Below are positions 1-64,000 of a stretch of 64,000 nt of DNA, one piece after another. Numbering within the stretch: position 1 is the stretch's first letter; each line of letters starts with the position of its first letter. A program made the position numbers and the translations under genes. The notes below the pieces were generated by a model, which worked only from the letters and a program-made list of their open reading frames with translations, ran no database searches and was not told the origin of the DNA. The DNA comes from Fibrobacterota bacterium (GTDB lineage: Bacteria > Fibrobacterota > Fibrobacteria > UBA11236): positions 1 to 64,000 of the forward strand of contig JAQBPN010000003.1 of the NCBI GenBank assembly GCA_028287505.1. The letters are read 5' to 3'.

Positions 1-869
1 ACCCCGAATCCCACGGTGATGGCCATGAGCAGCATGGCCGTAACGTCGCCCACGTCCTCCGAATTCTCCAGGTACCAATGGACCGTATCCGATTTGAGGT
101 CGCCGGCCGTGCGCGCACGCATTCCCGTCTGTGTTTCTATGCGCGAGGCCGTTTCCGATGCCGATGTACCCAGGGCGACGGACGCGAGGACGAAGGTCAA
201 ACGATGGCGTTCCGGAAGCAGGATCCGGGTGGCGTTGGAAATGCTGGTATAAAGCAAAGGCCTTGGCGGGAAACGCGGCAAGGCGCCGGCCACCCCTTTG
301 ACCACGACGCGTTGATCGTTGACTTCCAATTCATCTCCCGCCGCCAATTCGCGAGTGGGCGCGTTCAGATGAGGCCCATCGTGTGGCCACTGATCCGCCT
401 TCTCGCGCGGTGTTTCCAGCTTTCCCGTGGTGCCTCCCGATGCGACGATGGCGGCATCGGGCGAACGAAGGGCAGGCAAATCGAAGCCTCCTTTCGCCGA
501 GGGCGATCCAGGGGGAGCCTGGTCGTCCACGCCGACGATTTGGAAGGGCTGGGATTTCCCGTTCGGGAAGCGCACATCCGCCATGCCCAGGTACAAAGGC
601 CAAGCGAACCCTACTCCTTGTACGCTGCGGACCCGCGCGAGAACGGACGAGGACATATTGGCGGTTTGTTCGACGGAGTTCACGGTCGGATCCATGACCC
701 AGATGTCGGCCGCCGGATTTTCCGATACCAGGGCGAAGCCGCGGGTCAGGAAACCGCTGAAGAAGGATACGGCGAATGTGACCAGGAACGAGGTGAAGGA
801 GATCCCGAAAAGGAGTCCGATGAACTTGGCGCGATCGCCGGTAAGCATTTTTGTGGCGATGAAGAACAT
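1..869 (-). CDS. FtsX-like ABC transporter permease (5' part only)
   Basis: About 289 N-terminal residues of a FtsX/MacB-type permease are visible; the C-terminus lies beyond the window start. The ATG at 869 directly abuts the stop codon of the adaptor gene at 870. The protein opens with a cytoplasmic lead and one membrane segment (about residues 15-40, FIGLLFGISFTSFLVTF), followed by a periplasmic MacB-PCD-like domain (PAADIWVMDP, then VRSVQGV). A second membrane segment begins at the window edge (VTAMLLMAITVGFG). With the preceding ATPase and HlyD adaptor it forms a tripartite DevBCA/MacAB-like exporter. The substrate is unknown; the copper-rich neighbourhood suggests a metal, lipid or envelope-stress cargo, which is inference. 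Confidence 0.85.
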   Translation of the reverse strand, partial: MFFIATKMLTGDRAKFIGLLFGISFTSFLVTFAVSFFSGFLTRGFALVSENPAADIWVMDPTVNSVEQTANMSSSVLARVRSVQGVGFAWPLYLGMADVRFPNGKSQPFQIVGVDDQAPPGSPSAKGGFDLPALRSPDAAIVASGGTTGKLETPREKADQWPHDGPHLNAPTRELAAGDELEVNDQRVVVKGVAGALPRFPPRPLLYTSISNATRILLPERHRLTFVLASVALGTSASETASRIETQTGMRARTAGDLKSDTVHWYLENSEDVGDVTAMLLMAITVGFG

Positions 870-1781
870 CTACTTCTTTTCCGCGCCTGATGTAGGCAAT
901 GGGGGGGCTTCGATGTAGACGTCCATTTCCTGGCCCACGTAAACCGGCCATGAGTCGCGGTTGAACCCATATATTACCTGGAGAACCCTCACGTCGGAGC
1001 GTTCCGCGCTCCTGCCGGTCAGCAAGGTCTTGGGCACGATACGCGGCTCGATACGGACGAAGCTGACAAGAAGCTTGATCGCGGAATTGCTCCGCAGAAA
1101 TGCGACAGCCTGCGCACCGGGCCGGACTCTCCAAGCGTCGTGCTCGTCGACTTCGACGCGTATGAAAAGGCTATCGTCATTGCCTAGAATGATGGGCGCC
1201 GTTCCCGCAGCCTCCGAGGAAGCGAACTCCCCCGGATGTACGTTGAGGCCCAACACCCTTCCCGGGATGGGCGCGCGGATTATGCGCCGCTCCATTTCCA
1301 ACCGTAGCGCCTCTGCTTGCGCTTTCGCGACCTTGGCGGTGGCCCTGTCGGTTTCGACCTCATAGCGTTTCCCGACCAATTCCTCCCGGCTGATGAACTC
1401 CCCCAGCTTTTCGGCGATATGAAGATGGTATTCGGCATTGGCCAACACCGACTCGGATTGGCGCACTTTCGCGGCGGCGGAAACGAGGTCGGCCCGCAAG
1501 TCCCGGTCGTCAATCCTGAACAGGCTGTCCCCGGTTTTTACGCGGTCGCCCCAGCGGACGTACACATTGGAAACGATTCCGGGGACGGGCGTCCCGACGG
1601 CGATATTCTGGGTGCTTGCCTCCAATACCCCCGCGCCTGCGACGTAATCAGGGAAGGGGGCGCGAGGGACATTCCCCGTGGTGGAAAGAGGCGCATTGGC
1701 CTTCTGATGATTTCCGATCACCACGATGACCACGGCTATGCCCAATCCCAGGGCCGCAACCATGGGAAGCCAGAGTTTCAT
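870..1781 (-). CDS. HlyD-family periplasmic adaptor of an ABC exporter
   Basis: 303 residues. A single N-terminal membrane anchor (about residues 5-22, MVAALGLGIAVVIVVIG) is followed by the beta-barrel/lipoyl start (VPGIVSNVYVRWGDRVKTGDSLFRID), a helical hairpin (about 90-150) and the returning lipoyl half (IIRAPIPGRVLGLNVHPGEF). This is the arrangement of membrane-fusion proteins such as DevB and MacA that bridge an inner-membrane ABC permease to a TolC-type channel. A TolC homologue is encoded upstream in the same direction (6436-7770). Its start overlaps the ATPase stop by 4 nt and its stop abuts the permease start, so the three genes are translationally coupled. Confidence 0.9.
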   Translation of the reverse strand: MKLWLPMVAALGLGIAVVIVVIGNHQKANAPLSTTGNVPRAPFPDYVAGAGVLEASTQNIAVGTPVPGIVSNVYVRWGDRVKTGDSLFRIDDRDLRADLVSAAAKVRQSESVLANAEYHLHIAEKLGEFISREELVGKRYEVETDRATAKVAKAQAEALRLEMERRIIRAPIPGRVLGLNVHPGEFASSEAAGTAPIILGNDDSLFIRVEVDEHDAWRVRPGAQAVAFLRSNSAIKLLVSFVRIEPRIVPKTLLTGRSAERSDVRVLQVIYGFNRDSWPVYVGQEMDVYIEAPPLPTSGAEKK

Positions 1782-2482
1782 CGTAAAGCGTCCTTTTCCT
1801 TTCCGGCGATGACCTCGATGATTTTTCCATCTTCCATGCGGGCGATCCTATCGGCATACGGGAAGATGCGCTGATCATGGGTTACGACAATGATGGCTCT
1901 GTCCGGCTTCTGCGCCATCTGTCGCAGTGTTTCCATTATGATCTTCCCCGCGGCTTGATCGAGATTGCTGGTAGGTTCGTCGCAGACGACCAGTTTCGGG
2001 TCGTGGACAAGCGCGCGGGCGATGGCCACGCGTTGCTGTTGGCCGCCGCTCAACTGGCGCGGCAAGGAATCGGCCCGCTCGCCCAACCCGACCCTGTCAA
2101 GGAGGGCTTTGGCGCGTGTCTGCGCCTCCCTACGGCCCACTCCGTTGATGAGCAGCGGAACGGCTACGTTCTCGCAGGCAGATAGGGCCGGCAGCAGGTT
2201 GAAGACCTGGAAAACATATCCGATGGACGTGCCCCGGAACCGGCTTTTCCGCTTTTGATTCATGGACCGCAAATCGTTTCCAAGGACGGCGCACTTTCCG
2301 GAATCCTGATCCATGATTGCCGCGATTATGGAGATAAGGGTCGTCTTTCCCGATCCGGACGGTCCCACGAGCATGAATAGCTCCCCTTCCAGAATATCGA
2401 GATCGACTCCTCTGAGCGCCATGACCCGCGTGTCGCCGGAACCATAGGTCTTGGTCAATTCTTCGCATTTAACGAGGTTCAA
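1778..2482 (-). CDS. ABC transporter ATP-binding protein (LolD/MacB type)
   Basis: 234 residues, the usual length for a stand-alone LolD/DevA/MacB-type nucleotide-binding subunit. Walker A is GPSGSGKTT (about residues 39-47), the ABC signature is LSGGQQQRVAIARAL, and Walker B is LVVCDEPTSNLD. It energises the exporter formed with the following adaptor and FtsX permease. It overlaps the upstream DedA-PAP2 gene by 4 nt and the downstream adaptor gene by 4 nt, a tight operon. Confidence 0.93.
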   Translation of the reverse strand: MNLVKCEELTKTYGSGDTRVMALRGVDLDILEGELFMLVGPSGSGKTTLISIIAAIMDQDSGKCAVLGNDLRSMNQKRKSRFRGTSIGYVFQVFNLLPALSACENVAVPLLINGVGRREAQTRAKALLDRVGLGERADSLPRQLSGGQQQRVAIARALVHDPKLVVCDEPTSNLDQAAGKIIMETLRQMAQKPDRAIIVVTHDQRIFPYADRIARMEDGKIIEVIAGKEKDALR

Positions 2483-3732
2483 GGATTCTCCTGGAATTTA
2501 GGGATGAAATTCCTGAAGAACAGAATCAACAGCGTCAGCCAGAACAGACCCAGGGAAATCCCGCCCAACACATCGCTTAACCAATGGGCGTTCAAGTATA
2601 TGCCGCTGAATCCGACCAGGACCGGCAGCAAAAGATTTCCGGAAATGAAAAGAAACCGCGGGAATGGGTTCTTGATGTTTTCCTTGAAAAGGAAAATCAA
2701 TGAACAAAAGAATAACGTGGCGGCCGCGGTCTGCGCGCTGGGGAAGGCGTATCCGGAAGACATTCCCGGAGCGAGCGCAGGCCTGGGCCTGTGGACAAGG
2801 TCCATCACCGCATTGCAGATAAGCATGCCTCCGGCCATGCCGGTGAATAGAAGCGACGCCTTGTAGCCCTGCCGCTTGTGGATGAGGTATAAGAGGATGG
2901 CCAAGGATGCGATGCCCAGATGAAGTGGAGTGAAGAGGTTCGAGACGGCAATCGCAATCGTATCAGTGAAGGGCCCTTTCAGGCGGGGAATATAGCCGCT
3001 GATCCAGGAATCCCATTTCGTGACGGTTTCGGCGTCCACCACATCCTCGATCATCTTGGCGAACAGGTAGGTAGATACGACATTCACAATCAGCACGGTG
3101 CGGTGCTTCTTGTTGAAAATGGGCTTTCCCTTGTTTCTCAATTTGATCAAGACGATGATGATCCCGCTCAGGATGAGCGCTATGGCCATGAATTGACCGA
3201 TGAACCGCGAGGCAATCTCGAAGCTCTTTCCGAAAACGTAACCAACTGATACGAAGGCGAGGGACCAGCAGAATCCACCGAGGATATTGTAAACGATGAA
3301 TTTCAGGAAGGGTATGCCCGATGAACCCGCTAGGAAAGGAGAAAAGCTCCGGGTGAGGGAATTGAACCTCCCCAATACCAAAGTCCTTCCCGTGTATTGG
3401 TGGAGAAGCATCTTTACCTTGTCGAAGCGCTCTTGCTTCAGCATGACATATTTGCCATACCTCGTCAGCAATGCTTCCCCATAACTTCTGCCCGCAAGAT
3501 AACCCATGAGATCCCCCAGGATCGCTCCCGCCGCCGCGAAGAAGACCAAGTCTCCGAAATCCAGGATGCCCTGCTTGACCATGAAGCCGGCCAGAAGGAC
3601 CATGGTTTGGCCGGGCACGAAGGAACCCAAAAGAGGCAGCGGTTCCAACAGCGAAACCAGCAGGATGATCCAGTAGACCCATGGATTCAGAAGGTGATGC
3701 GGCAAAGTCAGGATTTTTTCGATGACCGGCAT
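2479..3732 (-). CDS. DedA-PAP2 fusion membrane protein with altered phosphatase motifs
   Basis: 417 residues. The N-terminal half (about 1-200) is a DedA/VTT (SNARE-associated) domain with LLGSFVPGQTMVLLAG and GAILGDLMGYLAGR. The C-terminal half (about 215-417) is a multi-helix PAP2 lipid-phosphatase fold. The usual PAP2 signature is K-x6-RP, PSGH, and SR-x5-H-x3-D. Here the lysine position is Met, HRPRP is kept (314-318), PSGH reads PSAQ (331-334), and SR reads SG (376-377), while His383 and Asp387 remain. Phosphatase activity may therefore be lost or changed. DedA-PAP2 fusions act on or transport envelope lipids. The gene heads the ABC exporter operon with a 4-nt overlap, which suggests lipid- or envelope-related cargo. 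Confidence 0.85.
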   Translation of the reverse strand: MPVIEKILTLPHHLLNPWVYWIILLVSLLEPLPLLGSFVPGQTMVLLAGFMVKQGILDFGDLVFFAAAGAILGDLMGYLAGRSYGEALLTRYGKYVMLKQERFDKVKMLLHQYTGRTLVLGRFNSLTRSFSPFLAGSSGIPFLKFIVYNILGGFCWSLAFVSVGYVFGKSFEIASRFIGQFMAIALILSGIIIVLIKLRNKGKPIFNKKHRTVLIVNVVSTYLFAKMIEDVVDAETVTKWDSWISGYIPRLKGPFTDTIAIAVSNLFTPLHLGIASLAILLYLIHKRQGYKASLLFTGMAGGMLICNAVMDLVHRPRPALAPGMSSGYAFPSAQTAAATLFFCSLIFLFKENIKNPFPRFLFISGNLLLPVLVGFSGIYLNAHWLSDVLGGISLGLFWLTLLILFFRNFIPKFQENP

Positions 3733-3837
3733 ACTGCTGGTGAAACTAGGTTTTAAACCCTTTGGGAACCTTTATTTTGGAATCCGTTGCCATGCAACGC
3801 CTGATGGGCCCGGACTGAACCTCTTGGCGATTCAACA

Positions 3838-4596
3838 TCATTTCCGATCGTTCCGCAGCCAATTGATGAATCGGCCGATATCCCCGATCCGCTCCTCGCT
3901 GAGCAGAGTATCGTATGCCGGCATCTGCACTCTTTGCGCGTGCAGAAAGTGGTGGGCTATCCCATTCGCCTCCAGTCTTTTCAAGGTACCCGTTCGGATC
4001 CATTCTTCGGTTTCGGAGCCGTTCCGGGTGAGGTCCGCCAAGCCTGGATCATCCCATCCCGGAATGATTCCCTTGAAGGAACCCGGGTTCCGGATACCTC
4101 CCCGCCCGGATGGCCCATGGCACCCGAAACATCCTGCTGCTTGCGCCGCTTCCATGCCCTTCCGGGCGCTGTCGGGCATTCCGGGATAAAACGCGGACAC
4201 GCCTTTGACATACGCGACCAAATCCTCCACCTGCCGGGCGGAGAGCGATTTGCCATACGCAGGCATCCGGATCAAGGCGGTTTCGGGTTCGTCTTCCTTG
4301 TCTTTGCGGTGACCATACTTGATGAAATCCCGGATGTGATCGTCCTTTTCCAGATACATTTGCGCGGTGCCTCCGTTCCAGGACGGTATGTCGGAATCCG
4401 CTTTCGGATTCGGGCCTCCCGATATGCCCCCGGCGCCGTGGCAAGCGAAACATCCCTGTCGTTCCGCAAGCCTGGAACCGCGGAGGAAAGAGGTGGATGC
4501 AGGGCGCCTCATCCAAGTAATCCCTATTGCGAATAGGGTTACGATGAGAAGGCAAGCGACTCCGAAAAGGCGCCAGCCGCGATTTCTCAAGCCCAT
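3838..4596 (-). CDS. Diheme cytochrome c, membrane-anchored
   Basis: 252 residues with an uncleaved N-terminal membrane helix (about 8-28, WRLFGVACLLIVTLFAIGI). Two class I cytochrome c domains follow, each with a CxxCH heme site (CFACH near residue 48, CFGCH near residue 157) and a downstream Met-containing loop (MPAYGKSLS, QMPAYDTLLS) as likely axial ligand. It should sit on the periplasmic face and shuttle electrons. The start codon follows the stop of the small protein gene (4597) without a gap, so the two are co-translated. The multicopper oxidase two genes upstream is a plausible electron partner, by context only. Confidence 0.9.
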   Translation of the reverse strand: MGLRNRGWRLFGVACLLIVTLFAIGITWMRRPASTSFLRGSRLAERQGCFACHGAGGISGGPNPKADSDIPSWNGGTAQMYLEKDDHIRDFIKYGHRKDKEDEPETALIRMPAYGKSLSARQVEDLVAYVKGVSAFYPGMPDSARKGMEAAQAAGCFGCHGPSGRGGIRNPGSFKGIIPGWDDPGLADLTRNGSETEEWIRTGTLKRLEANGIAHHFLHAQRVQMPAYDTLLSEERIGDIGRFINWLRNDRK

Positions 4597-4986
4597 CTAT
4601 TTTTTCATCACTTCGTGGATGGTGATCATTTTGGTCCCGGACTTTTCCGAGACCTTGCCCACCACGGTGATGGTATTCGCGGCATCTTTCAACAGCATGT
4701 CATTGGCCTTCTTGTGGTTCTCGCCGACCGCAAGGTAGATCTCTCCGGATTCGGTCAAGAGGCCCACGGGAAGTCCTTTTTGGATGCATTGTTTGGCGCA
4801 TTGCTTATGGTCCTTTCCTTTTCCGTCATGGGCCATGTAGCACGCGAGATCCACGACTTCTCCGGTTAGGGTATCGGCCGGGGCGGCCGCATGGTGATCT
4901 TCATCTCCATGGGCGCGGGCATTGATGCCGAAGCAGGTCAAGGCCACGGCCAAGCCTATGGAAGCGGGTTTCAGGAATCGGCTCAT
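4597..4986 (-). CDS. Small secreted Cys-containing protein of the copper locus
   Basis: 129 residues counted from the ATG at 4986, which has a good ribosome site (aaggag). A longer reading from 5046 would run into the oxidase gene, so I prefer the short start. A Sec signal peptide (about 1-25) ends near NARAHGDEDHH. The mature protein has a conserved-looking core with three cysteines (LTGEVVDLACYMAH, HKQCAKQCIQKGLPVGLL) and an OK/barrel-like C-terminus (ANTITVVGKV). Small proteins of this kind often accompany periplasmic metal or cytochrome genes, but I cannot name a function. It lies 46 nt after the multicopper oxidase gene and abuts the cytochrome gene. Confidence 0.85.
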   Translation of the reverse strand: MSRFLKPASIGLAVALTCFGINARAHGDEDHHAAAPADTLTGEVVDLACYMAHDGKGKDHKQCAKQCIQKGLPVGLLTESGEIYLAVGENHKKANDMLLKDAANTITVVGKVSEKSGTKMITIHEVMKK

Positions 4987-5032
4987 GGAATTCTCCTTGT
5001 TTGGGTGTGATGAGCGAAAATGGAATATCCGA

Positions 5033-6439
5033 TCAATGGTGTTCATGGGTTTTGTTTCCTCCTTTTTCTTTTTCCATGGGCACCAGTTTCATGCCGCACT
5101 TGGGGCAGTTACCCGGTTTTGTCTGCTTCACTTCCGGGTGCATGGGACAGGTATAAATCGTTTCTCCGGAATCGGGAACGGGTCTTTGGGCCGGGGACAG
5201 GCCCGCGCCCACCGTATCCGCAATGGTCCCGGGCGGGTTTTTATACCAGCCGAACGCATCCGGGCTTTTCACTTTGGCGTTGTAGTCCGCCGTGCCCGTG
5301 AACTTCGGAATGTCATCATGGACTTTGACTATGGTGAACATCCCGCCCATGCCGATGGGACCGAAAGGGCCGTCTCCGGCCATCATGGGAAGGGTATTCT
5401 CCGGACCTTGCATGCCCATGCCCTGCATTTCATCCATTCCCTTTTCCCCCATGGCCATATAGCCGGGCACCTTGTCCCGGATTTTCGACTCAATCCCGTC
5501 CTGGCTCACTCCTATCATATTCGGGAAGTCGTGGCCCATGGCATTCATGGGATGATGGCGGCGGTGGCAATGGAGGGGCCAATCCCCCGCCGTAGCCGTG
5601 AATTCAAAGTCCCGGGTCTGGCCTGGAGCCACCAGTACGGTGGTTTCGGAGTATTGCGCGGCGGGCGGAATGTCTCCGCCGTCCGTGGCCACGACCTTGA
5701 ATTGATGACCGTGGATATGGATGGGGTGATCCTCCTGGCCCACGTTGCCGAGGCGGATCCGGATGCGCTCGCCGGGCCGTGCCAGAATGGGCGCGGTGCC
5801 GGGAAAGGCCTTGCTGTTGAAGGTAAAGGTGTTGAAGTCGGTCATGATGCTGGGATTGGGCGTGGCGGCGCCGGGAGGAATGAACCATTCGTTCAGGAAC
5901 AGCGCATAATCCCGGTCGATCTTGTGGGTCGCTTTTTTGGGATGGATGATGAAAAATCCCATGGTACCCATGCCCATCTGGACCATCTCATCGCCGTGGG
6001 AGTGGTACATCAGGGTGCCATGCTGTTTCAGGGTGAATTCATAGGCGAAGGTTTCCCCCGGCTGGATGCCGCGCTGGGACAAACCGGAAACTCCATCCAT
6101 TCCGCTGGGCAGGAGCATGCCGTGCCAATGGACCGAGGTCGGCTCCGGCAGCTTGTTCGTCACCAGGATGCGGACCCGGTCCCCTTCAATCGCCTCTATG
6201 GTGGGGCCCGGCGTGCCGCCATTGTATCCCCAGGCATTGATGATCATGCCCGGGCCGATTTCGTGTTTGATGACCTCGGCGGTAAGCCGGAATACCTTCA
6301 CGCCCTTGTCCATCGTGAAATCCAGGGTGCTTCCGTTGGGGGTGATGACCGGCGTGTACGGAAGCCGGGATCCTTCCGGAGCGGCTCCGGCGAGCAGAGA
6401 CGAAAAAATGATGGTTAGGGAAATATTTCTGAAATTCAC
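5033..6439 (-). CDS. Multicopper oxidase with C-terminal heavy-metal-binding domain
   Basis: 468 residues from the GTG at 6439, which has a strong site (ggaggtgccca) and shares a GTGA overlap with the stop of the upstream tolC-like gene. A signal peptide (LTIIFSSLLAGAAP) precedes cupredoxin domains carrying all four copper motifs: HWHG, YHSH, HPIHIHGH and HCH-x3-H-x4-M. A Met-rich stretch (about 325-370, MAMGEKGMDEMQGMGM) resembles the methionine-rich loops of CueO/CopA-type cuprous oxidases. The C-terminus (about 430-458) is an HMBD/YHS-like metal-binding module (YTCPMHPEV, CPKCGMKLVP) that also occurs at the N-terminus of the P-type ATPase at 8555-10717. Likely a periplasmic Cu(I) oxidase for copper tolerance. 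Confidence 0.93.
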   Translation of the reverse strand: MNFRNISLTIIFSSLLAGAAPEGSRLPYTPVITPNGSTLDFTMDKGVKVFRLTAEVIKHEIGPGMIINAWGYNGGTPGPTIEAIEGDRVRILVTNKLPEPTSVHWHGMLLPSGMDGVSGLSQRGIQPGETFAYEFTLKQHGTLMYHSHGDEMVQMGMGTMGFFIIHPKKATHKIDRDYALFLNEWFIPPGAATPNPSIMTDFNTFTFNSKAFPGTAPILARPGERIRIRLGNVGQEDHPIHIHGHQFKVVATDGGDIPPAAQYSETTVLVAPGQTRDFEFTATAGDWPLHCHRRHHPMNAMGHDFPNMIGVSQDGIESKIRDKVPGYMAMGEKGMDEMQGMGMQGPENTLPMMAGDGPFGPIGMGGMFTIVKVHDDIPKFTGTADYNAKVKSPDAFGWYKNPPGTIADTVGAGLSPAQRPVPDSGETIYTCPMHPEVKQTKPGNCPKCGMKLVPMEKEKGGNKTHEHH

Positions 6440-7770
6440 TGGGCACCTCCGGAATGTGTCGCCGAATGGGGAATGGGTCCGCCGGATATGCGTTCCAATT
6501 CGGTATGGGTCAGCCAATAGTCGCGCTGGGATTCAATCAATCCGCGGCGGGCTGCGTACTCGTTCTGTTTGGCCTGGATGAGTTGATAGACGCCAAGCAG
6601 CATGAAGTTGTATTGCTTTTGCGTTTCCTCGACGACTTTCTCCCTGAGGGGAATGATCTCATCCCGATAATAGCGGATGGCCTTGCGGGCCGCGGAAAGC
6701 CGGGCGGCCGCCGCTTTGATATCCCCGACCGTTCTATCCTGGATGGATGCCAGTCGAAAGCCCGCGGCCTGCTTTTCCGCCTTCGCTTTGGCCGCGGCGT
6801 TCCATCCAAAATCCAGCGGGACTTGCAAATCCACCTTCGGGCCGATGAAGGACTTGGAGCCCTCCTGTTCCAAAGCCACGCCCGCGCGCAGGGAGGGAAG
6901 ACGATTCCAATTCGCGAGCGTCGAGGCGCGCTTGGCCGCGAATATATCTTCCCTGGCCGCCGACATTTCGGGGTTCGTCTCGACGGAGAGGCGGATAAGT
7001 TCATCCGGAGCGGGATCGCCAGGAGGCGGCTCCAATGAATCTTCCCTCAGGACGATGGGAGTTTCCGAGGCGCCGATGCCGAGGAGGCGGGCGAAATTCA
7101 TCCTTTCGGAAAGAAGTTCGATCTCGATTCCGGCAAGCGCCAAGGTGGCGTTTTGCTTCGATTCTTCCTGTACGGCCCGGTCCAGAGAGCTGATATTGCC
7201 GGCTTTCCTTTGGCGCTCGGAAAGTGCATCGACTGTTTGTGCGTTCTCGAGCATGGAAACGAGCAGCCCGTGAATCCGGTCCTGGGCCTGTAGTCTGTAA
7301 TAAGAAGTTTTGACCTCCGCGATGAGTCCCCGGAGTTCCATTGCCGCCTTCATTTTGTCCCGACGGAAAATCGCGCCCGCGGCGCTCCATTTGAGAGGGT
7401 AGAAGAGAAGATCGGAGAGATCCACCGTCAATGCATAATCGGCCCTCCTTTCTCCCTCCCCGAACCGGATGCCTGCCTCCAGAGTGGGATTCGGCGGCAT
7501 CCGCCCGATTCGTCTTTCCGCCCGTGACGCGGTCATTTCCGCCAACACCGTTTGGATGTCGCGATTGTTCCAGGCCGCGATGCGGACGGCATCGTCCAAA
7601 GTCAGGGAATCGCGAAGGCGATCGCGGATTTCCGATTGGAGCTGCTCCGGCTTTTCGCGCATTGGCTTGAAAGGAGCACCCCCCCGCTCGGACAAATCCT
7701 GAAGGTCATCCGGCAGGGCGCCGGAGGCTGCCATCAATCCGATGACCAGGGTGAATTTAACGGGATTCAT
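6436..7770 (-). CDS. TolC/CusC-family outer-membrane efflux protein
   Basis: 444 residues. A signal peptide (KFTLVIGLMAASGALP) precedes two repeats of the outer-membrane efflux protein domain. Typical features are the early repeat DDAVRIAAWNNRDIQTVLAE and long amphipathic coiled-coil helices (about 100-230 and 290-420; for example YNFMLLGVYQLIQAKQNEYAARR near the end). It would form the trimeric exit duct for the HlyD/ABC exporter downstream or for copper efflux. No RND pump (CusA/CusB) is in the window, so the ABC system is the only visible partner. Its last four bases overlap the start of the oxidase gene. Confidence 0.92.
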   Translation of the reverse strand: MNPVKFTLVIGLMAASGALPDDLQDLSERGGAPFKPMREKPEQLQSEIRDRLRDSLTLDDAVRIAAWNNRDIQTVLAEMTASRAERRIGRMPPNPTLEAGIRFGEGERRADYALTVDLSDLLFYPLKWSAAGAIFRRDKMKAAMELRGLIAEVKTSYYRLQAQDRIHGLLVSMLENAQTVDALSERQRKAGNISSLDRAVQEESKQNATLALAGIEIELLSERMNFARLLGIGASETPIVLREDSLEPPPGDPAPDELIRLSVETNPEMSAAREDIFAAKRASTLANWNRLPSLRAGVALEQEGSKSFIGPKVDLQVPLDFGWNAAAKAKAEKQAAGFRLASIQDRTVGDIKAAAARLSAARKAIRYYRDEIIPLREKVVEETQKQYNFMLLGVYQLIQAKQNEYAARRGLIESQRDYWLTHTELERISGGPIPHSATHSGGAQ

Positions 7771-7937
7771 TGTGACGGTCCTTCCTTATTTCGTATTGAG
7801 CGCGGGCGACGCGCCCCGACTCGTTCTTTAAAAACCGATTGGATCAATGGATTGGAACAACCAGGTTGGACCGGTCGGCGTGAGCGACCGGCAAATGGCT
7901 GGACTTGGGAAGCCGGAAACGGCTTCCTATGGGGATT

Positions 7938-8435
7938 TCAAACGAGGATGCGGAGCGTGGTCAAGTAAAGGGGAGGACTCGATTTGTTCTGGGGGCGGGG
8001 GCTGACGGGGCGGAAGGGTAGTGCAGGTACTTTTCCTTCCTCCAAACGTGCGACCATGGTAGAAGCAGGGGTGAACGCAAAATCACCTGCCAGCATGGGT
8101 TTGCCCGTTTCAATGCGCTCGGAAAGGCAGGTCCCATCTTCGGCCAGGGTTGAACCGGAATCGAAATCCCGATGCATTTCTCCGGACGAATGGGCTGTTT
8201 CGGCGTGGCTTCCGTGGCCATGGCAATGGGGATGTCCGGATTCTTCTTCATGTATGGAAGCGCTTGCTGATTCGGAAGAGGACCAATGGGACCAGGCAGC
8301 GGCAATTTTTCCGGCGATGGTTTCGTTAATGCGGCAACAATTGAAAGTCTGTCCGGTGAGAAGAAACACGGAGGCCATCAAGGCGATGGCCGGTATCAGG
8401 GGGTGTTTCTTGAATGAAGAGAGCGAGCCTCGCAT
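7938..8435 (-). CDS. His-rich small secreted or anchored protein of the copper locus
   Basis: 165 residues. It has one hydrophobic N-terminal segment (about 12-30, PLIPAIALMASVFLLTGQTF) followed by CC. A central histidine cluster (about 62-90) contains HPHCHGHGSHAE. The C-terminus ends PPLYLTTLRILV. The His cluster beside Cu-ATPase and oxidase genes points to periplasmic metal binding. I do not recognise a named family. It lies between copA (119 nt gap) and the tolC-like gene (167 nt gap), in the same direction as both. Confidence 0.75.
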   Translation of the reverse strand: MRGSLSSFKKHPLIPAIALMASVFLLTGQTFNCCRINETIAGKIAAAWSHWSSSESASASIHEEESGHPHCHGHGSHAETAHSSGEMHRDFDSGSTLAEDGTCLSERIETGKPMLAGDFAFTPASTMVARLEEGKVPALPFRPVSPRPQNKSSPPLYLTTLRILV

Positions 8436-8554
8436 GGAGCCTTCCGTTGGGGAAAAATTACATCAAAGGGTACACGTGGACAAGAAAAAGCGGAAATAAG
8501 CCTCCTGCCGCTCGCGAATGGGGGGATTTCCAGGTTTTCAGGATAGTGCCTTCA

Positions 8555-10717
8555 TTATGATGCGGGCATCCGCCGCAGTCGCAAAGCATTGGCGATGACC
8601 GAGACTGAACTGAGGCTCATGGCTGCCGCCGCAATCATTGGATTCAAGAGCAGGCCCGTGAATGGATAAAGTACGCCCGCCGCTACCGGTATTCCAAGGA
8701 CGTTGTAGACAAAGGCGAAGAAAAGGTTCTGTCGGATGTTCCGCATCGTAGCCTGGCTGATCTTGCGGGCGCGGATAATGCCTATGAGATCGCCCTTGAC
8801 CAAAGTTACTCCGGCGCTCTGTATGGCTACATCCGTTCCCGTCCCCATCGCTATGCCCACATTCGCCTGGGCCAAAGCAGGTGCGTCATTGACCCCGTCT
8901 CCGGCCATGGCCACGGTTTTTCCTTCCGCCTGAAGCCGCTTGATCACGTCCGCCTTTTGATCCGGAAGCACATCGGCGATGACTTGATCCAGTCCCAGTT
9001 TCCGGGCCACGGCTTCGGCGGTGGTGCGGTTGTCGCCGGTGAGCATGATAATCTTCAAGCCCTCTTGGTGAAGTTTTTCAATGGCCTCGGAAGCGGAGGG
9101 TTTGATGGGATCGGCCACCGCGAGAAGGGCGGCGGGTTTTCCATCCACGACGACGAACAGGATGGTTTGCCCATCTTTTCTTCGCTCCTCCGTTTTGAAC
9201 GCCAGGTCCAAAGGGTTGATTTTCAATTCTTCCAGAAGCGAGAGGTTTCCCAAGGAGACATCCCTTCCCGCGATTTTCCCTCGAACACCGTTGCCCGGTA
9301 TGGACACGAAGCCTTCGACCGCTGGAATCACAATCCCTTTGCTTTCGGCACCCTGAACGATGGCGGCAGCCAAAGGATGCTCGCTCCCTTGTTCCAGGCC
9401 CGCTGTAAGCCTTAAAATCTCATCCGGTTCTAAACCCGGAGCGGCTTCCAGTCCCACCAAGCTGGGTTTGCCAACCGTCAAAGTACCGGTTTTGTCCACG
9501 ACCAGGGTATCCACCTTGCGAAGGGTCTCGATGGCCTCGGCATTCCGGAATAGCACGCCCATGGAAGCCCCTTTCCCGCTCGCGACCATGATGGACATTG
9601 GAGTCGCGAGTCCCAGAGCGCAGGGGCAGGCGATAATGAGAACCGAAACCGCATTGACGATGGCATAGGCCAGGGACGGTTTGGGTCCAAGCCAGGCCCA
9701 TATGATGAACGTCAGAATGGCGATGAGGATGACCGCGGGAACAAAGTAGGCCGAAACCTGGTCAGCCAATTTCTGGATGGGTGCCCGGCTGCGTTGAGCT
9801 TCGGCCACCATGTTTACGATGCGGGCCAGCAGGGTTTCGGCGCCCACCTTTTCCGCCTGGAAAACCAGTGACCCGCGCCCGTTCAAGGTCCCGCCGATGA
9901 CGTGGTCGCCCTTGTGCTTTTCAACCGGAATGGGCTCTCCGGTCATCATGGATTCATCCACGGAACTATTGCCATCCAAGACCACTCCATCGACGGGAAT
10001 CTTTTCGCCGGGCCTCACCCGTAGACGATCCCCAACCTTGATTTGAGAAAGGGATATTTCCTCTTCCTGCCCGTCCTCCCGGAGAATCCGGGCCGTTTTT
10101 GGGGATAGTCCGAGCAGAGCCTTGATGGCCGACCCCGTGCGGCTCCTGGCTTTCAGTTCCAGAACCTGTCCCAGCAAAACCAGGGTGACGATGGCTGCGG
10201 CGGCTTCGAAATAAAGGCCTACCTGGCCATGCGCATCCCTGAAGGCCTCGGGAAAGAGACCGGGAAAAAGCGCGGCCACCACGCTGTAGCCGAACGCCAC
10301 CCCGACGCCCAAAGCGATCAAGGTGAACATATTCAGGCTTCGATTCAGGATCGAATTCCAGCCCCGAACGAAGAACGGCCAGGCTCCCCAAAGGACCACC
10401 GGACTGGCCAGAGCCAACTCAATCCACTTCCGGATTGCAGATGAGAAAATGGCCAAATGATCTCCCCGGATCATTTGGCCCATGGCCAAAAGAAGGAGCG
10501 GAGCCGTCAGGGCAACACTGACCCAAAATCGAATGCGCATTTCCTTCAACTCCGGGTTTTCCTCATCGTGCGCCGAAGTCAGGGTGCGCAGTTCCAAAGC
10601 CATCCCGCAAATCGGACAGCTTCCCGGGGCGTCCCGGATGATTTGCGGATGCATGGGACAGGTCCACTCGGTCTTCGTTCCCTTGGGAGCAGTCAGCGTC
10701 AAAGGTTCCATATCCAT
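8555..10717 (-). CDS. copA: Cu+-exporting P1B-type ATPase with N-terminal HMBD module
   Basis: 720 residues. The N-terminus lacks the usual GMxCxxC HMA domain and instead has an HMBD/YHS-like module (about 17-42, [19 protein letters not shown]). The core is complete: actuator loop [11 protein letters not shown], metal site [10 protein letters not shown] in helix 6, phosphorylation site DKTGTLT, SEHP nucleotide-site motif, and [11 protein letters not shown]. The Cu(I)-type membrane signatures YN ([11 protein letters not shown]) and MxxSS ([16 protein letters not shown]) are present, assigning it to the P1B-1 copper exporters. It moves Cu+ from cytoplasm to periplasm, where the multicopper oxidase could oxidise it. 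It lies 51 nt after the DUF1259 gene. Confidence 0.96.
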
Positions 10718-10768
10718 ATTAAAGCTCCAATTCGAAGGCCAAAGTAAGCGGAAGAGATCAGCAGGCAG

Positions 10769-11686
10769 CTAATCTTTTTTCTGCGTATCCAGCGCAGCTT
10801 TCACTCCGCGCGCCAGGCCCAGGGCTTTGCCCTTGCCCCAATAATGCAGGAATATGATGCGGGGCTTTTCCTCGATCATGTGTTGATGGATGGCCACGAT
10901 GTTGATGTCCGATTTCCGCAGCGATTTCAAAACGCCTTGCAGTTCTTCTTCCCGCATCGCGAAGTCCCCGTCCACCAGGGCATTCGCATCCGTTCCTGCG
11001 AAAGCGGCCCAGGTATTGACGCCCATTCCTTTGCCCGCTTCGCAGCCACAAGGCATCTGCGTTTTCCGCCCGAAGGTCAGTTTCAGCATTCCGTCCTTCT
11101 TCTCGCCTTCCGTGCCCAGGAGTTCCTCGATAGGTGTCGGAGTGATGTTGCTGGGCCCCGATATTTTTGGGCCCGGAAACCCGGTGGACAGTTGCGGATG
11201 GGCTTTGCGGATCTCCCTGACCTTTTCGAACGCTTTGCCCACGCCGCCTGCCAACCGGGACAGGCTATCATCCCCGCCGATGTGCATGAAATAGACTTTG
11301 GGCTCTTCGTAGAAGAAATGGTTGTGCAGGGCTATCACCTGCAAACCGTTTTCCAGGAGCACGCTCAGGACAGGATTGACTTCGTCCTGGAAGAGAACCA
11401 GATCCCCCATGACCATGGCTTCGGATTTGCCGCCGTCCGTGAACGCGGCCCAGGAGGTGAGGCCCATGAAGGGAGGCATGACGAAACCATCCACGGTGAT
11501 GGGGACATCATTCCGAGGGCTGGCTACTCTGTAGATTGATTCTTTGGCGTTCCAGGAACCCTTAAGGCCGGTCAACGCGGATATGCGCGTCGTGTCCGAC
11601 ACGATGCTTTTCCCATGCGCCTGGCAAAAGCAAAGAATCGACAGGACCATAAACAAGGATGGACGGGTGAAACTTGGAATTCGCAT
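10769..11686 (-). CDS. DUF1259 (LppY/LpqO-type) secreted protein
   Basis: 305 residues from the ATG at 11686 (ribosome site aagggg). A signal peptide (about 1-27, LFMVLSILCFCQAHGKS) is followed by two tandem DUF1259 repeats. Each carries the pattern V(N/D)xWAAF, a DGDxxxxxxE or GDLVLFQDE stretch, VIALHNH / IVAIHQH, and YFMHIGG / IFLHYWG. The repeated HxH-type motifs could bind metal, and these proteins are often found in metal or stress loci, but no reaction is established. It is the first gene of the minus-strand copper run and lies divergent to the DMT permease gene at 11809. Confidence 0.85.
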   Translation of the reverse strand: MRIPSFTRPSLFMVLSILCFCQAHGKSIVSDTTRISALTGLKGSWNAKESIYRVASPRNDVPITVDGFVMPPFMGLTSWAAFTDGGKSEAMVMGDLVLFQDEVNPVLSVLLENGLQVIALHNHFFYEEPKVYFMHIGGDDSLSRLAGGVGKAFEKVREIRKAHPQLSTGFPGPKISGPSNITPTPIEELLGTEGEKKDGMLKLTFGRKTQMPCGCEAGKGMGVNTWAAFAGTDANALVDGDFAMREEELQGVLKSLRKSDINIVAIHQHMIEEKPRIIFLHYWGKGKALGLARGVKAALDTQKKD

Positions 11687-11808
11687 TTTATCCCCTTGTG
11701 ATTCAAAATGACTGCCGGGGAAAACTAGTTTTTGCATATGGGGAATACTTGTACAACCGCTGATTGCGCCAAACGGAATTGAAAGGGTGAGAGAGGAGGG
11801 GTGATTCA

Positions 11809-12843
11809 TTGCGTTACATTGTCCTGGCCCTGATGGCCGCCTTGCTCTTTGGCGCATCAACGCCTTTTGGCAAGGTGCTTCTTTCCCAATGGTCCCCTCA
11901 GCAATTGGCGGGATGGCTTTATCTTGGCGCGGCCTTGGGTGTTTGCCTGCCCATATCGCTTGGAAGAAAAGGACTCTTCTCCGGCGTCATCAGCCGGGCG
12001 AATGTTTGGAGGCTGGCCGGGGCCATCCTGTTCGGAGGCATTCTGGGTCCGGTTTTTCTTCTGGCCGGACTTAAGCTGGCTTCGGCCTCTTCCGTTTCCC
12101 TGTGGCTTAACCTGGAAATGGTGGCGACGGCATTTATCGGCATCCTGTTTTTCCGCGATCACCTGGGAAAGTGGGGGTGGGTGGGGGCTGCTTGCATTTT
12201 CGCCGCTGGGGTTTTGTTGTCCCTCGGGGAGGGCGGAGCGGGGACCAAGGCGGGCGTGTTTCTTGCTTTGGCCTGCATCTGTTGGGGAGTGGATAACAAT
12301 CTGACCGCGCTCATCGACGGGCTGCTTCCAATCCAGAGCACATTCTGGAAGGGCCTTGTGGCAGGGCTTTTCAACTTGGCTTTGGGGATTTACCTGCACC
12401 CCATGCAGGGGACCTTGGAATCGGCCTTGGAAGGCCTGGCCGTGGGGGCCGTATCATACGGAGCCAGTATCGCGCTCTACATAAGCGCGGCCCAGGGTTT
12501 GGGCGCGGCGCGCAGCCAGATGCTGTTCGCTTCCGGCCCGCTCTTCGGACTGCTTCTTTCCCACTTTCTGCTCAGGGAGACGTTCCAAGTCCACCATGCC
12601 GTGGCGTTGTTTTTCCAGGCCGCGGGGGTATTTCTTCTGTTCCGGGATCAGCATAACCATGCGCATGTCCATCAAGCGATGGAACATACCCATTCGCATC
12701 GCCACGATGATGGGCATCATACGCATGCCCACGAGGGCCAGCCGGCTTCCCTCCGGCATACCCATCCGCATCCCCATGCGCCCATGGAGCATCGGCATCT
12801 TCATTGGCCGGATACCCATCACCGGCATTCGCACGGAGCTTAG
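11809..12843 (+). CDS. DMT (EamA) permease with long His-rich cytoplasmic tail
   Basis: 344 residues with a TTG start, chosen because gaggagg sits 10 nt upstream (11792-11798) and no ATG or GTG gives the full first helix. About ten membrane helices (residues 1-280) form two EamA repeats typical of drug/metabolite transporters. The last 65 or so residues (about 280-344) contain roughly 23 histidines in HxH patterns (HNHAHVH, HTHSHRH, HHTHAH). Such tails occur on metal permeases and metallochaperones, so a divalent-cation substrate or metal-gated activity is likely; this is inference. It is divergent from the copper run and lies upstream of the Mn riboswitch gene. Confidence 0.88.
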   Translation: MRYIVLALMAALLFGASTPFGKVLLSQWSPQQLAGWLYLGAALGVCLPISLGRKGLFSGVISRANVWRLAGAILFGGILGPVFLLAGLKLASASSVSLWLNLEMVATAFIGILFFRDHLGKWGWVGAACIFAAGVLLSLGEGGAGTKAGVFLALACICWGVDNNLTALIDGLLPIQSTFWKGLVAGLFNLALGIYLHPMQGTLESALEGLAVGAVSYGASIALYISAAQGLGAARSQMLFASGPLFGLLLSHFLLRETFQVHHAVALFFQAAGVFLLFRDQHNHAHVHQAMEHTHSHRHDDGHHTHAHEGQPASLRHTHPHPHAPMEHRHLHWPDTHHRHSHGA

Positions 12844-12929
12844 AGCCTGATTCTCCAAATCGTTTTCCGCAACAATGCATCGGAGCGCGCTTAACCGATT
12901 GCTTTGACGATAAGCGGATTAATTGTACT

Positions 12930-13083
12930 TTTGGAAGGTCCATTGGGGAGTAGTCGCCCTTCGCATGAAGGGGCCTGTGTCAACAGACTTGGTCGCAAGA
13001 CCATGGCGCAGGCGGCTCAAAAGGCTTGGCGAGACCGATGGGCATATCGCTTCCGATAGGCCGGCAAGCGATATGCCCATTGG
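12930..13083 (+). ncRNA. Candidate yybP-ykoY manganese riboswitch
   Basis: The conserved yybP-ykoY 5' element TTGGGGAGTAG is at 12943-12953, and the 3' element GGCGAGACC is at 13028-13036, about 85 nt apart as in the family. GGTC (12937-12940) can pair with GACC (13033-13036) as a short closing P1. The downstream gene encodes a UPF0016 Mn exporter, one of the classical targets of this Mn2+-sensing RNA. Immediately 3', a perfect 15-bp inverted repeat (13038-13052 with 13066-13080) can extend by three pairs (CC-G with T-GG, 13035-13037/13081-13083) into the conserved GACC. Aptamer and hairpin would then be mutually exclusive. No U-run follows the hairpin, so control may be translational or Rho-assisted. 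Confidence 0.72.
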
Positions 13084-13112
13084 CGTATTCGCCGGCCTGG
13101 AGAACATAACCC

Positions 13113-13685
13113 ATGGAAGCTTTCCTGATTTCAACCGGAGTCGTCGCCCTCGCTGAGATCGGCGATAAAACGCAGCTCCTGTCCCTGGTGCTCGCAGCCC
13201 GTTTCCGCAAACCCATTCCCATCGTTTTCGGAATCCTGATCGCAACTTTATTCAATCATGCTTTCGCCGGAGCCATAGGGTCTTGGCTCACCACCTTGGT
13301 TGGTCCGGCAACCCTACGGTGGGTTCTGGGTATTTCCTTTCTTCTCATGGCGGGCTGGACCCTGATTCCGGATAAGGTGGGCGACACGCCCGAGGACAAA
13401 GGCCGATTCGGCGTTTTCACGACAACTCTGGTGGCCTTTTTCCTGGCCGAGATGGGAGATAAAACCCAGATTGCCACCATCGCGCTGGCCGCGAAGTATG
13501 CGTCCCTTATTGCAGTGGTGGCCGGAACCACCTTGGGCATGATGCTTGCGAACGTGCCTGTCGTAATTCTTGGAGACAAAGCCGCGAAAATTCTGCCGCT
13601 GAAACTTATCCGCTCGATTGCAGCCGCGATTTTTGCGGTACTGGGCCTGCTGGCCCTTTTCAACGCGGGTCCGGGCCTGGGATAA
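13113..13685 (+). CDS. UPF0016/GDT1-family manganese exporter (TMEM165-like)
   Basis: 190 residues and about six membrane helices. It carries the two family signature motifs E-x-G-D-K-T, once in each half (EIGDKT at 15-20, EMGDKT at 113-118), which bind the transported cation. Bacterial members (Mnx, MneA and relatives) export Mn2+. The ATG at 13113 follows ctggag. The candidate Mn riboswitch directly upstream supports Mn2+ as substrate and inducer. A variable cytoplasmic loop (about 84-100, IPDKVGDTPEDKGRFG) joins the two halves. Confidence 0.93.
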   Translation: MEAFLISTGVVALAEIGDKTQLLSLVLAARFRKPIPIVFGILIATLFNHAFAGAIGSWLTTLVGPATLRWVLGISFLLMAGWTLIPDKVGDTPEDKGRFGVFTTTLVAFFLAEMGDKTQIATIALAAKYASLIAVVAGTTLGMMLANVPVVILGDKAAKILPLKLIRSIAAAIFAVLGLLALFNAGPGLG

Positions 13686-13850
13686 AAAAATCGAGCCCGC
13701 CATCCGACCAGCATAAAAACAAACGTCGATTTTCTTTCCGATGCGCCAGATGTCATGCCGTCCGGAGTGGTCGCGGAACGGGAGTTTGATATCGTAATAG
13801 TAGGTGCGAAAAAATAGCCCGGTCTTAAAAGAGGAAACAGGAGAACAGCC

Positions 13851-14357
13851 ATGGCTCGTAACAAGATGATATCGGGACTGATTGCGATTATGGTCGGCGC
13901 AGGCTTTTGCCACGAAAACAAACGGGAGTCCAGGCAGTGGTTGGATAAGTCAACCCAGGATGCCGTGCAAGCTTGCCATCGGAATGAACTCAAGTCCGCG
14001 GTGAACAGTTATGCATCGCGGACCATGGGCCGCTGGGAAGAAGCCCATCATCCGGGAATGAAAATTTCAGGAGTCCCGGCGTGGAATGCCGGCACGGGGT
14101 TCGCGTCTTCCCGGTATGGCTCAAGCCCGGCCTCGAACGATGTCTATGGGTTACGGTCCTTGGGACGCGCGGAGGCCTGGCAATCCGGGCAGTACATGTC
14201 CGAAAGAACTGCGCAATACGGTGATCACGCCGCCCCGCTTGCAACTCGCGATTTTTCCTATGATTTGCGCTCCAAGGGCCGGGCTGAAGCGTATGGAACC
14301 GGAACGGACTATTGCGAAGTGGGACCGGCCCGGGTGGAAAGACTCGGACTCAGATAA
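13851..14357 (+). CDS. Secreted protein with a duplicated YxLRSxGRAEA motif
   Basis: 168 residues with a good ribosome site (aacaggagaa) before the ATG. A hydrophobic N-terminus (about 6-20, MISGLIAIMVGAGFC) looks like a signal peptide; the Cys is not a good lipobox because Phe precedes it. The C-terminal half holds two copies of a short repeat, VYGLRSLGRAEAW (near residue 98) and SYDLRSKGRAEAY (near residue 138), separated by about 40 residues. I do not recognise a family. It stands alone between the Mn exporter and another small secreted protein. Confidence 0.65.
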   Translation: MARNKMISGLIAIMVGAGFCHENKRESRQWLDKSTQDAVQACHRNELKSAVNSYASRTMGRWEEAHHPGMKISGVPAWNAGTGFASSRYGSSPASNDVYGLRSLGRAEAWQSGQYMSERTAQYGDHAAPLATRDFSYDLRSKGRAEAYGTGTDYCEVGPARVERLGLR

Positions 14358-14513
14358 CCTCAAGAAATCTTGAAAATCGGGCAAAAAAGCGGCCTAATGC
14401 TGCTTCCTTTCGGGTGAATCCTTTTTGGGTACGATTATTTGACCGTCCGGCCGGCCACCCCCTAAACTTGTTCTGTCTCGAACGGGTATCGTTCCATTTC
14501 AAAGGGTCCGGCC

Positions 14514-14789
14514 ATGTCTCCTCGTTTGCTTATCGCCTTCTGCCTCTTGGCCTTCGCTTTCCTGGAAGGCCGATCGGGTTATTCGCCGTTCACCCGGGGC
14601 CGGAATTCCAGAACGCCGACGGGTGTGTTCGATCCCGTCCGGCAGGCCGCACTCATGGAAGAGTATCCGCTGCCCGTAAGCCTGCCGGAACCGCGGCGGT
14701 TACCCCACGTGGTGAAGAAAACCCACAGGTCCTTCGCGCCCTCTTCCAACCGCACGGCTTGGAACGGCTCCCGCCCCGACTCGAAATGA
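14514..14789 (+). CDS. Small secreted hypothetical protein
   Basis: 91 residues. A clear signal peptide (about 1-20, RLLIAFCLLAFAFLEG) is followed by a short basic, Pro- and Arg-rich mature part with no recognised domain. The ribosome site (aaaggg, about 12 nt upstream) is weak and there is no conserved partner, so the call is tentative. It lies convergent to pckG. Confidence 0.5.
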   Translation: MSPRLLIAFCLLAFAFLEGRSGYSPFTRGRNSRTPTGVFDPVRQAALMEEYPLPVSLPEPRRLPHVVKKTHRSFAPSSNRTAWNGSRPDSK

Positions 14790-14834
14790 AATAGTCCGGC
14801 GTTTCCGGATTCGGATTCGATCGGGAACCCCGCG

Positions 14835-16628
14835 TCAAAGCCTGGATATCAGGAGTTCCCTTTGGAATATGAGTTCCTTGGGCAGATGCTCATAGAGCTT
14901 TACGAACAGCTCATCCTGGGAGATGACTTCCTTCTTCCAGGCCTCGATATCGATATGCTGTAGCGCTTCGAATTTTTCCGCGCTCATCCCCGCCAATCCA
15001 TCCAGATTGAAATCCTCCGCCTTGGGGATCCATCCCAGCGGCGATTCGTAGGCTCCGGAATTCCCCCGGCATCGCTCCACGATCCATTCCAACACGCGCA
15101 TGTTCTCGCCGAAGCCTGGCCACATGAAGTTGCCATCGGCATCCTTGCGGAACCAGTTGACGTGGAAGATTTTCGGGGGGTATTTGATGAGCTTGCGCAT
15201 CTTGATCCAATGGGCGAAGTATTCCCCCATGTTGTAGCCGCAGAAAGGCAGCATCGCCATCGGGTCGCGGCGCACCACGCCCACCTGGCCGGCTGCGGCG
15301 GCGGTGGTTTCCGAACCCATGGTGGCGCCCAGGAACACGCCATGGATCCAGTTGAAGGCCTGGAAGACCAGGGGCACGTTGGAAGGGCGCCGTCCGCCGA
15401 AGATGAATGCGCTGATGGGCACGCCCGCGGGATTTTCCCAGTCGGGGTCTATGCATGGACACTGGGAGGCGGGCGCGGTGAAGCGCGAGTTGGGATGGGC
15501 CGCTTTCCGGCCGCATCCGGGAGTCCATTCCTGTCCCTGCCAATCGGTGAGGCGCGGGGGCGGGATTTCCGTCAGGCCCTCCCACCACACGTCGCCGTCC
15601 GGGGTCAGGGCCACGTTGGTGAATATGCTGTCGTGGGCCATGCTGCGCATGGCCATGGCATTGGATGCCCAGGAGGTGCCCGGAGCCACGCCGAAAAAGC
15701 CCGCTTCCGGGTTGATGGCATGCAGCATGCCGTCCGGACCCGGCTTGATCCAGGCGATGTCGTCGCCGACCGTGGTCACCTTCCAATCCTTGAAGCTCTC
15801 CGGAGGCACGATCATGGCCAGGTTGGTCTTGCCGCATTGGCTGGGAAAGGCGGCGGCGATGTAGGTTTTCTCCTTGCTGCCCGGAGGTTGCACGCCCAGG
15901 ATCAGCATATGCTCGGCCAGCCAACCCTCGTCCCGGCCCATCTTGGAGGCGATGCGGAGGGCGAAACATTTCTTGCCCAGCAAGGCATTCCCGCCGTAGC
16001 CGCTGCCGAAGGACCAGATGGCGCGTTCTTCGGGAAAGTGGACGATGTATTTGGATTCCGCGTTGCTCGGCCAAGGGACATCCTTTTCCCCCGTCTTCAG
16101 GGGCCTGCCCACAGAATGCAGGCAGGGGACGAAGTCGCCTTCTTCGCCCATCACGTCCAGGGCAGCCTGGCCCATGCGGGTCATGATGCGCATGCTGGCG
16201 GCCACATAGGGGGAATCGGTGAGCTGTACGCCGATTTGGGAGATGGGCGAGCCGAGGGGCCCCATACTGAAGGGGACCACGTACAGGGTGCGGCCCATCA
16301 TGCAGTCGCGGAAAAGGCCGGTCAGGATGGTTTTCATGGCTTTGGGCGCCATCCAATTGTTGGTGGGGCCGGCGTCTTCCTGCCGCAGGGAGCAGATGTA
16401 GGTCCTTTCCTCCACGCGGGCCACATCGTCCGGGGTGGAGCGGGCGTAATAGCTGTTGGGGCGCTTGCTGGGATTAAGCTTGATCAGGGTGCCTTGCTCC
16501 ACCATGCGCCTGCAGAGCGTGTCGTATTCCTGCCCGCTGCCGTCGCACCAATGGACCTGGTCGGGCTTGCAGAGGGCGAAGACTTCCGCCACCCAGGATT
16601 TGAGTTTCAGGTTCCGGATGCGTTCCAT
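14835..16628 (-). CDS. pckG: Phosphoenolpyruvate carboxykinase (GTP)
   Basis: 597 residues from the ATG at 16628 (ribosome site aggag); full length for the GTP enzyme. Signatures include the kinase-1a loop [12 protein letters not shown], the GDDIAW metal/phosphate site, the substrate-binding [12 protein letters not shown] stretch, and the GTP-site region [10 protein letters not shown]. It interconverts oxaloacetate and PEP with GDP/GTP and CO2, in gluconeogenesis or in anaplerotic CO2 fixation during fermentation. It lies downstream of a hemerythrin-like gene (16806-17588) in the same direction with a 177-nt gap that holds a decayed gene end. It could be read from that gene's sigma54 promoter. 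Confidence 0.97.
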
Positions 16629-16790
16629 TCGTCTGCTCCTAATTGTTCGGGCACGATGCATTCCCGGCCCAAATCCCCGCGGATGCGTTCCGCCAAGGCT
16701 TTGGAGGCCGCGGGCTCCCCATGAGTGAAATAGGTTTTGCGGGGGTTGCGCGCATAGCGCAACCAAGAAATTCGATTTTCACGTTCGTGA
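16607..16790 (-). pseudogene. Remnant of a beta-CASP/RMMBL metallohydrolase C-terminus
   Basis: In the minus strand, between the hemerythrin-like stop and pckG, one open frame reads [18 protein letters not shown] followed by [17 protein letters not shown] and [12 protein letters not shown]. This resembles the last 40-50 residues of MBL-fold RNA-specificity metallohydrolases (the vFLvHGEpeA-x-LAERI-x-LG-x-VP-G pattern of the RMMBL domain). There is no start codon, no metallo-beta-lactamase core and no HxHxDH motif; an in-frame stop lies at the boundary with the hemerythrin gene. The remnant's stop codon (16607-16609) lies inside pckG, whose start overlaps it. I read it as the scar of a lost gene that once preceded pckG. 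Confidence 0.55.
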
Positions 16791-16805
16791 GCCCGTTCCG
16801 CTCTA

Positions 16806-17588
16806 TCAAACTACTGAATTGTCGACGGATAGCCGATGGGCGGCGCGCTGCCTGAGTTCCCCTTCCATTCCGATGGCCCGTTTGAAAAGGATTTCCGATT
16901 CCAGATAGGTATGCGCTTTGAGCTTTGACCCGTAGGACAACAGGCTGGAAAGGATTTCCTGCAGATGCTTCGCGTGTATCCGGCCAAGGGGGATTTTCCA
17001 GACATTTTGCGTCAAAGTGGTCAGCATGTCCTGGAGTTCCTGGTCAGGGAGGCGCATCAGGGCGGGCGGAAACATCTCGACGGATCCCTTGAAGACATCG
17101 GGATAGAGCTCCGGATGGCGCAAGCATGCCTCCGTCCGCAGGATCTTCGGGAACAGGAACGATTCCTCCTCTTCCAGGTGCCAGACGAACTCCCTCCGGA
17201 AAGTCTGGAAATCCGCCAGGGCCGCCACCGCGGGTCCTGGCGCATGACCAAGCTCCAGCTTGAGATAGACAAGGAGTTGCTCGATGCAAGGCAAGTCGTG
17301 TTCGCGGAAGGATTCGTGAGCCGCGGAGAGGTGGTCGACCAGATGGTAGAGCGGTTTGGAAAGCCAATTCTCCAGACCCGTGATAGGGGCCGTAGCGATA
17401 AGGCGCCGATGGACTTCGGAAACCTCCAGCCCCATGGAACCGCAGAATTTGATGAGTGTATCGTCCAAGTGGCTCCAAACGGCGCAACCGGTCAGGTCCT
17501 CGAATATGCCCAGGGTGGCCGGCCGTATCCGGAGCCATTGGCGGAGAGTCTGGTTGTCCATGGAGGCGGAATCGGATCTTGTGGGCAT
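16806..17588 (-). CDS. Hemerythrin-like di-iron protein (Ric/ScdA-like), copy 1
   Basis: 260 residues, all-helical. A short N-terminal region (about 14-65, LRIRPATLGIFEDLTG, DTLIKFCGSMGLEV) resembles the ScdA_N/DUF542 domain but lacks its CC pair. A hemerythrin-type four-helix bundle follows with candidate ligands His82, His137 and Glu140/141 ([14 protein letters not shown]) and His226/Glu230 (HTYLES). Ric/ScdA proteins are cytosolic di-iron proteins that protect or repair iron-sulfur enzymes after NO or oxidative damage. The ATG at 17588 has aaggaaa upstream and a sigma54 promoter about 40 nt upstream. It is a diverged paralogue of the protein at 20132-20926. Confidence 0.82.
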   Translation of the reverse strand: MPTRSDSASMDNQTLRQWLRIRPATLGIFEDLTGCAVWSHLDDTLIKFCGSMGLEVSEVHRRLIATAPITGLENWLSKPLYHLVDHLSAAHESFREHDLPCIEQLLVYLKLELGHAPGPAVAALADFQTFRREFVWHLEEEESFLFPKILRTEACLRHPELYPDVFKGSVEMFPPALMRLPDQELQDMLTTLTQNVWKIPLGRIHAKHLQEILSSLLSYGSKLKAHTYLESEILFKRAIGMEGELRQRAAHRLSVDNSVV

Positions 17589-17626
17589 GGTGGGTTTCCT
17601 TTATCACCTTGTTTCACCTTGGAAAA

Positions 17627-17642
17627 AGCAATTGACGCGCCA
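17627..17642 (-). promoter_or_regulatory. Sigma54 (-24/-12) promoter of hemerythrin-like copy 1
   Basis: The minus strand reads TGGCGCGTCAATTGCT against the consensus TGGCACG-N4-TTGCW: GG and GC are invariant with the correct 10-bp spacing and TTGCT is perfect. Transcription would start near 17616, giving a leader of about 28 nt that holds the aaggaaa ribosome site. The same TCAATTGCTTT core precedes the paralogue at 20926. Confidence 0.78.
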
Positions 17643-17834
17643 ATCCGGATCCCGATTTCCAAGCCCTGCCTATCCGGATAGATTGGGCATTCGCGGCCTG
17701 ATTTTTCCTCTTTGGGAGGGGTTTGCGTGATCTTTTGGCACGGGTCGGGACAGAATGGCAGGGATGAGGCCGAAGCTTCCGGGGGAAATGCCTCCGTGCC
17801 GAAGCGAGGCCGCACCGGATTGAGGAACGGACTT

Positions 17835-17850
17835 TGGCACCGTCCTTGCT
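17835..17850 (+). promoter_or_regulatory. Sigma54 (-24/-12) promoter of D-lactate dehydrogenase
   Basis: TGGCACCGTCCTTGCT matches TGGCAC-N-N4-TTGCW at every conserved position, preceded by TT and followed by a T-run as in strong sigma54 sites. The predicted start is near 17861, leaving a leader of about 57 nt before the ATG at 17918. It diverges from the promoter at 17627-17642, so an enhancer-bound activator in the 190 bp between them could serve both. Confidence 0.85.
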
Positions 17851-17917
17851 TTTTCGATCGGATCATGAATATTGAATTGTCCCGGACTCGGGATGCAAAT
17901 CGGAAACCGGAGGTCCT

Positions 17918-18955
17918 ATGAAAGTGGCTTTCTTCAGCGCCAAACCATATGAACGGGAATTTTTCAAGTCCACGGATCCAAACGGAATCCATGCTTTCAC
18001 CTACTTCGAAGCCCGGCTGAATCGGGAAACCGCGTCCTTGGCCCATGGTCACGTGGCGGTTTGCGCCTTCGTCAATGATCGCCTGGACGAACCCGTGCTG
18101 GAACAGCTCGCGGATGAGGGGGTGCGCTACATCGTCTTACGCAGCGCGGGCTTCAACCACGTCGATCTGGACGCGGCCCATCGGCTCAAGATCAAGGTGG
18201 CAAGGGTCCCGGCCTATTCTCCTTATGCCGTTGCGGAACATGCCGTGGCCCTGATGATGGATTTGAACCGCAAGATACATCGGGCCTACGCCCGCGTGCG
18301 CGAAGGGAATTTCGCCCTCGAGGGCCTCATGGGCGTGGACATGCACGGCCTCACCGCCGGCATCATCGGAACGGGACGGATAGGGTTATGCACGGCCCGG
18401 ATCCTCAAAGGATTCGGCATGAACCTGCTGGGATATGATTTGTACGAGCCGCCTGAAGCCAAGCAACTTGGGATCGAGTACGCCACCTTGGAGCATCTGC
18501 TCACCGCTTCCGACATCATAACCCTGCACTGTCCGCTCACGCCCGATACCCATCATTTGATCGATGCCAATGCCATTTCCCTGATGAAGCCCGGAGCCAT
18601 GCTGATCAATACCAGCCGGGGAGAAGTGGTGGATACCAAGGCCGTGATAGAGGGTCTCAAGAGCGGCAAGATCGGGAATCTCGGTTTGGATGTCTACGAA
18701 GAGGAAGAATACCTGTTCTTCCAGGACCTATCCGACAAAGTGATCCAGGACGATGTGTTCTCCAGACTGCTCACATTCCCCAACGTAATCGTCACCGGGC
18801 ATCAGGCCTTTTTCACGCGCAATGCGATGGAAGCCATCGCCCGGGTCACCTTCGGGAATCTGGATGAGCTGGAAGCCACCGGAAAGTGCGCGAACCTGGT
18901 CTCCCCGGAAAGCCATTGGGTGATGCCCGAGGTCCTTCGCGACGATAACTTCTGA
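17918..18955 (+). CDS. ldhA: D-lactate dehydrogenase (D-2-hydroxyacid dehydrogenase family)
   Basis: 345 residues, close to E. coli LdhA in length and layout. The nucleotide-binding fold has GIIGTGRIG (about 149-157). Other family signatures are [10 protein letters not shown] near residue 75, [10 protein letters not shown] near residue 230 with the substrate Arg, [12 protein letters not shown] with the catalytic Glu, and the catalytic His in VTGHQAFFT (about 296). It reduces pyruvate to D-lactate with NADH, a fermentative redox valve. The ribosome site is ccggaggt. A near-perfect sigma54 promoter lies upstream, and the gene converges on fbaB. Confidence 0.95.
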
Positions 18956-18981
18956 ACTCATGAGGGAGTCGCGGGCCGACC

Positions 18982-20037
18982 TTACGCCAGGGCGATTTCC
19001 TTTTCGAGATAGACATCCTGGATGGCATGGAGCAAGGCCACGCCTTCGCCGAAGGGTTTTTGGAACGCCTTGCGTCCCGAGATCATCCCCATCCCCCCGG
19101 CCCGCTTGTTGATGACCGCCGTGCGCACGGCCTGGCCCATGTCGTTCTTTCCGGAGGCGCCGCCCGAGTTGATCAGGCCGGCACGGCCGGAAAAGCAATT
19201 GATGACCTGGTATCGCGTCAAGTCGATGGGATGGGGCGAGGTCAGGGATTCGTAGACCTTGGGATGGGTCTTCCCGAATTTGAGGGCGGTGTAGCCGCCA
19301 TTGTTCTCGGCCTGCTTCTGCTTGACGATATCGGCTTCCAGCGTCGCGGCGATATGGTTGGCCTGGCCGGTCAGATCCGCGGACAGGTGGTAGTCCGCCT
19401 GCGCGGTTTGGAAGGCGGGATTGCGCAGGTAAGCCCAGAGCACCGTGGCCATCCCCAACCCGTGGGCTTCCTTGAAGGCGGCGGACACCTCCTGGATCTG
19501 CCGGGTGCTCTCCGGCGAGCCGAAATAGATGGTGGCCCCGACGGCCGCCGCGCCCATGTCGAAGGCTTGCCGCACCTGTCCGAAAAAAACCTGGTCGAAC
19601 CGGTTGGGGTAGGTGAGGAGCTCGTTGTGGTTGAGTTTCACGATGAACGGGATCCTATGCGCGTATCTGCGCGCGATGGATCCTATCGCCCCCAAGGTGG
19701 ATGCGAATGCGTTGCAGCCGCCCTCCATCGCGAGCTTCACCAGGTTTTCCGGATCGAAATACATGGGGTTGGGTGCGAAGGAGGCCCCGGCGGAATGTTC
19801 GATGCCTTGATCGACGGGCAGGATGGACAGGTATCCGGTCCCGCCCAGGCGGCCGTGATCGAACAGCCGCTGCAGGGAACGCATGACCGGGATGGAACGA
19901 TCCGAAAGCGAGACGACCCTGTCCACGAAGTCCGGACCGGGCAGTTGCAGGAGTTCCTTCGGGATCGTTTCGCACTTGTGCCCGAGGAGATCGTCGGCCT
20001 CGGATCCAAGCAACTCGCGAATGGCTACCGACGTCAT
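18982..20037 (-). CDS. fbaB: Class I fructose-bisphosphate aldolase (FbaB/DhnA type)
   Basis: 351 residues from the ATG at 20037. This start aligns with E. coli FbaB ([18 protein letters not shown] against MTDIAQLLGKDADNLL), whereas the longer frame adds unrelated sequence. Signatures include [40 protein letters not shown], and the Schiff-base region [13 protein letters not shown]; the end DAVYL/NAVQDVYL type motif is present as [15 protein letters not shown]. It cleaves fructose-1,6-bisphosphate without a metal, so it can work when metal-dependent class II aldolases fail. It lies in the operon of the hemerythrin-like gene (20132-20926) and is preceded by a 22-codon leader ORF overlapping its start by ATGA. 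Confidence 0.95.
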
Positions 20038-20102
20038 GTTTTCCACTTGTCCGGAAAATATTTCTTCCGCCGCCTCAATGCAACGTTTCCCTTGGTTTTC
20101 AT
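20034..20102 (-). CDS. 22-codon leader ORF coupled to fbaB
   Basis: The only strong ribosome site in front of fbaB (gaggaagg, 8-9 nt before an ATG at 20102) belongs to a short ORF encoding [20 protein letters not shown] plus two residues, KT. Its stop codon overlaps the fbaB ATG (ATGA). fbaB itself has only a weak site (aagtgg), so its translation probably depends on the leader ORF. The peptide is very basic. It may be a regulatory leader or just a coupling device; no peptide family is recognised. Confidence 0.5.
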
Positions 20103-20131
20103 GGTCGTTTCCTTCCTCAAAGGGTGCGTTA

Positions 20132-20926
20132 TTACAAGGACAGCAGATGAGGGCGCCTGAATCCGCCGGATCCGCCCGCAATCCGCGCATCCATCAAGGC
20201 TTTCTCCAGGAACTTGGCCTTCGGAAAGAGTTCATTGGTTTCCAACGCCGCGTGGGCCATCAGCCTGGATTGGAGATCTTCCAGCAAAGGCTCGATGTGT
20301 TCTTCCAGGCAACCCGCCGCTCCGTTGGCGGCCGTGGAAAACTTCACCTCGTTCAGAAAGCGGCGGACAGCCGCCATCTGTTTTTTCTCATTGCCCAGCA
20401 TTTGCATCGCCACGTAGACGTTCACGGACCCGTTGGAAAAATCCGGGTGTTCTTCCTTATGCTTTAGGCAATACTCGTAGTGGAGGATTTTCGGGAACAG
20501 GAAGGACTCCTCTTCATGGATATGTTCCGCCAGGGCGGCGGAAAAAGCGGGCCACTCTTCCACCAAGTAGCGAAGCCTGCGCAGGCTTTCCCCGTCGCCC
20601 TGATATTCCTGGGCCAGGGAGTGCCTGATGGCGGGAAGCAGGCCGTGGAGGTATTGCCGATGTTCATGGGCCAGGAAGTCGAGCAGATGGAAAATGGGCC
20701 GCCGCTTCCAATCGGTATCGCGGTCCGGTACCGGAAGGGATTTTATCTCGGCGGAAAAGACATCCAGGGAAATTCCCTTATCCCTGCACATCTCCCCAAC
20801 GGTGGGATACCTTGGATCCCAGGGGTTCACTCCGTACTTCTCCAGGATTGAAATCGCCATGGGCCTGACTTTCAGGACGGTGCCGAGCGTCGTTCCGGGA
20901 AACAACCATTTTTCCATGCTGTCCAT
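20132..20926 (-). CDS. Hemerythrin-like di-iron protein (Ric/ScdA-like), copy 2
   Basis: 264 residues. The N-terminus (about 10-60) follows the ScdA_N pattern ([30 protein letters not shown] is split by proline-rich sequence), but the CC pair is replaced by NPWDP. The helical bundle carries His80 and nearby His87/His89, His135/His137 with Glu138-140 ([14 protein letters not shown]), and His225/Glu229 (HAALET). By family, a cytosolic protein that binds or relays iron or NO and helps repair Fe-S clusters. The ribosome site is aggagg. A sigma54 promoter is just upstream and fbaB follows after 29 nt. It shares [11 protein letters not shown] with copy 1. Confidence 0.84.
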
Positions 20927-20959
20927 TCATCCTCCTGGCTTGGTTCAAAAGGAAGAGAA

Positions 20960-20975
20960 AGCAATTGACGGACCA
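20960..20975 (-). promoter_or_regulatory. Sigma54 (-24/-12) promoter of hemerythrin-like copy 2 and fbaB
   Basis: The minus strand reads TGGTCCGTCAATTGCT: TGG and TTGCT are spaced as in TGGCACG-N4-TTGCW. The predicted start is near 20950, about 23 nt before the ATG, leaving room for the aggagg ribosome site. The last 11 bases of the extended site (TCAATTGCTTT) are identical to the copy 1 promoter. Confidence 0.75.
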
Positions 20976-21141
20976 ATCATGGAAAAGGAATGCCATGTAA
21001 TGGAAAAGCGCCCAATGGCGCGGGTACGCGGCTATCGAAGGTGCGGGAGCCGCCGTCAAAGCCGAAAGAAAGCATGGGAGCCGGGGGGGCTTGCCAGATT
21101 GGCGCGCTTGCCGGCGTTATGTCATGGGGTCCGGATGGGCG

Positions 21142-22293
21142 CTATTCGGAGAAGCCGGGGTTTTCCGGTTGCGTGGTGGGAAGAACGATATGAAATATGG
21201 TTCCCCCGTTTTTCGATTCGCAGGCAATGGTCCCGCCGTGTTCGATGATGATTTTCCGGCTGATGGCCAAGCCCAGGCCGGTTCCTTCCATTTCCTTTTT
21301 GGTGGTGAAGAAAGGCTCGAATACCTTTTCCAGCAATTGTTCCGGAATGCCTCCGGCATTGTCCCGGTATTCGATTTCCAATTTCCCCGGCTGGTTTCGC
21401 CTGGCGCCGATACTGATGATCTTGTCTCCCTTTTTGCCGTCGAAGGCGTCACGGGAATTGCTGAGCAGGTTATGCACCACCGATTCCAATTGGGTCCTGT
21501 TTCCCTGGAGATAGACATTACTCTCAAGGTCCAGCTCTATGGTGATGCCGCGGCTGCGGAGCTGTCGATCCAGGAACAGGAAACTGTCATCTATGAGCTG
21601 CGCCAGGGTCAGGGTGGAATATTTCTGTCCGCCGCTGCCGCCTTCCTTGCGGGAATACATCAACAGGTGTTCCAGCACCTTTTTCATCCGTTCCACGCCG
21701 TTGATGACGGATTGGGCCGCCGAACCGGCCGTGGGCCAGTCGAATGCCTTTTCCGGCATGACGAAGATATCCCGCAGATACTCCGCATCGAGCAGAATGC
21801 TGGCGAGAGGATTGTTCAATTCATGCGCCAGTCCTGCGCCCATCGTCGCCAGCACAACCAATTTATTCGCGTGGAAGAGTTCCTTTTCCAATAGCACCTG
21901 CTGGGCCCGGTCCAGGGAAAATCCCATGTATCCGATGATTTCCCCTTTTTCCCGGACCGGCGAAATGGTCAAATGCACGAATACTTCCGACCCGTCCCTG
22001 GCGATATTGTTGAGGTTGCCCCTCCAAGTGGTTCCGGAAAGGATGGTGCTCCACATATCTTTGTAAATGGCCAATGGGGTATGCGGGGAACGGATGACTT
22101 TCTGGGTCATGCCCAGTACTTCCGCCTCGGAACTGAATTTGTAGAGATCCAGGTAAGCCTGGTTCACTTTGATCAGAACGCCCTTCTTGTCCGTGATATT
22201 GATGGCGTAATCCGCCTGCGTGAAAGCCCTATCCAAAAGGGTGGCGGTGTCCACGGGGATATCGGGTTTGTGCTTGATCATATCGGGAGCCAT
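21142..22293 (-). CDS. Soluble PAS histidine kinase with Aer-like PAS
   Basis: 383 residues from the ATG at 22293. The frame stays open to a TTG at 22347, but that region contains the sigma54 promoter, so the shorter start is preferred. It has no membrane helix. A PAS domain (about 20-130) has the Aer-type run RSPHTP, YKDMWSTILSG, TWRGNLNN. A HisKA box follows with the phospho-acceptor His in GAGLAHELNNPLASIL, then HATPase motifs NLLSNSRDAF, DNAGGIP and GTGLGLAIS. Aer-like PAS domains bind FAD and sense redox state, so a redox input is plausible. It is divergent from the NtrC-type regulator at 22478 and is almost certainly its partner. Confidence 0.9.
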   Translation of the reverse strand: MAPDMIKHKPDIPVDTATLLDRAFTQADYAINITDKKGVLIKVNQAYLDLYKFSSEAEVLGMTQKVIRSPHTPLAIYKDMWSTILSGTTWRGNLNNIARDGSEVFVHLTISPVREKGEIIGYMGFSLDRAQQVLLEKELFHANKLVVLATMGAGLAHELNNPLASILLDAEYLRDIFVMPEKAFDWPTAGSAAQSVINGVERMKKVLEHLLMYSRKEGGSGGQKYSTLTLAQLIDDSFLFLDRQLRSRGITIELDLESNVYLQGNRTQLESVVHNLLSNSRDAFDGKKGDKIISIGARRNQPGKLEIEYRDNAGGIPEQLLEKVFEPFFTTKKEMEGTGLGLAISRKIIIEHGGTIACESKNGGTIFHIVLPTTQPENPGFSE

Positions 22294-22330
22294 GGATACC
22301 AATGTAGCGTAATCGAGCCTTGGACAGGAA

Positions 22331-22346
22331 GGCAGGATATGTGCCA
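22331..22346 (-). promoter_or_regulatory. Sigma54-like promoter of the PAS kinase gene
   Basis: The minus strand reads TGGCACATATCCTGCC: the -24 box TGGCAC is perfect and the -12 GC is correctly spaced, with one mismatch in TTGC (CTGC) and C instead of W after it. The predicted start is near 22320, about 27 nt before the ATG at 22293. It implies feedback on the kinase gene by its own regulator. Confidence 0.6.
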
Positions 22347-22448
22347 AAATGTCAGGGGAAGGGGAGAGACGATTGCGGGGAAAGAAGGGATATTTTCATT
22401 GGAATCAACAGTAATGGGGAAATGCAGCCGAATGTCAAGTTCCCCACT

Positions 22449-22464
22449 TGGCTCGGCCCTTGCT
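22449..22464 (+). promoter_or_regulatory. Sigma54-like promoter overlapping the regulator's leader
   Basis: TGGCTCGGCCCTTGCT matches TGGCACG-N4-TTGCW with a single change (A to T in TGGCAC). The predicted start is near 22475, only about 3 nt before the ATG at 22478, so the transcript would be almost leaderless and lose its gggag ribosome site. It may instead be a decayed or regulatory site. It faces away from the kinase promoter at 22331-22346. Confidence 0.5.
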
Positions 22465-22477
22465 TCTTGGGAGTAAT

Positions 22478-23863
22478 ATGAAAAAGAAAATGCTGATAGT
22501 CGACGATGAAAAGAGCATTGTCGACTCGTTGGGCCGGGCCCTTGCCGGCCTGGAGATAGAGTTGATCACCTGCCTGGAGCCTGAAAAGGCCATCGAGCTG
22601 GCCAAGGAACATGTGCCGCAAGTGGTGATTACCGATTTGAAAATGCCCAAGATGGACGGTCTCGAACTTCTCGAACGGATCAAAGAGATCAATCCCAACA
22701 TCCAGGTCATCATGATCACGGGCCACGGCACCATCGATGAAGCCGTGTCCGCCATGAAAAAGGGCGCCTACGATTTCATCCCCAAGCCGTTCAACAAACA
22801 GGAAATCATCGCCGTGGTCAACCGCGCCTTCGAAAAGACGGCGCTGCTGGAGGAAAATTTCCTCCTCAAGGAAAAACTCCGGCAGAACCAGTCCCCCAAT
22901 TTCGAATGGGGAAAGAACCGCGCCTTCAAGAACCTGATTGAGCGGGCCGGGCAGGCTGCGGCCAGCGATGCCACCATTCTCATCCAGGGAGAATCCGGCA
23001 CCGGCAAGGAAGTGCTGGCCCAGCATATTTTCTCCAACTCCACCCGGGGCCTCAAGCCTTTCATCACCGTGAATTGCGCCGCTATCCCGGAAAACCTCAT
23101 GGAGGCGGAATTGTTCGGATACAAGAAGGGGGCCTTTACCGGGGCCTACCAGGACAAGAAGGGTAAATTCCAGGAGGCCAACGGCGGCACCATTTTCCTG
23201 GATGAGATAGGGGAGATGCCGTTGAACGTGCAGCCCAAGCTCCTCCGCATCCTGCAGGAAGGCGAGGTGAGCCCGGTGGGCGGAGCCATGCAAAAGGTGG
23301 ACGTGCGCATCATCGCCGCCACCAACAAGAACCTGCGCAAGCAGGTGGAGCTGAACCTGTTCCGGGAAGACCTGTTCTATCGCCTCAACGTGATACCCTT
23401 GCAGATCCCGCCCTTGCGCCAGCGCCCGGAAGATCTGAACTCCCTGATCGCATTCTTCATCGCCAAGTATTGCAAGAAGAACAAGAAGTCCAACCTGTCC
23501 CTGAGCGCCGACGCCTTGCGGTTGATGGAAGCCTATACCTGGCCCGGAAACGTCCGCGAACTCGAAAACGCCATCGAGCGGGCCGTCATCCTGTGCCTGG
23601 GCCACCAGATCACGCCCGAGGATCTCCCCGACGAATTGAGCAACACGGATGCGTCTTCCATCCAGCTGAGCCTGGGACGCGGGATGACCCTGGAAGAGAT
23701 CGAAATGACGGTCATCCAGAACACCTTGAAGAAGAACCACGGGGACAAGGCGAAAACGGCGGAAGAACTGGGAATCAGCCTGCGCACCATCTACCGGAAG
23801 GTGGATATGAGCGCGGCGGCCCACGATGCGGAAACGGCACGGAAGGCCGAAACGGAAACCTAA
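22478..23863 (+). CDS. NtrC-family sigma54-dependent response regulator
   Basis: 461 residues. The ATG at 22478 is chosen (gggag 5 nt upstream) over an in-frame TTG that lies in the promoter. Domains in order: receiver (about 1-120; IVDDEK, phospho-Asp in VVITDLKMP, conserved Lys in FIPKPF), AAA+ domain with Walker A GESGTGKE, the sigma54-contact loop GAFTGA, and EIGEMPLNVQPKLLRILQEGE, then a Fis-type HTH (about 420-455, KTAEELGISLRTIYRKV). It must activate sigma54 promoters by ATP hydrolysis. The five sigma54-type sites within 5 kb are its obvious targets, including its own and its kinase's promoters. Confidence 0.95.
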   Translation: MKKKMLIVDDEKSIVDSLGRALAGLEIELITCLEPEKAIELAKEHVPQVVITDLKMPKMDGLELLERIKEINPNIQVIMITGHGTIDEAVSAMKKGAYDFIPKPFNKQEIIAVVNRAFEKTALLEENFLLKEKLRQNQSPNFEWGKNRAFKNLIERAGQAAASDATILIQGESGTGKEVLAQHIFSNSTRGLKPFITVNCAAIPENLMEAELFGYKKGAFTGAYQDKKGKFQEANGGTIFLDEIGEMPLNVQPKLLRILQEGEVSPVGGAMQKVDVRIIAATNKNLRKQVELNLFREDLFYRLNVIPLQIPPLRQRPEDLNSLIAFFIAKYCKKNKKSNLSLSADALRLMEAYTWPGNVRELENAIERAVILCLGHQITPEDLPDELSNTDASSIQLSLGRGMTLEEIEMTVIQNTLKKNHGDKAKTAEELGISLRTIYRKVDMSAAAHDAETARKAETET

Positions 23864-24864
23864 CCGGCCGGAAGCGCCGCGTCCCTAAGTTCCTGGGCCG
23901 CGGTTTCCGGAAGGATGGGATTGATGGACATTCCGCTCCCCATCTCAAAACCCGCCTGGGTGAAAAGCCTGGGCAAAATGTCGATATGCCATAGGAAGTA
24001 ATCCTCGTCTTCATCCCCGATTGGAGGCGATACGAAGGTGAGGTTGAAGGCAGGATCGCCGAGGGCTGTATAGAGCCTGCCCATCACTTCTTTGAGGAGC
24101 GACGCGAGGAGACCCAATTGTTCCCACGAAGCCTGGGAGAAACTCGCCTGGAAGACCCGGGGCAGGATGCGAACCTGATAGGGCAGGTGGGAGGCGTAAG
24201 GCAGGACGGCGGCGAAGGCTTCGTTCATCGCCAGCACCCGGCTGCCGATGGATAGTTCCTCCTCAAGCAGTACGTTGTGCAGGCACTTGAAATTCCGATC
24301 GAAATAATCCGTGGCGATATCGTGCCGCTGGCGCAACATGCGGGGCACCAGAGGCGTAGCGAGGATTTGCCAGTGCGGATGCTTCAAGGATGTGCCGGCG
24401 GCGGCGCCATGGTTCTTGAACAGGATGATGGATCGCAATCGGCGGTCCAGCATGAGCGCCCGGTAGCGCGTTTGCAAAGCCACCAGGACCCGCTCTATCT
24501 GCATCCGGGACTGCAGGGCCATGGGCGTGAAATGATCCGGCGATTCCACGATGACTTCATGGGCGCCATACCCATCGTATTGTTGGAAATGGCGCCCCCG
24601 CTCCGTGAACCCGCCCTTGGCCTCCAGGGTCAAGGCGGGGAATTTGTTCGCCACCGCGCGTACGCTCCAGGTTTCGGGGCGGTGCGGGTCCGGGATGCGG
24701 AAAAGCTCCCAATGGGTTTCACCCTCCTTGCCCGGGCAAAAGGGGCAGGTGGAGGTATCACTGGCCTGTTCCGGACGCGGGGGGAGATCGTGGGGACGTC
24801 TCGTCCGTTCCGTGGCGAAGATTACCCAATCGTGGGTGGTGACATCATAGCGTAGGTGTGACAT
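23860..24864 (-). CDS. galT: Galactose-1-phosphate uridylyltransferase
   Basis: 334 residues from the ATG at 24864 (MSHLRYDV...); the frame continues upstream without a better start. Zinc-site cysteines appear in STCPFCPGKE, and the catalytic HPH is in SLKHPHWQI (about 170). Further GalT signatures are GAHEVIVESP, FKNHGAAAGTSLKHPH, and FNLTFVSPP followed by HIDILPRL. It exchanges UMP between UDP-glucose and galactose-1-phosphate in the Leloir pathway. It converges on the sigma54 regulator gene, with the last four bases overlapping. No galK or galE is adjacent. Confidence 0.93.
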   Translation of the reverse strand: MSHLRYDVTTHDWVIFATERTRRPHDLPPRPEQASDTSTCPFCPGKEGETHWELFRIPDPHRPETWSVRAVANKFPALTLEAKGGFTERGRHFQQYDGYGAHEVIVESPDHFTPMALQSRMQIERVLVALQTRYRALMLDRRLRSIILFKNHGAAAGTSLKHPHWQILATPLVPRMLRQRHDIATDYFDRNFKCLHNVLLEEELSIGSRVLAMNEAFAAVLPYASHLPYQVRILPRVFQASFSQASWEQLGLLASLLKEVMGRLYTALGDPAFNLTFVSPPIGDEDEDYFLWHIDILPRLFTQAGFEMGSGMSINPILPETAAQELRDAALPAG

Positions 24865-25183
24865 GCTCGTTTTCCGTGTCCTGTGTATTCGTGGCGATAC
24901 GGCCATTCTTCCCACCAAAGGAAAAATTCCGGCCGTCCGAGTCCAGATATTGCAAAAGCCAGGCCAAGATGGGGGCGGGCCGTTGCATGTCGATTAGGCG
25001 GTAAAGACTCCCAGGGCGAAGGATTCCCTTGGGGGCTCTGCCAAATTGGCTTGGCCCATGACGGATTGGCAACCGCTTATAGATCCAGTCAGCCAAAGCG
25101 GATTCCGATCGCCATAAACGCAGGTACGCGAGTTGCTTGTCTGACTTGTTTGCAGGGGCCTTTAGCCTTCGGGGAGTCGATAC
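24865..25183. other. Intergenic stretch between galT and the SLC13 permease gene
   Basis: 319 bases separate the divergent galT and permease starts, so both promoters should lie here. I see no convincing -10/-35 pair, sigma54 site or riboswitch. The minus strand carries an open frame through most of it, but it has no ribosome site and reads on in antisense through the permease gene. I do not call it a gene. Confidence 0.5.
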
Positions 25184-26449
25184 ATGTCGCAAGCGGGTAT
25201 GACTTTGACGGTCGTGGGAATCATGGCGGGTTTTTTCCTGACCCAGCGCATTCCCCATTACGTGACCGCCATGGCCGGAGCCCTGGCGCTGGGGTTTCTC
25301 GGAATCGTCCCCATGAAATCCCTGTTCGCCGGGTTCGCCAATCCCACTTTGATTCTTTTCGCCGGGATGTTCGTCATCGGCGGCGCGATGTTCCAGACCG
25401 GACTGGCCAATGCGGTGGGCGAATGGGCGGTCCGGAAAATGGGCCGCAGCGAGCGACTCCTGCTTTGGGGCACCATGATCGCGGCGGCGGTACTTTCCAC
25501 CGTGGCCTCCAACACCGGGACCGCAGCCGCCCTCATGCCCGTGGTGCTGAGCATCTGCCTGGCGGCAGGCATTCCGGCTTCGCGGCAGCTCATGCCCATG
25601 GCCTTCACCACCGGGTTCGGGGGATTCAGCGCTTTGATCGGCACGCCGCCCAACATGATCCTGTCCGAAGCCCTCAAAGAAGGGGGCTTCCGTCCTTTCG
25701 GATTTTTCGAATTCGCCTGGGTCGGGATACCGGTCGCCTTGGCGGGAATGCTGTACCTGGATTTCATCGGCCGTAGGATGCTGCCGTCCGTCCAAGGCCC
25801 GGCCCCGGCCGGTCTGACCATCGCATCCGCGGACCGGAAGACCTGGAAGATGTGGGTTTGCGCGGCGATTCTCGCCGGCGTGGTGTTCGTCATGATTTTG
25901 GATCTCCGGGGCGTTTCCCTGGAATCGGTAGCGGTGGCGGGCGCGGTGCTCTGCGTGCTGTCGGGCTGCATCGGCGGCAAGCAGGCGATGGAAAGCGTGG
26001 AATGGGATACGGTCCTGCTCTTCGGGAGCATGTTCGCGGTGGCGCAAGCGATGCAACTCAGCGGAGCGGCGGAGTGGATGGCCCGCAGTCTGCTCACCGT
26101 GCTGGGGCCGGGGGCGAGCCGGTATTGGATCGTGGGCATCCCGATGGTCTTTACCATGCTCTTGGGGGCGGTTCTCTCCAATACCGCCTGCGCCGTATTG
26201 ATGGCGCCCATCGGATTGTTCCTGGCCAAGGAAACCGGGTCTAGTCCCCATGCGGTCCTGATGGGAATCGCCTTGGCCGCATCCTGCAGTTTCCTCACTC
26301 CGGTAGGCACCCCGCCCAACATGATCGTCTGGGGCCCCGGGGGCTACAGGTTCTGGGACTATGTGAAGGTGGGAATCGGCCTGAGCGCGGTCTGCTTGAT
26401 CCTGGGCATCCTGATCATTCCTTGGCGGTGGCCGGTTTTTCCCGGCTGA
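25184..26449 (+). CDS. SLC13/DASS-type anion permease
   Basis: 421 residues, about 11-12 hydrophobic helices. The two halves each carry the family's binding-site motifs: STVASNTGTAAALMPV with LIGTPPNMIL in the first (about 105-165), and LSNTACAVLMAPI with PVGTPPNMIVWGPGGYRFW in the second (about 335-395). SNT/TPPN motifs coordinate sodium and the anionic substrate in divalent-anion:sodium symporters. There is no TrkA-C domain insert, unlike larger SLC13 relatives. The substrate (sulfate, dicarboxylate, citrate) cannot be read from sequence. The ATG at 25184 has ggggag upstream. Confidence 0.88.
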   Translation: MSQAGMTLTVVGIMAGFFLTQRIPHYVTAMAGALALGFLGIVPMKSLFAGFANPTLILFAGMFVIGGAMFQTGLANAVGEWAVRKMGRSERLLLWGTMIAAAVLSTVASNTGTAAALMPVVLSICLAAGIPASRQLMPMAFTTGFGGFSALIGTPPNMILSEALKEGGFRPFGFFEFAWVGIPVALAGMLYLDFIGRRMLPSVQGPAPAGLTIASADRKTWKMWVCAAILAGVVFVMILDLRGVSLESVAVAGAVLCVLSGCIGGKQAMESVEWDTVLLFGSMFAVAQAMQLSGAAEWMARSLLTVLGPGASRYWIVGIPMVFTMLLGAVLSNTACAVLMAPIGLFLAKETGSSPHAVLMGIALAASCSFLTPVGTPPNMIVWGPGGYRFWDYVKVGIGLSAVCLILGILIIPWRWPVFPG

Positions 26450-26527
26450 ACCGGCGTCGGGGCTTGCAGGAAACGTCGATCGGGCAGTAGATTCTTTTCA
26501 GGAATTGCAAATACGGAAACGGGAATC

Positions 26528-27079
26528 ATGATGTTGAAGCCATTTCTTGTCGGGACGGCAATCGCCGTAGCCATCGGTTGCCGGGAGCAGGACGCCCATA
26601 AAAAAGTCTTCCAGGCTCCCGCGTCTTTGCAATTGGGACTTGGGAAGGTTTATGAAGGCTATCTGATCGTTCAAGGCGGACTCGCCTCCGGAAACCCCGT
26701 TCTCAGCCAGAATGCCTTGTCGATGATGCACGGCAGCCTTCATGAAATTTCCACGGACGGCCTGGACAGTTCCGGCAAAGCGTATTGGGACTCGGGTGAC
26801 GGCAGGATAATGGAAGTCCTCCACAATCCGGATTTGGCGACGGGCGGGCTTCCGGCGGTCAGGAAAGCGATCATGCAATTCTCCCCGCTGCTTCTGGACC
26901 GGATGGAGAGTTTCGGCATCATGGTCCAGGACCCGATATTCCTGTTCCGATGCCCGGAGGCCGGGGCGGACACGGGGGCGATTTGGTTCCAGCGGGACCG
27001 CAAGGCATCCAATCCATATCAGGGCGACTCGCTGCGCGCCTGCGGTGTTGTCGTCAGGGAGATCGGTATTCCCAGGTGA
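26528..27079 (+). CDS. DUF3347 lipoprotein
   Basis: 183 residues. A short lipoprotein signal (FLVGTAIAVAIGC, lipobox AIGC with Cys18) is followed by a single DUF3347 domain. The region starts with LQLGLGKVYEGYLIVQGGLASG and ends with the family's signature GAIWFQRDRKASNPYQGD-SLRACGVV, including the conserved Cys pair (FRCPEA and LRACG). DUF3347 is a periplasmic domain often fused to CusB-like adaptors or found beside metal efflux genes; its exact role is unsettled. Here it stands alone after the permease gene and converges on metE. Confidence 0.82.
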   Translation: MMLKPFLVGTAIAVAIGCREQDAHKKVFQAPASLQLGLGKVYEGYLIVQGGLASGNPVLSQNALSMMHGSLHEISTDGLDSSGKAYWDSGDGRIMEVLHNPDLATGGLPAVRKAIMQFSPLLLDRMESFGIMVQDPIFLFRCPEAGADTGAIWFQRDRKASNPYQGDSLRACGVVVREIGIPR

Positions 27080-27134
27080 GAACCCGACCTCGATAGACGG
27101 AGCCCTTCCTCGATAGGTTTGGCCCCTATATCGC

Positions 27135-29426
27135 CTATGTCGCCTGGGTCTTTTCCCGTAAGCTCCGCGCCGCCTCCACCATGTTCCGCAAGGCGGGAAG
27201 CACCTCTTCCCATCCCCGCGTCTTCAGGCCGCAATCCGGATTGATCCAAAGGTTCTCCGCCCCCAGCACCCCGCGCGCCCGGAGCAGCAGTTCGGCCATT
27301 TCCTCAGGACCCGGGATCCGGGGGGAATGGATATCCCATACTCCCGGACCAATGCCATTGGGATAGGCGAAATGGGAAAACGTTCCCAGCAATTCCATCC
27401 GGGAGCGGGAGGCTTCCAGGGAGATCACGTCCGCGTCCATGCGGGCGATGTATTCCATGATTTCCCCGAAGTCGCAATAGCACATGTGGGTATGGATCTG
27501 GGTTTCGTCCTTTACTCCCGAGGATGCCAGCTTGAAAGCGCGCACTTCCCAGTCCAGGCAGGCCTTCCAGTCCGATTTCCGCAAGGGCAAAGCCTCCCGC
27601 AGGGCCGGTTCATCGATTTGGATGATGGGAATGCCGGCGGCTTCCAAATCCGCCACCTCATCCCGGATGGCCAGGGCTATCTGGTCGGCGGTTTCCGAGA
27701 GCGGTTGGTCGTCGCGGACAAAGCTCCACTTCAGGATTGTCACCGGGCCCGTCAACATCCCCTTCATGGGGCGATCGGTGGCTTTCATCGCGAAGGCCGC
27801 CCAGTCCAGGGTCATGGGACCGGTCCTGTGCACGTCCCCGTAAATGATGGGAGGTTTGACGCAACGGGTGCCGTAGCTTTGCACCCAGCCGCCGGAGGTG
27901 AAAGCGAAGCCGGCCAGTTTCTCCCCGAAGAATTCCACCATGTCGTTGCGTTCGAATTCGCCGTGGACCAGCACGTCCAGCCCCAGCTCTTCCTGCCGGC
28001 GGATGGCTTGGAGGGTTTCCGCCTCCAGGAAGGATCGGTACTCGGCGTCCGTCGCGCCGCCTTTTTTCCAATTCGCCCGCGCCCGCCTCACGGCTTCGGT
28101 CTGGGGAAAGGAGCCGATGGTGGTGGTGGGATAGAGCGGCAGGCCCAGTCTGGCGCTTTGCCCGCTCTTGCGGTCCGCGTAGGGGGACTTCCGCGTTTCC
28201 TGTTCCGGATGGAGGCGCATGACCCTTCCCCGCACGCCCGCCAGGTTGGCCGCGGGGTGATCGCGGCGATCGTGGACGGCTTCCTGGTTGGCCCGGAACT
28301 CGGGGGAGGAAAGCCAATTCCCTGCTTGCGCCAAGCGCGCCAGCACTCCCAGTTCCGAAAGCTTTTCTTCCGCGAAGGACAACCAGGGAAGCAATTCCAG
28401 GGGCGTGGGCTTTTCCTGCGCCAGCGAGATGGGAACATGGAGCAGGGAGCAGGAAGGAGACAGGATCAGCCGATCCGCGCCGATTTTCTCCCTGGCCTTG
28501 GCGATCCGCTTGAGCGATTTGGAGAAATCGTTTTTCCACACGTTGCGGCCATCCACCACTCCCAGGGAGAGCATGGTATCCGGCGACAATCCCTGCAAAA
28601 GGGCGTCGCAATCGTCGCCGGCGCGGAAGGTGTCGATATGCAGGGCCTTTACCGGAAGTTCCAGCAAGGTGGCCAGGTTTTCGCCGTAAGGCCCGAAGTA
28701 GGCGCAGACCATCAGCGATAATCCCGGAGCGGCTCCGGTCAGATCCCGATAGGCTGAAAGGAGGGCGGCCCTTTCCTCCGGCTCCATGTCCATGGCCAGG
28801 ATCGGTTCGTCGAATTGCACCCACTCCGCGCCCAACTGCCGCAATTCCCTGAGGATGAGGCGATAGACGGGCAGCAATTTCGGAAGCAGGGACAGCTTGT
28901 CGAATGCCTTCCCGCCGCATTTGGCCAGGCGCAGAAAGGAAAGCGGTCCGGGCAGGACGGGTTTGGTGAGGATACCCAGTCCCAAGGCCTCGCGGAACTC
29001 GTCGAACGGCTTGGTGGAGGCCAATTGGAAATCCTGGTCCGCTTCCAGTTCCGGCACCAGGTAGTGGTAATTGGTATCCAGCCACTTGGTCATTTCCAGG
29101 GCATGGAGGTCACCGCTGCCCCGGGCCATGGCGAAATATTCGTCCAGGTTGGCCACGCGCCTTCCGTTCTCCGTGTAGCGGGAAGGGGCGCAGCCGAGGA
29201 GACAGATATGATCCAACATTTGATCGTAGAAACTGAAATCGTTGCTCGGGATGAGATCGATGCCGGCGGCTTTTTGCAGGCGCCAATTGCGCTGCCGGAT
29301 GGAGCTGGCCGTGGCCAGGAGTCCGGAACGGCCGCGCGGATCCTTCCAATACGCTTCCACGGCTTTTTTCAGTTCCCGGTCCCGGCCTATGCGCGGGAAT
29401 CCCAGGTTTTGGGTCATGATTCGCAT
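27135..29426 (-). CDS. metE: Cobalamin-independent methionine synthase
   Basis: 763 residues, full length. The N-terminal barrel begins LGFPRIGRDRELKKAVEAYW; the C-terminal catalytic barrel includes TTTIGSFPQT, LVHGEFERNDMVEFFGE, LTGPVTILKWSFVRDD, IQIDEPALREALPLR, and the zinc ligands His in IHTHMCYCDF with Cys and the late Cys in INPDCGLKTRGW. It transfers a methyl group from methyltetrahydrofolate-polyglutamate to homocysteine. It is divergent from metR and should be activated by MetR. The start at 29426 has gaggaa nearby; an internal ATG three codons later is also possible. Confidence 0.97.
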   Translation of the reverse strand: MRIMTQNLGFPRIGRDRELKKAVEAYWKDPRGRSGLLATASSIRQRNWRLQKAAGIDLIPSNDFSFYDQMLDHICLLGCAPSRYTENGRRVANLDEYFAMARGSGDLHALEMTKWLDTNYHYLVPELEADQDFQLASTKPFDEFREALGLGILTKPVLPGPLSFLRLAKCGGKAFDKLSLLPKLLPVYRLILRELRQLGAEWVQFDEPILAMDMEPEERAALLSAYRDLTGAAPGLSLMVCAYFGPYGENLATLLELPVKALHIDTFRAGDDCDALLQGLSPDTMLSLGVVDGRNVWKNDFSKSLKRIAKAREKIGADRLILSPSCSLLHVPISLAQEKPTPLELLPWLSFAEEKLSELGVLARLAQAGNWLSSPEFRANQEAVHDRRDHPAANLAGVRGRVMRLHPEQETRKSPYADRKSGQSARLGLPLYPTTTIGSFPQTEAVRRARANWKKGGATDAEYRSFLEAETLQAIRRQEELGLDVLVHGEFERNDMVEFFGEKLAGFAFTSGGWVQSYGTRCVKPPIIYGDVHRTGPMTLDWAAFAMKATDRPMKGMLTGPVTILKWSFVRDDQPLSETADQIALAIRDEVADLEAAGIPIIQIDEPALREALPLRKSDWKACLDWEVRAFKLASSGVKDETQIHTHMCYCDFGEIMEYIARMDADVISLEASRSRMELLGTFSHFAYPNGIGPGVWDIHSPRIPGPEEMAELLLRARGVLGAENLWINPDCGLKTRGWEEVLPALRNMVEAARSLREKTQAT

Positions 29427-29468
29427 TTACGTGTTCCTCTTTGGATGAGGATAAGGATAGGCAAAATG

Positions 29469-29518
29469 ATTCATGCGGAAAATTGATTATAATTCATGAA
29501 TCCATACCGAATATTCAT
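29469..29518. promoter_or_regulatory. metR: metE-metR control region with three ATTCAT repeats
   Basis: Three copies of ATTCAT (29469-29474, 29492-29497, 29513-29518) are spaced 23 and 21 bp apart, on one face of the helix, between divergent metE and metR. The middle copy sits in the perfect palindrome ATTCATGAAT. LysR-type regulators bind such spaced sites. They do not fit the classic E. coli TGAA-N5-TTCA exactly, so this is a proposal. Confidence 0.45.
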
Positions 29519-29531
29519 CGATGGGAAAATC

Positions 29532-30416
29532 ATGCTCGAACGCAGCCATTTGGAAATCCTCCGGGCCCTGGAAGAAACCGGCACGCTCACCTCCGCCGCG
29601 CGCAGGCTTTGCCTGACCCAACCCGCCATCTCCCACCAAATCCAGAAGCTGGAAGACCGGCTGCGGGTCACGCTCTGGGAACGGGAGGGGAGAGGGGTGC
29701 GCTTGACGCAGGCGGGACGATACCTGGCCAACCTGAGCCTGCAAATCCTGCCCACCCTGGAGCGCGCCGAGGAGTCCGTGCGATCCTTCGCGGATGGGAA
29801 AAGGGGCCTGCTCCGGATCGGAGTCGAGTGCTACCCTTGTTTCGAATGGCTGCTGAACGCGGTCCGGGCCTACCTGAAGCGATTGCCGGACGTGGACGTG
29901 GACGTGGTGCAACGCTTCCAATTCACGGGCCATGAGGCCCTCAAGAACCACCAGATCGATTTGCTGGTGACCGCCGATCCCCAGGCCAAGGGCGTGCTCC
30001 ACTATGAACCGCTGTTCGACTATGAGCTGCTCTTGGCGGTGGCGAAGGGCCATCCGCTCGCGAAAAAGGATCACGTGGTCCCGGAGGATTTCCAGGACCA
30101 GATTGTCCTGACCTATCCGGTGGAGCCGGACCGGTTGGATCTCTTCGTCAAGTTCCTGAATCCGGCTTCCATCGCGCCCGCGAAGCGCATCCCCATCGAG
30201 GCTACCGAGGTGATGCTGCAGATGGTCTCCGCGGGCCGCGGCATCTGCACCCTTCCGGACTGGATCGTGGGGAAATACAAGCGGGAGCTGGGATTGGCGG
30301 GAGTGAGGGTGGGGAAGAAGGGAATCCTGAAGCGGCTGCATGCCGCCGTGCGCAAGGAGGATTTGCGGACCGGCTATATCGGGGAATTCTTCGCCATAGG
30401 CAAAAGCGCGTCGTGA
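29532..30416 (+). CDS. metR: LysR-family activator of methionine biosynthesis
   Basis: 294 residues from the ATG at 29532 (gggaaaatc upstream), which aligns with E. coli MetR (MLERSHLEILRALEETGTL against MIEVKHLKTLQALRNCGSL). The winged-helix HTH (about 1-62, LTQPAISHQIQKLEDRL) is followed by a LysR effector domain with MetR-like stretches IGVECYPCFEWLLNAV, LHYEPLFDYELLLAVAKGHPL and YPVEPDRLDLFVKFL. MetR binds homocysteine and activates metE. The divergent metE gene supports the assignment. An upstream in-frame ATG at 29496 would overlap the operator palindrome. Confidence 0.93.
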   Translation: MLERSHLEILRALEETGTLTSAARRLCLTQPAISHQIQKLEDRLRVTLWEREGRGVRLTQAGRYLANLSLQILPTLERAEESVRSFADGKRGLLRIGVECYPCFEWLLNAVRAYLKRLPDVDVDVVQRFQFTGHEALKNHQIDLLVTADPQAKGVLHYEPLFDYELLLAVAKGHPLAKKDHVVPEDFQDQIVLTYPVEPDRLDLFVKFLNPASIAPAKRIPIEATEVMLQMVSAGRGICTLPDWIVGKYKRELGLAGVRVGKKGILKRLHAAVRKEDLRTGYIGEFFAIGKSAS

Positions 30417-30442
30417 ATCCCGTGGCTCGGGATCGGACGGGA

Positions 30443-31561
30443 TCAGGCAGGATCGGGCAGGACGAACAAGAAGGTGGCGCCTTCGCCCACCGCCGCCTGG
30501 GCCCAGATGCGGCCGCCATGACGCTGGATGATCCGCTGGACGATGGACAGGCCGACACCCGTGCCCTCGAATTCCTGGGCATTATGGAAGCGCTGGAAGA
30601 CCCCGAACATTTTGTCGACATGGGCCATATCGAAGCCGGCTCCGTTGTCGCGGACGAAATACACGAGTTCGTCCCCCTCCCGCGTGCAACCGACTTCTAT
30701 TTCGGCCGCCTCGCGCTTGCCCGTGAACTTGAATGCATTGGACAAGAGGTTGACCCAGACCTGGCGGATCAGGGCGGGATCGCCCTGGCGGGGAGGCAGG
30801 TCGCCCACCTGCCAGTCCACGCTCCTGTCCGGTTCCGCTTTCCCCAACTCCCCTAGAATCTCCTTCACTTGCATGGACATGTCGATGTTCCGCCGCGTCA
30901 GGGGCTGCCGGCTCAGGCGGGAGAACTGCAGCAGGTCATCGATCAACCGCTCCATCCGCTTCGCCCCCTCCACCACCGTTCCCAGGAGCCGTTTGGCCTC
31001 CGCGGGCAGGTCCGCCGCGAACCGTTGCGTCAGCATGGCGGCGAATCCGTTGACATGGCGGAGCGGCGCGCGCAAGTCATGGGATATGGAATAGGAGAAT
31101 GCTTCCAGTTCCTTGTTGGCGGCCTCCAACTCGGCCGTCCGTTCCTTGATGCGTTCCACCAGCAGCGCGTTTTCAAGCCGCAATCTGCGGACGGAAAGGG
31201 CGCGATCGAGAATGGGCAATATGGCGCTGAGTTTGAACGGCTTCAGGATATAGTCGAGCGCTCCCGCTTTCATGGCTTCCACCGCCGTGTCGATGGAGCC
31301 GTGACCGGTCATCACGATGACGACCAGATCGCGGTCGAACTCCAATGCCGACCGCAATACGGCCAATCCGTCCATGTCCGGCATTTTCAGGTCCGTCAGC
31401 AACAGGTCGAATTTTTCCTTTTCCAGGGACGCCAAGGCTTCCCGGGGAGAGGTGAAGCCCATTACCGTAAAGCCGGCGTCCTGGAGCGTGAAGGAGAGAG
31501 CCTTCAACTGCGCCGCTTCGTCGTCGACGATCAACAGTTTGGCAATAGACGCATCAGGCAT
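30443..31561 (-). CDS. Receiver-histidine kinase hybrid (REC-HisKA-HATPase)
   Basis: 372 residues. An N-terminal receiver (about 8-120; IVDDEAAQ, phospho-Asp in LLLTDLKMPDMDG, Lys in ILKPFKL) is joined by a coiled linker to a phytochrome-type HisKA (His in AFSYSISHDLRAPLRHVNGFA) and a HATPase (NLLSNAFKFTG, VRDNGAGFDM, GTGVGLSIVQRI). Soluble. It is the last gene of the TonB receptor - YfiR - kinase operon and starts 6 nt after the kinase gene's stop. It probably receives phosphate from the membrane kinase before it and passes it on; the final output is not in the window. Confidence 0.92.
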   Translation of the reverse strand: MPDASIAKLLIVDDEAAQLKALSFTLQDAGFTVMGFTSPREALASLEKEKFDLLLTDLKMPDMDGLAVLRSALEFDRDLVVIVMTGHGSIDTAVEAMKAGALDYILKPFKLSAILPILDRALSVRRLRLENALLVERIKERTAELEAANKELEAFSYSISHDLRAPLRHVNGFAAMLTQRFAADLPAEAKRLLGTVVEGAKRMERLIDDLLQFSRLSRQPLTRRNIDMSMQVKEILGELGKAEPDRSVDWQVGDLPPRQGDPALIRQVWVNLLSNAFKFTGKREAAEIEVGCTREGDELVYFVRDNGAGFDMAHVDKMFGVFQRFHNAQEFEGTGVGLSIVQRIIQRHGGRIWAQAAVGEGATFLFVLPDPA

Positions 31562-31567
31562 ATGGCA

Positions 31568-33922
31568 TCACCGGTTTTTGGCGCACTCCGCGAGGACGTC
31601 GCGGAGGTCCAGGAGTTTGGGCGGTTTGCTGAGGACGCGGTATACATGGGGAGGGATGTCGCCCTCGGCGAGCATTCTCTGGCCCCATCCCGTCAACAGA
31701 ATCACGGGCGTGGCGGGATGGGCTGCATGGATGGCGGCGGCCACCTTGCGGCCGTCCACATAGGGCATGCCCAAATCCGTGATGACCACTTCGAACGGCC
31801 TGTTGCCTTGCCGCGCGGCCAGGAAGGCTTCGATTCCCGGTTTGCCCCCGCCGGCCGTCACAACCGTGTGGCCGTCGCCGCTCAATGTGTCGAACAGGGA
31901 TTTCAACAGCAGGGGATCGTCGTCCACCACCAGGATATCCATGGGCGGCGGCACCACGTGGACGATGCGGATGGATTCCGGGGTACTGGCCGGAATGGGG
32001 AAGAGCAGGCGGATGGTGGTGCCTTTTCCCGAAGCGCTTTCGATTTCGACGGTGGCGCCATGGCGTTGCATCACCCCGTATACCATGGCCAGACCCAGGC
32101 CAGTACCGCGTTCGCCTTTGGTGGTGTAGAACGGCTCCAGGCATCGCTTGCGCGTCTCCTCGTCCATTCCCACTCCGGAATCGATGGATTCCATGCTGAC
32201 CATGCCGTCGTCCGTGCGGCGGGTCCGGAGCGTCAGGGTCCCGCCGTCCGGCATGGCGTCGAATGCGTTGAAGAAAAGATTGGTCAGGGCTTCCCGGATC
32301 TCGCCTTCCACGCCCATTATCACGGGAAGATCCGGCAATGCGTCGACCGCGACATTGATCACGATGCCCTGTTGCTGGGGGATATCGTGCCACCGGGCGC
32401 GGGTGAGATCGACCACTTGCTGTACGGCGCGGTTGAGTTGCACCGGGACCAGGCCCATTTCCGGTTCCCGGAGCCGGTAGAACTCCCGCAAGCGCGCCAC
32501 GGTGGCGGCCACGTCTTCGACCGCGTTGGAAATGGTCTGCAGATAATCGCGGGCGCGGGGACTCAGATTGGGTTCTTTTTCGAGCAGGAATTCCGTATAC
32601 AGGGTCACGGGGGAAATGGCGTTGTTGATGTCATGGGCGATGCCGCTGGCCATCTGGCCCAGGGCCCGCAGGCGCTCCTGTTGCAGTATGCTCTGCTGGG
32701 ACTGCCGGAGATCGTCATAAGCCTGCTGCAAAGCGCCGTACAGGTTCGCCTGGTTGGCCGCCAGGGCCGCATGTTCGCTCAGTTGGCGCAGGAATTCGCA
32801 ATCCGTGCTGGTAAAGGCTTCCGCTTCGCGGCGGGCGGTCACGAGCACTCCAAAGACATGGCTTTCCACGACAAGGGGCGAGAGCACCAGGGAACGCAGC
32901 CCTTGGCCGGCCAGAAGCTTCGGGAAGGGGAAATCGATCCGGGAAATATCGGATTCATAGACCAGGTCCCCGTTGACGCAGCGGGAGAGCCCGTTTTGAT
33001 CGATGGGAATGCGGCTTTGGGGGGAGACTCCCATGGCAAGCGCCAAGTCGCAGCTCTTCGCGCCCACGGACGTCACCGTGATCCGGTTGGAAGCGGCCTC
33101 GTACAGGCCGACGAAGACGAAGTCCACCGGCAGGTTGTCCTCCAAGGTTCCGGAAATGACCTGGAAAATGCTGGGAAGGTCCAGGCGTTCGCCGATGGCC
33201 CGGGTGATCCGGTTGAGCAATTCCATGCGCGCCATCTGTTCCTGGATGCGCGCCAGCATGTGATTGAAGGCGTCCGTAAGCAGCCCCAGCTCTTCCGTGC
33301 CCAGCTTGCGGGCGCGCACGGAATAATCCCCATGTTTGGAAATAACCCTGGCGGTTTCCACCAGGGACAGGATGGGAGAGGAAATCTGCCCTTGCAGCGT
33401 CCGGGAGAGGAAATAGGCGAGGATGCAGGCGACGGCCGCCATCAGGCCGGCCACGGTTCCATACAGCCGAACGCGGGCGCTCCTGGCTTTCATGTTCGAT
33501 TTGACGTATAGCGTGCCCAGGCGCTGGGTCCCCTGCACCACCGGTTGCAGTCCTATCAGATAGGCGGGTTCGAAGCGGTAGCCGTCTGCTCCCGGCGCCT
33601 CCGGGAAGTCCATCGCGGTAAGGTTTTCAGGGTAACTGGAAAAAAGTTTCCCTTCCTTGTCATAGAGCGCCGCGGCCGCGATGTGCGGTTCCGCTTTCAG
33701 GGCCGATAGGATTTCCTGCGCGCCTTTACGGTCATCGAAGGCGATGACGGCCGTGCTGTTGCTGGAAATGATGGCGGCGATGGTGGTAAGCTGCTGCACC
33801 GTACTGTGCCGGAAGGTGATGAACTCGTACGTGGAAAATCCGAGACACGTCAGGGCCAGCACGGAACCGCTGGTCACGAGCATCATCGTCATGAGCCTGC
33901 GCTGGAGGGGCATGCGTCTCAT
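31568..33922 (-). CDS. Membrane CHASE8-HAMP-GAF hybrid histidine kinase with C-terminal receiver
   Basis: 784 residues. The first membrane helix (about 12-32) and second (about 160-180) flank a CHASE8-type periplasmic domain (STYEFITFRHSTVQQLTTIA, AALYDKEGKLFSSYP). HAMP (about 185-235) and GAF (about 250-400) follow. The kinase core has HisKA (His in MASGIAHDINNAISPV) and HATPase (NLFFNAFDAMPDGG, DSGVGMD, GTGLGLAMV). A receiver ends the protein (about 660-780, phospho-Asp in VVITDLGMPYVDG). It follows a YfiR gene by 9 nt. YfiR proteins bind periplasmic CHASE8 domains in the YfiBNR system, so YfiR may gate this kinase. Confidence 0.93.
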   Translation of the reverse strand: MRRMPLQRRLMTMMLVTSGSVLALTCLGFSTYEFITFRHSTVQQLTTIAAIISSNSTAVIAFDDRKGAQEILSALKAEPHIAAAALYDKEGKLFSSYPENLTAMDFPEAPGADGYRFEPAYLIGLQPVVQGTQRLGTLYVKSNMKARSARVRLYGTVAGLMAAVACILAYFLSRTLQGQISSPILSLVETARVISKHGDYSVRARKLGTEELGLLTDAFNHMLARIQEQMARMELLNRITRAIGERLDLPSIFQVISGTLEDNLPVDFVFVGLYEAASNRITVTSVGAKSCDLALAMGVSPQSRIPIDQNGLSRCVNGDLVYESDISRIDFPFPKLLAGQGLRSLVLSPLVVESHVFGVLVTARREAEAFTSTDCEFLRQLSEHAALAANQANLYGALQQAYDDLRQSQQSILQQERLRALGQMASGIAHDINNAISPVTLYTEFLLEKEPNLSPRARDYLQTISNAVEDVAATVARLREFYRLREPEMGLVPVQLNRAVQQVVDLTRARWHDIPQQQGIVINVAVDALPDLPVIMGVEGEIREALTNLFFNAFDAMPDGGTLTLRTRRTDDGMVSMESIDSGVGMDEETRKRCLEPFYTTKGERGTGLGLAMVYGVMQRHGATVEIESASGKGTTIRLLFPIPASTPESIRIVHVVPPPMDILVVDDDPLLLKSLFDTLSGDGHTVVTAGGGKPGIEAFLAARQGNRPFEVVITDLGMPYVDGRKVAAAIHAAHPATPVILLTGWGQRMLAEGDIPPHVYRVLSKPPKLLDLRDVLAECAKNR

Positions 33923-33931
33923 GGGCAGCGG

Positions 33932-34513
33932 TCAGCCCTTTCCCGTCGAGACGATGTCCGCGAGCCTCAGCAATTTGGAGCTGACGGTTAGATCGGCCGC
34001 CTGGACCGACTCCGTATTGATTTGCAGGCGGATCTTCCCGTTTTTCGTGACGAAGCCGACCATGCCCCCGCGTTTGGAAAAATCCTCGGAATCGCCCACC
34101 GTCAGGATCCTGCGTTCCTTCAATGCGGCGAAGACATTTTCCGGCCGTTGGGCCTCCGGCCCGCTGATGAAAAGGATTTGGCAATCCTTGACGTCCTCGA
34201 TGCGATGGAACCGCAGCACTTTGATGGGATGGCTGCCCACGGTTTCTCCCTTCACCATCTCGTCCAGATAATCGCCGAAGGGATCGGGTCCCAATATGCC
34301 GACCACCAAGGGAGAATCCTTGGCGGGAAAAGACTCGGCCGGCCATTCCACGAATTGGGTGAAATTGAAAAGGAATCCCGCCTTCACCTGGTATTCCTTG
34401 TCGGGGAGCTTCATCGCATCCGGTTCCCGGAGCGCGAGGAATGCGAAGAAAAAGAGGGCCAGCGCCGCTTGGCGCGGGATGCCTGCTCCTTGCGTCCGGG
34501 CCGGCGCGTTCAC
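33932..34513 (-). CDS. YfiR-family (DUF4154) periplasmic regulator
   Basis: 193 residues with an N-terminal hydrophobic export signal (about 15-32, AALALFFFAFLALREP). The body matches YfiR/DUF4154: EYQVKAGFLFNFTQFVEWP, VGILGPDPFGDYLDEM, CQILFISGPEAQR, ILTVGDSEDFSKRGGMVGFV, and the end INTESVQAADLTVSSKLLRLADIV. In Pseudomonas, YfiR represses the CHASE8-bearing cyclase YfiN. Here the CHASE8 protein encoded next is a histidine kinase instead. It overlaps the TonB receptor stop by 4 nt. Confidence 0.92.
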   Translation of the reverse strand: MNAPARTQGAGIPRQAALALFFFAFLALREPDAMKLPDKEYQVKAGFLFNFTQFVEWPAESFPAKDSPLVVGILGPDPFGDYLDEMVKGETVGSHPIKVLRFHRIEDVKDCQILFISGPEAQRPENVFAALKERRILTVGDSEDFSKRGGMVGFVTKNGKIRLQINTESVQAADLTVSSKLLRLADIVSTGKG

Positions 34514-36462
34514 AATCGGAAAGCCAATCTGCCGGAGATCGAACGCGGGATTTCCTGGGTTACTTTGTCCTTGACCGCGAATTCCGGATCCTGATCATCC
34601 GCCAGGTTGCGTCCATAAACCGAGGCTTCGATGTTCCCGTGCAGCCAGACCAGGCCCGCGTCGTAGGTATACCGATGCTGCACGGCCGGTTTGTGCAGGC
34701 GATCCACGTAAAAGCCCGTGACGTTCACTTGGAACCCCCAACGCAGATCCATCATGGATTGGAAAGTGTATTGGTGCGTCGGATCGTTCCATTCGCCATG
34801 CGGATCGGTATAGTCCGTATGTCCGGATTTCTCCCAGATATCCTTTTCCAGATAGGTGTATCCGCCGCGAAGGTTCCACCATGAGGCGGCCCGGAAGTCG
34901 CCCGACAATTCCGCTCCCCGGGAGTCTCCGTCGAGCCCGTTCCGGAATTCGATGGTGGTGGGGTCGGCCAGCTCCGTCGATCGCATGTCTTCATATTGGT
35001 TGTAAAATGCGGCCAGGGAGAGGGACAGCACTTCCATGGGCTGGATGCGGTACCCCAACTCGTAGGCGAGGACCTTTTCTGACGTGAAGTCGGGCCCTCC
35101 GTTGATATGGAGCGTTCCCGGGGTGACGGGAGGTTTCGGCGCAAAGAGCTCCACGTCGATGCGGCTGGGAGTCCGTACCACGCTGGATACCGCTCCCCAG
35201 ACCGTCTGCATGTCGTCGGGCGTCCATGCCAACCGGCCGGCCGGTTGCAGATTGTAGCCGGCATAGTCCTCGTGCTCGAGCTTGGAGCCCAAGGTGACTT
35301 TGACGCGGCGGGAAAGCAGATGGATTTCATCTTGCGCGAAGGCGTTGAAGCGCTGCAAGTCCTTGTTGGGCGGCAAGAAGGAAATGAAGAAGAGGTTCCC
35401 GACCTCGTCCTGCATATACCGGTATCCCGCTCCCCACAGGATATCCTGGTATGCACCCAGCGGAAACCGGTGGTGGAAGTCGAAATCGTAGGTCTTCAGG
35501 TTGTCGGTGAAGTCAAAACCGGGGGCGAAGGTCGAATTCCTCCAGGTGTGGTCGAAGTATATCTGCAGCTGCAAATCGGATTCCGGGGAAAAAGTGTGGG
35601 TCCAGCGGCCGATGACGTTCTGTCCGGTTATCGCCAGGTTGCCGGGCGCCGGTGCCTCAAAGACGCCGTCGTACAAGTCCCCCTGTGCCGTCAGGACGTC
35701 GGCATCGGACCTGTGCCAGTCCATGCGGAAGCCGCCCTGGGACATGCCCCAGGGGTTCCCAGCTTCATTGCCGTCCGCGAATACCGAGGCATTCTGTTCC
35801 AACCGTTGGGCGTAGACCCTGTAATAGATATCCTTGCCGGCTTTGCCGCCGTAACGGCCTTGGCCGAAGTTATGCAGGAAGGTTCCCCCGCCTCCCGCCA
35901 GGTAGGCGCCCTGGGTCTTTTCCGCCTCTTTGGTGACGATGTTGATCACCCCGTTGACGGCGTTGCTCCCCCATAGGGTCCCGCCCGGCCCGCTGATCAC
36001 TTCGATCCGATCCACGTCCTCCAGCAGCACCTCTTGCGCGTCCCAGAAAACCCCCGAGTAAAGCGGCGTGTACACGGTGCGGCCGTCGATCATCACCAGC
36101 AGCTTGTTGGCGGCGGTGCTGTTGAAACCGCGCGCGCTGATGGCCCATTCCCGCGAACTGACCTGGGCCACTTGCAGGTTGGAAGCGAGCCGCAGCGCAT
36201 CCGGAAGCGTCGTGGCTCCGGAACGGCGGATCTCCTCCTGGGTGATGACTTGCACCGCCGAGGCGGCTTCGCTCAATTTCTCCGAATGCCTGGAGACCAG
36301 GGTCACTTCGATATCCATGAGCTCTTCCAGGCTCATCTTTTTCAGTTTGCCGGGGAGCAGGGAATCATCGGTTTGGCAAAAAGCCCCGCTTGCCATCAAA
36401 GCGGCTGCAACTGACAGACCGGCCCTTCTTGGAAGAGATAGGAATTGGCCGGTAGCGCGCAT
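34510..36462 (-). CDS. TonB-dependent outer-membrane receptor
   Basis: 650 residues. A signal peptide (LSVAAALMASGAFCQ) is followed by a short N-terminal segment (KLKKMSLEELMDIEVTLVSR), a plug domain (VQVITQEEIRRSGATTLPDALRLASNLQVAQV, GPGGTLWGSNAVNGVINIVTK) and a 22-strand beta-barrel ending in an aromatic residue pattern (SGRLAFRL). SLEELMDIEV-type receptors commonly occur with YfiR and sensor kinases. The ligand is unknown. It opens a four-gene operon (receptor, YfiR, membrane kinase, REC-kinase), suggesting that uptake or binding is coupled to signalling. A ribosome site (aggggac) precedes the ATG. Confidence 0.93.
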   Translation of the reverse strand: MRATGQFLSLPRRAGLSVAAALMASGAFCQTDDSLLPGKLKKMSLEELMDIEVTLVSRHSEKLSEAASAVQVITQEEIRRSGATTLPDALRLASNLQVAQVSSREWAISARGFNSTAANKLLVMIDGRTVYTPLYSGVFWDAQEVLLEDVDRIEVISGPGGTLWGSNAVNGVINIVTKEAEKTQGAYLAGGGGTFLHNFGQGRYGGKAGKDIYYRVYAQRLEQNASVFADGNEAGNPWGMSQGGFRMDWHRSDADVLTAQGDLYDGVFEAPAPGNLAITGQNVIGRWTHTFSPESDLQLQIYFDHTWRNSTFAPGFDFTDNLKTYDFDFHHRFPLGAYQDILWGAGYRYMQDEVGNLFFISFLPPNKDLQRFNAFAQDEIHLLSRRVKVTLGSKLEHEDYAGYNLQPAGRLAWTPDDMQTVWGAVSSVVRTPSRIDVELFAPKPPVTPGTLHINGGPDFTSEKVLAYELGYRIQPMEVLSLSLAAFYNQYEDMRSTELADPTTIEFRNGLDGDSRGAELSGDFRAASWWNLRGGYTYLEKDIWEKSGHTDYTDPHGEWNDPTHQYTFQSMMDLRWGFQVNVTGFYVDRLHKPAVQHRYTYDAGLVWLHGNIEASVYGRNLADDQDPEFAVKDKVTQEIPRSISGRLAFRL

Positions 36463-36551
36463 GACTCGTCCCCTTTTTACGTAATCCTCAATTTTCCAAA
36501 AACTCCAAGCTAATTATCCAGAACAATTGATTCTATTCCGGGGGGCAAAAA

Positions 36552-36590
36552 GGAGAACATTAATCGCGGAAGAGGAGGGCATTAATCGCG
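36552..36590. repeat. Two 17-bp direct repeats upstream of the TonB receptor
   Basis: GGAGAACATTAATCGCG (36552-36568) and GGAGGGCATTAATCGCG (36574-36590) are direct repeats with a 22-bp period, about two helical turns. They lie 90-128 bp upstream of the receptor start at 36462, the right place for an activator-binding site. The surrounding 270-bp gap (36463-36732) otherwise shows only the terminator listed separately. Confidence 0.5.
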
Positions 36591-36692
36591 ATAGCCATCG
36601 ACACGCACAGAATGTACGTGAAATTCCGCAGGCCTTGCCCATGCAAACCCTTTGAAATACGGTCGGATGATAGCGAATGTTTCAAATGGATT

Positions 36693-36723
36693 GCCGACCC
36701 CGGGAAAAGTTCCCGGGGTCGGC
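36693..36723 (-). terminator. Hairpin terminator downstream of the sigma factor gene
   Basis: A perfect 14-bp GC-rich stem (36693-36706 with 36710-36723) has a 3-nt loop and starts 10 nt after the sigma factor stop codon. In the minus direction it is followed by a weak U-containing stretch (ATCCATTTG), so termination may be partly factor-assisted. Confidence 0.65.
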
Positions 36724-36732
36724 GGTTTCAAA

Positions 36733-37635
36733 TCAGGACTGGAAAGTGGCGGCCAGTTTGATTTTGGCGGGATGCCTCAGCATGGACAACGCGCCGGCCT
36801 TGATCTGGCGCACGCGTTCCCGGGTCAGGTTCAGCTTGTTGGCGATGTCCGAAAGCGGCATCGCGCACTCGGAACCGATGCCGTAATACAGCTTCAATAC
36901 CATGGCCCTGCGTTCATCCAGGGAGTCGAGCAGGCCCGCCATTTTCTTCCGCATTAGAAATCCCTTGGCTTCTTCGTCCGCCTGGGGGCTGTTGCTGTCT
37001 TCCAGGGTCTCTTCCAGGCCGGCGCCGCCATCCGAGGCGGGAGCGCTCATGGAAACCGATTTCAGCGAAAGCTGCGTATATTCCGTAAGTTTTTCGACGC
37101 TCAAATCGAGAACTGCGGCAAGCTCTTCGGCAACGGGCGTGCGTCCCAGCTTCTGTTCCAGCTTTTGCCCGGCTTTGGCCACCTTGCGCATGACATGGAT
37201 GCGGCCGGGAGCCACCTTGAGGAAGCGGGTCTGTTCCGAGAGCGCGACGAGTATCCCCTGCCGGATCCACCATACCGCGTACGAGATGAAACGGCAATTC
37301 TGTTTGGCGTCGAAGCGTTGCGCGGCGCGGATAAGGCCGAGGTTGCCTTCGTTGATCAAATCCCCGAAAGGCAATCCCTGGTTGCGGTAATTGCGGCAGA
37401 CGGACACCACGAATTTCAGATTGGCGTTGACCAAGATGTTCACCGCCCGCATATCCCCCTGCTGGATCCTTCCGGCAGCTTCGCATTCTTCCTCACGGCT
37501 CAGCCTTTTCGAATTCCGGATCGAATTCAAATAAAGGGATTCTCTGTCCTCGTCCCCGATGAATTTCAGGATTTTGCCGCGGCTTTTCGACTTGTTGTCA
37601 GGAATGGCGGGGGCTTTTTCATAGGGGGCGACCAA
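36733..37635 (-). CDS. Group-2 sigma70-family sigma factor (RpoS/SigB-like)
   Basis: 300 residues, with no region 1.1. Region 1.2 is DRESLYLNSIRNSKRLSREEECEAAGRI. Region 2 includes ANLKFVVSVCRNYRNQGLPFGDLINEGNLGLIRAAQRFD and FISYAVWWIRQGILVAL; region 3 is KVAKAGQKLEQKLGRTPVAEELAAVL; region 4 contains LYYGIGSECAMPLSDIANKLNLTRERVRQIK. The -10 and -35 readers look intact. The only in-frame start is a TTG at 37635 without a clear ribosome site; upstream the frame is open to a TGA near 37732 with no ATG/GTG/TTG giving a better site. A 7-codon ORF (MNEHKAL) lies just upstream and may affect initiation. Confidence 0.92.
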   Translation of the reverse strand: MVAPYEKAPAIPDNKSKSRGKILKFIGDEDRESLYLNSIRNSKRLSREEECEAAGRIQQGDMRAVNILVNANLKFVVSVCRNYRNQGLPFGDLINEGNLGLIRAAQRFDAKQNCRFISYAVWWIRQGILVALSEQTRFLKVAPGRIHVMRKVAKAGQKLEQKLGRTPVAEELAAVLDLSVEKLTEYTQLSLKSVSMSAPASDGGAGLEETLEDSNSPQADEEAKGFLMRKKMAGLLDSLDERRAMVLKLYYGIGSECAMPLSDIANKLNLTRERVRQIKAGALSMLRHPAKIKLAATFQS

Positions 37636-37823
37636 AGTGGTCGGGAGAGTGCGGTTCAGGGAAATATCGGTCGGATTTACGGCTTGGCTAACTCGAATAG
37701 GATCTCCAGTGCTACAGTGCTTTATGTTCGTTCATCTCTCAACCTAGCTTTATAGACCCACACTAGTGGATCTTTCTGTGGTACCCCCCAAATGGAGGGA
37801 ATTATCCATGGTTACCGTAGAAA

Positions 37824-38702
37824 TCAATTACTCCTGTACCCGGGAACTTGTGAATTTAGGTGCCGAGCCCGGGAGACATTGCGTCCCGTGGGCAGGTAGA
37901 TCTGGCCCGAGTGCCGCCCGGCCCGGGACCGGATGCCCGTGAGTCCCCCCGGAAACGCGATGGCAGTGGGCGTGCGCCCCAGGGCATATTGCATGCCTCC
38001 CCACAGATGCCCCAGGAATAGAGGATCGGAATAGCTTTCGGTGGTATGCCCCATGGCGGTAACCCACGCGCGTCCCCCCAGGTAGGCATCGTACCAGCTC
38101 ATGGGGTGGTCCTGGCCCGGAATCCCGTTCTTATAGGTGGAACCGTCCACGGTGATCAGTACGTGCACCTTCACATCCTTCGAGTCGCGGGGATTGGCCT
38201 TGAAGTTGTAGATCTCGTCGGTGCGGTTCCAACGGCGGGGCAGCGGGAGAGTCGAAACATCCGCCGTGTCCTCCACCACGATGGTCTGCTGGGTCTTGGA
38301 ATCTCCGCCCAAGCCCAAGAAGTAGGCTCCGCCGATGATCTTGCCGTAAAAGGCCCAATCGTATTCCGTATCCAAGGCGGAATGGATGGCGAGGAAACCT
38401 CCCCCTGCCTGGAAAAACTTCTCGAAGGCGGATTGCTGGGCGGGATTGAGGATGTCTCCGCTGGTTTTCAGGAAAACCACCGCCTTGTATTTCGCGAGGA
38501 TCGAATCCGTGAATAGACCGGCATTTTCCGATGTATCCACGACCAGGCCTTTTTGCTCGAAAAAGTTTTTCAAGGCCAGCCGGGTAGGCGCGATATTGTC
38601 TTCCCGGAACGCGGCGGTTTTGGTCAGGATCAGGATCCGATCGGCGCCATGGGTGGCCAAAGCGCCAATCAGCATCATCGCAAACAACGTGTATTTGGGC
38701 AT
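37824..38702 (-). CDS. Secreted ThuA-domain protein
   Basis: About 292 residues from the ATG at 38702, preferred because MPKYTLFAMMLIGALATHGAD forms a clean signal peptide; the frame also allows 38735. The ThuA (class I glutamine-amidotransferase-like) fold follows: RILILTKTAAFREDNI, VVDTSENAGLFTDSILAKYKAVVFLKTSGDIL, GGGFLAIHSALDTEYDW, HPMSWYDAYLGGRAWVTAMGHTTESY. ThuA proteins are linked to trehalose and 3-keto-sugar use. The last 40 residues (RSRAGRHSGQIYLPTGRNVSRARHL) are basic and unlike the family. It stands alone, but the DUF1080 and sugar dehydrogenase genes at 44.8-47.2 kb belong to the same functional theme. Confidence 0.85.
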   Translation of the reverse strand: MPKYTLFAMMLIGALATHGADRILILTKTAAFREDNIAPTRLALKNFFEQKGLVVDTSENAGLFTDSILAKYKAVVFLKTSGDILNPAQQSAFEKFFQAGGGFLAIHSALDTEYDWAFYGKIIGGAYFLGLGGDSKTQQTIVVEDTADVSTLPLPRRWNRTDEIYNFKANPRDSKDVKVHVLITVDGSTYKNGIPGQDHPMSWYDAYLGGRAWVTAMGHTTESYSDPLFLGHLWGGMQYALGRTPTAIAFPGGLTGIRSRAGRHSGQIYLPTGRNVSRARHLNSQVPGYRSN

Positions 38703-38821
38703 GGAATCATTCCGCATTGAAGGAGTGAACCCCATAATAGGCGGATTTGCCTTCCGGCATCGGTAAAAACCGGGCGACTAAGGGTACTTAATCGGCATGG
38801 AAGCGCTTTTCGCGCTTGGAT

Positions 38822-39277
38822 TCACGGCTTGCGGGTGCGGTTCAAAAGGAATTCCACCTTCCGGAGCAAAGCACTGTTGCCGAAAGGTTTCTGGAGGATA
38901 TGATCGACCGGGTCGCCGGATTTGACCAATTCCATGGGCGAGAAATCGGAGAAACCCGTTACGAACAGGATTTCCAAATCCGGCCTGAACTGGCCGACGA
39001 GGGCGGCAAGTTGCAGCCCGTTCATGCCGGGCATCCGCACGTCCGTGATCAGGATATCGAAGTCTTCCGGATGCTTTTCCATCCAAGCCAGGCCTTCTTC
39101 CCCCGATGCCATGGGATAAGTCCGGTACCCTTCCAGTTCCAGGATGCCGGACATCAACCTGCGATTGGCGGGGTCGTCATCCACCACCACGATGGTGACG
39201 TTTTCGGGAGGGGAGATTTGGCCTTTGAGTATTTCTTCCATCCGCGGTGCCTTTGGATCAGTTAAGGTTTCGGACAT
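38822..39277 (-). CDS. Single-domain response regulator
   Basis: About 151 residues. The receiver has IVVVDDDPANRR, phospho-Asp in DILITDVRMPGMNG, the Thr/Phe switch region VTGFSDFSP and the conserved Lys in ILQKPFGN. There is no output domain. Starts are possible at 39277 and at 39241, which has aaagg upstream; the former overlaps the end of the kinase gene (39258) and suggests coupling. It is probably the phosphate acceptor of the kinase encoded directly before it. Confidence 0.88.
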   Translation of the reverse strand: MSETLTDPKAPRMEEILKGQISPPENVTIVVVDDDPANRRLMSGILELEGYRTYPMASGEEGLAWMEKHPEDFDILITDVRMPGMNGLQLAALVGQFRPDLEILFVTGFSDFSPMELVKSGDPVDHILQKPFGNSALLRKVEFLLNRTRKP

Positions 39278-40862
39278 CCGACACCATTCTCTCATCCCGT
39301 TCCGCCTCCGGTACCTGAGCGGAAGGGAAAAATAATTTGAAAGAGGCCCCCCTTCCAGGCTGGCTGTCCACCAGGATGTATCCTCCGCTTTGATTCACTA
39401 TTCCGTAAACCGTGGAAAGCCCCAAACCGGAATTGTGGAATTCGTTCTTGGTCGTGAAGTAAGGCTCGAATATCCGTGATTGGACTTCCCGGCTCATGCC
39501 GAAACCCGTGTCGGAAATGATCAAACAGGCGAATGGTTTCGATGGGGAAGGCCTGTCCGGAAAATCCCCTTCCTGCGTTCCAAGCAACGGGAAACCCGCT
39601 TCCTCCCGGCCCGGAATCCCGGTCCGGATGGTCAGGCGTCCGCCCTCCGGCATGGCATCATGGGCATTGTTGACCAGGTTCATGATGACGATTTCCAGTT
39701 GCACCGGATCCACTTTGATTCTGACCGGACCATTCCCGATGGCCAGGTCCAAATCCGCCCGGTCCCCAAGGGTTCTGCGTATCAAAGATTCCATTTTCGT
39801 GACTATTCCGTTTATATCCACTACTTTGGGAAATAGCATCTGTTTCCGGCCGAAAGCAAGAAGTTCGCGGGTCAGGCAGGCGGCCCTTTTGGCCGCTTTA
39901 TGGATTTCCTTGAGGCTTTCCCGGTTCGGGGGCATTTTCGGATCCGCTTCCAGGAGCAGTTCGCTGTAGCCAAGAATCGCCGAGAGCATATTGTTGAAGT
40001 CGTGGGCCACTCCGCCCGCCAGTTTCCCGATGGATTCCAACTGCTGGGCCTGCCTGAGTTCCGCCTCTTTGGAACGCAATGCCGAATCCAACCGCTTCTT
40101 TTCCGTTATGTCTTCCACGATACCGTCAATAGTGCCGCCCAGGGTCTTGGAGGGGCGCAGCACTTGGGTCAGGGAGACCCAAAGGATCGTCCCGTCCGCA
40201 CGGCGCAGGGGCAACTCGGGGATGTGCACCCGGCCCGATTGCTTCATGGTCCGGAAAATCCAGGCCTGATCGTCCGGATTCAGGATCAAGTTGCGTATTC
40301 TCCGTGCGGTGGCTCCCGGTTTGGAGGCCAGGCGCAGCATGCGGTAAAAAGCCGGGTTCCCGTAGATGAGGTGGCCGCGCGTGGTCACCCGATATACGCC
40401 GACCTCCAACTCCGCGAGCAGATCGTTCAACTTCCTGTCGAGGGAATCCGCCCGGCGGCGCAGGCGTGTCTTCTCCAAGGAAGATCGCACCGAGGTCGCC
40501 AAGCGCCGGAACTGCCGGGGTGATTTCAGGATGTAATCGTCCACACCCTGCTTCAAGGCATCCACGGCGATTTGCTCGCTGCCGGAATCCGTGAACATGA
40601 TGATGGGGCATAGCGGCTGGATATCCTTGATGGCCGGAAGCAATTCCAGGCCGGTGGACCAATTCAGCTGGTAATCCGTGATGACCACATCGAAGCGCGC
40701 CTTTTCCAGGGCGTTGCGGAAGGCTTCCGCATCGGATGCTTCGGCCGCCTCCAGGTCCGGGAACTCCCTCCGCAACGCCCTCATCACCAGGGTGCGATCA
40801 TCCGGATTGTCATCGATGATCAGGGCTCTTATGGTTCCAGTCGCCATCGGATGCATGCTCAA
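39258..40862 (-). CDS. REC-PAS hybrid histidine kinase
   Basis: 534 residues, soluble. An N-terminal receiver (about 12-130; LIIDDNPDDRTLV, phospho-Asp in DVVITDYQL, Lys in YILKSPRQFRRLA) is followed by PAS (about 150-270, VYRVTTRGHLIYGNPAFYRML). HisKA carries the phospho-His in LAGGVAHDFNNMLSAILGYSELLL, and the HATPase has NLVNNAHDAMPEGGRLTI, DTGFGM, NSGLGLSTVYGIVNQSGG. It pairs with the single-domain regulator that overlaps its 3' end. No target gene is adjacent, so the output is unknown. Confidence 0.92.
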   Translation of the reverse strand: MSMHPMATGTIRALIIDDNPDDRTLVMRALRREFPDLEAAEASDAEAFRNALEKARFDVVITDYQLNWSTGLELLPAIKDIQPLCPIIMFTDSGSEQIAVDALKQGVDDYILKSPRQFRRLATSVRSSLEKTRLRRRADSLDRKLNDLLAELEVGVYRVTTRGHLIYGNPAFYRMLRLASKPGATARRIRNLILNPDDQAWIFRTMKQSGRVHIPELPLRRADGTILWVSLTQVLRPSKTLGGTIDGIVEDITEKKRLDSALRSKEAELRQAQQLESIGKLAGGVAHDFNNMLSAILGYSELLLEADPKMPPNRESLKEIHKAAKRAACLTRELLAFGRKQMLFPKVVDINGIVTKMESLIRRTLGDRADLDLAIGNGPVRIKVDPVQLEIVIMNLVNNAHDAMPEGGRLTIRTGIPGREEAGFPLLGTQEGDFPDRPSPSKPFACLIISDTGFGMSREVQSRIFEPYFTTKNEFHNSGLGLSTVYGIVNQSGGYILVDSQPGRGASFKLFFPSAQVPEAERDERMVSDVRNLN

Positions 40863-41156
40863 GCCTTTTAGTCGAAAATTCCGTACCAGCTATCCGGAAT
40901 GCCGGACGATGTGGCCATTGACAAAGCTTGTATCAATCCAGTCGGTCAAGCCTGGGGAAAGCCCGAACGCCCGGCTTCGCCTTGGGACGGCATCGTGGTG
41001 GAAACGGTTGCCCGGTATCAAGAGAGACGTAGGAACCTCAATTCCACCACGGTGAAATCCCTCAATGCCAACAAATTAAACACAAAATTACCCTGATTCA
41101 AAGAAAATATCTTTTGTAACATTTTACCTTTGCCTCAAAACCGGATTCTTCCCGAA

Positions 41157-41594
41157 TCATGCCAGGTGCACGATTTCGACATGCCCCCATTTTTCCTGGA
41201 GGTATTCCGCCACCAGCCTGCGATGGCAATGGCGGGGGTCATCTTCGGTGCAAAGCAAGCAGCCGCCGTCGGCCGATTCAGGCGTCAGTTTTTCTTCGAT
41301 GGCGCGGCGTTTGATGAGTTCCAGGAACCGTTTCTCATACGCCTTCCAATTCATGTTCTCCTTTTTCCTGGCGTGGAACAGCTCTTCGGAAGGCGCGAGG
41401 TCCGGAAGGTGGAGGTAATCCGCTTTGCATATGGCGCGGGAAAAATATCGCAGGTCTTCACGTTTGGTGAAGCCGGCCAATTGCGAAACATTGTTCAGGC
41501 GGACGTCCAGGATTTTCCGCACGCCCGCCCGCTGAAGGAGGGTGAAAAAGTATTCCGCGGATTTCCTGGTGAAGCCTATGGTGTAGAGTTTCAT
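41157..41594 (-). CDS. DUF488 domain protein
   Basis: 145 residues from the ATG at 41594 (aggacc upstream). The DUF488 core is clear: YTIGFTRKSAEYFFTLLQRAGVRKILDVRLNNVSQLAGF near the start, LPDLAPSEEL, and CLLCTEDDPRHCHRRLVAEYL near the end, with the family's conserved Cys/His cluster. DUF488 proteins are small cytosolic proteins of unproved biochemical role. The gene is flanked by non-coding DNA on both sides. Confidence 0.88.
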   Translation of the reverse strand: MKLYTIGFTRKSAEYFFTLLQRAGVRKILDVRLNNVSQLAGFTKREDLRYFSRAICKADYLHLPDLAPSEELFHARKKENMNWKAYEKRFLELIKRRAIEEKLTPESADGGCLLCTEDDPRHCHRRLVAEYLQEKWGHVEIVHLA

Positions 41595-41799
41595 GGCGGG
41601 TCCTGTTCCCATTGGGGAAACTAATTATTGGCGGCTTTCAGGAGTACTACTTCCGCTTTGGCGCTTATCCCGGTCGTTTCGGCCGTTTTGGCCCGCCCCA
41701 ACGGCGCGCGGGTATCGATGATTGCCGACAATGCGCGAAAAAGGTTTGGAACCGATTGGTGGATCGGCCCCAAACCCGCGCTCCGCAAAGACCCGACTG

Positions 41800-43356
41800 C
41801 TACTCGGGCAAACGGAACAATACCAGATTGTTCAGGAATGCAAGCAAATCGTCCCTGGTTGGCGCCGGGGCCGCGTTGAAATTCGTCCTGGCGGCGGTCC
41901 CTTCCCCTCCGTGCGCCTTGATGGCGGATGTCAGGCTTGGGAATTGGCCGTTATGCATATAGGGCGCCGTCGATCCCACGCCCCATAGCGGTTTGGTCAG
42001 GAACACGGAAGCGCCCGTACCTTCTTCATCGATGGGCTCGCCCACTTCCATGCCCAGATCATGCCGCTTCAAATCGCTGAAGGCATCCACCGTGGCCAAT
42101 CCCGCCCCATTTCTCCGCAAAGACCCGAGGCGGAACTTGATGGTTCCATCCGGGTTCCGGAGGATATTGTCCGGTTGATCCTGGGTGAGGTCGAACTTAA
42201 CGGCCTTGGCGGGATCCACGCCCTCCGCCAGCGGGTTCTGCCCGGCCGGAAAGCTCTGGTCCCGGAAAGCCGCCATCTGGCTGGGTTCGCTGTAAATGGG
42301 ATTGCTGAGGGTCATGGAGGGAGTATGGCAGGCCGCGCATCCCAGGCTCGTGAAAGCGGTTGCGCCCCGGTTGATTTGCGTGATCTGCGCCGCGGTCAGG
42401 GCCGGAGTCAGCAAGCCGAGCTGGTTCAGTTCCAGGGAGGAGGTGGGACGTGGTTGGGCGGCCATATAGACCGCCAAAGCGGTCTCGTCGCCGATGCTGA
42501 GTTCATCGACCACCCCGTCGCCGTCCCCGTCCACGCCTGCGCCCACCGTCTCCACGGTCTGCATCCCGATTTCATTATGCGTGGCGCCGCGGATGAAGTC
42601 CCTGAGAAAGGCCACGCTGCCTTTCCATTGGAACGGACGCACCACCAGATCGGCGGCGACGCCCTTCAGGCTGGCGGTGTTCACGGTCGTGTTGCACGAA
42701 GCGCCCGATCCGGAATTGTGCTTCACGCTGATGGAGCCGAACGAAACCCCCTTGTTCGACAGGTTTGCGGTGACGGTGGCCCCGACCGCCTGGGCGCAGG
42801 CGCTGTTGATGGCGGTCTGCCGCTGGGACTGCAGGCTGTTGGTCAATTCTTCCGCCAGCTGCTGCAGGGCGCCGGGGGCGAAGAGGTGGGGCGTATTGCG
42901 CTGGATGTAGGCGAAATCATTCCCGGTATGCAGCGGATCCCGATGGACGTTGGATGCATTGCCGCCCGCGCCGTCGGGGACCGGGAGATTGTGGCACTCC
43001 TCGCAAGCCTGCGCGTTGGGACCGGTGGCCCGCGAGGGGAAATGGTTTCTCCATTCTCCAGGGCCTCCCAGGCTTGCGCGCGGCGTTCTGGTGTAGCGGA
43101 TCATGCCGCCGTTGGGCCAATTCTGACCGACGTTCGCCCCGCCGCCATCGAATTCATTGAACGGGTGATCGAAAAGTTCGTCGCCGGTTTCGAACGCTTC
43201 TCCGAAGGCCGCGGCCGGATTCCCCGAGTTGATGAAGTTGAGCAAAGTGCTTTGATCGAGATGATCGAATGTGCGGCCATCGGCCGCCGACGCGGAGCCG
43301 CTGCCCGCGAAGAAAAGACCCATAGCGATCCACTTGAAGCCGCGTTGCGGTTCCAT
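41800..43356 (-). CDS. DUF1111 diheme thiol oxidoreductase-like secreted cytochrome
   Basis: 518 residues from the ATG at 43356 (aaaggggg upstream). A signal peptide (IAMGLFFAGSGSASAADG) precedes a large DUF1111/DHOR domain, a relative of cytochrome c peroxidase. Two heme sites are present: CEECH (near residue 118) and CAACH (near residue 345). Typical stretches are FNEFDGGGANVGQNWP, RDFIRGATHNEIGMQ, DGDGDGVVDELSIGDETAL and TKPLWGVGSTAPYMHNGQFPSLTSAI. It probably accepts or donates electrons outside the cytoplasm. No partner gene is adjacent. Confidence 0.88.
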   Translation of the reverse strand: MEPQRGFKWIAMGLFFAGSGSASAADGRTFDHLDQSTLLNFINSGNPAAAFGEAFETGDELFDHPFNEFDGGGANVGQNWPNGGMIRYTRTPRASLGGPGEWRNHFPSRATGPNAQACEECHNLPVPDGAGGNASNVHRDPLHTGNDFAYIQRNTPHLFAPGALQQLAEELTNSLQSQRQTAINSACAQAVGATVTANLSNKGVSFGSISVKHNSGSGASCNTTVNTASLKGVAADLVVRPFQWKGSVAFLRDFIRGATHNEIGMQTVETVGAGVDGDGDGVVDELSIGDETALAVYMAAQPRPTSSLELNQLGLLTPALTAAQITQINRGATAFTSLGCAACHTPSMTLSNPIYSEPSQMAAFRDQSFPAGQNPLAEGVDPAKAVKFDLTQDQPDNILRNPDGTIKFRLGSLRRNGAGLATVDAFSDLKRHDLGMEVGEPIDEEGTGASVFLTKPLWGVGSTAPYMHNGQFPSLTSAIKAHGGEGTAARTNFNAAPAPTRDDLLAFLNNLVLFRLPE

Positions 43357-43594
43357 TGATACCCCCTTTGGACATAGGTGGCGCACGGCGTTCGGTAGGA
43401 CCACCCGCGCACCTTGTCTGAGATGTGTGTAACACTGACCCGGAACCACCGATTGATCTTCGTCCGGGCATTCGAAATCTAATGCGCGCGCGTGAAAATG
43501 GATCGATGAAATAATGTTTAAAACGTTACGATAATCATTAAGGAATCCAGTGATCCACCGCTCCGTGGATTCCGCCGACGCGGAATGGGCGGCT

Positions 43595-44503
43595 TCAGAC
43601 GGCGGGAGCCGGCTGGAATCTCAGTTTCAATCTCAAGACCGGCGGGGAATCCGAGGGAAGCGCGCGCAAGGAGGCTTGCTCCCGTGCATATCTTTCCCGG
43701 ATCTCCGCGGACGAACCGCATCGGGAAACGTCCTTCGCGGCCAGCCAGGACAGCATGGCTGCGTTGGTTTCACGGATTCCGTTGGCGGGAAAGGCGGGCA
43801 GGAACGCGGCTTGGATCATGCGCAAAGGCCGCTTCAGGCGACCATGGGCCCAGGGAGCCAGGAAGGGCGCATCCAGGATGGCGAACCCGTAATGTTCCGC
43901 GAACCGGGCCAAGGGGAGGTTGGGTCTGGTTCCACCCACCAGGCGGCGGAGCCATTTATTGTGTTTGGCATCGTACTCGATTTCCTTCGGGGCGCCCCGG
44001 AAGAAATGGAAAGCCTGCCGGTGGCAATCCAGGAAGGATTCCAGATCGGGTCTTTCCGCCATGACGGCGAAAGTCCGTTCGGAATGGCAGAGCTTCATGG
44101 AAAACAGGTACCGCGTCCCGCCGCAGGCCCGCATCCTGCCCATATCCACCTGCGCTCTCTGGCCCGGCGCCAACTCTCCCGGCCCGGATTCCCGCAAACG
44201 CATGACGCGGATATCCCGTACGCGTTTCCGGACAAGGTCATACCCCCCGGAATAGCCCGCATCCCTGAGGAGGCGGTACGCTTCGATGGACCGCGGTCGC
44301 TTGTCCGCTTCCAGGTAGCGATGCAGGATATCGAGGTGCGGCTCCAGTTTCCCCAAGGGGCGTCCGTTGCCGTCCGCATCGGGCCTGGGAGCATTCGGGG
44401 CCAGGTATTTCTTGAGGGTATTCCGGCTCATGCCCAGCATCACCGCAATCTTGCGGCGGGAATACCCCTGGCCGATGAGTATGTGGACGTATTCGAAATC
44501 CAT
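43595..44503 (-). CDS. IS21-type transposase-like (IstA) protein, short and with altered catalytic triad
   Basis: 302 residues from the ATG at 44503, which has ggagggtgatc upstream. The frame is open further upstream but without a ribosome site. An HTH (about 5-35, VHILIGQGYSRRKIAVMLGMSRNTLKKYL) and an rve-type core (QVDMGRMRACGGTRYLFSMKLCHSERTF, EIEYDAKHNK) are recognisable. In IS21 IstA the third catalytic residue lies in KG-x-VER; here the aligned segment is HGRLKRPLRMI, so Glu is Lys. It lacks the roughly 200 C-terminal residues of full IstA, there is no istB gene, and no terminal repeats are obvious. Likely an immobilised or repurposed copy. Confidence 0.75.
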   Translation of the reverse strand: MDFEYVHILIGQGYSRRKIAVMLGMSRNTLKKYLAPNAPRPDADGNGRPLGKLEPHLDILHRYLEADKRPRSIEAYRLLRDAGYSGGYDLVRKRVRDIRVMRLRESGPGELAPGQRAQVDMGRMRACGGTRYLFSMKLCHSERTFAVMAERPDLESFLDCHRQAFHFFRGAPKEIEYDAKHNKWLRRLVGGTRPNLPLARFAEHYGFAILDAPFLAPWAHGRLKRPLRMIQAAFLPAFPANGIRETNAAMLSWLAAKDVSRCGSSAEIRERYAREQASLRALPSDSPPVLRLKLRFQPAPAV

Positions 44504-44804
44504 GATCACCCTCCGCTTCGACGGGGCGCGCCGGGGCCGATTAATATAAGGGGGATTGCATCGGTCAGGATGGGAAATCGGAAAGGCGGGAAACGGATTC
44601 GCCTTCATTCGCGACCGTCGATCCAAGTCGTAACAAGGAGGTTTCCCTTAATCCGGGGAATATTCCATGATCCCATTCACAAATGAAATCGGGAAAATAC
44701 GGCTCCGCTGTTTTGCGGCGGAAAACATTTTTTTCATTTGCGATTGGAATGGTCGATTGGCGGCGGGAATGGCCGCGGATTCCCGGCTTGGTGCGGGTCC
44801 CGGA
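44504..44804. other. Intergenic stretch beside the IS21-like gene
   Basis: 301 bases without a supported gene, between the start of the transposase-like gene and the 3' end of the sugar dehydrogenase gene. It contains AAGTCGTAACAAGG (44625-44638), identical to the universally conserved 16S rRNA segment around E. coli position 1492, followed by an unrelated sequence. I see no IS terminal inverted repeats. Confidence 0.45.
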
Positions 44805-46166
44805 TTAGAAAAACCTGGCGCGCACCACGCCGCCTGGCAGGTCTTTGGGCAATTCCAGCCACGCAGGACGGTCGGAAACCGCGCCGCTGGATTCCCAGAT
44901 CCTTACTCCGTTCATACCGAACAGGGCCAAACCGCGCTTACCGGCGGGAAGCAGCACCCGACCGGCCGCGATCATCAATCGACGGGATCCGGAAGCGATG
45001 CGGGTGGCTTTGGGGCCTTGGACTTGGAACAACGCTCCGTCGCCGGTCGAGGTGTTGTCCTCGGCGGAACCCTGGGCCACGCCTTGGGCGCGGTTTCCGC
45101 GCGTCAGATAATAAAGCCTGCCGTCGGGCCCGGCTTTGAGATCGATGGGCCGCTGGATTCCCGTGGCGAAGGATTTTGGGGCATTGCCATTGGCCGGATC
45201 CAGAGTCTTGATCCAACCGCCGCAATAGTCGGCGAAGAAATACAGGTCGGCATATTCCGCGCCGAAGGAGTTCAGTCCCGGATGGTAGAAGGTTCCGCCC
45301 GTGATGGCGCAAGCCCCATCGTGGGAATAGGCGGAGAGCGGATCCCCGTAGGTTCCGATCAGTCCTCCCGGAGCGGTGGCGGCATGGCCTTCGGCCTTCG
45401 GCCACCCGTAATTGGCGCCGGCCTTGCCTTCGTCGATTTCCTCGAAGGTCCCTTCGCCCACGTCGTTGATGAAGATCCTTCCCGTGATGGGATGGACTGC
45501 GGTGGTGAACGGATTCCGCAGCCCCAGCGCCCAGATCGCGCGCGCGGACCCGGTTGCGGTCTTGAAGAAGGGATTGTCCTCGGGGATGCTCCCGTCCGGA
45601 TTGATGCGGAGAATCTTGCCCAGCAAGGCGGACAGGGATTGGCTGTATACGTTGTTGGTATTGTTCCCGGCCGCGATGTACAGTTTGCCATCCTTTCCGA
45701 AATGGATGGCTCCGCCGTTGTGCCAGCCCACTTCGGTCAGGTTGTCCAATTCCAGAAGCACGGATTCCCCGCCCGTGGCCGCGTCCCCATCGGCCCGGAA
45801 GCGGCTGACGCGGTTGTGGGAGGGGTTCTTGGCGGTGTAATAGACGTACACGTATGGACTGGCCTGATAGGCGGGATCCAACGCGATGCCGAGCAACCCC
45901 CTTTCCTGGGTGTAGTCGGCGTCCAGGGTCAGGAATGGGGAGGGCAGGAGCGCGCCGTTTTTGAAGATCCGCACGCGGCCGTTTTTTTCACAGAGGAAAA
46001 CGCGTCCATCCGGGGCGATTTCCATGGCAGATGGGTTGAGGCCCGCCAGCAATTTCGTTTCCGTGAACCCGGGGGGCAGGGCCGCCGCCCGGACCGGATG
46101 GATGCTCATGGCGAGTCCGAGCCAGCCGCAAAGCAGAGCCGTCGGAATCCGGATGGGGGGGCGCAA
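44805..46166 (-). CDS. Secreted PQQ-type glucose/sorbosone dehydrogenase-like protein
   Basis: 453 residues. A signal peptide (IPTALLCGWLGLAMSIHPVRA) is followed by a six-bladed GSDH propeller: AMEIAPDGRVFLCEKNGRVRIF, ERGLLGIALDPAYQASPYVYVYYT, GWHNGGAIHFGKDGKLYIAAGNN, GLRNPFTTAVHPITGRIFINDVGEGTFEEIDEG and NYGWPKAEG. The C-terminus (about 395-453, LALFGMNGVRIWESSG, GGVVRARFF) looks like a worn sorting-type beta domain. The family oxidises sugars outside the cytoplasm, often with PQQ. It follows the DUF1080 gene by 3 nt in an AraC-led operon. Confidence 0.88.
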   Translation of the reverse strand: MRPPIRIPTALLCGWLGLAMSIHPVRAAALPPGFTETKLLAGLNPSAMEIAPDGRVFLCEKNGRVRIFKNGALLPSPFLTLDADYTQERGLLGIALDPAYQASPYVYVYYTAKNPSHNRVSRFRADGDAATGGESVLLELDNLTEVGWHNGGAIHFGKDGKLYIAAGNNTNNVYSQSLSALLGKILRINPDGSIPEDNPFFKTATGSARAIWALGLRNPFTTAVHPITGRIFINDVGEGTFEEIDEGKAGANYGWPKAEGHAATAPGGLIGTYGDPLSAYSHDGACAITGGTFYHPGLNSFGAEYADLYFFADYCGGWIKTLDPANGNAPKSFATGIQRPIDLKAGPDGRLYYLTRGNRAQGVAQGSAEDNTSTGDGALFQVQGPKATRIASGSRRLMIAAGRVLLPAGKRGLALFGMNGVRIWESSGAVSDRPAWLELPKDLPGGVVRARFF

Positions 46167-46169
46167 ACC

Positions 46170-47159
46170 TTATTTCCAGCCCGGGAATTTCCCGGCCGGG
46201 ACCCGCCGCCCGTCCGGGGTGACGCCGTCGCCCACGAGTCCGGGGCGCAATCCGCCGTGGCCGGCGAGGCGTCGTGGAGCGCGGGAATCATGATCGGCCA
46301 GGGAGACGGGTTTCCCGTTCAGGGGCTTGAGGGTGTGGGGCTCCAATTCCATGATTTCGAAATTCCGATACCAGATCTCGTTCACTTCGGACTGGATGGC
46401 TATGCCGCCCCGATCGCAGGGAATCCTCTTGGCGGGATCCGCGTCCGTCGCGACGGCCCGCAGGCGGAAATTCCATCCCTCCGTGCGAAGTTCTCCGTTC
46501 AGCAGAAAGCGTCCCAGGCTGTCGCCGTAGACGTAGGCTTCTCCATGGTTCCATTCCCCCATGGGTTTTTCCGGATTGGGAAAAGAGCTGTATACGATTC
46601 TCTTGGTCTCCGACCAGGGGTCATTGATCCAATCGGTTCCGCCCTGGGTCTTGGGCAGGAAAAGCTGGGTGCCCGGTTTCACGGTCGTGGCGATATAGGG
46701 TCCCAGGCCCGTCGCGGACCAAAGCGTCCAGGGGGAGTCTTCCGCCCTGCGCATGTTGATTTCGATGGAGCGGGGCCGCTTGGCCGTGGTCTTTCCCGTC
46801 AGGGCGGCGTCGTTGTCGATGTGGAATACCAGACCCGCGTTCTGGGATCCGCCTTCGGCGCTGAAGCGGTAGTCCACCCGCACCCGGTACCAGGAGTATT
46901 GCTTCCGGGTAATCAGATGTCCTTCCAGATTGGTGAATCCGCCCGCGTGGGCCTTGGGCACGTGGATCATCCCGTTCTCGGCATAGAAGGCGTCCTGCGC
47001 CGCAAGGTCGGCAACGCCGACACCCTCGAAGTAGGCGAAAAAGCCGTCCAGGGAGGTGCCGTTGAACAGGGAGACCCATCCGGAATCCGCTTTGGTCGGC
47101 GGGGTGCCGGCCGAGGCGAAGGTTGCGGCCGCAAGGCATGTGAATATGGATAAACGCAT
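46170..47159 (-). CDS. Secreted DUF1080 protein (3-keto-disaccharide hydrolase family)
   Basis: 329 residues with a signal peptide (MRLSIFTCLAAATFASAG). The DUF1080 jelly-roll includes SGWVSLFNGTSLDGFFAYF, AENGMIHVP, LEGHLITRKQYSWYRVRVDYRFS, NAGLVFHIDNDAA, SIEINMRRAED and GEAYVYGDSLGRFLLNGELR, ending GGIAIQSEVNEIWYRNFEIMEL. Members hydrolyse 3-keto-glycosides or bind glycans. The gene sits between an AraC-type regulator and a sugar dehydrogenase, which fits oxidation of a sugar followed by cleavage of the keto-sugar. Roughly 40 residues after the domain are unlike the family. Confidence 0.9.
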   Translation of the reverse strand: MRLSIFTCLAAATFASAGTPPTKADSGWVSLFNGTSLDGFFAYFEGVGVADLAAQDAFYAENGMIHVPKAHAGGFTNLEGHLITRKQYSWYRVRVDYRFSAEGGSQNAGLVFHIDNDAALTGKTTAKRPRSIEINMRRAEDSPWTLWSATGLGPYIATTVKPGTQLFLPKTQGGTDWINDPWSETKRIVYSSFPNPEKPMGEWNHGEAYVYGDSLGRFLLNGELRTEGWNFRLRAVATDADPAKRIPCDRGGIAIQSEVNEIWYRNFEIMELEPHTLKPLNGKPVSLADHDSRAPRRLAGHGGLRPGLVGDGVTPDGRRVPAGKFPGWK

Positions 47160-47244
47160 AGTGTCCGTTTATCGAAACTAAGGCGGCGGAAGCCGGGAAT
47201 TTTGTAAAAATCAGGGGAAAACTTGGATTTCCGAGGGTATCGAC

Positions 47245-48102
47245 TTAATCCGATCCGGAGCGGACCTGGCTGGGCGGCAGGCCGTATTGCTTCCGGAAGA
47301 TGCGGGAGAAATAGGCCACATCATCCAACCCAATCTCCTCCGAAATTCCGGTGATGGAGAGGTTGGTTTCCCGCAATAGTTCCATCGCTTTGATCATCCG
47401 GCAATTGCGCTGGTATTCCTTGATGCTGAAGCCGGTATCCCTTTTGAAGATTTCCCCGAAGTATTGGGGGCTCAGGCAGAAATGGCGGGCGAGTTCCGGA
47501 ACCCCGAATCTGCCTTTCAGATTCGCCTGGATGAAGTCCTTGGCCATCCTCACCGTGGAATCATTCTGGCGATGATGAGGATCGTTGGCCCTGCCAGTGG
47601 GCGCGATCAGAATTCCGATCACGCTGCTTACCACGGTAAGCAATCTCCCTCGGATGGATTCCATGGGATATCTGCCGTTTTCTTCCTTCAGTCTGCCGAG
47701 GCTGTCGCGGAGTTCCGATCGGATCAAATCGGTGAAGGGCCCATCCGGCAACGCCGCGGGCGGAGATTGGGACAAGGAATCCGGGGCGGCGAAATCGAAG
47801 GAGAAGCCCAGATAGAGCTGGTCGAAGGCGTCCGAGTCGCCCGTCCGGAATTGATGCTTCTCCCCCGGCCGGACCAGGAGGATTTCTTCCGGTTCGCATT
47901 TCGAGACGTCTTCTCCGCGTTGGAGAAACCCGCGCCCGCCGCCGATGAAAATGAGTTCCCAGAACGGATGGGAATGCAGGGCTCCGCGATGCCCGCGCGG
48001 AAAGCTTACGAAGCCAAGCAGATCCAAGCGGACGCCGACCTCGGCCTCCCATTGAACGCGATTCAAACGGCTGTCTTTTTCCGAGACGGCGGCAAGTGTC
48101 AT
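47245..48102 (-). CDS. AraC-family transcriptional regulator
   Basis: 285 residues. An N-terminal cupin-like sensor (about 25-110, FPRGHRGALHSHPFWELIFIGGGRGFLQRG, ILLVRPGEKHQF) is joined to a double HTH (about 185-280, FGVPELARHFCLSPQYFGEIFKRDTGFSIKEYQRNCRM and LSITGISEEIGLDDVAYFSRIFRKQYGLPPSQVR). It lies 85 nt upstream of the DUF1080 - sugar dehydrogenase pair in the same direction and probably senses a sugar to control them. A tandem 20-bp repeat upstream (48238-48277) is a candidate binding site. Ribosome site: gggggatt. Confidence 0.93.
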   Translation of the reverse strand: MTLAAVSEKDSRLNRVQWEAEVGVRLDLLGFVSFPRGHRGALHSHPFWELIFIGGGRGFLQRGEDVSKCEPEEILLVRPGEKHQFRTGDSDAFDQLYLGFSFDFAAPDSLSQSPPAALPDGPFTDLIRSELRDSLGRLKEENGRYPMESIRGRLLTVVSSVIGILIAPTGRANDPHHRQNDSTVRMAKDFIQANLKGRFGVPELARHFCLSPQYFGEIFKRDTGFSIKEYQRNCRMIKAMELLRETNLSITGISEEIGLDDVAYFSRIFRKQYGLPPSQVRSGSD

Positions 48103-48237
48103 GATAGTTGAATCCCCCGATCCAAAGGTATCTCATCGGCGGGATCGCCACAACCGGATTCATCCCATTCCAGGCCGAAAACATGGGCTTTTTTGGCGGA
48201 TTCGAGCCTAAACCGGGCACGATGGGGGAGGAAGTCC

Positions 48238-48277
48238 GTTTACCGGAAAGGAAACATGTTTACCGGAATGGAAACGT
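48238..48277. repeat. Tandem 20-bp operator-like repeats
   Basis: GTTTACCGGAAAGGAAACAT (48238-48257) is followed immediately by GTTTACCGGAATGGAAACGT (48258-48277), two mismatches in 20. Each unit is itself an imperfect palindrome, GTTT-N-CC...GG-AAAC. They lie 136-176 bp upstream of the AraC gene start and just after the end of the MEDS kinase gene. AraC proteins bind pairs of direct repeats about 20 bp apart. Confidence 0.55.
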
Positions 48278-48292
48278 GATCGGGCGCCGAGA

Positions 48293-50899
48293 CTAACCGG
48301 GGCCGGAGATTTTCGACTGATCCAAAAGCTCTCTCACCTTGAGATGGAGGTTCGACTGGCCGAAAGGCTTTTGCAGGAACTTGGCGCCCGGATCGAGGAT
48401 GCCGCCCGGCAGGAAGATGTTGTCGGTATAGCCGGACATGAAAAGAATGCGCATGTCGGGGTGGACCAGCTTCAGGCGTTCGGCCATGGCGGCTCCGTTC
48501 ATGTTCGGCATCACCACATCGGTAAGCAGGAGATCGATGCTCTGGCATCTTTCGCCGAGGATGAGCCCTTCCGCCCCATCCTTGGCTTCCAGCACGGTAT
48601 ACCCTTGCGCGGAAAGGGTGCGCAGGATGAATTTGCGCACGGTCTCTTCATCTTCGACCAGCAGGATGGTTTCCGTGCGGTGCTTCGGAACCCGGTTGCC
48701 CGCTCCGCCATCGGCGGATCCGGATTCGTGGATGCGCTCGACGATGGGCAGGTAGATCTTGAATTCGGAACCTCGTCCCGGTTCGCTCTCCACGGAAATG
48801 AGGCCCCCGCTTTGCTTGATGATGCCGTAAACGCTGGAGAGGCCCAAGCCCGTGCCCTTGCCTACTTCCTTGGTGGTGAAAAAGGGCTCGAAGATCCGCC
48901 CCTTGATGTCCGCGGTCATGCCGGTTCCGGTATCGCGCACGGACAGCATCACGTGCGGCCGGCTCGGCGTTCCGTCCGAGGCTTTGTCGAGGATGACGTT
49001 CGAGGTTTCGAAAGTGAGGCGGCCGCCGTTGGGCATGGCATCCCTGGCATTGAGCACAAGGTTCAGGATAATCTGCTGGATTTGGCCGGGATCCGCTCTG
49101 ACCGTTCCCAAAGCCGGTTCCAGCACGGATTCCAAATGGATGTGCTCGCCGATCAGGCGCCGCAGCATGCGATCCATGTCCTCGACGGTTTCGTTCAAGT
49201 CGAAAACGGTGGGGGCCAGGATCTGCTTACGGCTGTAAGCCAGCAGTTGTTGGGTCAAGGAGGCGGCGCGCTCGCCGGCGCGTTTTATTTCGCCCAGGTA
49301 CTCCGCCAGGCTGTCGCTTTCGTCCACCATGCCCAAGGCCATTTCACTGTACCCGTTGATGGCGGTGAGCAGGTTGTTGAAATCATGGGCGATACCCCCG
49401 GCCAGCCTGCCAACGGCCTCCATTTTCTGGGCTTGGCGCAGGTGCTCTTCCGTCTCCTTGAGGTCGCCGATATCGATGCAGCTGCCGATGAATCCGAGAA
49501 AGGTTCCGTCCGGGGAAAAGCGGGGCGTGCCCGTGTCCAACAGACAGCGATAGGTTCCGTCCCGACGGAGATAGCGGTATTCCAGGCGGAACGGAGAGCG
49601 GGCGCCGACGGCCTTTTCATAGATATTCCCGACTTTCGCGGCATCTTCGGGATGCATGCCTTCCATCAACCCCAAGGCCAGTTCGGCGTCCAGGCTGCGC
49701 CCGGTGAATTCCAGCCATGGCTTGTTCACGTAGGTGCAGGTGCCGGAGGCGTCGGTCATCCACATGAGCACGGGAGCCGAATCCGCCATGGTCCGGAAAC
49801 GTTTTTCGCTTTCGGTGAGGGCCGCCTCGAAGCGCTTGCGCTCGGTGATGTCCCGGCTGATCTTGGAAGCGCCGATAATGGTTCCCTTGCCGTCCCTGAT
49901 GGGGGAGACGGTCAGGGAAATATCGATAAGCGATCCGTCTTTGCGCTTCCGCTCCGTTTCGTAATGATCGACGCGCTCTCCGCCGCGGATGCGTGCCAGT
50001 ATTTCCGGTTCCTCATCGTCCCGGCCGGGCGGGATGAGAATGGCGCTTACGAATTGGCCGATGGCCTCCTCGGCGGTGTATCCGAAAATGCTTTCCGCGC
50101 TTTTGTTCCACGAGGTGACGATTCCGGAAAGGTCGGTGCCGATGATGGCGTCATGGGAGGACTCGACGATGGCGGTGAGCCGCGTGCCCGCTTCGTTCAT
50201 TTCCCGCAGATCCTCGACCTGCCGGCCCAGTTTGGCCGTGGCTATCCGATACGCCTCCTCGATCCGCGTCCGCTCCGTGATTTCCGCTTCCAGCGAGTTT
50301 GCTTTCTGCTGCAAGGCGGCCACCGATCGGAGGCGCTCCTCTTTCGGCGCTTGATCCTGATAGGATTCCGCCGGGATTATTCCGGTATGCTCGCTGCAGA
50401 TGTGGGCGAACAGTTTTCCCTGGGAAGAGTCGCCGAATCCGTTGATGGGATAGGCGCAGAAAAGTGAAAAAGCGAAAGTCTTTCCAAGCTTGTTCCAGAG
50501 CTGCTCGAGTCCGATGGCGGCATCCGGTTTTCCGTCCGCCCAGAGCAAGGCGACCATTTCGCCGAACGCGCGCAACGCCGGCCGCCCTTTCCCGGTTTTG
50601 GCGATCGCGCCGCCGATGGTGGTCATGAACCGGTCTTCGTCGGGAAGGCCGTCCACCATGAATTTCGCCAGGGTCTGCCTGGCGTCCAGGATCAACAGTT
50701 GTCCCCGGGATTTCACCAACGCCATGTCGATGCCGTGCGAAGAGAGGGCCTCCTCCAACGATTTCCCGTGGGTTTCCGTGCAAATGATAATGGCGCCTTC
50801 GCCCGCGCCCAGCCCCGCTCCGATGAACGCGCTCACCGTATCGATGAGAACGCCGTCGTTTTCGTAGAACTGGACGAAATGTCCGCTATCGTCCGGCAT
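48293..50899 (-). CDS. MEDS-PAS-PAS hybrid histidine kinase with receiver
   Basis: 868 residues from the ATG at 50899 (MPDDSGHFVQFYENDGVL, the usual start of a MEDS domain); the frame extends to 51064 without a better site. Order: MEDS sensor (about 5-175, QFYENDGVLIDTV, AIIICTETHGKSLEEAL, LLILDARQTLAKFM), coiled linker, two PAS/PAC units (about 240-365 and 370-500), HisKA (His in LAGGIAHDFNNLLTAINGYSEMAL), HATPase (NLVLNARDAMPNGGRL, DTGTGM, GTGLGLSSVYGIIKQSGG) and a C-terminal receiver (VEDEETVRKFI, DLLLTDVVMPNMNG, FLQKPFGQ). MEDS domains respond to C1 or hydrocarbon substrates in DcmR and MtrR-type proteins. No target is adjacent. Confidence 0.92.
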   Translation of the reverse strand: MPDDSGHFVQFYENDGVLIDTVSAFIGAGLGAGEGAIIICTETHGKSLEEALSSHGIDMALVKSRGQLLILDARQTLAKFMVDGLPDEDRFMTTIGGAIAKTGKGRPALRAFGEMVALLWADGKPDAAIGLEQLWNKLGKTFAFSLFCAYPINGFGDSSQGKLFAHICSEHTGIIPAESYQDQAPKEERLRSVAALQQKANSLEAEITERTRIEEAYRIATAKLGRQVEDLREMNEAGTRLTAIVESSHDAIIGTDLSGIVTSWNKSAESIFGYTAEEAIGQFVSAILIPPGRDDEEPEILARIRGGERVDHYETERKRKDGSLIDISLTVSPIRDGKGTIIGASKISRDITERKRFEAALTESEKRFRTMADSAPVLMWMTDASGTCTYVNKPWLEFTGRSLDAELALGLMEGMHPEDAAKVGNIYEKAVGARSPFRLEYRYLRRDGTYRCLLDTGTPRFSPDGTFLGFIGSCIDIGDLKETEEHLRQAQKMEAVGRLAGGIAHDFNNLLTAINGYSEMALGMVDESDSLAEYLGEIKRAGERAASLTQQLLAYSRKQILAPTVFDLNETVEDMDRMLRRLIGEHIHLESVLEPALGTVRADPGQIQQIILNLVLNARDAMPNGGRLTFETSNVILDKASDGTPSRPHVMLSVRDTGTGMTADIKGRIFEPFFTTKEVGKGTGLGLSSVYGIIKQSGGLISVESEPGRGSEFKIYLPIVERIHESGSADGGAGNRVPKHRTETILLVEDEETVRKFILRTLSAQGYTVLEAKDGAEGLILGERCQSIDLLLTDVVMPNMNGAAMAERLKLVHPDMRILFMSGYTDNIFLPGGILDPGAKFLQKPFGQSNLHLKVRELLDQSKISGPG

Positions 50900-51255
50900 T
50901 GGCCAGCGTCCCTGTGGAGCGGATAGCGGTGAAAGGCGGATTGGTTTCCCTTCCGTCCTGGAATCGGATAACCCGGTTTTCAGGGATTCATTTTCCGTGC
51001 GTATCTTCAATCGACGGCCCCCGACGCCTGCAAACAAACTAATACAATCCACATTCCCAAGCAATATCGTAGTGTTCCGGATGGTCCCCGCGGGCCCAAA
51101 GTCCGGCAGGCCGCCGGGACTGGCGCCTGTCCAGGGGAAACGGCCGATTTTGGCCTTGGGTATGCCTGAAAAATCCTTTCAAAAGGGATTCCGGGAAGGT
51201 TATTTCAATAGAACTTGTCCACCCGCGGCAAGGTCCGGCCAAATAAGGGGTGTGT

Positions 51256-51735
51256 ATGGAGCTACTGCAAAAAGGCGCCCAGGCGCCTTCGTTTACACTA
51301 CGTTCGACTCCGGATCAGAATCTCTCCCTGGAGGATTTCCGGGGCAAGAACCTGGTGCTCTGTTTCTATCCGGCCGATTGGAGCCCGGTATGCGGCGATG
51401 AGCTCGCCTTGTTCAACGAAGTGCTTCCCATGATCCGGAAATACGACGCGGAGTTCGTGGCCATTTCCGTCGATGGCGCTTGGTGCCATCAGGCTTTCAA
51501 AAAGGATCGCAAGTTGCGCTTTCCCCTGCTTTCGGATTTCGAACCCAAGGGTGAAGTGTCCAGAAAGTACGGCGCCTATCGGGAAAAAGAGGGCGAAAGC
51601 GCCAGGGCCCTGTTCGTCCTCAACGGAGACGGGGTGATCCATTGGAGTTATCTCTCGCCCGTGGGGATCAATCCCGGCGCGGATGGAATCCTGGCGGCCC
51701 TTGAGTCCCTTCCGGTGGAAGAGGCCGCATCATGA
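51256..51735 (+). CDS. AhpC/TSA-family peroxiredoxin
   Basis: 159 residues from the ATG at 51256 (taagggg 5 nt upstream); an in-frame GTG at 51250 has worse spacing. The peroxidatic Cys is in FYPADWSPVCGDELALF (P-x3-S-x2-C instead of T), with a further Cys in GAWCHQAFKKD. Typical later stretches are FPLLSDFEPKGEVSRKYGAY and RALFVLNGDGVIHWSYLSP. It reduces peroxides using a thiol donor. The next gene, a DsbA-fold thiol protein, overlaps it by ATGA and could be that donor. Confidence 0.93.
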   Translation: MELLQKGAQAPSFTLRSTPDQNLSLEDFRGKNLVLCFYPADWSPVCGDELALFNEVLPMIRKYDAEFVAISVDGAWCHQAFKKDRKLRFPLLSDFEPKGEVSRKYGAYREKEGESARALFVLNGDGVIHWSYLSPVGINPGADGILAALESLPVEEAAS

Positions 51736-52280
51736 TAGGCGAAGCCAGACTTTCGGTCCCCATCGGTCCGTCGGATCATGTGCGCGGTTCCGCGAATGCC
51801 CCGGTGGAATTGGTCGAATACGGAGACTTCGAATGCCCGAGTTGCGGAAGGGCCTATCCAATCGCCAAGCACGTGCTGGAAAAGATGAACGGCGTCCTTA
51901 AATTCGCCTTCCGGAATTTCCCCTTGACCCAGCAGCATCCCGACGCCGTGAATGCGGCCAGGGCGGCTGAGGCCGCCGGCTTGCAAGGCCGCTTCTGGCA
52001 GATGCACGATATCCTGTTCGAAAACCAGGAGTATCTGGACTACGAAAGTCTCCTGCAATATGCGGTGGAATTACGCATCGATGCGAATCGGTTCGCGCGC
52101 GACTTCCGCAGTCCCAAAGTGGAGCGGAAAGTCCTGGCGGACTTCGAAAGCGGGGTCCGATCGGGCGTGAACGGCACGCCCACCTTTTTCATCAATGGGA
52201 TCCGCTACGATGGGGATTGGTCATACTATTCCCTGCTGCAGGTACTCCAGTCGGTGGCGGCGGAAGCCAATTTCGTTTGA
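51732..52280 (+). CDS. DsbA-family thiol-disulfide protein, cytosolic
   Basis: 182 residues and no signal peptide. The thioredoxin-fold active site CPSC is in VEYGDFECPSCGRAYP, with the helical insert (about 60-135, FRNFPLTQQHPDAVNAARAAEAAGLQGRFWQMHDILFENQ) and cis-Pro in GVNGTPTFFING. This matches DSBA-like/FrnE-type cytosolic members. Its start overlaps the peroxiredoxin stop (ATGA). The last 89 bases overlap, on the opposite strand, the 3' end of the PepSY membrane protein gene. Confidence 0.92.
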   Translation: MIGEARLSVPIGPSDHVRGSANAPVELVEYGDFECPSCGRAYPIAKHVLEKMNGVLKFAFRNFPLTQQHPDAVNAARAAEAAGLQGRFWQMHDILFENQEYLDYESLLQYAVELRIDANRFARDFRSPKVERKVLADFESGVRSGVNGTPTFFINGIRYDGDWSYYSLLQVLQSVAAEANFV

Positions 52281-53403
52281 TCTTGAGGCGGGCTGACAAC
52301 CGCCGGATGCCCTGTGAGATGCCGGTCCAGACCAGCAAGCCCGCCGCGAAGGCGGCGAATCCCGCCAGGAGCTGTCCCGGGATGCCCAATGCGCGGCCGG
52401 TGTGGACGGGAACCGTCCACATGCGCAGCTTGCGCCCCAGGTTGTATCCGGAGTAGGGTTCCCATTTCACGATCTCGGCCGTGGCCGCGTTCAAGGTGAG
52501 TTGGGAGCGAGTGTACCGGCGCCAGAAACCCGGTTCCTGGATAAACACGTTGACGGGTGCGCCCGGCTTTTGCGGCAGGCGGAGGCTGATAGAGGTCCAT
52601 CCGGGAACCTTTCCGTTTCCGCCCAACGCAACGCCCTGTGCCTGGGCGAACAGCGAATCCAGGTTGGCCTTCTCTCCCTTCTTGCCCATACCGCCGGCCT
52701 TTTCTTCCACTGGCTTCGGCGGGGGAGTATTGCCGGTGAGGGCATACATGAGATCGCCGGCCCAGCGGTATCCGATAATCGCGCCGGTGAGGGTGATGAC
52801 GAGCAACAGGGGAGCCGCCCAGAGGCCGAAGGCATTGTGCCAGTTCCAATCCCTGGCCTTTCCCTTCAGCTTGAAGTCCGGCACGGAGGCGGCCTTGAAA
52901 ACGGAGCGGGTCCAGCGGCGCGGCCACCAGAGATAGAGACCGGAAAGGACCATGAAGAAAAAGGACAGGCAGACGGCGTCGATGACCGGCTTCCAGACCT
53001 GCTTGGATGCGAGCCAGCGATGCCATTCCTCGACCTTATGCAGGAAAACATGGGTCTTGGAATCCTTGCCGGTGATTTTCCCGGAATACGGGTTCACGAA
53101 TACGGAACCCTTTTCCTTGCCCATATTGACGGCGACGGAGGCCGCCGGATCGGACCAGACCTTCACCTCCGTGGGAGCGGCGCCGGGGATTTCCCCTCGG
53201 GCATCCGCGACGATCGCATCCAGGCCTATCCTGGGGGAATCGGGAGCGGGCGTCTCCACGGATCGGACGCGCCGTTCGGACCAATCGGTGATCTGGGGCT
53301 CGAATGACAGCAGCATGCCGGTTACCGACATGGACAGGATGAAGGCGCCGGCGATGAGGCCGACCGCCAGGTGAATCCAGAAAAAAATCCTGCGAAACGG
53401 CAT
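52192..53403 (-). CDS. PepSY-associated membrane protein (iron-siderophore reductase-like)
   Basis: 403 residues from the ATG at 53403 (ctaggag upstream). Four main helices (about 5-30 FFWIHLAVGLIAGAFILSMSVTGMLL, 140-165, 190-215 and 345-370) alternate with two PepSY-like periplasmic regions. Conserved histidines occur in FLHKVEEWHRWLA, WHNAFGLWAAP and VPVHTGRALG, which may bind heme. The family (PiuB, FoxB-like) acts in reductive release of iron from siderophores. It lies 8 nt after the siderophore receptor gene as the last gene of the iron operon. The C-terminal tail PPPPTGVPAAGNS runs into the antisense of the DsbA-like gene. Confidence 0.9.
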   Translation of the reverse strand: MPFRRIFFWIHLAVGLIAGAFILSMSVTGMLLSFEPQITDWSERRVRSVETPAPDSPRIGLDAIVADARGEIPGAAPTEVKVWSDPAASVAVNMGKEKGSVFVNPYSGKITGKDSKTHVFLHKVEEWHRWLASKQVWKPVIDAVCLSFFFMVLSGLYLWWPRRWTRSVFKAASVPDFKLKGKARDWNWHNAFGLWAAPLLLVITLTGAIIGYRWAGDLMYALTGNTPPPKPVEEKAGGMGKKGEKANLDSLFAQAQGVALGGNGKVPGWTSISLRLPQKPGAPVNVFIQEPGFWRRYTRSQLTLNAATAEIVKWEPYSGYNLGRKLRMWTVPVHTGRALGIPGQLLAGFAAFAAGLLVWTGISQGIRRLSARLKIKRNWLPPPPTGVPAAGNSMTNPHRSGSH

Positions 53404-53411
53404 CTTGGCTC

Positions 53412-55784
53412 CTAGAACTGATAAGCGACGTTGACCATGTAGTTCCGCGGCGCCGCGGGACCGACCATGTTCGGATTGGCCTGGGAAACCCAATAGGTCT
53501 CGTCGAGGATGTTGTTGAAATTGACGGACAGCTTAAGCTGGCGGATGCCATAGTACAGGGCCGCGTCGTAGGCCGAGTAGTCGGGCAGGTTGAGATTGGC
53601 GAGCCGGGTCTTCTGCTCGCTGGAATAATTGCCGCCTATGCCGAAGCCCAGGCCCGTGAGCGGCCCTTCGTCCAGGGTGTATTTCGCCCAGATGCCGGCC
53701 TGATGGTGGGGAGCGGCTTCCTTCCAGCGGCCTACTTCCGCGGGAACGCTGCTCTTGGTGATCTCGGCCTGGTTGTAGGCGTAATTCCCGTTGATGGAAA
53801 GATTGTGGAGTACGTTGCCCGCGACGTCGATCTCCAGGCCTTTGGACGTTTCCTGTCCGCGTTGTATCAGCAGGCTGGTATTGACCGGGTCGCCGGCGTT
53901 CACGAGGATGTTGTTCTGTTCGATCCGGTAAACGGAGGTCGTCAGGGAAAGCCGCTTGTGGAACCATTCGCTCTTGGCCCCGGCTTCCAGCATGTCGCTC
54001 TCCAGGGGATCGAAAGGCCCCCCGAATACCGCCGGGTTTCCGATGGTGCCGGCGCTTTGCGGCTGGAAACCTTGCACGTAGGTGGCATACAGATTGACCT
54101 GCGGGATGACGCTGAAGACCAGGCCGGCCCTGGGGATGATCGACTCCTGCCACAATTTCTTTTCCGTGGGCTTCGTATAGTCGAGAAAGTCGATGTAGTA
54201 CTCCTTGCGAAGGCCCAGCATCAACTGGAGTTTCCACAATTTGATCTGGTCCTGGGCGTACACGCTGTTGGTGTAGTACCGGGTGGTCGGGTTGACCGTG
54301 CGGGTGGTGAAGTAGTTGCTGGTGTTGGCGGCGGAATAGTCCGGATTGGCCAGGTTGTAGAACGGCACGTTCGGTACGGGATTCCCGTTCTTGTCCAGCA
54401 GGTACAGGCTTTTCTTGGCGGGGTTGTAGGTGGCGATGGAGCCGTTGTTGGCCGCGTTACGGTAGCCGCTGGCCACGCCGTTGGTGGTGCCCACGGGAAC
54501 GATGCTCTGGATGAAATCGTATCCGAACAGCATGCTATGCTTCAGGGGCCAGGTCTTGAAAGAGAAATTCAGGTAAGTAGTGAAATTGTCGTCATACCGG
54601 GTGCGCATCCGTTCCGTGGTCGACTGCAGCACCAGGTTCGGGATTTCCGTGCCGGCGCTGTCGACCGCATAAGCGTTGCCGCCGCGGTGTTCCACCATGT
54701 CTTCGAAGAATACGTACTTCATGTACGAGGTGTTCAAGGCGATGGCGTCCGTGAACTTATGGTTCATGGCGGCGATCAGGTAGTAGTTCTTTTCCTTCAG
54801 ATAATCGCTGGCCCTGGACATGCTCTGGGTGATGGGCGTCGTGTATATCCGTTCCGTGCCTCCCGTGGAAGGTCCGTAAATGGGTTGGCCGCGTTCGGTC
54901 CTGCCGTCGATGTCGCTGTAGACGAAGTCGACGTCGAAGGCGGTCTTGGAGGTGGGGTGATAGGAAACGGACGGAGCGATCAGCACGTCGGCCCTTCCCT
55001 GCAGGTCCCGGAAGGTGGCGGTGTTCTGGTAGGCCAGATTCAAACGGTACAGGAGGGTTTTGTCTTCGTTCACGGGGCCGGTGAAATCGGTGCTGACGCG
55101 GCTCGTCTGGAAACTTCCCGAAGAAATGGCCACGGATTTCCGGGCCGTTTCCAGGGGCTTCTTGGTCACGTTGTTGATGGTTCCCCCCGGCTCGGTGTTC
55201 CCGTACAGCGCCGAGGCGGGGCCCTTCACCACTTCCACTCTTTCGAGATTGTTGATGAGCGGGGAGCTGAAGGAGCGTCCGCTCACGCGCAGGCCGTTGA
55301 TCAGGTAATAGCTGTTGCCGCCGATGCCGCGGATGGTGAACCGGTTCTCGAAGTTGTTCAGGCTCACGCCGCTCACGTTCTTGATCACGTCGTTGATGCG
55401 GAAAGCCTGCTTGTCCACCATCAGTTCCTTGGTCACGTAACTCACCGACTGGGGGACGTCTTTCAAAGGAATGGCCGTCTTCGAAGCGGAGGAGGAAACC
55501 TCGGCTTTGTACGAGGGTTGCTTTTTGCCGACGACTTTGACCTTTTCCAGGGCGGTCACGGAATGGGTGTCGGCCGGGGCCGAAGCCACGGGAGCGGCGC
55601 TGTCCGCCGATTCAGGCGAAACCGCCGTAGCGGGCGCGATAGGCGCTGCGGCCGGTTCCGCTTGGGCCATGTCCGCGGGCGCGGCCGGAGCGGGGGGCGG
55701 AACCTCCTGCGCGAAGGAGGAGGCCGCGATCAATGAGGCGAAAAGTCCCGTGATCAAAAATGCATGGAGATTCGAGCGGGTCAT
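53412..55784 (-). CDS. TonB-dependent siderophore receptor
   Basis: 790 residues from the ATG at 55784. A signal peptide ([16 protein letters not shown]) is followed by an Ala/Pro-rich spacer (about 26-80) and the TonB-box region ([17 protein letters not shown]). The plug ([74 protein letters not shown]) is of the ferric-siderophore receptor type (FhuE/FoxA/FpvA). The barrel ends with [13 protein letters not shown], with the terminal Phe expected of outer-membrane proteins. It sits between tonB and the PepSY gene in the iron operon. The siderophore is unknown. Confidence 0.94.
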
Positions 55785-55834
55785 GGGAGATCTTTCTGAA
55801 ACGGGTTCGGGTTTTGCCAGGGAGGAAGAGTCTG

Positions 55835-56557
55835 TCACTCTTCCAGTTTGAATTCGAAGGGCGCCCGGAAGCGGGCCGATATTTTCCGGCCATTGCGTAT
55901 AGGCGGCTGAAACAGAGTGGCGCGCGCGGATTTGAGGACGGCATCGTCGAACTCGTGTCCGCCGCTTTTTTCGATCTGCACTTGGGTCACCCTGCCCAAG
56001 GTATCGATGGTGATCAAAGCCACCACAGTGGCTTCCAAGCCCTTGTCCTGCGCCCGGCCCGGATAGACGGGAGACGTGCCCGACAGGATGCGCGGAGCCT
56101 GATCGACCATGACCGGCGAGGGGGGCAGGGGAGGCGGAGCCGGCGCGACCACGCTGTCCGCTTCTTTCATGATGGTATTGCCGGTGGCCACGGCCAGGTC
56201 GCCGGTTTCGCTCAGGGCGCCGTCGTCCATGCCGAATTGCGGCGGCGGGGGTTCCGGAGGCGGCTCCAGCTTGGGCGGAGGCGGCGCGGGATCGGGAGGA
56301 GGAATCTCCTCCTCCATCACGAAGATTTCGTCTTTCACTTGGTTGGCTTTGCCCTGCTGGGGCCAGAAGGCGCCGATACAGATGCCGGAAGCGATCAGGG
56401 CGGCCACCGCGATGTTGGCGCCCTTGGATAAAGGCGTCGCGGAAACGGGCAGATGCAATCGCAACGCGAAGAACCGTTCCGCATTGGGTTTGCGAATTCT
56501 CCCGCTGCGTTTGGGGCCGCGCCGGCCCGGGGCTTTTGGCGAAGACATGGCAATCAT
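55835..56557 (-). CDS. tonB: TonB energy-transducing protein
   Basis: 240 residues. A cytoplasmic basic N-terminus, a membrane anchor (about 45-65, [19 protein letters not shown]), a proline-rich periplasmic span (about 85-150, [22 protein letters not shown]), and the C-terminal TonB domain (about 165-240; [38 protein letters not shown]). It transmits the energy of ExbB/ExbD to the receptor encoded next. The ATG at 56557 overlaps the exbD stop (ATGA), which favours it over the ATG three codons later. Confidence 0.94.
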
Positions 56558-56964
56558 CCCGGTTTGGAAACCTTCAACGCGTATTTGCGGACGCCGGAAC
56601 CCTTGACCCAGTCCAGCAGCCGGACCACGTCCTCGTAAAGCAGGCGTTGATCCGCGGCGATGAGCACCTGATGGGTCGAGTCCTTGGAGACTTCATCCCT
56701 GAGCGCGAGGGCGATTGCGGCGGAATCGGATTCCACTCCGTCCAGGTAGACCTTGCGATCGACATCCATGGTGAGGCCGGAAGCCTTGGGGGCTTTTTCC
56801 CCGCCGTTCGCGGCCTTGGGCACGCTGACGGGGATTTCCCGATGGTCCAGCAGGGAAGAGGTGATCATGACCAGGATGAGCAGGACCAGGAACACGTCCA
56901 CCAGCGGAGTGATGTTGATCGACGTGATCCCGTCCTCGTCGTGGGCGGAGGATGCGGCGGCCAT
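56554..56964 (-). CDS. exbD: ExbD biopolymer transport protein
   Basis: 136 residues. The start at 56964 overlaps the exbB stop by one base (TGATG) and has ggag upstream. The protein has a short cytoplasmic lead, a membrane helix carrying the essential Asp ([19 protein letters not shown]) and a periplasmic domain ending ALKVSK. With ExbB it uses proton flow to drive TonB. A much longer open frame in another phase covers the same DNA and is not real. Confidence 0.94.
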
Positions 56965-57608
56965 CAGAAAATCTCCTTGGCGGAAGCCTGCAGGCTGCGC
57001 GCCAACAGCAGGTTGCGGATTTCGCCCAAGCCGTCCATGGCCTTGCGGACGCGGGCCTTGAGCAGGTTGTACAGCACCACCGCGGGAATGGCGACGATCA
57101 ATCCCACCGCCGTGGCGATCAGGGCTCCGGCGATGGCGGACATCACTTCCACGCCGCCCGTGCCGCCTTGGGAGGCCATGCGCCGGAAAGCGGAAAGAAT
57201 GCCGAGCACGGTTCCCGTGAGTCCGAGGAAAGGCGCATTGGCCCCCACGGTCCCCAGGAATTGCGCCCCTCTTTCCAGCAAATGGCGTTCGCGGACTTCC
57301 TGGGATTCCAGGACTTTTTCCAGCGCTTCCGGACACAGATGCACATTGTCCAATCCCAGCCGGATCAGGCGATCGGCCGAACCCGCTTCTCCGGCGGCCG
57401 GTTTCGCGGTCTGGTCGTCGCGGGGAAGTTGGGCGGTCAGGTTTTCAGCCAGGCCGGCGCTCAATTTCCGCATGCCCGATTGGGCGGCGCCCAGGGCCCG
57501 CCAACGCCAAGCGAAAAGAGCCACGCAGGCGGCGCCCATGGCCAGCAGCAGGCCCAGGATGCTTTGTTCCACCGCCCTGAGGGCGGCGTCGGAGAAAATG
57601 GCGTTCAT
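56964..57608 (-). CDS. exbB: ExbB/TolQ/MotA-family proton channel protein
   Basis: 214 residues from the ATG at 57608 (ggaagga upstream). Three membrane helices are seen, near residues 10-35 (SILGLLLAMGAACVALFAW), 120-150 and 155-185. The MotA/TolQ/ExbB core includes GTVGANAPFLGLTGTVLGILSAF and GALIATAVGLIVAIPAVVLYN with the conserved Thr/Gly lining. First gene of the exbB-exbD-tonB-receptor-PepSY operon, with a Fur-box-like palindrome 27 nt upstream. Confidence 0.94.
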   Translation of the reverse strand: MNAIFSDAALRAVEQSILGLLLAMGAACVALFAWRWRALGAAQSGMRKLSAGLAENLTAQLPRDDQTAKPAAGEAGSADRLIRLGLDNVHLCPEALEKVLESQEVRERHLLERGAQFLGTVGANAPFLGLTGTVLGILSAFRRMASQGGTGGVEVMSAIAGALIATAVGLIVAIPAVVLYNLLKARVRKAMDGLGEIRNLLLARSLQASAKEIF

Positions 57609-57634
57609 ATCGGTATCCTTCCAAAAGAAAAGAA

Positions 57635-57649
57635 TGAGACTTAATCTCA
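57635..57649 (-). promoter_or_regulatory. Candidate Fur box upstream of exbB
   Basis: TGAGACTTAATCTCA lies 27 nt upstream of the exbB start and matches the 7-1-7 Fur consensus TGAGAATNATTCTCA at all but two positions, with perfect TGAGA/TCTCA arms. Its position before an iron-uptake operon supports iron-dependent repression. Confidence 0.65.
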
Positions 57650-57761
57650 ATCTTAATTTTAAATGTATCTTGGCCTGGCCGGGTGCGGCAAGGGCGGGAG
57701 CGCGGCGTGCTCAGAACCTTTGTCCACGGGGATGCTACACACAGGCAAAGACGGGATTCCG

Positions 57762-58118
57762 ATGGATGAGGATTTGATGGCCGAATTGGAGAAGCGGGTG
57801 GAGACCTTGGGCAACGTAAGCAAGGCCTGTATGGAGATGAACGTGAGCCGCAGCCAATACTACAAGTGGAAGGCCTCCATTAGGACGAAAAGCCCGGAAC
57901 GACAGGTCAGGCGGCATCCCCAGGCTATTCCTTTGGCGGTGCGGGAGCAGATTCTGACCCTGGCCCGGCAATACCCCGACTGGGGTTGCGATCGGATCTC
58001 CTACTTCCTGGAGTTGCAGCGGAAGTCCGTCAGCGCCACAACGGTGCAGAAAATCCTAAGAAGGCACGGGTTGGGAAAGATGTCCCAGCGGGGACGCGAT
58101 TATTTTTCACAGTTGTGA
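57762..58118 (+). CDS. Orphan transposase-type HTH protein
   Basis: 118 residues from the ATG at 57762; in-frame ATGs at 57663 and 57732 are possible but add a low-complexity lead. The N-terminal half has an HTH (LGNVSKACMEMNVSRSQYYKWKASI) and the C-terminal half a second one (REQILTLARQYPDWGCDRISYFLELQRKSVSATTVQKILRRHGLGK). This is the two-HTH head of IS481/IS3-type integrases. The catalytic rve domain is absent and the frame ends shortly after. No inverted repeats are evident. It is either a transposase remnant or a repurposed DNA-binding protein. Confidence 0.7.
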   Translation: MDEDLMAELEKRVETLGNVSKACMEMNVSRSQYYKWKASIRTKSPERQVRRHPQAIPLAVREQILTLARQYPDWGCDRISYFLELQRKSVSATTVQKILRRHGLGKMSQRGRDYFSQL

Positions 58119-58362
58119 AACCTTCGATATGTGCTTTTTTCGCACGTATTCGCCGATTCCCGGCCTCCTTTGGGGACTTTTGGGAAGTCCCCGCCCTCTT
58201 CCCCCATCGGTTTTCGAAACGTACGGATTCGTACACCGCAGTACTGTAGGCCCCGGAGTGCCGGGTTCCTTCAGGACCTGGCGGGACTTCCATCATCGAC
58301 AAGGCAGCCCATGGGTGGGTTGCGCAGCATTGACATCACCGTTCATTTCAGAAAGGACGCGT

Positions 58363-59994
58363 ATGAAAACCTCTTTTCAGCGTTTTTCGACCAGACGCAA
58401 CGTGCCCACCAGTGCGCAATCCGTCGCAGTTTCCGCGTCCCTCTCCAGACCCAAAACCCTGGCGGCGATAACCGCGCTCGCATTCTTCGCGGGCGGAGCC
58501 TGGGCCGGGAATCCGGGCAGCTGCCCGGCGGTCAAGGATGCGGACTTCACCATGACGACCCTGGCCTCCCAGACGGCCAACAACCTGCAGGAACCGATGC
58601 GCATGGCGTTCGACCTGACCCCGTCGGGAACGGATGTCTACTTCGTTGAAAAGGGGGGAAAGGTCCGCAAGTACGTCGCGGCCACCAAAACCGTCACCAA
58701 CATCGGGACCATCGGCGTGAATACCACGGGCGAGCACGGTCTGCTGGGAATCGCCCTGGATCCGGGCTTCAAAACCAACAAGCGTCTTTTCCTCTTCTAC
58801 GGCACCAACCAGAACCCGTATCAATTCCGCCTCTCCCGCTTCACCATGACCGGGGAGCAATTGGACATGGCCTCCGAAAAGATCATGATCCGCATTTCCG
58901 CCGATGCCGGTTCCTGGCACACCGGGGGCTCCATCAAGTTCGATAACGCGGGAGACCTTTGGATCACCGTGGGCGACAACAAGTCGGACGAAGGCGGTTC
59001 CCCGAACACGAACGATTTGCGCGGCAAGATCCTCCGCATCCATCCCTTGGAAGACGGCACCTATTCCATTCCCGCGGGCAACCTGTTCCCGGTAGGCACC
59101 GAAAAGACCAAGCCCGAGATCTACATCATGGGCGATCGCAATCCCTACTCCATCGGAGTGGATCCCAAAACGGGTTGGATCGTCTGGGGAGAAGTGGGTC
59201 CCGACGGATACGGCGTCACCGAGGAATTCAATCTCGCCACCAAGCCGGGCAACTACGGCTGGCCCTATTTCGCCGGCAAGAACCAGGTCATCAAGACCGG
59301 CAAGGTGCCCTCCGCCCCCATCAACAATTCGCCGCTCAACACGGGCCTTGTCAATCTTCCTCCCGCGGTCACGGCAACCTATGCCTACCAGCAGGACTGC
59401 GCCATCTCCGGTCCGGTCTACCGCTATGACGCCTATGCCAATACGGCCGTCAAAATGCCTCCCCACTTCGACGGGACCTGGTTCGTCACCGATTTCAACA
59501 ATTACGGAACGCTCGGTCAGACCATGGACACCATGTCCGTGGATGCGAACGGGAATCCCGGAAAGCTGGGACGGATTTGGCCCAATTGGAAGCTGACCCG
59601 GCCCCTGGAATTCCAGGTCGGTCCCGACGGCGCTTTCTACGTGGTGAACTATGCCGGCTACTTCTCGACGATCTCGACCACGGCCATCGTCCGCATTGAG
59701 TACAATGGCACCTGTCGTCCGCCGGTCGACAACTCCATAGCCATCCGCCGTCCCATGGCCCCCGGAGGGGCCCTGATGGACGTTGCCGGCTCGCGCATCG
59801 CCGTGCGTTCCGAACTGCCTTCGGAATTGAAGGTGACGGATATGAGCGGCCGCTCGGTCTTCTCCCAGCGCACCGTAGGACAGCAGGAATTCGACCTGGC
59901 GCCGGCCGTGCACGGCCGCGCCGGCCTCTATGCGGTCACGCTCGCGACCGGATCCTCGGTCATTTCCCGCAAGGTGCTGCTGGACGGGCTTTGA
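58363..59994 (+). CDS. Secreted glucose/sorbosone dehydrogenase-like protein with sorting domain
   Basis: 543 residues from the ATG at 58363 (gaaagga upstream). A long signal peptide (ending FFAGGAWAG near residue 46) is followed by a GSDH propeller: EPMRMAFDLTPSGTDVYFVEKGGKVRKY, GEHGLLGIALDPGFKTNKRLFLFYG, SWHTGGSIKFDNAGDLWITVGDN, IYIMGDRNPYSIGVDPKTGWIVWGEVGPD. The last 65 residues (ELKVTDMSGRSVFSQ, GLYAVTLATGSSVISRKVLL) form a T9SS-type A sorting-like domain. Likely exported to the cell surface to oxidise sugars. Its closest relative in the window is the partial gene at 63064-64000. Confidence 0.9.
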   Translation: MKTSFQRFSTRRNVPTSAQSVAVSASLSRPKTLAAITALAFFAGGAWAGNPGSCPAVKDADFTMTTLASQTANNLQEPMRMAFDLTPSGTDVYFVEKGGKVRKYVAATKTVTNIGTIGVNTTGEHGLLGIALDPGFKTNKRLFLFYGTNQNPYQFRLSRFTMTGEQLDMASEKIMIRISADAGSWHTGGSIKFDNAGDLWITVGDNKSDEGGSPNTNDLRGKILRIHPLEDGTYSIPAGNLFPVGTEKTKPEIYIMGDRNPYSIGVDPKTGWIVWGEVGPDGYGVTEEFNLATKPGNYGWPYFAGKNQVIKTGKVPSAPINNSPLNTGLVNLPPAVTATYAYQQDCAISGPVYRYDAYANTAVKMPPHFDGTWFVTDFNNYGTLGQTMDTMSVDANGNPGKLGRIWPNWKLTRPLEFQVGPDGAFYVVNYAGYFSTISTTAIVRIEYNGTCRPPVDNSIAIRRPMAPGGALMDVAGSRIAVRSELPSELKVTDMSGRSVFSQRTVGQQEFDLAPAVHGRAGLYAVTLATGSSVISRKVLLDGL

Positions 59995-60035
59995 TGCCCT
60001 GAGGCGGTTCGCCTCGCAATCCGGATATTCAACCC

Positions 60036-60067
60036 GCCCGGGCCGTTACCACGGCCCGGGCTTTTTT
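60036..60067 (+). terminator. Rho-independent terminator after the sugar dehydrogenase gene
   Basis: A perfect 11-bp GC-rich stem (60036-60046 with 60051-60061) with a 4-nt loop (TACC) is followed by six T residues (60062-60067). It lies 42 nt after the stop codon at 59994. Confidence 0.92.
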
Positions 60068-60080
60068 ATTCCGACCCTTT

Positions 60081-61511
60081 TTAAGGCGAAGCCTGGACCA
60101 GAGCGGTCCCGGCGGCGGTCCGGACCAGGTAGATTCCCGGCTCTATGCGGGTCAGCACCCGGAACTCCCAGCGGCCCGCGCGCGCAAGGACCAAGGCCTT
60201 TCCCCGCAGATCATAGAGTCCGGGCAGCCCCGAGGCCGCCGAAGGGGCCTGAGTAACCCGCAGGATACCCCCGCGCAGGGTGGGCGGGGCGGAGCGGCCT
60301 TTGGACGCGGAGAATCGGATCGCCGCGGGCTGATCCCAATAAGTCCCGTCCGCTTGGACATCGGGAAGGCGGCAGGAGGCTCCCGGTCGGTTTCCCAGGG
60401 AGCAAATCCAATCCTTGATCATGGAGAGGCCGGCGGAATCGGGCTGAAAGGTGGCCAGCGTGGGCATCTGCTCCGTGGGCGTGAAGTCGAAGTCCTGCCG
60501 GACCATCATCCGCTTCATCACATAGGAGCTTTCCGGATACCCTTTGAAAATGAACTGCGGAAACGCCTCGCCGCCCTGATGGGTGAGCTTGCCCACGTAG
60601 GCGCCGTTCTTTCCGTCGCTTCCCTGGTCGACGCTGATCTCGGGATGGAAGAAATCGAAGATGTGATCGCCGGGGCTGGAGCCGATGGGGCCGTTGCCGT
60701 GGCATTGGGAGCAGTTCGACGCGAAATAGGACCGGGCCCGCAATTCCAGCGGGGCCGATTTTTCGTTCAGGCCGGCCCAACGGAACGCGCCGGGCTTTCC
60801 CGCCACCGGGTCGGCCGACAGGACTCCCTGGTCCCGCAACGCCTGCAATTGGTTCACCGTGGAATCTGCCAGGGAAGGCCGGTTCAATTGGGGGGTGATG
60901 AAACCCAGGATGCCGCGATTGAAGTGGCAGGTTACGCATTGGAATTTGGAAGGATAGGTGTACCGCTTCCCGCGGACGGTTCCGCCCATGCGCACATTGA
61001 GGATGACGTTTTCGCCGGACGCCTGGGAAACCAGATCGGCGTCGGATTGGTCGCGGGCCCATTTGTAACTGATGCCGTGCCAGGGATTGTCTCCAGGCTC
61101 CCCGGAACGGCGCACCAGGAACCGGGTTTCGACGAGGATCCGGCTGGAAGAATCGCCGTAAACGGTGTCGATCCGGAAATTCTTGATGAAGACGGTTTTC
61201 TCGGGAAAGGCGTAGGAATCCGTGTCGGTGGGGATGACCTTGGCGCCGGCGGGCAGGGAAATGAAGCGCTCCTTGGCCGCGCCGTCGCTCCACAGGGGGC
61301 TGTTCACCTGGAAAGGGACGATGCCGTCGCCCAGGATGCGCGCCGGGCCCGTGGTCGAATACAGCCCGGTCAGGGAGAGTTTGGCCGGCAGCGGATAGTC
61401 GTCCCGGCCGTCGAATTCCCGGATGGCCGTGGAAAGGCCCGCCGCGCTTCCGGAGGCGGCCGCAAGAAGCCCAAGCGCCGACAAGACGAATGCCCGGGCC
61501 CGTTTTTTCAC
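60081..61511 (-). CDS. Secreted diheme cytochrome of the SO_2930 type, with sorting-like tail
   Basis: 476 residues. A signal peptide (FVLSALGLLAAASGSAAG) is followed by a domain typical of SO_2930-family cytochromes (YPLPAKLSLTGLYS, VPFQVNSPLWSDGAAKERFISLP, FPEKTVFIKNF). Heme sites are CVTCH (about residue 193) and CSQCH (about residue 263). Conserved later parts are YVMKRMMVRQD and MPTLATFQPDSAGLSMIKDWI. The last 60 residues (GLYDLRGKALVLARAG, GIYLVRTAAGTALV) look like a C-terminal sorting domain. It may take electrons from the secreted dehydrogenases on either side. Confidence 0.87.
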   Translation of the reverse strand: MKKRARAFVLSALGLLAAASGSAAGLSTAIREFDGRDDYPLPAKLSLTGLYSTTGPARILGDGIVPFQVNSPLWSDGAAKERFISLPAGAKVIPTDTDSYAFPEKTVFIKNFRIDTVYGDSSSRILVETRFLVRRSGEPGDNPWHGISYKWARDQSDADLVSQASGENVILNVRMGGTVRGKRYTYPSKFQCVTCHFNRGILGFITPQLNRPSLADSTVNQLQALRDQGVLSADPVAGKPGAFRWAGLNEKSAPLELRARSYFASNCSQCHGNGPIGSSPGDHIFDFFHPEISVDQGSDGKNGAYVGKLTHQGGEAFPQFIFKGYPESSYVMKRMMVRQDFDFTPTEQMPTLATFQPDSAGLSMIKDWICSLGNRPGASCRLPDVQADGTYWDQPAAIRFSASKGRSAPPTLRGGILRVTQAPSAASGLPGLYDLRGKALVLARAGRWEFRVLTRIEPGIYLVRTAAGTALVQASP

Positions 61512-61731
61512 TGCAAACCCCTCAACTTATCCTCCGCGTTCCATCAATCCAGGCTCTGCGTTTCATAGTATAGCAGTTGATCGCCGACACCGCCAGAATC
61601 GCGAAAGGGGCGGGAAAATCATTCACAGATGTGAAAAAAGATTCTCGCGATACGCCGGAACGCCGCCCCGGGGCGGGCCCGGCCGATTATAGTTGTTGGG
61701 CATGGGGCCAGTCCGGTCCCGGGGGTTCGGC

Positions 61732-62709
61732 ATGGTTTCGATATCCAAGTCAGGCATTGCAGCGGCGGCCGTCTGCCTTTTCGCAGCGGCCCCCGCCATG
61801 TCGCAAACCGAAACCCCCTGGATGAATCTTTTCAACGGCAAGGACATCAAGAATTGGGGCTATGTGGCGGCCAATTGGCATGTCGACAGCGGCATGATCA
61901 TCGGCAAGTCCCAATCCACCTACAACAACTTCTGCCATAGCACCCGGAAATACTCGGACTTCGTGCTGGCCATCCGCTGCCGTCTGTGGGAAACCTCCAC
62001 CGAGTACATCAACAGCGGCGTGCAATACCGATCCGTGTTCATCGATTCGAGCAAGCATTCCCTCAAGGGATATCAGATGGATATCGGCGACGGCTACATG
62101 GGATCCATGTATCCCGAGGGCGGCTATCCCGCCGGCGCATCGGGTGTGTCCCCATCGGCCGATTGCAGGAACAAAGAGCATTTGAATGGTTGGAATCAGT
62201 ACGTCATCACGGCCAACGGGAACAAGATCAGGCATGAGATGAACGGCAAGCTGTGCGCGGAATATACCGCCACTGTCACCGATGGTTACCTGGGCATGCA
62301 ATTGCACTTCACCAATCTGGTGATGGAGGTGGATTTCAAGGACATTTTCATCCGCCCCTTGAACAACTCGTTCACCATTCCTGATTCCCAGAAGGTCTAC
62401 GTGGACACCACCACCTGGACTCTCAAGCAGGGCACCGGGATGCGCGCCGACCGCAATACGACTTTGGCCTTTCCTCCCTATATGGACGGAAACAATCTGA
62501 CCATCCCCGCCTTCTGGCGGGGCAATGACCGCTCCGTAAAGGTCTCCCTGCTGGACGCTTCCGGCAGGCTCGAATTTTCCCGCTCCATCATTGCCGGCGA
62601 CGAACTTCCCCTCGTCGTTGGATTGCCCAATTTTGGGGCGGGAAAGCATTTGCTCCGGGTAGGTTCGGGTCCGACGGCCTACAACGGAGTCGTCCGCACC
62701 GGGAACTGA
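61732..62709 (+). CDS. Secreted DUF1080-type protein with sorting-like tail
   Basis: 325 residues from the ATG at 61732, selected because the signal peptide (SKSGIAAAAVCLFAAAPAMSQ) starts there; the frame is open to 61693. The DUF1080 jelly-roll has PWMNLFNGKDIKNWGYV, SDFVLAIRCRLWETSTEYINSGVQYRSV, GYQMDIGDGYMGSMYPEGG, HLNGWNQYVITANGNKIRHEMNGKLCAEY and GYLGMQLHFTNLVMEVDFKDIFIRPL. The C-terminus (VKVSLLDASGRLEFS, GAGKHLLRVGSG) resembles a sorting domain. Same predicted role as the protein at 46170-47159: acting on 3-keto-glycosides or glycans outside the cell. Confidence 0.85.
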   Translation: MVSISKSGIAAAAVCLFAAAPAMSQTETPWMNLFNGKDIKNWGYVAANWHVDSGMIIGKSQSTYNNFCHSTRKYSDFVLAIRCRLWETSTEYINSGVQYRSVFIDSSKHSLKGYQMDIGDGYMGSMYPEGGYPAGASGVSPSADCRNKEHLNGWNQYVITANGNKIRHEMNGKLCAEYTATVTDGYLGMQLHFTNLVMEVDFKDIFIRPLNNSFTIPDSQKVYVDTTTWTLKQGTGMRADRNTTLAFPPYMDGNNLTIPAFWRGNDRSVKVSLLDASGRLEFSRSIIAGDELPLVVGLPNFGAGKHLLRVGSGPTAYNGVVRTGN

Positions 62710-62718
62710 GTTCCTGGC

Positions 62719-62781
62719 GCGGACACCTCGCTTCGAGGTGCGGACACCTCATTCTGGGGTGCGGACGCCTCTCTTCCCAAA
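62719..62781. repeat. Three tandem 21-bp repeats with hairpin potential
   Basis: GCGGACACCTC recurs at 62719, 62740 and (as GCGGACGCCTC) 62761, an exact 21-bp period. Between units, GAGGTG-CGGA-CACCTC (62735-62750) can form a perfect 6-bp hairpin. It begins 10 nt after the DUF1080 gene stop. It could be an RNA 3'-end structure or a replication-slippage product. Confidence 0.6.
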
Positions 62782-63001
62782 GCGGATTTCCCCCATCAAG
62801 CTACTGACCTCCGCCTCCACTCCAACTATGGATGCCGCTTAAGGCTTTAAGGCTTAGAGGGATTGTAGACGCGTGACAGCCATGGGATGGGGGCCTTCAG
62901 GCTTACCGCTCCAGGCACGGCCCCTACAGGATTCCCGGGCGCAAAGGAACCCCAGGCGCAACCCCTGAAGGCCCAAAAGACAACGGCTGAAGGCCAAAAA
63001 G

Positions 63002-63034
63002 AAAAGCCCCCGTCCTTGCGGAACGGGGGCTTTT
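63002..63034 (-). terminator. Rho-independent terminator of the partial dehydrogenase gene
   Basis: A perfect 12-bp stem (63002-63013 with 63023-63034) has a 9-nt loop. Read in the minus direction it ends in GGGGGCTTTTCTTTTTGG, a typical U-rich tail. It lies 30 nt after the stop codon at 63064. The A-run on the other arm could allow weaker action in the plus direction. Confidence 0.9.
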
Positions 63035-63063
63035 GAATACTGGGGCTTGGAGTCGGTGGAAGG

Positions 63064-64000
63064 TTAGTTCCGCACGACCTTGATGACCTGGGTGCCTTCG
63101 GAAGTCTTGACGTGCAGGAAATAGATGCCGGCGCTGCGGACTTCCGTGAGCGCCACTGGAGCGGTTCCCTGGGCCGAGCGGGAAGCCACCGGGCGTCCCA
63201 TCAGGTCGCGCACTTCCAGGCTGAAGCGTTCCGACGTGGCTACGGTCACGGAAAGTCCATTGGCCATGTTCACGTCCACGTGCGGTCCCTGCCAGGCCAA
63301 TCCCTGCCGGGCTGCCTGGAAGGCTATCGAGGTGGAGGTCTCCAGCTTGGGTTCCGCCGGGTGGCAATCGCCGATGTACTCGATGCGGATCAGTCCCGTG
63401 TTGGGCCCGCTGGTGCGATAGCCATCGTAGTTGTTGACGTACAGGGCGCCGTCCGGGCCGGCCTGCATGTCCAGGGGTCCGTGCAAGGGGATGCCGATGA
63501 CGTTTTCCTGGGCCGTGATCTGGGTGCCGTCGTTGTTCAGGGTGAAGGCGGTGATCTTGTTGGCGTCCCCGTTGAAATCCGAGACCAGCCACTTGCGCGT
63601 GAAATGGGGCGGGAACTTGATGGAGGAGTTGAGATCGCCGTCGTAGCGGTAGATGGGGCCGGTGATGGCGCAGGCCTTCTTGTAGGCGTAGATCGGGGAG
63701 ACGGCCGGGGGCAAGGTGGTCATGCCGGGCTGGGCTCCTTCCCATCCGTAGCCGGCGGGCATGGTGGGAGCGGCGGCGTTGGTACCGGGCTTGGTGGCGA
63801 AGTCACCCGCGAAGAAAGGGTATCCGTAATTGCCGGGCGCTTTGGCCAAATCGTATTCCTCGGTCTTTTCGGGGCCGCCCACGTTCATATCCGCGCCGTC
63901 GAAATTCTTGTTGTCCGGACCCACATCTCCCCAGACGATCCATTTGCGGACGGGATCCAACGAGAGCGTGTAGGGGTTGCGATTGCCCATGATGTAAATC
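63064..64000 (-). CDS. Secreted glucose/sorbosone dehydrogenase-like protein (3' part only)
   Basis: The last 312 residues of a second GSDH-type protein; the 5' end lies beyond the window. Visible parts include IYIMGNRNPYTLSLDPVRKWIVWGDVGPD, EEYDLAKAPGNYGYPFFAGDF, YAYKKACAITGPIYRYDGDLN, FPPHFTRKWLVSDFNG and GPLDMQAGPDGALYVNNYDGY. It parallels the protein at 58363-59994 closely in these stretches. The last 65 residues (FSLEVRDLMGRPVASRSAQG, GIYFLHVKTSEGTQVIKVVRN) form a clear T9SS-type A sorting-like domain. Confidence 0.9.
   Translation of the reverse strand, partial: IYIMGNRNPYTLSLDPVRKWIVWGDVGPDNKNFDGADMNVGGPEKTEEYDLAKAPGNYGYPFFAGDFATKPGTNAAAPTMPAGYGWEGAQPGMTTLPPAVSPIYAYKKACAITGPIYRYDGDLNSSIKFPPHFTRKWLVSDFNGDANKITAFTLNNDGTQITAQENVIGIPLHGPLDMQAGPDGALYVNNYDGYRTSGPNTGLIRIEYIGDCHPAEPKLETSTSIAFQAARQGLAWQGPHVDVNMANGLSVTVATSERFSLEVRDLMGRPVASRSAQGTAPVALTEVRSAGIYFLHVKTSEGTQVIKVVRN

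Follow-up and report, generated by a model that had tools for sequence, protein, structure and literature searches.

Manganese riboswitches of the yybP-ykoY class (RF00080) are well studied in their aptamer and in the terminator platform of Gram-positive members, whereas for Gram-negative members the route to the ribosome is less settled. In two reports, Mn2+ stabilises helix P1.1 against a competing hairpin (PMC6754395; PMC11087558). For Escherichia coli mntP, masking of the Shine-Dalgarno sequence (SD) and translational control acting together with Rho have been reported (PMC11647493), and for Vibrio parahaemolyticus mneA/terC no drop-off in reads is described (PMC13274385). A Bordetella relative is induced by Mn and yields an RNA of ~200 nt without Mn, which its authors read as a premature stop of transcription (PMC8546581). 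In the same source, Bordetella pertussis BP3410/BprK is a Mn-induced exporter behind a yybP-ykoY riboswitch, as is proposed here for the present locus; it differs in that its gene is annotated as a calcium:cation antiporter, and the likeness is one of description rather than of leader sequence.

The leader analysed here lies in a 64-kb stretch of Fibrobacterota DNA, hereafter the window. It shares its aptamer sequence and structure, and the opposition of P1.1 to a downstream hairpin (H1), with the yybP-ykoY riboswitch of Lactococcus lactis and Xory of Xanthomonas oryzae; it differs from both in having no U-tract after the hairpin and in possessing a further helix (H2) within a stretch where the RF00080 consensus marks no pairs. 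E. coli mntP and alx are, like the window's element, Gram-negative members of the class.

A covariance-model search (cmscan) matched RF00080, aptamer plus expression platform, at positions 12927-13098 of the plus strand with 72 bits against a gathering cut-off of 45 (E 7.6e-17), bearing out the yybP-ykoY signature elements reported by the first-pass annotation. RF00080 is the sole Rfam family matched within the window, and this is its only match in the genome. The element is a new member of the known yybP-ykoY manganese riboswitch class. The P1.1 5′ strand, GTCCATTGG (12938-12946, plus strand), is followed by the conserved L1 core GGAGTAG (12947-12953, plus strand), whose columns are invariant in the 48-row alignment described below. 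The invariant L1/L3 core (GGGGAGUAG; UCAACA..ACUUG) and the GACC element are likewise present, as judged from the RF00080 alignment and the invariant columns, and the first two G of GGGGAGUAG form standard pairs with the CC of GACC at both positions in 48/48 rows. The P1.1 switch helix is able to form in the window with all nine pairs, and the folding energy of the leader is -98.9 kcal/mol (z -6.8), a value reached by 0/200 shuffles. At 12904-12931, TTGACG, 16 nt and TACTTT make a weak promoter-like arrangement, absent from the list returned by the scan, from which a start would fall at ~12938, in the P1.1 5′ strand.

The RF00080 match is followed after 14 nt by the start codon of a plus-strand ORF of 190 aa (13113-13685), in which PF01169 matches two stretches (144.2 bits). 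According to PMC7380456, the GDT1/UPF0016 family is defined by two E-x-G-D-(K/R)-(T/S) motifs, and the ORF carries two E-x-G-D-K-T copies, EIGDKT and EMGDKT. The first-pass annotation had placed the riboswitch before a UPF0016 Mn exporter; the family match agrees, and by family membership the product of this cation exporter gene is a predicted manganese exporter. Upstream lies a gene for an EamA-type transporter, ending at 12843, whose product has a long histidine-rich tail (12680-12840) that suggests metal handling; 8555-11860 on the minus strand holds a copper/heavy-metal P-type ATPase with an HMBD domain and, nearby, a DUF1259 protein, a metal-related neighbourhood. Downstream, a 168-aa ORF (13851-14357) has no Pfam or NCBIfam match and contains two similar stretches, YGLRSLGRAEA and YDLRSKGRAEA.

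Relatives were collected by a GDT1 protein scan of bacterial and archaeal genomes, which gave 80 loci, nearly all labelled Pseudomonadota and mostly betaproteobacterial. RF00080 was found at gathering score next to GDT1 at 47 of the 80 (16, 10, 11 and 10 of 20 each). These 47 loci, among L002-L081, and the window form the alignment of 48 rows, the 33 loci without RF00080 being left unaligned; the row of L026 starts 6 nt before its cmscan hit, and those of L046, L068 and L081 stop short of the gene match. The 47 Pseudomonadota leaders have the same aptamer, the same P1.1/H1 exchange and the same gene, and most have H2. They differ in the switch strand, which is CCGATGGGC in the window and most commonly CCTTTGACC in the Pseudomonadota leaders; in the window both P1.1 and the H1 foot are fully paired.

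The switch strand CCGATGGGC (13035-13043, plus strand) serves as both the P1.1 3′ strand and the H1 5′ foot, pairing 9/9 with GTCCATTGG and 9/9 with the H1 3′ foot, GCCCATTGG (13075-13083, plus strand), which is itself identical to GTCCATTGG at 8/9 positions. H1, the anti-P1.1 hairpin (13035-13083, plus strand), has arms 13035-13052 and 13066-13083, with 18 nt paired including one G-U, around a perfect core of 15 bp (13038-13052 with 13066-13080), precisely the repeat that had been noted. Because P1.1 and the H1 foot both pair with 13035-13043, the two helices compete for one strand. The earlier statement that the hairpin can extend into GACC captured a real overlap but understated the conflict, since all nine nucleotides of the P1.1 3′ strand are taken up by the H1 5′ arm; the ligand-bound aptamer and the hairpin should thus exclude each other, as that annotation had proposed. 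The exact mimicry of one strand by the other, together with the H2 pairing beside the SD, is an addition to it. As read from these strands, the predicted P1.1/H1 exchange is the known mechanism of the class, here without a U-tract.

Both competing helices are maintained among the 48 rows. P1.1 forms 300 pairs against a mean of 286 and a maximum of 298 in between-row shuffles (0/2000 as high), and the H1 foot 320 pairs against a mean of 305 and a maximum of 317 (0/2000 as high); the foot was read from aligned strands, since a simple 9-nt search often caught GGCCGG instead of the true foot. Within-row identity of the competing strands is modestly above shuffles (295/432 versus 286.7; 68/2000 as high). 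For the H1 and H2 pairs of the window, in the raw alignment without re-anchoring of H2, 76.0% of cells are paired compared with 68.4% when shuffled and 32-46% when slid, and 136 cells are changed on both sides compared with 71. Support for P1.1 taken alone is weaker: 69.8% of cells are paired against 62.6% when slid by +3 columns, and its covariation score of 0.108 rises to 0.180 on the same slide, probably because the strand is repetitive.

H1 folds in 48/48 rows, each time with the foot drawn from the P1.1 strand; of the 18 pairs it makes in the window, 14 are changed on both sides across rows, so that the arms are kept in relatives, a point on which the first-pass reading had been staked. 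Among perfect inverted repeats with loops of up to 30 nt, no other in the 64 kb is as long as its core; simulated windows of the same length (n = 20, Markov-1) held no repeat of at least 15 bp, the maximum being 13. The second longest repeat in the window, 14 bp with a 3-nt loop, lies at 36693-36723. Perfection of the repeat is the one feature that would suit an unrelated mobile or extragenic repeat landed after the aptamer. Such an origin was rejected as extremely improbable, given that the sequence is unique in the genome apart from its own other arm and that the hairpin stands at the same place in every row with covariation. The energy of H1 in the window (-36.8) is tied with that of L046 for the lowest among the 48 rows, and with so stable a hairpin Mn2+ would have to act before H1 forms.

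The loop of H1 contains AGGCCGGC (13058-13065, plus strand), the exact 8-bp complement of GCCGGCCT (13091-13098, plus strand), which stands directly 5′ of an SD-like GGAG (13099-13102, plus strand) located 10 nt before the start codon. A full helix of at least 6 bp between the H1 loop and a stretch downstream of H1 is found in 46/48 rows, where shuffling gives an expectation of 2.8. An SD-like GGA follows the H2 core by 0-3 nt in 31 of those 46. The strands are conserved and covary. Since MAFFT had set the 3′ strand of H2 one column off in several rows, H2 was re-anchored row by row. Own-row pairing then exceeded between-row shuffles, with values as high in 0/1000 at offset -1, 2 at +1 and 4 at +6; offsets -2 (18/1000) and +2 (21/1000) were also above the shuffles, and offsets -3 and +7 were not (48 rows). 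The core is nearly invariant and its changes are few: GC to AU in two rows and CG to UA in one. The conserved H2 makes this platform a variant that the RF00080 structure does not describe. Titles and beginnings of abstracts on Mn riboswitches and their platforms gave no description of H2; the founding 2015 papers lie outside that set, and H2 may be in print there.

More distant riboswitches were drawn from RF00080 matches in 16/274 genomes of the class of one relative, 43/121 of one order, 3/3 and 1/1. The resulting 48 loci (L097-L144, some near-duplicates), with E. coli alx and mntP, make a second set of 50, of which 37 have a GDT1, MntP or TerC gene called downstream; the remaining 13 were read by eye. 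The best loop-to-downstream run reaches p ≤ 0.05 at 15 of the 37 loci (summed p 3.9 over all 37). The paired strands may differ entirely from those of the window and still be complementary, as with GCCGAGCTT and AAGCTCGGC (L106, L108), GACCGGGG and CCCCGGTC (L127) and, before MntP-type genes, AGGTTGGGC and GCCCGACCT (L137-L139). Many of the 13 loci read by eye have a very long H2 of 11-16 bp, and both of the genes tested among them are Na_Ca_ex (L119, L097). Over 96 rows (72 with distinct strands), the own-row sum for loop and downstream strands is 1842, compared with a permuted mean of 1436 and a maximum of 1564 (0/5000 as high). In this test L118 has no H1, L143 has no convincing H2, and in L110, L112 and E. 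coli mntP the highest-scoring run differs from the candidate beside the SD. The possible mntP helix beside the SD, GCTGGGG with CCCCGGT, does not exceed chance (as high a value was reached in a fraction 0.258 of 400 shuffles), and alx yields a low-complexity run only. By these comparisons of sequence, the covariation of H2 extends to more distant riboswitches standing ahead of other exporter families. One genome of the second set (G276) carries two riboswitch-GDT1 copies of identical platform sequence ~20 kb apart on contig 2 (L098 and L113), and a third riboswitch elsewhere.

From the sequences, their complementarity, conservation and covariation we infer the Mn2+ response, its direction, the level of control and a part for H2. 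With a probability of about 75%, the element is a Mn2+-responsive ON riboswitch working by P1.1/H1 exchange, its OFF state most likely acting at translation initiation and H2 helping to set the state. In the presence of Mn2+ the aptamer would close P1.1 (12938-12946 with 13035-13043) and remove the 5′ foot from H1. In its absence, 13035-13043 would pair with 13075-13083, the near-copy of the aptamer 5′ strand, giving the full 18-bp H1. The OFF state would then most likely fall on translation initiation, perhaps followed by Rho-dependent termination, rather than on intrinsic termination; H2, joining the H1 loop to the SD-side stretch, would probably help to decide whether the finished leader is ON or OFF.

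The level of control is argued from what follows the hairpin. An intrinsic terminator, sought as a GC-rich hairpin with a U-tract, was rejected for the window: the scan of 12800-13900 found 0 terminator-like sites and the linker, CGTATTC, has no U-run, in keeping with the first-pass remark that no U-tract follows. With no such tract after H1, the OFF state is most likely translational. H1 might nevertheless stop transcription, intrinsically despite the missing U-tract or with the assistance of Rho, as in Gram-positive members; this we regard as unlikely. The ~200-nt Bordetella RNA is read as a premature stop (PMC8546581) and counts against a translational explanation, and Rho acts in E. coli mntP (PMC11647493). 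A run of at least four U within 12 nt after H1 occurs in 15/96 rows, and intrinsic termination may operate in some relatives; in the window it would not be by a U-run signal, and such a run is absent from 81/96 rows. Vibrio parahaemolyticus mneA/terC shows no read drop-off (PMC13274385). The 3′ strand of H2, located downstream of H1, could presumably not act on a stop there: being made after H1, it would have H2 act after read-through, at the ribosome or Rho.

What H2 might do can be approached through its geometry. It abuts the H1 3′ arm with a gap of 0 nt in 43/48 rows. Median lengths are 10 bp for H1 and 16 nt (12-29) for the crossing loop with the foot released, compared with 16 bp and 9.5 nt (4-21) for full H1. 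A 10-bp H1 with a 16-nt crossing loop makes a comfortable H-type pseudoknot. A rough test of reach is passed by 48/48 rows with the foot released and by 30/48 with full H1, which in this model favours formation of H2 together with P1.1; the test is crude, and the 30 rows pass even with H1 complete. H2 and a shortened H1 may therefore form an H-type pseudoknot, preferentially when P1.1 holds the H1 foot, and so latch the ON state, a tentative proposal. Long H2 helices (L119-L131, up to 16 bp) overlap the H1 apex, which would suit mutual exclusion of the two instead. The converse arrangement, somewhat more doubtful, has H2 forming in the OFF state directly against the SD and blocking the 30S subunit. 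The closeness of an SD-like GGA to the H2 core in 31/46 rows, and in the window an SD that begins immediately after H2, would fit such a block, whereas full H1 with H2 is sterically tight in 18/48 rows. Accessibility modelling on the 48 rows does not decide for the latch. The SD has a mean unpaired probability of 0.344 when the 3′ strand of H2 is left free, of 0.395 when that strand is blocked and of 0.374 under control blocks; blocking raises accessibility by more than 0.1 in 17 rows and lowers it in 9, while control blocking raises it in 9. No modelled state in the 48 rows clearly opens the SD, and the modelling gave no support to a candidate mechanism whereby H2 would release the SD from a local hairpin.

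The riboswitch is sparsely distributed around the window's genome. RF00080 was found in 1/6 genomes of the genus, 1/10 of the family and, under stricter filters, 1/167 of the phylum, in that case the window's own; GDT1 homologues occur in 13/167 genomes of the phylum. In a tree of 86 proteins, the window's GDT1 falls within the Pseudomonadota set, where it is joined by two proteins of its own genus (96/83), and lies far from the two homologues that another family of its class contributes (branches 4-6). The bootstrap of this tree had not settled, the 80 loci had been picked for their likeness to the window, and long branches lead to two of the three rows from the genus. The comparison, which concerns window positions 13113-13685 with L083, L084, L086 and L087, makes horizontal transfer of GDT1 into the genus likely on the evidence of the protein sequences. 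In a sister genome (G002; L084, minus strand, ~2053-2122) no more than the 5′ half of the aptamer remains, with GGTGAG in place of GGGGAG, running into the GDT1 start codon (RF00080 16.2 bits, E 0.71), and in a further same-genus genome (G004; L083) no RF00080 riboswitch was found at the GDT1 locus. The truncated relic in the one and the absence in the other suggest that the leader was probably present in the ancestor of the genus, with later decay or loss in these two.

The leader and its gene in the window were probably transferred as one between phyla, and a sister species retains a truncated relic of the riboswitch. It may be, as a tentative generalisation, that Pseudomonadota Mn riboswitches and the window's probably transferred copy share a platform with two locks, in which P1.1 pulls the H1 5′ foot and H2 pulls the H1 loop toward the ribosome-binding site. 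H2 would then be an unannotated helix with a function general to the class, used before several exporter families, and would read the aptamer state at the ribosome or Rho, not at a terminator. For the less settled Gram-negative route to the ribosome, the covarying helix from the loop to the SD side offers a concrete and mutable target, consisting of two 8-nt strands.
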